This document shows positions 1 to 21,656 of a stretch of DNA of 21,656 nucleotides, piece after piece. The notes beneath the pieces were generated by a model that worked only from the letters and a program-made list of their open reading frames with translations, was not told the origin of the DNA and searched no databases. The DNA comes from a virus. The stretch spans positions 1 through 21,656 of IMG/VR virus record IMGVR_UViG_3300023175_000231. The stretch is one strand, 5' to 3'. The translations under genes and the position numbers were made by a program. Numbering within the stretch: position 1 is the stretch's first letter; each line of letters opens with the position of its first letter.

Positions 1-110
1 TTCTTTTCGAGTTTAGATAGTTCTGCGAGATAGAATTCTAACTCCTTTTCTTTGCGGAGTTTCTGTTCGATGAAATCTGTTATCAGAATTATACGTTGTT
101 CTTCACTCAT
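1..110 (-). CDS. Small charged helical protein, 3' end outside window
   Basis: This is a partial gene reading leftward off the window edge; 36 codons are visible, starting MSEEQRIILITDFIEQKLRK and continuing with a Lys/Glu/Leu-rich stretch typical of a helix or coiled coil. It resembles small uncharacterised proteins of T4-like cyanophages; no function is known to me. The ATG at 110 is 15 nt after the stop of the upstream glycosyltransferase gene, so it is probably cotranscribed with it. No good Shine-Dalgarno sequence precedes it. A consensus sigma70 promoter (88-116) is laid over its start codon, which would initiate inside this gene and so serve genes beyond the window. Confidence 0.6.
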   Translation of the reverse strand, partial: MSEEQRIILITDFIEQKLRKEKELEFYLAELSKLEK

Positions 111-116
111 TGTCAA
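88..116 (-). promoter_or_regulatory. Consensus sigma70 promoter overlapping a start codon
   Basis: On the minus strand TTGACA (116-111) is followed by exactly 17 bases and TATAAT (93-88), both perfect matches to the sigma70 hexamers. An A-rich tract (about 120-136) lies upstream of the -35. The ATG of the small gene at 110 directly abuts the -35, so a transcript would start near 81, inside that gene, and lack its start codon. It would therefore serve genes to the left of the window. Confidence 0.55.
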
Positions 117-125
117 CTAGTTTTT

Positions 126-986
126 TTATTTTTTCTTGTAGTTTTTCTTTCTAGACTTTGCGTCTGCAGTTGCAGATACCCCAAGAGATCCGATTGCAGC
201 CATATTACCTTTAAAGATATATGTTCCTACATGGTTCAAGTTCATCCAAGGACACATCCACACTTTAATACCCGCTTCTCTTGCTTTACGACAGAAGAAG
301 TAATCTTCAGACAGATATCGTTTTGATTCTGGATCAATGATACAGTCGAAGTATGCGGTAATTTCACGTGAACCATCAAAGTTCTCAGTGCGCACATGAT
401 CAGGTTTATAACGCAGTTCAGGATATGCATCACGATACTTATCCAACACGTCACGACCAATCAACATAAATCCTGTACCCGCTTCACTTACTTCAATAGG
501 TTCGTTCAATCTGAATTCACCTTTCATGCCCTTTACAGGATTGAACACGAAGTCTGAAGTGTAGTTTTCTAAGTGGAACGGATTTTCGTCTGCACGACCT
601 TTTTGCGAAGCGACTTGCACTTTCTCCCAAGCGATAGTCTTCTTGGGATACGGACCAGTCATGATTTGATAGTTCTCAGGATCATGAACCGCAAGACCAA
701 GAAGTGCAAGTACATCCTTTGCATTAAAATGGATATCAGAATCGATAAAGATCATGTGTGTACAATCTGATCTTAGAAACTCATCCACAACATAGTTTCT
801 TGCACGTTGCACAAGACTTTCGTTGAACAGATAATAAAAACGAACATCAATACCTGCTTTTGTACAAAGCATCGCTAGATCGTTACATGATTTGGTGAAT
901 AGTCCAGAACAATTGCCACCGTACATCGGTGTTCCTACGAATAGTTTGTAACCACGTAGTTGTTCTGTGGTAATTTTGATGTCCAT
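126..986 (-). CDS. Glycosyltransferase, GT-A-like
   Basis: A 286-residue protein predicted to transfer a sugar from a nucleotide-sugar donor. The N-terminal half has a Rossmann-like beginning (KLFVGTPMYGG, residues 14-24) and the hydrophobic strand MIFIDSDIHF, where D82-S-D84 fits the metal-binding DxD motif of GT-A enzymes. The C-terminus is strongly basic (KSRKKNYKKK), perhaps for contact with nucleic acid or acidic membrane. A GGAG Shine-Dalgarno lies 8 nt before the ATG. A T4-type late promoter motif (1028-1035) precedes the gene, suggesting late expression and a role in decorating virion or cell-surface glycans. The acceptor cannot be told; modification of DNA bases is possible but not supported by anything seen. 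Confidence 0.7.
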   Translation of the reverse strand: MDIKITTEQLRGYKLFVGTPMYGGNCSGLFTKSCNDLAMLCTKAGIDVRFYYLFNESLVQRARNYVVDEFLRSDCTHMIFIDSDIHFNAKDVLALLGLAVHDPENYQIMTGPYPKKTIAWEKVQVASQKGRADENPFHLENYTSDFVFNPVKGMKGEFRLNEPIEVSEAGTGFMLIGRDVLDKYRDAYPELRYKPDHVRTENFDGSREITAYFDCIIDPESKRYLSEDYFFCRKAREAGIKVWMCPWMNLNHVGTYIFKGNMAAIGSLGVSATADAKSRKKNYKKK

Positions 987-1027
987 TCAGATCTCCATAT
1001 TAAAACAATAATTAAAAGGTTCTTCCT

Positions 1028-1035
1028 TATTTATG
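1028..1035 (-). promoter_or_regulatory. Candidate T4-type late promoter (CATAAATA)
   Basis: CATAAATA on the minus strand fits the NATAAATA pattern of late promoters in T4-like marine phages, which are read by the gp55 sigma factor. It lies 42 nt upstream of the glycosyltransferase ATG and overlaps the stop codon of the preceding gene, a normal place for such an element. A single 8-base motif could occur by chance. Confidence 0.45.
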
Positions 1036-2416
1036 CGTTATCTCGAAGGGACTCAGGAATAAGTTCTGCAGGCAAGTCAGTTTTCAATTTAAGATTATCT
1101 TTGCGTGTTTGCATTACGATATTATTAGGTTCTGCAGAACCACCATTTTTCGCCATCTTGACGTGTCCACCTTGAACAACAGTGGGATCATATAATTCTT
1201 CTGGTTTGATTTCAACACCTTCTGGTGTCTTGCCACCGTCACGATTGTAAACAATAAGCTTCGTCTCTTTTGTTGCAAGACGTTGTTCTTTCATCTCGAC
1301 AGTGTATACATCTAAAGATTGGATGTTTTCTAAAATCAAACGTTGACGAATCTGATTCATCTTCGTCTGACGTGAACGCAAAAGTTCAGAGTAAATTGCA
1401 CTACGACCATTTGAATACTCGTGAGTAGTTTTCTTATCGTCAAGAAGTTTTACATATGCTTTGTATGCATCAGTAATAAACTTTTGTGGTTCTGTAATCT
1501 TCAATGTCTTCTGACGATCTACAGAACGCCAAATAGTGAACAGATCTAGGATAAAGTTCTTGTGAAGTATGGTGGGAAACTCAGAAAACGATAACAACTC
1601 TTTCATGAACTTCTTAGTGAAAGTGGAAAACGGCGAGACAAAAGAACCATAGTCTTCATCTTCGTAAATATTACGAAGAACACCAGTCGTAATATTTGCA
1701 GTAGTTTTACCGTTCTTGAAATCATCAAGAACAAAAATAGCAAACAATCCTGCAAAGAAGTCATCAACGTCTCGGCGATTGTTGTGAGTCAATCCATTAA
1801 TGTTTGGGAATTTTGTCGCATACTTTTTACCAAAGTCACGACAAACACCTGCAACGGCAGTCAAAATTGGATTTCGACGTTCCGCCGCATTCAATGCAAC
1901 GCCACGGTTTACAACATCAAAGATAGTTGAAAGATCTCGACGAGTTGCACTTGTAAGTACTTCTACAGTGATTGTACGGCTCTCAAAGATGATACGCAAA
2001 TCAGCATCCATTGTTGAGTATGTGTTGTTTGTTTTGTCAATAACATAACGAACACCACCAAGGGAATATTCTCCATTTGGAATGGTAACTTTGTCTTTGT
2101 AGAAAAGAATCAATGTATTTGTACGGTTCCAAGAATCTAGGTTAAGATAAGTATAACCCTTGTCTTGCCAACGTGTATAGTATTCTTGATCCAGTTTATC
2201 AAATGAATTTGCAAGACAACTATCAATCTTTGCAACGACGAAAAGCGATGGCGCTTTATTTGTCAACACAGACTCAACAAACGAAGACTGATCTTTTGGT
2301 GTCCATCGGTTAGGTGATTGGATATCCATGTCAGCTGTCATTTGTTCACAAATAGTGTTTACGAATGTTCCAACACGGAATTGTTTGGTTTGACGTTCGA
2401 TGTCTGTGATAATCAT
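1031..2416 (-). CDS. DUF262 (GmrS/ParB-like) protein with degenerate HNH-like C-terminus
   Basis: A 461-residue protein. The N-terminal part carries DUF262-like landmarks: SPNRWTPKDQSSFVESVL (34-51) in place of the usual QR..W..........SIL, LNLDSWNRTNTL (91-102) in place of DGQQRLTTL, and FDVVNRGVALNAAERRN (166-182), matching the family's F..IN..G..L...E.R. The C-terminus (390-445) resembles an HNH nuclease: YNRDGG, then GGHVKMAKNGG (416-426) and NNIVMQTRKDNLK (431-443), with H418 and N431/N441 as candidate catalytic residues. The zinc-binding cysteines usual in HNH domains are absent, so nuclease activity is uncertain. Related DUF262 proteins include GmrSD-type modification-dependent restriction enzymes. 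It is a single gene with its own early promoter (2448-2476) and only a weak Shine-Dalgarno. Confidence 0.55.
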   Translation of the reverse strand: MIITDIERQTKQFRVGTFVNTICEQMTADMDIQSPNRWTPKDQSSFVESVLTNKAPSLFVVAKIDSCLANSFDKLDQEYYTRWQDKGYTYLNLDSWNRTNTLILFYKDKVTIPNGEYSLGGVRYVIDKTNNTYSTMDADLRIIFESRTITVEVLTSATRRDLSTIFDVVNRGVALNAAERRNPILTAVAGVCRDFGKKYATKFPNINGLTHNNRRDVDDFFAGLFAIFVLDDFKNGKTTANITTGVLRNIYEDEDYGSFVSPFSTFTKKFMKELLSFSEFPTILHKNFILDLFTIWRSVDRQKTLKITEPQKFITDAYKAYVKLLDDKKTTHEYSNGRSAIYSELLRSRQTKMNQIRQRLILENIQSLDVYTVEMKEQRLATKETKLIVYNRDGGKTPEGVEIKPEELYDPTVVQGGHVKMAKNGGSAEPNNIVMQTRKDNLKLKTDLPAELIPESLRDNA

Positions 2417-2447
2417 AATTTATATCTCTCTCATTGGTTACAGATAT

Positions 2448-2476
2448 AATATAATACATCTGCAACCAAATGTCAA
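2448..2476 (-). promoter_or_regulatory. Early sigma70-type promoter for the DUF262 gene
   Basis: Minus-strand TTGACA (2476-2471), 17-base spacer, TATATT (2453-2448). Runs of A and T (2484-2520) directly upstream could act as an UP element for host RNA polymerase. The transcript would begin near 2441 and reach the ATG at 2416 after about 25 nt. Confidence 0.75.
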
Positions 2477-2483
2477 GCGTTTA

Positions 2484-2511
2484 TTTGAAAAAAAATCAAA
2501 TTTTTTTCAAA
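2484..2511. repeat. Perfect A/T inverted repeat between two genes
   Basis: TTTGAAAAAAA (2484-2494) pairs perfectly with TTTTTTTCAAA (2501-2511) around a 6-base loop. It sits between the end of the HAD-like gene and the DUF262 promoter. With no G/C core and no separate U-tract, it is a poor intrinsic terminator; an UP element is the likelier role, though weak termination is possible. Confidence 0.5.
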
Positions 2512-2518
2512 AAACTTT

Positions 2519-2773
2519 TTACACTCGCCAGACCACGGTTTCTGAGTATGGAACTTCATAGTGATCTAACCACTGATGAGTGACTTCGTAATCTTTGTCT
2601 ATATCACGTCTACATTCAATAATGACTTTGTATCCTGATTTATACCATTGGATCATTTTATCAATCATCAAAACTGCAGGCTGTGCATTGTAGATACCAT
2701 ACTTGTCTTCTGGTGATCCTACCTTCCCCGCAATGCAAATAGATTCCATGTCAACTATGATTGTCGGTGTCAT
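2519..2773 (-). CDS. Short HAD-superfamily-like protein with altered catalytic motif
   Basis: An 84-residue protein resembling small HAD phosphatases. The N-terminal strand TPTIIVDMESI (2-12) aligns with the hhhDxDGT nucleophile motif, with D8 as nucleophile, but the second Asp is Glu (E10) and the following Thr is not conserved. YKVIIECRRDID (49-60) matches motif II, and HQWLDHYEVPYS (66-77) matches the T..WL...G..Y segment of capsule-biosynthesis-type HAD proteins. The Lys and the C-terminal Asp motifs are not evident, so it may be inactive or a minimal member. It overlaps the sulfotransferase-like gene by ATGA (2770-2773), implying translational coupling, and is the last gene of the long operon. 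Confidence 0.5.
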   Translation of the reverse strand: MTPTIIVDMESICIAGKVGSPEDKYGIYNAQPAVLMIDKMIQWYKSGYKVIIECRRDIDKDYEVTHQWLDHYEVPYSETVVWRV

Positions 2774-3543
2774 ACGAATAATCCTTCTACGTCAAAATCT
2801 GGAATGTCTGGTTTTCCATCTACCCAAACATATTCATGATTATATTTCTTGTAAGGTTGTGTTGCGAAGTAGTCTTCCATGCAAACTACTTCTATATTGG
2901 GTACTTGTTGTTGAATGTATGCCATTCTTTTATAATTGTTGATTAACTGATGAATAGTTTGTTGAACAAAAATTCCATGCATGTCACCTTTAACTTTGCG
3001 TTTGACAACATCTTCACGATATTCCGTCCCTACGTGCATATCAAAATGGTAATCCACTCCATGTACCAATCCATGTCTATGGTTCTTGAATCCATTTTGA
3101 CCAAACCGGCCATCACTTCTCATCCCAACCCAACTAAGGACTTGTGCTTCCCAATCACGACGATATAAGAGGTACACTTTATCACAAGATGCCACAACTT
3201 CGACATCTCTTTCGTCCAAAGTCGGATCCTCGTTTAGTTCCCAAGTTTTAACAATATGATCGGGCATCAACTTAAAACAAATTGGTTCACCAGATTGGAT
3301 ACCCTTTAGATAGTCACCAAAAAAGTCACGATCTCGTGTAAAGGTTTTAACCAATGGGTTGTCTGGTTGTTTTCGAGCAATATCTAGTTCTTCCCAATGT
3401 CCCCTGTGACCAGCATAGTCCCAAGGACGTTCGTGACTGAATAGTTCTCCCTTATACGGAAGATCAAATTCTCTCGATTTTAAAAGGGTGAATGATGTAC
3501 TTCCTGAACGGAAGTTTGTAAGAACACATACCGTATTTGTCAT
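2770..3543 (-). CDS. Sulfotransferase-like protein
   Basis: A 257-residue protein. Near the N-terminus VCVLTNFRSGSTSF (5-18) fits the 5'-phosphosulfate-binding loop of PAPS-dependent sulfotransferases (usually RSGTT/S). KVYLLYRRDWEAQVLSW (122-138) fits the 3'-phosphate-binding segment, with R129 and S137 as candidate ligands. Predicted role: transfer of sulfate from PAPS to a glycan or another acceptor. It begins with ATG after GGAGATAAA. It overlaps the HAD-like gene by 4 nt and lies 11 nt after the DruA-like gene. An APS-kinase-like gene far upstream in the same operon (12475-12909) could supply PAPS. The acceptor is unknown. Confidence 0.55.
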   Translation of the reverse strand: MTNTVCVLTNFRSGSTSFTLLKSREFDLPYKGELFSHERPWDYAGHRGHWEELDIARKQPDNPLVKTFTRDRDFFGDYLKGIQSGEPICFKLMPDHIVKTWELNEDPTLDERDVEVVASCDKVYLLYRRDWEAQVLSWVGMRSDGRFGQNGFKNHRHGLVHGVDYHFDMHVGTEYREDVVKRKVKGDMHGIFVQQTIHQLINNYKRMAYIQQQVPNIEVVCMEDYFATQPYKKYNHEYVWVDGKPDIPDFDVEGLFV

Positions 3544-3554
3544 TTTATCTCCAA

Positions 3555-4655
3555 TTATCGAATGATGTCGATATCACTGTCTGCAGTCCATATCTCTAAA
3601 TCATTGCGCAATCTATCTTCTTCTTTTAGTTTGTTGTACCGTTTAGTTGCAAGTTTACGCCACCATTCAATGACATTCTTTTGATAGAACTTATCATAGT
3701 TCTGCGCTTTAACGATTTCGTCTGTCTTACCATTGACAATATCAATATAGTTTTCGATACCATAGTTAGACACATAGTAACGTTTCTGTTCTGTCAACGA
3801 CTTTGCATCTTCGATTGTCTTTTTGAACTTATCAAGTTCCCCACCTTTGAGAGACTTCTTAATCAAACCAATGATGGCATTAGTCATCTTAAGTTTACGA
3901 CTAGATGCGCCTTCTTTGACTAACTCACCACGACCAACAATGTCCTCGACATACGCTACTAAGTCAAGGTAAGGTTTACCATGCAACATAGGAATGAAGT
4001 CGGACATAGTGTTACCTTTGTAACGCAACAACGGTTTCATACCGTCATACATCGATGCACCCTTTGTATTTCCGTACAAGGATGTAGTCTCGAACATTAC
4101 GAGATTCATTCCATATTTCTTGTTGAGTTTTTCTCTGACTTCGTGCGTACAACACAGTGCAGCGAGAAGTTTACCACCAAGATAATTGTAACCAAACGGT
4201 TGACAGGGAACGATAACGAACCCCATCATTGCAGTCTTATTGAAGTTAGTAAGATCTGGTACACCACCCAAGAGTTGATTGCGTGGTGCACAATTGATCA
4301 CAGGACTACCGAAACGCATGAACCCTACAAACTGTCCAGTCTTCTTTTCTTTGACTGCAAGTTTCAGGGCCTTGCCAGGGATGGAGACCATGTTACTATG
4401 ACTACTGATCATATTTAGACACGTGTCCCAAGTCATATTATCAAGTTCGACGACTTCTAAATCCATGTCTTCTGGGGACATAGAGAAGTCGTCGAACATA
4501 TCTGTATCAAATCCAAACCCTGGCAAGGTTTGCGGAAGTTCAGCAATCTGCGCCATCTTTTGGTCACGCATATATTGGTCAATCCTTTCGAACTGACCAA
4601 AGTAATTGTTAAAGATGTTTGCGCAGTGTAGTGCTTGTTCAGTATTAAGCTGCAT
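3555..4655 (-). CDS. DUF4338-like protein resembling Druantia DruA
   Basis: A 366-residue protein from the ATG at 4655. The middle (about 90-215) has the landmarks of DUF4338: VGFMRFGSPV (110-119), the RNQLLGG segment (125-131), MMGFVIVPCQPFGYNYLGGK (143-162), KKYGMNLVMFETTSLYG (179-195) and KGASMYDGMKPLLRYKGNT (198-216), the latter matching the family's YG..P.L.ETF..G..Y...NW...G.T. DUF4338 includes DruA of the Druantia anti-phage system; its biochemistry is not known to me. The N-terminal 60 residues are acidic and the C-terminal third is Lys-rich and helical. In-frame GTG (4658) and TTG (4661) lie just upstream; GGAG is 17 nt before the ATG and 11 nt before the TTG. It overlaps the MazG-like gene by 11 nt or more. 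The family call is by eye. Confidence 0.5.
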   Translation of the reverse strand: MQLNTEQALHCANIFNNYFGQFERIDQYMRDQKMAQIAELPQTLPGFGFDTDMFDDFSMSPEDMDLEVVELDNMTWDTCLNMISSHSNMVSIPGKALKLAVKEKKTGQFVGFMRFGSPVINCAPRNQLLGGVPDLTNFNKTAMMGFVIVPCQPFGYNYLGGKLLAALCCTHEVREKLNKKYGMNLVMFETTSLYGNTKGASMYDGMKPLLRYKGNTMSDFIPMLHGKPYLDLVAYVEDIVGRGELVKEGASSRKLKMTNAIIGLIKKSLKGGELDKFKKTIEDAKSLTEQKRYYVSNYGIENYIDIVNGKTDEIVKAQNYDKFYQKNVIEWWRKLATKRYNKLKEEDRLRNDLEIWTADSDIDIIR

Positions 4656-4911
4656 CACCAAGAGATAAGTTGCTCCATGTTTTCAATTTTTCACGTTTTG
4701 CGTCTGCACACGCTTCTACATTATTCCAACTGATAAGATCCCACTCATGTAACAGATTAAGCATACACATAACATCTCCGACTTCAGATTCCAATTTTGA
4801 ATTGTTATCATAACCAAATCGGATCATCTTCGAAACTTCAATTGCAAGTTCATTGCACTCTTCCATAAGAATGACCATCAGTTCGTCTCGTTCGTCTAAT
4901 TTAGTATTCAT
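4645..4911 (-). CDS. MazG-like nucleotide pyrophosphohydrolase, small
   Basis: An 88-residue all-alpha NTP pyrophosphohydrolase-like protein. It has the paired metal-binding motif: E17-E18-x-x-E21 (MEECNELAIEVSKMIRFGYD) and E43-x-x-D46 (ESEVGDVMCML). Such enzymes hydrolyse nucleoside triphosphates to monophosphates and pyrophosphate; phage versions have been proposed to act on dNTP pools or alarmones. AGGAG lies 9 nt before the ATG. A perfect sigma70 promoter covers the same Shine-Dalgarno and start codon. It is distinct from the MazG-like gene at 5359-5709, which has a longer C-terminus. Confidence 0.7.
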   Translation of the reverse strand: MNTKLDERDELMVILMEECNELAIEVSKMIRFGYDNNSKLESEVGDVMCMLNLLHEWDLISWNNVEACADAKREKLKTWSNLSLGDAA

Positions 4912-4938
4912 TATACCATACTCCTATGTGTTTGTCAA
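4910..4938 (-). promoter_or_regulatory. Perfect sigma70 promoter over the RBS and start of a MazG-like gene
   Basis: Minus-strand TTGACA (4938-4933), 17-base spacer, TATAAT (4915-4910). The -35 overlaps the stop of the 2OG oxygenase gene, the spacer contains the AGGAG of the MazG-like gene, and the last two bases of the -10 are the first two of its ATG. A transcript would start near 4903, inside the MazG-like gene, and so could serve the DruA-like, sulfotransferase-like and HAD-like genes. Confidence 0.55.
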
Positions 4939-5348
4939 TAGACTGTTATTGCAACACGCCTATCTGTTATACCATGAACTCCATGCCATTTATCAACTTC
5001 TAGTTCATGCCATTTTTTCGGTTTGATAACAACTTCTTTTATCTTATCACCAAACTCATCTGTGTACCACGCAGTGGAAACACGATCACCACCAGACTTC
5101 ACAATATAATTAATTGCCGTAGTTCTTCCTGTGTCTATATGGATAGGCACATTGTCTTGTAAAGTTTGGTAACAGAACTTTTTGTATTCTGGAAATAGTT
5201 TCTTCAAGAATTGTTGTAAGTCAGGTTGACAATCGTGTATTGTATACCTATCAGTATACCCACCAAAAAAGTTTTCAATCTCCAAAATTTTACCGATAGG
5301 CAAGATTAAGTTATCTGGAACTCTGGGCACATCCAACAGTCTATACAT
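4935..5348 (-). CDS. 2OG-Fe(II) oxygenase-like protein
   Basis: A 137-residue protein with the iron-binding triad of 2-oxoglutarate-dependent dioxygenases: H70-I-D72 in NVPIHIDTGRTTAINYIV, H122 in KWHGVHG, and R130 or R131 in TDRRVAITVY as the 2OG carboxylate ligand. Such enzymes hydroxylate proteins, nucleic acids or small molecules; the substrate is not evident. I chose the ATG at 5348, preceded by AAGGGTAG, over an in-frame upstream codon at 5387 that would overlap the MazG-like gene by 29 nt. Its start codon lies within a candidate promoter (5347-5375). Confidence 0.65.
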   Translation of the reverse strand: MYRLLDVPRVPDNLILPIGKILEIENFFGGYTDRYTIHDCQPDLQQFLKKLFPEYKKFCYQTLQDNVPIHIDTGRTTAINYIVKSGGDRVSTAWYTDEFGDKIKEVVIKPKKWHELEVDKWHGVHGITDRRVAITVY

Positions 5349-5375
5349 TATACTACCCTTATACAAACTTGGCAA
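5347..5375 (-). promoter_or_regulatory. Candidate sigma70 promoter over the 2OG oxygenase start
   Basis: Minus-strand TTGCCA (5375-5370), 17-base spacer, TATAAT (5352-5347). The geometry is the same as at 4910-4938: the final AT of the -10 belongs to the ATG of the next gene. The -35 differs from consensus at one base. Confidence 0.4.
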
Positions 5376-5709
5376 GGTCTGGCGCAACCCAACCTTCAGG
5401 TTTTAGGACTTTTCCGTCCTCACGTTTGCGAACCTTTCCAGTGTCTGGATCGATCTTCGCAAAATTAGTTTTCATTACTTCTTCCCACGCACCTTCTCCG
5501 TCCCATCCTGCGGCACGAATTGCGCCCATAGTAACAACAAGAATATCAACCAGTGCATCTAGTTGTTCGACCTTATCTTGATTTGATACTGCTTCTTGAA
5601 GTTCTTGATACTCTTCAGAAATCAATCCCAAGTACATTTCGTAGTTTTCAGGTGATGGTGATTGATCACACGCTGTTCCAAATGTGTCAATGTCTTTAAA
5701 TGGATTCAT
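5359..5709 (-). CDS. MazG-like nucleotide pyrophosphohydrolase
   Basis: A 116-residue MazG/all-alpha NTP-PPase-like protein. E32-E33-x-x-E36 (SEEYQELQEA) and D51-xxx-D55 (DALVDILVVTMGAI) are the predicted magnesium-binding acids. The downstream segment GAWEEVMKTNFAKID (73-87), followed by TGKVRKREDGKVLKPEGW, is typical of phage and bacterial MazG-like enzymes of this length. Predicted role: hydrolysis of (d)NTPs, or an alarmone-related activity as proposed for cyanophage MazG. AGGAAGG lies 8 nt before the ATG. It overlaps the tiny membrane-protein gene by ATGA. Confidence 0.8.
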   Translation of the reverse strand: MNPFKDIDTFGTACDQSPSPENYEMYLGLISEEYQELQEAVSNQDKVEQLDALVDILVVTMGAIRAAGWDGEGAWEEVMKTNFAKIDPDTGKVRKREDGKVLKPEGWVAPDLAKFV

Positions 5710-5825
5710 AATGGTAACCTTCCTGTATAAAGATCAATACCTAAACTGATCATACCCATAGCAAACATTGATATAATAAACACTTGTGCAATGCGCACTG
5801 CAATATAATCTCCTAAGTTATTCAT
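5706..5825 (-). CDS. 39-residue single-pass membrane protein
   Basis: A tiny gene whose product starts MNNLGDYIAVRIAQVFIISM and has one hydrophobic segment (about residues 8-30), then a short polar tail. It probably inserts in the inner membrane. The ATG at 5825 is preceded by GGGAG at good spacing and overlaps the stop of the WYL_2-like gene (TAATG); its own stop overlaps the start of the MazG-like gene (ATGA). These couplings support a real gene. Function is unknown; small phage membrane proteins can act in superinfection exclusion or lysis control, but nothing here shows that. Confidence 0.6.
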   Translation of the reverse strand: MNNLGDYIAVRIAQVFIISMFAMGMISLGIDLYTGRLPL

Positions 5826-6070
5826 TATACAACTCCCTTCAAACGATCCCATCGAAAGGAACGCCAACCATTTGCATCCACATCCCAAACAACCTGTATT
5901 TCTTCATTTGGTTTACGATTTCGATTGATTTCATCATCACTCGCAACTGGTTCTGGCAAAACCTGCGGATCTAGTGTTGCATTCATTTCACGAATTGTAC
6001 CGTCTGCTTTCTCAAAAGAGATCTTAACTACTCCCACACCCAAACGTTCTTTTAGTTCTTGTTTGTTCAT
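5825..6070 (-). CDS. WYL_2/DUF2693-like SH3-fold protein
   Basis: An 81-residue protein resembling DUF2693 (WYL_2, Sm-like SH3 beta-barrel) proteins widespread in T4-like marine phages. Landmarks are VVKISFEKADGTIREMNATL (14-33), then an acidic linker, then VVWDVDANGWRSFRWDRL (60-77). The fold suggests a small nucleic-acid or protein-binding module, with no demonstrated function known to me. AAGGA lies 7 nt before the ATG. It overlaps the DUF465-like gene by ATGA upstream and the membrane-protein gene downstream. Confidence 0.7.
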   Translation of the reverse strand: MNKQELKERLGVGVVKISFEKADGTIREMNATLDPQVLPEPVASDDEINRNRKPNEEIQVVWDVDANGWRSFRWDRLKGVV

Positions 6071-6243
6071 GATACCATCCTTTTCAAATTTTCGATTTCA
6101 TCTTTTAATTTCAACTTTTCTATCTTCGCACGTTTGATAGATTCTTCTGGTGCTTTCTCAGCTTCTAACGCTTCAACCATTGCATGTTGATGGTTGTGTT
6201 TCTGTATTAACCACAGTATCTTTTGTTCTGTCTTACTGTTCAT
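6067..6243 (-). CDS. DUF465/YdcH-like small helical protein
   Basis: A 58-residue protein starting MNSKTEQKILWLIQKHNHQH and ending in a charged helix with IEKLKLKDEIENLKR (41-55). The H...L..........LK..KLKLKDEI layout matches DUF465 (YdcH-like) two-helix hairpins; their function is unknown. GGAGGA precedes the ATG by 9 nt, inside the end of the polymerase gene. It overlaps both neighbours by 4 nt (6240-6243 and 6067-6070), so it is translationally coupled to gp43. Confidence 0.7.
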   Translation of the reverse strand: MNSKTEQKILWLIQKHNHQHAMVEALEAEKAPEESIKRAKIEKLKLKDEIENLKRMVS

Positions 6244-8774
6244 ACAAAGAAATCCTCCAATGTGTTTACTTTCTCAGGAACCCACCCAATAGCTTCAAGG
6301 ATTGGTTCGATAGGTCCAAGGAAAACTTTCTCAAACTGCTTCTCGTAATCGATGTACTGTTGCAGTTCGAACTCTTTTGGTAGTACGCCTGGGAAGGATA
6401 TCATGTTCTCCTTCACAGGGTTTGGTTGTTTAAGGTATACAAACTTGATCTTATCACCAGACTGGATAGACTCATATCTTTTGTCCAAGTCCTTTGACTT
6501 CAGGAACTGATTGAACAGGATGCACCCACGCACGTGCATAGGACAACCCTTCTTGTAACCACCACGATCCATATACTTTTCGATGTTGTCAGTTCCTGAG
6601 TTCTTTGCGATATCTTCTGGGGGTAGATTATAGAACTCTTTCTTGAAGTTGGCAATAAATTCTTGCGTATCTTCTTCAGTACCTTCCATGATCACCTTGA
6701 ATGCATCCTTCAGTTTGTCACGACAGATCTGGGGGGTAGACGAACGAACAGACTCCAAACCAGTCACAGAGATCTTAGGTTCCTCATAGTGGACACCCTC
6801 AGAGTTCAGTGCGTTCATGATGTAACGTTTCTTTGCAATGAACACAGACTTGTCAGTGATCTTCTCACGTTTCATGAACATTGCTTGACGGAATGCACCC
6901 ATTCTCTTTGCAAGTTCTTCATATCCTTTTTCAAGGACACCTTCAATCTTTGTACCACAGATCTGATCAAGAAACTTCTCACCTTGATCACGAGTGATAT
7001 CGACAGTACCAAAAACCTCTTCAATCAGTGGACCAAAGTTTACATAGATGGAGTCGGTATCGATGTATACAATGTAGTCGACATCTTCTGTCTTTAGGAT
7101 CTTGTTCAGATATTCATTCACAGACTTCTGTGCGTAACGAATAGACAACTGACCAGAAGTAGTAATCGCCTCTGCGAATTCCATAATATAATACAGGAAG
7201 TAAATGTTCGCAGTCGCACCATACAAAGAGTTCATAGAAATCTTAATAGACATCTGCGAGTTGTGAAGTTGGGTCATTTCCCTTTTAAGTTTAGACTTCG
7301 TTGCAGGATCTTTTTCCACTTCCATTTGTTGTTCGACTGCGAGCATTTCTTTTTTGATTTGCTTTCGTCGTCCGTAGTACTCGTCAATGATTTCTGGGAT
7401 GATTCCGATTTTGTCGTTGGAGAAGCAAACACCGTTTGCAGCGACACTAACATTAGGATCGTCATTTTGATAATTCCCTTCTAATACCATTTCTTGTGAA
7501 ACAGATTCCAAACGTTGGGGAACCAGTGTTTCTGGTGACATATTATACTGCAACATCAAGTGCGGATACAGTGAGTTCAAATCAAAAGACACCACCCAAG
7601 GATGCATCCCCACTTTGGGATCTTTCACATAACCACCAACAAGTTCATCACCACGTTGGCCTGGCCCGTGTTTAAGTGGCGGAACCATACCCTCTTTCAG
7701 TAGACGACGATAGATAGTGGTCTCCCAATAACCCACCGTACCGAACGCATCACGACAGTTCACACCACCGTCATACGCAAGAGTCATCACCAACGACATC
7801 AATGCAACCTCATCTTCTAGTCGTTGGATCAACCAAGTATCTTTGAGGTTATAGTCCAAGTAGAGTTGGGGGTTCTGTTCGTACAGTGCAGTAAGGTTAC
7901 CATACTCAGAGTAATCCAACTTCTTCTCGCCCAACACAACGTGTGCGATGTGATCTAACTTGTAGGTCTCCTGCGTACCATATTTGTACGCAAACTTCTT
8001 GAAAGTATCCAAGTAATCCACAACGTGAAGACCAGAAATGGTCCACGTGTGTTGAGTCTTACCGAACATCTCTTTTGTATCTTTACGCAGACCTTTCCAA
8101 GGCGATAGTTCCTTTGCAGTGTTCTCACCACAGATCCGAATGATACGAGTCACTAGATACTGGATATCAAAGAACTCGACGTTCCATCCAGTAACAATGT
8201 CTGGGTAATCATTTTTCCAGATCTGAATGAACCGAAGAAGAAGTGCCTTCTCAGTGTCGAACTTCATGAACTGAATGTCTTCTGGATCGATGTCAGTGAT
8301 TGTTGCGTACTTGTCATAGTCCTTACGTCCCAGAAGATGGTACGTGTCAGACTTCGAAGACTTGTACGCAATCGAAGTGATCTCTTTATCTGCAGTTTCA
8401 ATGTTTGCGTAACCATCACCAATATCAACCTCAATATCGAATGAGGCGATGTTGATCAGTTGCATATCAAAAGAAACTTTTGATGGGTATTTCTCTTGAA
8501 TGAACTGGGCCACATAACTCTGTGTACCATTGATACTAAAGTTAGAAACATCTTTGTAGTCTTCTATAAACTGTTTCGCCTCCGACATAGAGTCGAAGGT
8601 TTTCTTTGCAAGTGGTTTGTTTCCAATCAAAGAACGGAAGTCGCCACCTGACTTAGATTGTAGATAGAAAGATGGTTTGAACTTTACTTTGCGGGAAAAA
8701 CGTTTACCGTTCTCGTACCCTCTCCAAAGTATATTGTTACCAAACCTCTCTACTGATGTGTAGAAAGAACTCAT
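6240..8774 (-). CDS. 43: Family-B DNA polymerase (gp43)
   Basis: An 844-residue replicative polymerase of the T4 gp43 type (T4: 898 residues), complete with proofreading. Exonuclease motifs: ExoI FDIEVD (D113, E115), ExoII WNVEFFDIQYL (D203) and ExoIII YNLKDTW (Y308, D312). Polymerase motifs: A, FDLNSLYPHLM (D398); B, KISMNSLYGATANIYF (511-526); C, YIDTDSIYVNF (D572, D574). All catalytic acids are present and there is no intein or split, as seen in some relatives. It acts at the replication fork with the clamp and clamp loader, which are outside the window. AAGG lies 6 nt before the ATG, which overlaps the preceding gene by ATGA. An intragenic promoter at 8814-8842 probably drives it. Confidence 0.97.
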   Translation of the reverse strand: MSSFYTSVERFGNNILWRGYENGKRFSRKVKFKPSFYLQSKSGGDFRSLIGNKPLAKKTFDSMSEAKQFIEDYKDVSNFSINGTQSYVAQFIQEKYPSKVSFDMQLINIASFDIEVDIGDGYANIETADKEITSIAYKSSKSDTYHLLGRKDYDKYATITDIDPEDIQFMKFDTEKALLLRFIQIWKNDYPDIVTGWNVEFFDIQYLVTRIIRICGENTAKELSPWKGLRKDTKEMFGKTQHTWTISGLHVVDYLDTFKKFAYKYGTQETYKLDHIAHVVLGEKKLDYSEYGNLTALYEQNPQLYLDYNLKDTWLIQRLEDEVALMSLVMTLAYDGGVNCRDAFGTVGYWETTIYRRLLKEGMVPPLKHGPGQRGDELVGGYVKDPKVGMHPWVVSFDLNSLYPHLMLQYNMSPETLVPQRLESVSQEMVLEGNYQNDDPNVSVAANGVCFSNDKIGIIPEIIDEYYGRRKQIKKEMLAVEQQMEVEKDPATKSKLKREMTQLHNSQMSIKISMNSLYGATANIYFLYYIMEFAEAITTSGQLSIRYAQKSVNEYLNKILKTEDVDYIVYIDTDSIYVNFGPLIEEVFGTVDITRDQGEKFLDQICGTKIEGVLEKGYEELAKRMGAFRQAMFMKREKITDKSVFIAKKRYIMNALNSEGVHYEEPKISVTGLESVRSSTPQICRDKLKDAFKVIMEGTEEDTQEFIANFKKEFYNLPPEDIAKNSGTDNIEKYMDRGGYKKGCPMHVRGCILFNQFLKSKDLDKRYESIQSGDKIKFVYLKQPNPVKENMISFPGVLPKEFELQQYIDYEKQFEKVFLGPIEPILEAIGWVPEKVNTLEDFFV

Positions 8775-9052
8775 TGTTTACCTTGTGTTGCTGTAATTGA
8801 CTGCATCTTTAGTAGTATACCAGAAACAGCGTCCTCTGTCAAGAACCCTTTTACTGTGTCGTGGTCTTCTGTGATGCCAGGCAGAACAACTTGTTCCTTA
8901 CCTTTGAACGCAGCGATCTCGTAGAGACCAGTCTTGTTTCCATAAGACATCTCGTTCTTGATGACACTCAGAGAGTATTCACCGAAGTCGACAATCGACT
9001 GTATACCTTTAGGGAAGTTTGTTTGTCTGAAAACTAGATCTGAAAATCTCAT
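8771..9052 (-). CDS. Conserved T4-like marine phage protein upstream of gp43
   Basis: A 93-residue protein of unknown function starting MRFSDLVFRQTNFPKGIQSI and continuing VDFGEYSLSVIKNEMSYG. I recall similar proteins near gene 43 in T4-like cyanophages. It is predicted soluble and mixed alpha/beta, without Cys or a recognisable catalytic motif. GGAG lies 7 nt before the ATG. Its stop overlaps the gp43 start (ATGA), so translation is coupled; its 3' coding region contains the gp43 promoter. The coupling and synteny suggest a role in replication, but this is inference. Confidence 0.75.
   Translation of the reverse strand: MRFSDLVFRQTNFPKGIQSIVDFGEYSLSVIKNEMSYGNKTGLYEIAAFKGKEQVVLPGITEDHDTVKGFLTEDAVSGILLKMQSITATQGKQ
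8814..8842 (-). promoter_or_regulatory. Intragenic sigma70 promoter upstream of gp43
   Basis: Minus-strand TTGACA (8842-8837), 17-base spacer, TATACT (8819-8814), lying inside the 3' coding part of the preceding gene. The predicted start near 8807 gives the polymerase gene a leader of about 33 nt, the normal arrangement for a dedicated promoter. Confidence 0.65.
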
Positions 9053-9064
9053 GACATTTCTCCT

Positions 9065-9277
9065 TTACATGGGGAATGTCGGTATCCCCGCTGTGGTGTC
9101 GTTTGCAATACATATAGCTTGCATATTATTTGGTGGTATTCCATCTCGTCCACCAATTTGATTTACCAGTCGTTCTCTTGCCATGAAACATTCTGTCATG
9201 GTGTTGAATACACCGTCACCTGTTGTCATGACGTTACCGTTCCAGTACACGACCAATATCAACACCCAATTTATCAT
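9065..9277 (-). CDS. Small protein with hydrophobic N-terminus and two cysteines
   Basis: A 70-residue protein beginning MINWVLILVVYWNGNVMTTG. The first 12 residues are hydrophobic with no leading Lys/Arg, so this may be an uncleaved membrane anchor or a weak export signal. C30 and C56 could form a disulfide if exported. Proteins like this occur in other T4-like marine phages; function is unknown. AGGTG lies 5 nt before the ATG, and the gene fits between gp46 and the conserved small gene without overlap. Confidence 0.65.
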   Translation of the reverse strand: MINWVLILVVYWNGNVMTTGDGVFNTMTECFMARERLVNQIGGRDGIPPNNMQAICIANDTTAGIPTFPM

Positions 9278-9297
9278 AATATCACCTGTTTGTCAAG
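9269..9297 (-). promoter_or_regulatory. Weak candidate promoter after gp46
   Basis: Minus-strand TTGACA (9297-9292) overlaps the gp46 stop codon and is followed after 17 bases by TAAATT (9274-9269), matching TATAAT at four of six positions. The ATG at 9277 lies in the spacer, so it could only serve the following genes (8771-9052 and gp43). Confidence 0.3.
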
Positions 9298-11005
9298 GAC
9301 TAATCTCACTAAAGTTTTTGTTTTTCATAAATTTGATATGTGACGTAAACTTCTCAGCGAACTGGTCCCCACGGTGAGAAATAACAAAGATGTTATCGTC
9401 CGTGTTTAGATTGTGGAGTGTTTCGATCAGACTGTCAATACCAACGCCATCAAGTGCACCGTCAAGTGTTTCATCCAGTAAGAGTAAGTTTGTACTGACA
9501 CTATTCCGCAACTTTGCGACTGAACGCCACGCAAGCATAATAGATAGTGTAATACGAAGTTTCTCTCCCTCAGAGAATGAAGCATATGAGAAGGTGTCAC
9601 GAAAACGAGACTTGATAACCTCGTTAAAATTTTCATCTAGTTGGAAGTCGACGAACAGATCGAACGCACCCAAATATTTATTAATGAGTTTGTTCATTAC
9701 TGGAATGTACTGTGCAATAATTCTTGCTTTGATACCACCGTCCTTCAATATAGTCGAAAGGACACCCAAGACACTTTGATTGTCTAGTAGTTCTGCACGA
9801 TCCTTTTGTAAAACCTTTAATTCTTTTTCAAAAGATTTTAATTTTGATGTATCAACTTCTTCGACCAATGCTTCTGCATTGTCTAGATCATTTTTGTAAG
9901 ACACAAGTGCATTCTTCGCAATCTTGATCTCACCACGGTTCTCTTTGATTTCTAAATTTTTGTTTTGAATCTCTTTTTCTATCTCTGAGATTTCTGCAAT
10001 ACGAGATTGGTATCCTTCGATTCGTTTATCGATTTCAACCATACCGCTCTCAATTTGGACTTTCTTGTCTTCTTTTTCTTGGATAACTGTTTCTTTAAAG
10101 TCATGTTCGATCCCCTGTTTGCAGACAGGACAACTATCATTATCATGGTAGAAGTTCAAGTCTTTTACGAAATTGCGCAGATTGTTACTCAAATCCCTAC
10201 GAATGTCTGTAGCTTGCGCAAACTTGTTTTCAATACCTTCTTTGTCAGATATTGTTTCATACAGAGATGCAATCTCTGTTTCGATTCCTTCAATAAAATT
10301 TTTACATGAGTCAATCTTATCCAAGTGAACCTGCATCTTCTCACGAATCTTTTCTACTTCAGTTTCACGGATCTTACGAATAGACTCATTGTGTTCCTGT
10401 GCGCTTTCAATTCGTTGATTGACCAAATCGCTCTTGTAGTCATTATCTGTCAAGTTTGCACGGTTCTCTGCAATACGATCCTTCGCAAGAAGGTTCATAG
10501 TACTGAACACTTGGATATCAAGAAGATCTTCAATGATTTCACGACGAGTGGACGCAGGAAGTTCCATAAACGGAACATACGTTGCACTACCAAGCACAAC
10601 GATCTGATTGAAAGATTTGTAATTGATACCAAGAATAGATGATTCAAGATACGCTTGATAGTCTTTGACTGCAGCATCTTGATCAACCATTTTACCGTCT
10701 TTGATGATCTCAAAGAGATTTGGTTTCATTCCACGTCTGACTGTGTATTCGTTTCCACCAACACTAAAGTCGATCTCAACCATAAGGTCTTTCTTGTTGA
10801 TGGAGTTCATCAACTGACCCTTATTGATCTTGCGGAAAGGTTTACCATACAACCCAAAAGTAATTGCGTCCAATAGTGTAGATTTCCCTGCACCATTAGT
10901 ACCGCTTATGAGTGTTGTTGGTTTCCTATCTAGATCAATTTTTGTGAATACGTTACCAGTCGAAAGTATGTTCTTATATCGAACTTGTCTAAAGTGTATT
11001 CTCAT
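9293..11005 (-). CDS. 46: Recombination endonuclease large subunit gp46 (SbcC/Rad50-like)
   Basis: A 570-residue ATPase (T4 gp46: 560) that works with gp47 to resect DNA ends for recombination-dependent replication. Walker A is GTNGAGKST (35-43). A long coiled coil (about 180-400) is interrupted by the zinc hook CPVC (292-295), which dimerises the complex. The ABC signature is FSEGEKLRITL (477-487), Walker B is LLLLDE (507-512), and H544 is the switch histidine. The domain order is complete. The ATG overlaps the end of gp47 by 4 nt (11002-11005) without a strong Shine-Dalgarno, so translation is probably coupled to gp47, fitting a two-subunit complex. Confidence 0.96.
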   Translation of the reverse strand: MRIHFRQVRYKNILSTGNVFTKIDLDRKPTTLISGTNGAGKSTLLDAITFGLYGKPFRKINKGQLMNSINKKDLMVEIDFSVGGNEYTVRRGMKPNLFEIIKDGKMVDQDAAVKDYQAYLESSILGINYKSFNQIVVLGSATYVPFMELPASTRREIIEDLLDIQVFSTMNLLAKDRIAENRANLTDNDYKSDLVNQRIESAQEHNESIRKIRETEVEKIREKMQVHLDKIDSCKNFIEGIETEIASLYETISDKEGIENKFAQATDIRRDLSNNLRNFVKDLNFYHDNDSCPVCKQGIEHDFKETVIQEKEDKKVQIESGMVEIDKRIEGYQSRIAEISEIEKEIQNKNLEIKENRGEIKIAKNALVSYKNDLDNAEALVEEVDTSKLKSFEKELKVLQKDRAELLDNQSVLGVLSTILKDGGIKARIIAQYIPVMNKLINKYLGAFDLFVDFQLDENFNEVIKSRFRDTFSYASFSEGEKLRITLSIMLAWRSVAKLRNSVSTNLLLLDETLDGALDGVGIDSLIETLHNLNTDDNIFVISHRGDQFAEKFTSHIKFMKNKNFSEISP

Positions 11006-12066
11006 CCAAGATTCAAAGCCTCAAAATATAATTCATTTACCAAAGATTTGATCTTTTGCTTATCGATGTTTGTATCCAAACCATCGATGTATTGATGCAA
11101 AATCTCTTTTGTATCCTTTGTCTCATCTAAGATTTCTTCCGCACCTACGTTTTCGAGGTTCAAGGAATCGTCAATAGATTTGATATCCACTGCACCACTC
11201 TCTCCAAGTTTGTTCATGAACAAGTCATAGAGATATGCATTGGTACGGTTCTTGACAATCACCTTGATATACGCATCTTCCAACATAGACACGTCGAGAC
11301 CGTTAATGTCATCGACAGTCATGTCTTCATCGTCGTAATCAATCTTGTGGAATATTCTATACGGATTTTCTACAAATGTCAAGTCTTTTGTTTCGGTATC
11401 AAAAGTATGGAACCCACGTTTACCACCATAGTCTGACCAAGTCATCTCATATGGCGCACCAAGGTATTCAATGTTTGAGTACTTTGATGGGTGATGGAAG
11501 TGTCCAGAAAAAACGTTTTCAAAAGATTTAAATACATCCATGTCGAGACCATGTGTACATACAGTACCTCGCATCATCTCGAAACCCTTTACTTCAAGAT
11601 GTCCTAATAGAACATCTGCATCTGTATTCTCAACTTTTGTTAGAATTGCATCACGATTATTTTTTGTGATCCAAGGCGTCATCAAAAACTTTGTTGAACC
11701 TTTCTGCAGTTCAACCGCTTCGTTTTCATATAGGGTGAAGTTGTCGTATTCACGCAACAACAGATCCATACTGTTGATGTCATTTGTGTTTGTATAATAT
11801 ACTGAGTGGTTACCCACCAGTGCATGGTATTCGATATTACGTTTAGCGAGTTCGTCAAAGAAGAACTCTTTACCACGTTTCAGTGTGTTGTAGTTGATGA
11901 ACTTTCGACGATCAAAAGTATCACCCAAGTCAAACACGGTATCAATTTTATTCTCATCCAAATATGGAAAGAACACATTGGCAAAAAATCGTTCTTGATT
12001 GTCTAGGAATACCTGACTATCTCCACGAACACCGATGTGCATATCTGTTATAATCGCAATCTTCAA
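11002..12066 (-). CDS. 47: Recombination endonuclease nuclease subunit gp47 (SbcD/Mre11-like)
   Basis: A 354-residue calcineurin-like metallophosphoesterase that is the nuclease partner of gp46. Metal-binding motifs are in order: DMH (D8, H10), DLGDTFD (D49), GNH (N86, H87), GHLE (H156) and GHFHH (H189, H191). The start codon is TTG, 6 nt after GAGGG, and overlaps the stop of the nucleotidyltransferase gene; no in-frame ATG retains D8. The rare start may lower its translation or depend on coupling with the upstream gene. Confidence 0.95.
   Translation of the reverse strand: MKIAIITDMHIGVRGDSQVFLDNQERFFANVFFPYLDENKIDTVFDLGDTFDRRKFINYNTLKRGKEFFFDELAKRNIEYHALVGNHSVYYTNTNDINSMDLLLREYDNFTLYENEAVELQKGSTKFLMTPWITKNNRDAILTKVENTDADVLLGHLEVKGFEMMRGTVCTHGLDMDVFKSFENVFSGHFHHPSKYSNIEYLGAPYEMTWSDYGGKRGFHTFDTETKDLTFVENPYRIFHKIDYDDEDMTVDDINGLDVSMLEDAYIKVIVKNRTNAYLYDLFMNKLGESGAVDIKSIDDSLNLENVGAEEILDETKDTKEILHQYIDGLDTNIDKQKIKSLVNELYFEALNLG
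11354..11382 (-). promoter_or_regulatory. Possible intragenic promoter within gp47
   Basis: Minus-strand TTGACA (11382-11377), 17-base spacer, TAGAAT (11359-11354). It would start transcription inside gp47 and could add gp46 mRNA. It lies in conserved coding sequence and one -10 base is off, so chance is possible. Confidence 0.3.
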
Positions 12067-12470
12067 AGTTTACCCTCTTCTCTCATTTGCGCTCTAATCT
12101 TCGTCGCTGAAATATCATGGATATCTTTGCCTAGATCGTGTTCAGTAAAAGTATAACCTACTCCACGACCATAACTGATGTCTACGATATTTGGTACACG
12201 CATTATAACATACTCTTCTTCATATGTAAAGCCCTCTTTTTCAAGAGCGCCTTTGATGTTACTTTCTACAGTGTTCCAAGTAAAAGGGTTGTCGTTCTGT
12301 TCTACAGTTCGTCCTGCACCTGCGTCTCCATCAAAATTGAAGACATCACGACACATGATCACAACTTGACCAGTCTCTGCGAGTGCACGTTTGAATAGTT
12401 CTGTGTGACCATCGTGCCAAGGTTGCCAACGACCCAACATCTGAGTCGTTGGTTTCTTCCAATCAAACAT
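12063..12470 (-). CDS. HxGH nucleotidyltransferase (cytidylyltransferase-like)
   Basis: A 135-residue protein of the nucleotidyltransferase alpha/beta-phosphodiesterase superfamily. GRWQPWHDGHTELFKRAL (13-30) contains the H19-x-x-H22 nucleotide-binding motif, and ISATKIRAQM (120-129) matches the (I/V)S(S/T)(T/S)xIR motif. Members join NTP to a phosphorylated substrate (CDP-glycerol, CDP-choline, NAD or CoA precursors) and ATP sulfurylase shares the fold; the substrate here is not evident. It lies 4 nt after the APS-kinase-like gene and overlaps gp47, suggesting it works with the kinase. Confidence 0.75.
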   Translation of the reverse strand: MFDWKKPTTQMLGRWQPWHDGHTELFKRALAETGQVVIMCRDVFNFDGDAGAGRTVEQNDNPFTWNTVESNIKGALEKEGFTYEEEYVIMRVPNIVDISYGRGVGYTFTEHDLGKDIHDISATKIRAQMREEGKL

Positions 12471-12474
12471 ATCT

Positions 12475-12909
12475 TTACCTTGTGTAATCCAAATCCAGAT
12501 ATTTCTCTAATACCTTTGCTAGTTGTTGATGAGTATCGTTGAACCATTTAGAGACATGATAATCATATTCATCTATAGATGGTTCCTCAAACATTTTATT
12601 TGTGTCCTCAAAACGACCCTCTTGAATTGTGTCCATCCAGACTGCGAAGTCAGCACGGAAGTTTTGTCTCGCTTCATATGTCGGACAAATGAAATCCGCA
12701 ACTGCAACTTTACCTGCCTTGACAACACCGTCTGCAAGATATCTCATACGTGCTGCTTGACGCATACGTCCCTCTGGTGAAAAGTCCCAGTCGTTGTATT
12801 CTTCACGAACACGATCCGCATTTAAATGGACACCGCCGACGAGTTTCGCCAGCGGTTCTGCAAGAGTAGATTTGCCTGCACCTGGCAGACCAAAGATTAA
12901 GATCTTCAC
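12475..12909 (-). CDS. APS-kinase-like P-loop kinase
   Basis: A 144-residue P-loop kinase. Walker A is FGLPGAGKST (6-15). HLNADRVREEYNDWDFS (28-44) followed by GRMRQAARMRYLADGVVKAG (47-66) resembles the D.R..........R......R....A....G pattern of adenylylsulfate kinase (CysC), and VADFICPTYEARQNFR (70-85) resembles CysC's A.ISPYR..R. True APS kinases are nearer 200 residues, so this is short; related kinases phosphorylate other small molecules or nucleic-acid ends. If it is APS kinase it makes PAPS for the sulfotransferase-like gene at 2770-3543. The start codon is GTG, overlapping the upstream stop (GTGA). Confidence 0.65.
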   Translation of the reverse strand: MKILIFGLPGAGKSTLAEPLAKLVGGVHLNADRVREEYNDWDFSPEGRMRQAARMRYLADGVVKAGKVAVADFICPTYEARQNFRADFAVWMDTIQEGRFEDTNKMFEEPSIDEYDYHVSKWFNDTHQQLAKVLEKYLDLDYTR

Positions 12910-13517
12910 GCTGCGGTTTCCTCTTCGCCTTTCAAGTCGTGTCCATGTTCATCACAAGGGATAATTTGTGGACTACACTGCATTTCAAACATGTTATCGA
13001 CAAACTCCCAACCAAGTTCTTCAACACCTTCTTGGTAGTCTTCTTCCCATGCTTCTTCTGCTTCTGCGATCCAGATTTCCTGTTGTTCATCATCAATATC
13101 TGTCTGGTATGATGTAACTGACCAGTCTTCCCAACAACCATCATCACAGTATAACATTTCCATATTATAATCTTCAGTGATATCAACAAAATCATCCGAT
13201 TCGTTCGGCAACACCTGAGACATAATCATTTCAAGTAGAGTTGTGTCAGGATCTAAGACTTCTTCATCGTTTTCGATAATGGTGTGTCCATAATCCATCG
13301 CCCAGTTCAGAATTGCATCTTCACCTTCATACCCCTCTCCTTTGAGATATTCCAAGGCTTCTTCATCAGTCTCTGGAACAGATACCAAAAAAGATCCCCA
13401 ACGCCATCCTAGTTCTTTACGCAAAAAGACTAGATTTCCATCTTCATCGTGACGTTTAAAAATATCAAATTCTACTACAGATTTTTTATAAGTGGGTTCG
13501 ATACGATAATATTTCAT
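12906..13517 (-). CDS. Very acidic protein of unknown function
   Basis: A 203-residue protein with 58 Asp/Glu and about 11 Lys/Arg by my count, giving a net charge near -47. The N-terminal 40 residues are mixed (MKYYRIEPTYKKSVVEFDIF), then acidic residues dominate, with AEAEEAWEEDYQEGVEELGW (about 151-170) the densest part. Four Cys lie in its second half, two near the C-terminal HGH, a possible metal site. I do not recognise a family. GAGGA lies 6 nt before the ATG. It sits between gp55 and the APS-kinase-like gene in the early operon. The charge is reminiscent of DNA-mimic inhibitors, but that is only a hypothesis. Confidence 0.7.
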   Translation of the reverse strand: MKYYRIEPTYKKSVVEFDIFKRHDEDGNLVFLRKELGWRWGSFLVSVPETDEEALEYLKGEGYEGEDAILNWAMDYGHTIIENDEEVLDPDTTLLEMIMSQVLPNESDDFVDITEDYNMEMLYCDDGCWEDWSVTSYQTDIDDEQQEIWIAEAEEAWEEDYQEGVEELGWEFVDNMFEMQCSPQIIPCDEHGHDLKGEEETAA

Positions 13518-13526
13518 TTTAGTTCC

Positions 13527-14012
13527 TCATTTCTTTTTAGCGAGTTTACCTTCAAACTCATCGATAAAGTCGTTTATATAATCTGGTGGTTCTGACATTG
13601 TAATAAGTCCTTCACTACCATCCACGACTTGCATATCCGACATCATTTTCTGTGATGATTTAAATCGAATGTAAAGTTGTTTCTTTTCTTTTTGGATCCG
13701 TCTTAGAAATGCATACCAAATGATCTGTGTAAAGTAAGCAAATGGATTCTTAGATTTTTCTGGATCAAAATTGTGAATATATTGTAGACAGTTTTCAATA
13801 CCATCTGAAATCATATCTTCTTTATAGGAGTAACCAGAAAAGTTTGGTTTTGTTGCAAGACGGTTAGCGATCATAAAGATACACTCACCGATATAGTCTG
13901 GGACTCTGGGGATCTCTTCCCCCGAATCTTCTGCCTCTTTACACGCCTCTTTATATTGAATAAGTGATTCCAGAAGGTCTTTGTTGTTGACGTAATTTCT
14001 CTTCTTAGACAA
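13527..14012 (-). CDS. 55: Late-transcription sigma factor gp55
   Basis: A 161-residue divergent sigma70-family factor (T4 gp55: 185) that directs host RNA polymerase to late promoters. Conserved region: YIGECIFMIANRLATKPNFS (40-59), then YKEDMISDGIENCLQYIHNF (63-82) and NPFAYFTQIIWYAFLRRIQK (89-108), equivalent to sigma region 2 with the -10-recognition helix. The C-terminus YINDFIDEFEGKLAKKK (145-161) has the acidic-hydrophobic look of the T4 gp55 sliding-clamp-binding tail but ends in extra lysines. The start is TTG after a strong AGGAGG. It is the first gene of the operon driven by the promoter at 14048-14076. NATAAATA-type late promoters are seen elsewhere in the window. Confidence 0.9.
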   Translation of the reverse strand: MSKKRNYVNNKDLLESLIQYKEACKEAEDSGEEIPRVPDYIGECIFMIANRLATKPNFSGYSYKEDMISDGIENCLQYIHNFDPEKSKNPFAYFTQIIWYAFLRRIQKEKKQLYIRFKSSQKMMSDMQVVDGSEGLITMSEPPDYINDFIDEFEGKLAKKK

Positions 14013-14041
14013 ACGAGTCCTCCTTCTGTTGTGTTGAAATC

Positions 14042-14077
14042 CTTGACAGTATACTACATCATGTAAACATTGTCAAG
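14042..14077. repeat. Inverted repeat CTTGACA...TGTCAAG around the gp55 promoter
   Basis: CTTGACA (14042-14048) and TGTCAAG (14071-14077) form a 7-bp inverted repeat spaced by 22 bp. The right arm is the -35 of the gp55 promoter; the left arm overlaps its -10. It could be an operator for a dimeric repressor or simply a reused -35 word. Confidence 0.4.
14048..14076 (-). promoter_or_regulatory. Early promoter of the gp55-gp47-gp46-gp43 operon
   Basis: Minus-strand TTGACA (14076-14071), 17-base spacer, TATACT (14053-14048). The tract A6T6 (14079-14090) lies immediately upstream as a likely UP element. The transcript would start about 30 nt before the TTG start of gp55. Confidence 0.8.
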
Positions 14078-14101
14078 TAAAAAATTTTTTGAAAAAAGTG
14101 C

Positions 14102-14130
14102 TTGACTTTTGTGTTGACAACCGTTATAAT
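14102..14130 (+). promoter_or_regulatory. Rightward sigma70-type promoter facing the end of uvsW
   Basis: Plus-strand TTGACT (14102-14107), 17-base spacer, TATAAT (14125-14130). It is back to back with the gp55 promoter and shares its A6T6 tract. No plus-strand gene lies downstream for 3 kb; the transcript would run antisense to uvsW and uvsY. The word CTTGACTTTT is shared with the promoter at 20651-20679. Confidence 0.55.
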
Positions 14131-14162
14131 CGAGCCATCGCTTTTAGAAACACTTTAAGGCC

Positions 14163-15650
14163 TTAAATTTCAACTGTGTAAATCTTGAATGGAAATTCTT
14201 GATCTGAGTAGATCTCTATGCGTTTTCTGAAGTGGTTCATCGTGTAGTTCGTAAACGAACCAGATGACAAATCATCTGCAATATCATATAGGGTAGCTTT
14301 GTCTGCATCGTTTCCTTTTCTGAGGGAACGACCAATCGACTGTAGAACTTTGATCTCAGACTTTGAACCAGACGCAAAAATCACATTGTCCAGTTTCCGT
14401 AAGTTCACCCCAGTAGAAAAAACACCATATGATGCGAGGATGTCGTGTTTCTTTTCTGGATCATTCTCAATCAAATGACGAATGCGTTCACGTTCATCTC
14501 CTTTTGTCGCACCATAAATGAAATGCAAGACTCTGTCTTCTTTGCGAAGCAAAGGCTCTAGGATCTTACCATGTTTCTCAACCAGATCAAACAAAACAAG
14601 ATTGTTCTGTCCTTCTAACGACCAGAGTAGATTGCGGATAAACATGTTCCGTCTTTGTGAATTAATAAGAAACTCTCTTTCAGCAGGATACTTTTTTGTA
14701 GAATCCAATTTTTTAATCGCACTTTTAAAGTCCTTTTTAACTTGATCTCCATATGTAAGTACAATTGCTTTTACATTAAAATCTGCAACTGTACCAGAGT
14801 CGATAAGATTTTTTGTGGTGACTGCACGTTTGACAGGCCCAAAACAACCTTCCAGTACCATACGATGTGTTTTTGATTCAGATGATTTTAGTGTTCCAGT
14901 AAATCCATGTCTAAATTTACAGTCTATTAATTTTTCCATAATTGTGGTAAGCGACTTTGCTTGGAATAGATGTGCTTCATCTCCAAGTACAACATTGAAT
15001 TGATCAAACCATTCTTTTGGCATCTTTGTGAGAGACTGCCATGTCGAGATGACGATAGGATCGTCTGAGTGTTTATCTACACCCCCCTGAATCTTATATA
15101 TTGGATCCTTGCATCCGTAGTCGACAAAGTCTCCAGCCATCTGGTGAACCAAGCCGATTGTTGGAACAATGATAAGTGTACGATGTCCATATGTTCTCCA
15201 ATAGTGTTGTTGAAGTAGATATATGATAAGAGACTTACCAGACGATGTTGGTGATACACTAAGTGTTCTATTATTCGCAATCGCATTAATAATATATTCA
15301 CACTGATAATCACGTGGTTCGAACTTACATCCAATCTCTTGTGCAAGTTCTACTGGATAGTTCTCATCACATATATCTATGTCATACGCATCTGTTTCAA
15401 TTTCCAGTTCGTACTCACGTACATCACAAAACTCTTTTAGTTTTTCGAGAAGACCAACATATAGTTTGGGACGCATAGGCGAATAGATACGAATAATACC
15501 GTCCCACATCTTTGTCTTGACTTTTGGGTGATACTGCCAACCTTCTGGACGGAATGAGAAAAAGTCACTGATCTCTTGGCGCACTGATGGGTCTGCGGTC
15601 ACCCGCATATGCACATGATCAAGAAATTCAACAGTAACTGTGTCGGTCAT
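14163..15650 (-). CDS. uvsW: UvsW-type DNA/RNA helicase
   Basis: A 495-residue superfamily-2 helicase (T4 UvsW: 503) that unwinds branched DNA and R-loops and, in T4, helps switch replication from origin-dependent to recombination-dependent. Residues 1-110 form the UvsW N-terminal domain (GWQYHPKVKTKMWDG, 37-51). Motif I is PTSSGKS (134-140), motif II is DEAH (224-227), motif III is TGT (251-253) and motif VI is QSIGRSLRKG (437-446). The ATG is 2 nt after the uvsY stop, with AGGTG upstream. TTTAAGGCCTTAAA, a 14-bp palindrome (14154-14167), spans its stop codon. Confidence 0.95.
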   Translation of the reverse strand: MTDTVTVEFLDHVHMRVTADPSVRQEISDFFSFRPEGWQYHPKVKTKMWDGIIRIYSPMRPKLYVGLLEKLKEFCDVREYELEIETDAYDIDICDENYPVELAQEIGCKFEPRDYQCEYIINAIANNRTLSVSPTSSGKSLIIYLLQQHYWRTYGHRTLIIVPTIGLVHQMAGDFVDYGCKDPIYKIQGGVDKHSDDPIVISTWQSLTKMPKEWFDQFNVVLGDEAHLFQAKSLTTIMEKLIDCKFRHGFTGTLKSSESKTHRMVLEGCFGPVKRAVTTKNLIDSGTVADFNVKAIVLTYGDQVKKDFKSAIKKLDSTKKYPAEREFLINSQRRNMFIRNLLWSLEGQNNLVLFDLVEKHGKILEPLLRKEDRVLHFIYGATKGDERERIRHLIENDPEKKHDILASYGVFSTGVNLRKLDNVIFASGSKSEIKVLQSIGRSLRKGNDADKATLYDIADDLSSGSFTNYTMNHFRKRIEIYSDQEFPFKIYTVEI

Positions 15651-15652
15651 AA

Positions 15653-16087
15653 TTAATAGTCACCTGACTGGAACTTCATTACATCAATCATTGACTTGAT
15701 GACGAAGTTACGAGAATGGATTGTTTTGATGATGTCTTCCAAATAGTTTGCACGTTCTGTGTGGTAATCTATCTTAAGACTAAGTTTGATAATATCTTTA
15801 TCGCTTACAATATATTTATCTAAATCGTTTCGAAGAACTTTTAACTGGAATGGTTTCCAACCACGTTCTCGCAGATCTTCTTCCGCCATGGAACCACCGT
15901 AGTATTCCATCTTATCTCGTTTCAATTCTGCGAGATCTGCTTTCAGTTTCTTGACACGCAACGCTTCTTCGTAGTACATAGAATAGTACTTACTGTGGAG
16001 TGTTGGGATCCGTTTACTTTCACCAATCAGATTGGTCTCATCTATGGGCGCATCTTTAGCCCACATCTCATTAATATCGTCGTTCAT
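15653..16087 (-). CDS. uvsY: UvsY-type recombination mediator
   Basis: A 144-residue protein (T4 UvsY: 137) that loads the UvsX recombinase on gp32-coated single-stranded DNA. The start, MNDDINEMWAKDAPIDETNL, and the segment TLHSKYYSMYYEE (29-41) are typical of UvsY in T4-like marine phages. The middle is Lys-rich and helical (RVKKLKADLAELKRDKMEYY), consistent with DNA binding and oligomerisation. It overlaps the upstream 2OG oxygenase by ATGA (16084-16087) and is followed at once by uvsW, as in T4. Confidence 0.9.
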   Translation of the reverse strand: MNDDINEMWAKDAPIDETNLIGESKRIPTLHSKYYSMYYEEALRVKKLKADLAELKRDKMEYYGGSMAEEDLRERGWKPFQLKVLRNDLDKYIVSDKDIIKLSLKIDYHTERANYLEDIIKTIHSRNFVIKSMIDVMKFQSGDY

Positions 16088-16683
16088 TTATCAAAAAATC
16101 CTGTAGGTTTCACACGACTGTTAAAAGAAAAAATTGTTCTTTGTTTAGATGATGCGTTTGGTTCTGCATAGTGCATCAAATAACTAGGGAAGAACAATAT
16201 GTCACCCTCTTTTACTTGGGGGTCATATCTGTAATCCATAGCGTCGATAGTATTTTTAAATGGAGCCCAAAATTTTGTTGCTTCATGTTCGTGTTCATCG
16301 AACTCTGCATAAAGAACTGCAGAAAAACCAGAAGGTTCGTGTGTATGAGGTGGCATAAAATTTTGGGAAGTATACCTTTGTGCCCAAAGGTTTTCTACTC
16401 TCATACTCAAATCTACGTTAAATCTGTTTAGTGGGGAGTTTTGCACTTGATGAACAAACGCATTCAGATCATATTTTAGGATGTTTACAAACTGATCTGT
16501 GTAAGGTGCACGATGATCTTCTCTATTGACGTTCTTGTAATAGTCTGTAAAGTGTTCTACCATAAAACACTCTTTATCATTCCAATCGATAAGACTTAGT
16601 AACTGTTTTTTCTTTTCATTCCAATTGGTTATCGACACTTGGTAAAATGTCAACAGAAAAGGATTCAATTGTTTTACACTCAT
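16084..16683 (-). CDS. 2OG-Fe(II) oxygenase (2OG-FeII_Oxy_5-like)
   Basis: A 199-residue protein. QNFMPPHTHEPSGFSAVLYA (107-126) matches the PH.HP.S.LSGV.Y core of 2OG-FeII_Oxy_5 proteins (iron ligands H113/H115 region), EGDILFFPSYLMHYAEPN (159-176) contributes the distal ligand H171, and QRTIFSFNSR (181-190) holds R182, which binds 2-oxoglutarate. Such genes are frequent in T4-like cyanophages; the substrate is unknown. It heads the operon with uvsY and uvsW. AGGA lies 9 nt before the ATG. Confidence 0.8.
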   Translation of the reverse strand: MSVKQLNPFLLTFYQVSITNWNEKKKQLLSLIDWNDKECFMVEHFTDYYKNVNREDHRAPYTDQFVNILKYDLNAFVHQVQNSPLNRFNVDLSMRVENLWAQRYTSQNFMPPHTHEPSGFSAVLYAEFDEHEHEATKFWAPFKNTIDAMDYRYDPQVKEGDILFFPSYLMHYAEPNASSKQRTIFSFNSRVKPTGFFDK

Positions 16684-16713
16684 TTTTCATAATCCTAAAT
16701 TTCACTATATCAT

Positions 16714-16742
16714 ATTATATCACACTTATGAGTGAGATGCAA
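16714..16742 (-). promoter_or_regulatory. Promoter of the 2OG oxygenase-uvsY-uvsW operon
   Basis: Minus-strand TTGCAT (16742-16737), 17-base spacer, TATAAT (16719-16714). The -35 lies in the last codons of the tail-tube-like gene. The transcript would start near 16707, about 24 nt before the ATG at 16683. Confidence 0.65.
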
Positions 16743-17214
16743 CAGTAAAGTTTGTGTATCTGAAGGTTGCAGTCGCTTCTGCATATATTGTGTCTGCAGC
16801 GGTCACGTCTAAACTTATCGATGAAATACTAACAGGAAAACAATCTTTAAAGACAAAATGTATATTTGGGTTCTTGTGGTTGTTGTTAACAACGATAGTA
16901 ATATCTGATTGGATACCCTCGTCAGAAGCTTCAAGTTTCGCATATTGATCTTGGGTGTTGGGGGAACCCATACCTTCCAACCAGTTCAAGATCTCTAAGT
17001 AGTTTTTCATATCCTCGTCAATGATGAATGTGATGTCCAAATCAGAATACTGTAATTGACTTGGTGAATCATATATCAAACCAAGCGGTGTATTCGTTTG
17101 TTGTGGACTACCAGATACATCTGGAATCATCACTTTTTGTGTAAAAAACTCCACGTTAGGTAGTCTATCGATGGAAACGATGAATGACTGTGGAGATAAA
17201 TAGTTAGTGATCAT
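16726..17214 (-). CDS. Tail-tube-like structural protein (gp19-like)
   Basis: A 162-residue protein (T4 gp19 tail tube: 163). It has the alternating beta-strand composition of T4-like tube proteins: a start with SFIVSIDRLPNVEFFTQKVM (10-29), a middle DITFIIDEDMKNYLEILNWL (60-79), and a C-terminal strand EATATFRYTNF (147-157). The strand-then-helix "DLDITFIIDEDMKNYLEILNW" resembles the tube fold segment before its helix. It could be a tube paralogue, baseplate-tube initiator or tail-completion protein; I cannot decide. It is the only virion structural gene in the window and sits behind a late promoter (17247-17254), next to uvsY, where T4 also has baseplate genes. Confidence 0.6.
   Translation of the reverse strand: MITNYLSPQSFIVSIDRLPNVEFFTQKVMIPDVSGSPQQTNTPLGLIYDSPSQLQYSDLDITFIIDEDMKNYLEILNWLEGMGSPNTQDQYAKLEASDEGIQSDITIVVNNNHKNPNIHFVFKDCFPVSISSISLDVTAADTIYAEATATFRYTNFTVASHS
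17195..17202 (+). promoter_or_regulatory. Possible late promoter GATAAATA, rightward
   Basis: Plus-strand GATAAATA fits NATAAATA and lies about 63 nt before the ATG at 17266. It is inside the first codons of the opposite-strand tail gene and faces the minus-strand late promoter 45 bp away. No better promoter is seen for the plus-strand genes. Confidence 0.35.
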
Positions 17215-17246
17215 TTACTTGATTACCTTTCGAAACTTGTTATTAC

Positions 17247-17254
17247 TATTTATA
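17247..17254 (-). promoter_or_regulatory. T4-type late promoter TATAAATA
   Basis: The minus strand carries the exact T4 late consensus TATAAATA 32 nt upstream of the tail-tube-like ATG. With gp55 encoded in the same window, this is the expected control for a structural gene. Confidence 0.75.
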
Positions 17255-17265
17255 TGGAGTACATT

Positions 17266-17469
17266 ATGAGAGAAATTCTTTTAGAAGCCCTGAGAAGTCA
17301 TGCACAGGGTCATGTCGACAAACACAAAGCAAATGTCGAAGTATACTTAAATTCAACAACTGGTATTGGGGAACACCCAGACATTATTGAAGCAATGGAA
17401 ATGGAAATCATGGAAATTGCAAAATATGATGATGTCCTAGAAATGTTGGAAAAGTATTTTAACAAATGA
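17266..17469 (+). CDS. Small conserved phage protein
   Basis: A 67-residue, mainly helical protein starting MREILLEALRSHAQGHVDKH, with an acidic second half (EAMEMEIMEIAKYDDVLEML). I recall similar proteins in T4-like cyanophages; no function is known. I chose the ATG at 17266, 6 nt after GGAG, over the in-frame ATG at 17254, which contains that Shine-Dalgarno. Its stop overlaps the FkbM-type methyltransferase start (ATGA, 17466-17469), so the two are coupled. Confidence 0.7.
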   Translation: MREILLEALRSHAQGHVDKHKANVEVYLNSTTGIGEHPDIIEAMEMEIMEIAKYDDVLEMLEKYFNK

Positions 17470-18179
17470 ACCACAAAGCTTTAGATCCTCACAAACTTAG
17501 TACTGAGGGTATTGATCTTTCACAGGCAGCACATCTTTATTCTGAGTTTTTCAAAACTTGTGAATATAACTGGTGGTATGAAGTACTACCAGATGATATT
17601 GTCGTGGACATTGGTGCCTGTGTCGGTTTCTTTTCTGCAAATGCATTAGACAAAGGTGCGGATCGTGTATACATGATCGAACCCAATCGTGATCTATTGA
17701 AAACTGCAATACGGAATGTTTCCGATTACATCATTGATGATAACACTCGTGTTGTTCCAATTCATGGTGCAATTTCATACAGTCCGTATGATACATTACA
17801 TGTATTTGGTGAAGGTGATGTAGATTATCCTACATTTACCTTCACTCAATTTTTAAATGATTATAACATTGCTCAGATCGACTTTTTGAAAATCGATTGT
17901 GAAGGTGCAGAATATAATATCCTACAACCAGAAATGATAGATTGGTTTGAAAATAATGTTCGACACATGGCAATTGAATGTCACTTACGTGCAGCGGATG
18001 ATTCACCAAGACAGTTTATAAGATTTCGAGATACTTTTCTTCGACACTTTATGGATAAAAATAAAGTTCGTGTTCAGAACAATTATGTCCGTAATGCGAT
18101 AAATGAAGATTGGGCAATGATGCAAAGAGACTGGACAAAAGTTCCACCAGAGTTCATGATCTATATCACGAATTGGTGA
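17466..18179 (+). CDS. FkbM-type SAM methyltransferase (plus-strand copy)
   Basis: A 237-residue class I methyltransferase of the FkbM type. SAM-binding motif I is IVVDIGACVGFF (45-56), the acidic residue closing strand 2 is E72 (MIEPN), and the FkbM hallmark is FLKIDCEGAEYNIL (140-153). FkbM-type enzymes O-methylate sugars and other metabolites. The gene has no strong Shine-Dalgarno and is coupled to the small gene before it. Its last codons (YITNW) overlap by 14 nt the end of a paralogous gene on the opposite strand. Confidence 0.8.
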   Translation: MNHKALDPHKLSTEGIDLSQAAHLYSEFFKTCEYNWWYEVLPDDIVVDIGACVGFFSANALDKGADRVYMIEPNRDLLKTAIRNVSDYIIDDNTRVVPIHGAISYSPYDTLHVFGEGDVDYPTFTFTQFLNDYNIAQIDFLKIDCEGAEYNILQPEMIDWFENNVRHMAIECHLRAADDSPRQFIRFRDTFLRHFMDKNKVRVQNNYVRNAINEDWAMMQRDWTKVPPEFMIYITNW

Positions 18180-18181
18180 TG
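18164..18181. repeat. Near-palindrome at the overlapping ends of the methyltransferase genes
   Basis: ATCAC...GTGAT flanks an AATT centre where the two convergent FkbM-type genes overlap; both strands encode the same C-terminal motif YITN here. It is a by-product of two homologous ends meeting, and could have guided or followed an inverted duplication. Confidence 0.45.
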
Positions 18182-18873
18182 TACAACATAAAAGAAGATC
18201 CCCATCCGATTGGCCAATCTCCACGCAGCTTTTCGTCGTCGTGCGATAACACTCTATCTTTGTGTGTTAAAAATCTCACTTGGTCTAAGTTAAAGTGGTT
18301 AACAACATGATCTCTAAAGTGTATCCATTCGTATGGTGCTTCTCTAAACGCATCCAAATGAAACTCAACTGCGATGTGTTTAACGTGATGTTTTAAGAAT
18401 AGAATATTTTCTTTCTTGAAGATATCAAATTCTGCTCCCTCAATATCAATTTTTAAAAAATCAATATTGTGGATCTGGTGTTCGTGCATCAGTTCCATAA
18501 ATTCTTTACGTGGTGCATCTACATTTTCACCATAGTAATTCAACGCATATCTATCTGCTTTACCTATTGCAGCATGGATAGGTACAACACACGACTTTGA
18601 ATTGTCGATCCAATGTTCAGAAACATTGTAACATAAAGTTTTAAGATGTTCTCTATTAGCTTCGACTGCATAAACTTTCTTTGCCCCACGATCCAAAGCG
18701 TGACATGTGAAGAAACCAACACATGCGCCAAGGTCAACGACGATGTCGCCTTCTTGAACCTCATACCACCAGTCGTAATCTTTTCTTTGGAATAATTCGT
18801 GGAACATGGTGTTTACATCTAAAATGTTTAGACCATCTGTTCGCAAATTGTAATTTAGATACTTGTCTTTCAC
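18166..18873 (-). CDS. FkbM-type SAM methyltransferase (minus-strand copy)
   Basis: A 235-residue paralogue of the plus-strand enzyme. It shares YDWWYEV near residue 33, motif I IVVDLGACVGFF (44-55), E71, VVPIHAAI (96-103), FLKIDIEGAEFDIF (139-152) and the C-terminal YITN. The start codon is GTG with GGAG 8 nt before it; an in-frame stop lies two codons upstream, so no longer start exists. The intrinsic terminator of the preceding outer-membrane gene lies just upstream (18891-18913), so it needs read-through or a promoter I cannot see. Confidence 0.8.
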   Translation of the reverse strand: MKDKYLNYNLRTDGLNILDVNTMFHELFQRKDYDWWYEVQEGDIVVDLGACVGFFTCHALDRGAKKVYAVEANREHLKTLCYNVSEHWIDNSKSCVVPIHAAIGKADRYALNYYGENVDAPRKEFMELMHEHQIHNIDFLKIDIEGAEFDIFKKENILFLKHHVKHIAVEFHLDAFREAPYEWIHFRDHVVNHFNLDQVRFLTHKDRVLSHDDEKLRGDWPIGWGSSFMLYITNS

Positions 18874-18890
18874 TTCTTACTCTCCATAAC

Positions 18891-18913
18891 AAAAAAGGGA
18901 CCCGAAGGTCCCT
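18891..18913 (-). terminator. Intrinsic terminator after the outer-membrane-like gene
   Basis: On the minus strand AGGGACC, loop TTCG, GGTCCCT and then a run of T: a 7-bp G/C-rich stem with a stable UUCG tetraloop and U-tract. It is about 25 nt after the stop at 18938 and ends that gene's transcript. It is the only clear intrinsic terminator in the window. Confidence 0.9.
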
Positions 18914-18937
18914 CTTCGATCACCTATATTTAGGCGA

Positions 18938-19333
18938 TTAGAACGAGAAAGTTGCAGAGACTGTTACTTCCCCACGTTCTTTTGCTTCTAGGTCATACGA
19001 TGTACCTAGTTCTAGTTCTACATTGTCGATCATTGCTGGTACATATGTTGCACCAATTGACAATGTTGGTAGAGTGTCGAATTCGTCACCCAATGTGAAA
19101 CCACCATCGTTATCCCACACATTTAGAGTTGTACCAGTTGTGAACTCAACACCATCAATAAAAGATGGAGTATAAGCTAGTTCTGGTGCAAGTGTAGCTG
19201 CAGTTGTCTCTGCATCCATTTTATATTCTACTTTTGCATCTGTGTTCAACGCAAGACCTGGCACTGGCAGATCCAATGCCGCTGCGGATGTTGCGAAAGT
19301 AGTTGCGAAAATCGCTGCTGTAATAAAACGCAT
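18938..19333 (-). CDS. Outer-membrane beta-barrel-like protein with signal peptide
   Basis: A 131-residue protein from the ATG at 19333 (AAGGA 8 nt upstream). Residues 1-19 (MRFITAAIFATTFATSAAA) look like a Sec signal peptide with cleavage after AAA. The rest is Thr/Gly/acidic with alternating hydrophobic residues and ends in VTVSATFSF, with C-terminal Phe like the BAM recognition signal of outer-membrane proteins. Two internal repeats are visible: YTPSFIDGVEFTTGT (54-68) and YVPAMIDNVELELGT (97-111). It is probably exported to the periplasm or outer membrane of a Gram-negative host. It is monocistronic, with its own long leader and terminator. A possible role in blocking superinfection or altering permeability is inference. 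Confidence 0.75.
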   Translation of the reverse strand: MRFITAAIFATTFATSAAALDLPVPGLALNTDAKVEYKMDAETTAATLAPELAYTPSFIDGVEFTTGTTLNVWDNDGGFTLGDEFDTLPTLSIGATYVPAMIDNVELELGTSYDLEAKERGEVTVSATFSF

Positions 19334-19361
19334 AATTGTGTTCCTTCTATTAAATTCTTCA

Positions 19362-19421
19362 CACTTTTTGAAAGTGCACCTAATGTTTAGGCAAGTAATA
19401 TCCAACTCTCTGCACTGCAGA
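19362..19421 (-). promoter_or_regulatory. Three short hairpins in the leader of the outer-membrane-like gene
   Basis: The region before the outer-membrane gene holds three successive inverted repeats: CACTTT-TTG-AAAGTG (19362-19376), CCTAA-TGT-TTAGG (19379-19391) and TCTGC-ACT-GCAGA (19409-19421). They would fold in the mRNA leader and may protect or regulate it. I see no convincing promoter for this gene; TATAAT occurs near 19480 on the minus strand with a poor -35. Confidence 0.4.
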
Positions 19422-19522
19422 AAAACATTTTTTGGTGTGTGTCTTTTATGCAACATTAATATCTTTTTCGAAAAAAAATTATAAGTGGTTGTTTTTAAAA
19501 CAAACTTTTTTCGTCCAAAAGC

Positions 19523-19551
19523 TTGCAATTTCTAACTGGAAGTATTATATT
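19523..19551 (+). promoter_or_regulatory. Promoter for the metalloprotease-like gene pair
   Basis: Plus-strand TTGCAA (19523-19528), 17-base spacer, TATATT (19546-19551). The transcript would start near 19558 and reach the ATG at 19581 shortly after; GAGG lies 8 nt before that ATG. Confidence 0.65.
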
Positions 19552-19580
19552 AATAATGTAACAACGAGAGAGGAAGATAT

Positions 19581-20219
19581 ATGCTTTGTTATCCAACATC
19601 AATGTCTGACCAAGTTAATGAGTGGCGCAATGAGGGTTACTCAACTGGTACAATTCAAAGTTACATCGATTATCTTCGTAAACATCAACAGAAACAGAAC
19701 AAAGGTTACGGAACCAAAGATTCTGAGAAGATGAAAACCTACAAAGCAGAGTGGGCGTTTCAACGTGAATACGGTAAGATCAAAGATTTCGATACAATCC
19801 GTCAAGCGCAGAAACGTTGTGACCAGATCACACAGTCTGACACTTGGAAAAAGTTACGTGCAGAACGAAACAGAGGTGGTTCTGAAATCCATGTCAAATC
19901 TAAAGCCCGTAACACTGGTCGTAAGACTGCAGGTTGGGCGTGTGGAAACACAATCACTCTGGATCTGATCGTGGGTCTTGATGAATACACATTGATCCAT
20001 GAGATGACTCACTGCCTTGGACACTGGCACCATGGTCGTTCGTTTCGTCGAGATCTGTTGAAACTGGTTTCACGGTTCATGGGTCGTGATGCGGCGACTA
20101 TCCTAAAAGCAAAGTTCAAAGAAAAGAAACTTGCTTGTGGAGAACCACGTAAACCAATGGAGTTTGAACAGTGGTTGTCAACAAAAGAACGTATGGCGAA
20201 AATGCGGAGTGCAATGTAA
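19581..20219 (+). CDS. Zinc metalloprotease-like protein with HExxHxxGxxH motif
   Basis: A 212-residue protein. HEMTHCLGHWH (140-150) is an exact HExxHxxGxxH zinc-binding motif: H140 and H144 are ligands, E141 is the general base, and H150 is the candidate third ligand. The following HGRSFRRDLLKLV (151-163) also fits the HG..F signature of SprT-like and TIGR04338-type putative metallohydrolases, where H151 would be the ligand. The N-terminal 100 residues are Lys/Arg/Gln-rich and helical, possibly binding nucleic acid; the C-terminus is basic. No signal peptide is seen, so it acts in the cytoplasm. SprT-type enzymes can degrade proteins crosslinked to DNA. It is followed by a second HExxH gene with a TAATG overlap. 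Confidence 0.75.
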   Translation: MLCYPTSMSDQVNEWRNEGYSTGTIQSYIDYLRKHQQKQNKGYGTKDSEKMKTYKAEWAFQREYGKIKDFDTIRQAQKRCDQITQSDTWKKLRAERNRGGSEIHVKSKARNTGRKTAGWACGNTITLDLIVGLDEYTLIHEMTHCLGHWHHGRSFRRDLLKLVSRFMGRDAATILKAKFKEKKLACGEPRKPMEFEQWLSTKERMAKMRSAM

Positions 20220-20614
20220 TGAATTATGTTTATGCAGAAGGTTCGACAAAAACCAAACGTCAACTTGCAGAAGACGTAGTGAACTTCTGCATAGGTGAAT
20301 TGATGCCTCGTATGAAAACCTTAGAAGTGGGTGTTCAGTTGTCCAACGACTTGAAAACTCACCAGTATGGTTTCTGTTGCGCAATCGATACTCGTGAGTT
20401 TGAGATTGAAGTGAATGCGAAGTTGTCTACTGATGATCTAATCACCACCATCTGTCATGAGATGGTGCACGTGAAACAGTATGCACGTAAAGAGTTGCAT
20501 GTTGATAACAAAACAACATACGAATCATTTGATGAGTATTTGGACCTTTGGTACGAAAAAGAAGCAAGGGAACTTGAAACTTTTTTGACAAAAAAATATA
20601 AGTCGTTGATTTAA
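20219..20614 (+). CDS. Second HExxH metalloprotease-like protein
   Basis: A 131-residue protein starting MNYVYAEGSTKTKRQLAEDV. ITTICHEMVHVKQYARKEL (75-93) gives HExxH with H80, E81 and H84, and LWYEKEARELE (110-120) supplies E113 or E115 as third ligand, the pattern of gluzincin-like phage and bacterial proteins (HExxH...W..Ea). No signal peptide is seen. The start at 20219 shares its A with the previous stop; GGAG is 9 nt upstream. An in-frame start at 20171 inside the previous gene is unlikely. Sequence similarity to the first protease is limited to the motif, so this is not an obvious tandem duplication. Confidence 0.7.
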   Translation: MNYVYAEGSTKTKRQLAEDVVNFCIGELMPRMKTLEVGVQLSNDLKTHQYGFCCAIDTREFEIEVNAKLSTDDLITTICHEMVHVKQYARKELHVDNKTTYESFDEYLDLWYEKEARELETFLTKKYKSLI

Positions 20615-20650
20615 AAGGAAAAGAAAATTCAAAATAATTTCAAAAAACTC

Positions 20651-20679
20651 TTGACTTTTCCTTGTCTAGCCACTATATT
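20651..20679 (+). promoter_or_regulatory. Promoter for the right-end small-gene operon
   Basis: Plus-strand TTGACT (20651-20656), 17-base spacer, TATATT (20674-20679), with an A/T-rich stretch upstream (20613-20648). It lies in the 93-nt gap after the second protease gene and would start about 22 nt before the ATG at 20708. Confidence 0.75.
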
Positions 20680-20707
20680 ATAAGAGTAAGTTGATCGAAA
20701 GGACGAA

Positions 20708-20911
20708 ATGATGTTTGAAGTTGGTATGGGAATTATTCGGAAGTATCGCACAGATGTTGCAATACTAGGCGAGATCACCAGTATCCATGAAGATGCAGAC
20801 GGTGAAACTCTTGTGACTGTTATGTACGATGACGGTGCAGTAAAAACCTACGTCGAAAACGTACTAATTGATAACCCACGTATGATCGTAACTGAAGAGG
20901 TAATTTGGTAA
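20708..20911 (+). CDS. Small beta-rich phage protein
   Basis: A 67-residue protein starting MMFEVGMGIIRKYRTDVAIL. The pattern GEITSIHEDADGETLVTVMYDDGAVKTY (21-48 region) looks like a small SH3/Tudor-like barrel. No family is recognised. Two ATGs stand in tandem (20708 and 20711); AGGA is 4 nt before the first and 7 nt before the second, so the second may be used. It is the first gene after the promoter at 20651 and overlaps the next gene by TAATG. Confidence 0.65.
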   Translation: MMFEVGMGIIRKYRTDVAILGEITSIHEDADGETLVTVMYDDGAVKTYVENVLIDNPRMIVTEEVIW

Positions 20912-21156
20912 TGGAAAATCAAATCGTTTTTAAAAAATGGACACAAGGTCAGTTGTCTGAGGCGTTCAACAAACTGACAGAAGGTATGGAAAACTGGAAG
21001 ATGCCTATTCGGACAATCATTCATACGAGTGAGTGGCCTATCATGCAGGACGCATGTGTTTACTTCACAGGATCTGAACTGTGGCAACTCTACGACAATG
21101 GTGACGCAACTATGGAAGTTGCAGCCGAAGGTTATTACAATACGATTGGAGCTTAA
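20911..21156 (+). CDS. Small protein of unknown function
   Basis: An 81-residue protein starting MENQIVFKKWTQGQLSEAFN. It has four tryptophans, a single Cys and a Tyr-rich end (AAEGYYNTIGA); I see no motif. I chose the ATG at 20911, which shares its A with the stop before it and has GAGG 10 nt upstream, over an in-frame TTG at 20905. It is 2 nt from the next gene. Confidence 0.65.
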   Translation: MENQIVFKKWTQGQLSEAFNKLTEGMENWKMPIRTIIHTSEWPIMQDACVYFTGSELWQLYDNGDATMEVAAEGYYNTIGA

Positions 21157-21158
21157 TT

Positions 21159-21488
21159 ATGGGACTTAATGTTAGTGTTTACCGTAACTCAGAATTTGGA
21201 AACTATGACTGTACCAATGGTGGTATCAGTTCTGCGAACAACTCTTTGAATGTCGTCAACTGTGACGGCCCCTTTGATCCGCAGGATGATCGTCCTGCAG
21301 TGATGATTGTCGATGATCGTCCTTGTGGTAAACCTTACCCTAAGTTGGTTCCTGCAGTGTTCAACGAAGTCACTGAGACTTGGGAACGTGCAAAAGGTTG
21401 GTTTATGTTTGGTGGTAACTATGGTGGTACATCAGACAGTCGTTTTGAACACCGTATTCTTCCTATTCATGATCGTGTGGAGGCGTAA
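21159..21488 (+). CDS. Phage protein of unknown function
   Basis: A 109-residue protein starting MGLNVSVYRNSEFGNYDCTN. It is rich in Gly, Asn and Asp, with Cys18, Cys35 and Cys56; GWFMFGGNYGGTSDSRFEHR (79-98) is a notable Gly-rich stretch. It resembles uncharacterised small proteins of T4-like marine phages. GGAG lies 7 nt before the ATG, inside the previous gene. Confidence 0.65.
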   Translation: MGLNVSVYRNSEFGNYDCTNGGISSANNSLNVVNCDGPFDPQDDRPAVMIVDDRPCGKPYPKLVPAVFNEVTETWERAKGWFMFGGNYGGTSDSRFEHRILPIHDRVEA

Positions 21489-21490
21489 TT

Positions 21491-21656
21491 ATGTTTAATC
21501 CTAAAAATGCAAACTGGGGATGTACTTGTGAAACTCGTCCTCTTGTGGATCAACTAAGTATGTTGGATGTCTTCCCATCCGAAGGACCTGTCAAACCTCT
21601 GAAGGGTAATCGTGCATTGGAGAAATTCCGTAAAGCGCAGAATGTCGTTTGGGACA
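21491..21656 (+). CDS. Unknown protein, 3' end outside window
   Basis: An open frame runs off the window end after 55 codons. It starts MFNPKNANWGCTCETRPLVD and contains CTC (11-13) and a basic segment (NRALEKFRKAQ). GGAGG lies 7 nt before the ATG and the previous stop is 2 nt away, so it continues the same operon. The function cannot be told from this part. Confidence 0.6.
   Translation, partial: MFNPKNANWGCTCETRPLVDQLSMLDVFPSEGPVKPLKGNRALEKFRKAQNVVWD

Follow-up and report, generated by a model that had tools for sequence, protein, structure and literature searches.

What would a relative of DruA, from the Druantia defence system, be doing among the replication genes of a phage? The question is raised by a single open reading frame in the window, a stretch of 21,656 nucleotides from the IMG/VR virus record IMGVR_UViG_3300023175_000231 that represents a fragment of a T4-like marine phage. 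The original prediction had assigned the encoded protein to the DUF4338 family of DruA from the order of its motifs, had placed the gene in a replication operon, and had suggested that the product could be a decoy, an inhibitor or a superinfection weapon.

The gene and its surroundings

The placement in a phage replication operon is confirmed by the surrounding genes, as gp43, gp46/gp47, UvsW and UvsY, together with a late-sigma-like protein, are encoded on the same strand as the DruA-like gene (Table 1). The start codon of the latter overlaps the stop end of the upstream MazG-like gene. Pfam and PHROG searches gave no match for the protein at the downstream border of the slot; its N-terminus, LTNFRSGSTSF, resembles the PAPS motif of sulfotransferases.

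Table 1. Coordinates of the DruA-like gene, its conserved regions and its neighbours in the window.
Feature	Position	Strand	Basis or remark
DruA/DUF4338-like protein, 366 aa, phrog_19197	3555..4655	-	ORF (ATG at 4655, stop at 3555), Pfam, PHROG, PADLOC, profile-profile comparison
PF14236 DruA match, residues 81-192	4080..4415	-	Pfam
Predicted GNAT-like strand and helix, residues 142-168, AMMGFVIVPCQPFGYNYLGGKLLAALCC region	4152..4232	-	structure model and alignments
Second conserved block, residues 187-216, FETTSLYG...YDG...KGNT	4008..4097	-	alignment
MazG-like pyrophosphohydrolase, upstream border of slot	4645..4911	-	annotation
Unclassified protein with sulfotransferase-like RSGSTS motif (by eye), downstream border of slot	2770..3543	-	adjoins Dam in sister contigs L085-L088
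Second MazG/PRA-PH-type pyrophosphohydrolase	5359..5709	-	annotation
gp43-type family B DNA polymerase, replication context	6240..8774	-	annotation
gp46/gp47-type recombination nuclease genes, replication context	9293..12066	-	annotation

Two further regions of the window were noted. A 461-aa protein encoded on the minus strand (1031-2416) has a weak PADLOC match to NsnA (E 5.7e-9), and inspection by eye showed DUF262-like and HNH-like motifs in it; it is possibly a GmrSD-like phage nuclease. Two similar methyltransferase-like genes, 17466-18179 on the plus strand and 18166-18873 on the minus strand, converge with overlapping ends; the former matches Pfam FkbM, and the latter is alike by eye.

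Family membership and predicted fold

The protein from the window is a true member of the DruA/DUF4338 family. The PF14236 profile, termed DruA, matches it with an E-value of 1.5e-7 (31.3 bits, against a Pfam gathering cut-off of 27), the DruA profile of PADLOC does so with an E-value of 1.3e-7, and PHROG 19197, to which no function is assigned, spans it from end to end. PF14236 was also found in all 38 homologues of the alignment, at the E-value limit used, with a best value of 1.7e-23. When an alignment of the phage clade alone was compared with DruA from four plasmid loci, the profiles matched over 181 columns (Prob 98.3, E 1.1e-14); with other settings the comparison scored 94, while column- or block-shuffled controls (n=25) reached at most 12, showing that the match did not arise by chance. 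The outcome that would have spoken against the family assignment, a profile search without a significant match, thus did not occur.

The region shared through Pfam is limited to the central 110-160 residues. Within it, the domains of the phage protein and of Druantia DruA are colinear, and both possess LGGKL in the predicted strand and helix as well as a TTS...Y...G.T block. Four residues, R125, Y203, G214 and T216, do not vary among the aligned phage, Druantia and transposon DUF4338 proteins, and Y203 is a candidate catalytic residue. Nevertheless, the phage protein differs from DruA in its C-terminal third, and its gene lies in a replication operon without DruB, DruC, DruD or DruE, unlike the plasmid DruA loci (P. 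putida pKF715A, N. watsonii pNWAT01, Haloplanus and Meiothermus), in which DruA is accompanied by a large DEAD/DEAH helicase and further partner genes. A PADLOC scan of nine further ORFs of the window gave no match to any Druantia component, including druB-E and the large helicase DruE, and with gp43, gp46/47 and MazG genes as neighbours, a Druantia system in the window was rejected. Transposon-linked DUF4338 proteins are more distant from the phage clade, with LAS in place of LGG, and their direct profile comparison with it depended on the settings, yielding an E-value of 5e-6 in one comparison and a non-significant result in another.

Homologues were found in at least about 600 stretches of IMG/VR and, counting GenBank/RefSeq duplicates, in 31 phage records, which belong to phages of Synechococcus and Pelagibacter or are single-cell records of marine viruses. 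A second clade, represented by a 432-aa protein of Pelagibacter phage Mosig, shares about 24% identity and has a DruA match with an E-value of 1.8e-22; HTVC008M carries one copy of each clade about 12 kb apart (locus L082 and record positions 86143-87255). DruA-like proteins of Synechococcus phages such as S-PRM1 have already been published (Phold, NAR 2026, PMC12774648), so that the family assignment itself is not new. The S-PRM1 homologue belongs to the same family and shares 48% identity with the window protein; the pertinent passages of that report note the structural similarity and do not mention the alternation with Dam described below.

A sequence-based search for relatives of solved structure found none. 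The AlphaFold2 model of the window protein (pLDDT 87) is in line with published work in which DUF4338 is termed a GNAT domain (PMC10853773). GNAT acetyltransferases made up nearly all Foldseek hits in the PDB, with probabilities of up to 1.00, modest E-values (1.9e-3 at best) and TM values of 0.2-0.3 over the whole protein, and the window protein is therefore predicted to adopt a GNAT-like, acyltransferase-type fold. The model of the Mosig-type protein was of low confidence (pLDDT 72) and matched GNAT structures only weakly. In BFVD, predicted structures from giant viruses matched the DruA-like fold (Faunusvirus, E 7.8e-15; Yasminevirus; Dasosvirus), a sign that Klosneuvirus-type giant viruses of protists may likewise encode DUF4338-like proteins.

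Exchange with Dam in the replication region

Across 336 locus records, core replication genes on the same strand flank the DruA-like gene. By record counts, in which some contigs are present twice under different locus ids, it lies between gp44 and gp62 in 113, between gp43 and uvsX in 57, next to an upstream gp41 in 24, and between MazG and the homologue of the gene at 2770-3543 in 18, with the remainder mostly at contig edges. The last arrangement is that of the window and of L084 and L090, and MazG neighbours are confined to one lineage (19 of 336 loci). The gene is kept across pelagi- and cyanophages, syntenic in the replication region of hundreds of marine T4-like phages; it has retained its active-site-like motifs and evolves under purifying selection, with a median dN/dS of 0.12.

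Among relatives without the gene, those nearest to the window phage (L085-L088) have a 292-aa D12 adenine methyltransferase (Dam; PF02086, E 3e-22) in the same gap. This substitution extends to the other slots. Dam lies between gp44 and gp62 in the cyanophages Syn19, P-HM1 and ACG-2014d and after gp43 in Phage C48C1, and the Dam loci of IMG/VR fall into the same four contexts as the DruA-like gene. In a scan seeded with gp44, 54 slots had both gp44 and gp62 in view: 32 held Dam, 13 the DruA-like gene, 9 neither and none both, an exclusion with a hypergeometric p of 4e-7 when kinship is ignored. On the gp44 tree, 31 changes of state are needed, implying that the swap is frequent, and 12 independent pairs on supported branches give a p of 0.0005. 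A particularly close pair is formed by L416 and L544, in which the flanking DNA is about 91% identical at the nucleotide level on both sides and the gene between gp44 and gp62 has been exchanged.

The exclusion also holds beyond the slots themselves. The two genes were together in none of the loci scanned, and no D12 methyltransferase scored over the cut-off in any of the 32 DruA-like-bearing contigs of at least 30 kb or in 12 of the 13 DruA-like-bearing isolate or single-cell records. The exception, S-SCSM2R, encodes elsewhere in its genome a D12 protein 23-25% identical to the slot Dams. Conversely, PF14236 was detected in none of 13 Dam-bearing records and in 13 of 13 positive controls. Counts by organism word, drawn from separate sets unmatched by record, point in the same direction: for Synechococcus, Cyanophage and Prochlorococcus, respectively, they are 376, 61 and 24 for gp43-like proteins, 330, 60 and 24 for Dam, and 25, 1 and 0 for DruA-like proteins. 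In the literature searched, which was limited in extent, no description of this exchange was found.

Some of the slots with neither gene hold small unrelated ORFs or a deaminase-like or homing-endonuclease-like gene, and small extra ORFs often lie beside either Dam or the DruA-like gene. In the gp44-gp62 slot of L542, homing-endonuclease-like ORFs adjoin Dam and gp62 is apparently split.

Avoidance of GGCC and GATC

With the genes themselves masked, GGCC is depleted around Dam (O/E 0.36) relative to DruA-like genes (0.88), the largest difference among the 256 tetramers (p 4e-8). Of 23 pairs matched on gp44, 19 had more GGCC in the DruA-like member and 3 had less, and the gp44-seeded loci alone gave 1.09 for DruA-like and 0.26 for Dam. 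In samples of 34-60 kb from isolates, O/E values of 1.1-1.3 were obtained for S-PRM1, S-T4, DSL-LC02, AG-345-O18 and S-CREM1. Yet four bearers of the DruA-like gene, S-SCSM2R, Sf-FS3, S-B68 and HTVC008M, still avoid GGCC (0.28-0.37), so that the effect is clade-dependent and universal protection of GGCC by the gene is ruled out. The relief of GGCC avoidance may also reflect host range, an uncontrolled confounder both here and for GATC.

GATC presents a different picture. Pelagi-type DruA-like loci at gp43/uvsX have an O/E of 0.17, HTVC008M 0.24 and Mosig 0.05, compared with 0.96 and 0.91 in the presence of Dam. Since pelagiphages avoid GATC despite carrying the gene, the DruA-like protein does not simply replace the protection afforded by Dam in these phages, and GATC protection equivalent to that of Dam is ruled out there. 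It follows that if the DruA-like protein does modify DNA, its target differs from that of Dam, a protein of unrelated family that is similar in occupying the same slots. In the lineage of the window, avoidance of GATC is seen with neither gene (O/E about 0.97). The strong avoidance of GATC (0.05-0.24) concerns L629-L631, L674-L676 and gp43/uvsX loci of pelagiphages without Dam and is absent from Dam-bearing relatives, although SAR11 bacteria are reported to have no identifiable RM systems and few defence systems (PMC9516812).

Possible relationship to the Mom protein of phage Mu

Mom of phage Mu (PF25680; PDB 8bv8) is a GNAT-type protein that modifies adenine in DNA, and members of its family transfer an acyl-type group onto DNA (PMC7824862). 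The profile of transposon DUF4338 proteins aligns with phage Mom proteins over 171 columns with an E-value of 5e-7; with other settings the value was 1.7e-9, against 6e-5 for the best of 25 shuffles. This match speaks for kinship within the GNATs, and a closer link with Mom in particular is no more than suggested by it; as shuffles rather than other GNAT families served as controls, it could reflect general GNAT likeness. The phage clade itself, by comparison, showed no significant direct similarity to Mom in hhalign, and the Pfam scan of the window protein gave no PF25680 hit; its membership of the Mom family is accordingly not supported. Druantia DruA likewise had no direct profile-profile match to Mom. 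A homologue in S-SCSM2R is annotated as Mom, and no direct profile match stands behind that name.

Alternative explanations and proposed role

That the DruA-like gene and a DNA methyltransferase gene alternate at four slots and never co-occur is most simply accounted for by related roles of the two proteins, and with Dam as its counterpart in a shared slot, the DruA-like gene is more readily linked to DNA modification than to interference with Druantia. A decoy or inhibitor that blocks the Druantia of the host therefore appears highly improbable: the homology to DruA is real and degraded homologues can be dominant negatives, but this protein has conserved motifs, a low dN/dS and core-like synteny, the defence systems reported for SAR11 are few, and the alternation with Dam would be left unexplained. 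These observations, along with the lack of a Druantia partner in the nine further ORFs, leave each of the functional readings in the original prediction, the superinfection weapon included, unsupported, while its family and operon assignments stand.

Other GNAT activities might also be considered. Acylation of a protein of the phage replisome or of host RNA polymerase, like that by the phiKMV-type GNAT Rac, would suit the predicted fold and the position of most loci between the clamp-loader genes or after the DNA polymerase, and protein-acetylating phage GNATs are known (PMC7824862). We nonetheless regard it as unlikely, as it does not explain why the gene and that of a DNA methyltransferase exclude each other in four slots, and elsewhere the family is found in settings that concern DNA (Druantia, DndF fusions and transposons). 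An action on nucleotides or on tRNA or other RNA, such as supply of a modified dNTP to the polymerase or acylation of tRNA, is very unlikely; GNATs do acylate aminoacyl-tRNA, TacT and AtaT entries are among the weak structure hits, and MazG pyrophosphohydrolase genes adjoin the DruA-like gene in the window, yet such neighbours are restricted to a single lineage and no base-synthesis partner was observed. Finally, it is rather improbable that the slots are general hot spots in which two common and functionally unrelated passengers come and go. The small, deaminase-like or homing-endonuclease-like ORFs in and around the slots fit such an explanation, but the same two families alternate in all four slots, and independent passengers would be expected together about 8 times in 54, where none was found.

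We therefore favor, at roughly even probability, the reading in which the DruA-like protein is a GNAT-fold alternative to Dam in marine T4-like phages and probably acyl-modifies the phage's own DNA at sites other than those of Dam. During replication, the protein would attach a small acyl-type group to bases in this DNA, and the resulting mark would label it or shield it from restriction, so that selection would exchange one DNA modification for another. The comparisons above establish the family, the predicted fold class, the gene context and the exchange, while catalysis, DNA as the substrate and protection from restriction are inferred. The lesser avoidance of GGCC around DruA-like genes and the Mom-like profile of transposon DUF4338 proteins are in keeping with this reading. 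By extension, DruA may be a DNA-modifying component of Druantia. A broader proposal, in which DUF4338 proteins are widespread, Mom-related DNA-modifying GNATs that serve phages as an anti-restriction cassette exchanged with Dam and Druantia as a supplier of modification, is possible but more tentative. The reading of Druantia resembles other systems with a YprA-family helicase and modification partners: DISARM and ARMADA include methyltransferases, and Druantia type II carries the predicted methyltransferase DruM. DruM has been named as a component of that type (PMC8565338).

The function of DruA was not described in the literature searched, and the exchange with Dam offers a concrete answer, DNA modification, for which isolated phages can be named. 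If correct, it would reveal a new class of DNA modifier in abundant ocean phages, and Druantia type I would be reinterpreted as a modification-linked defence system.
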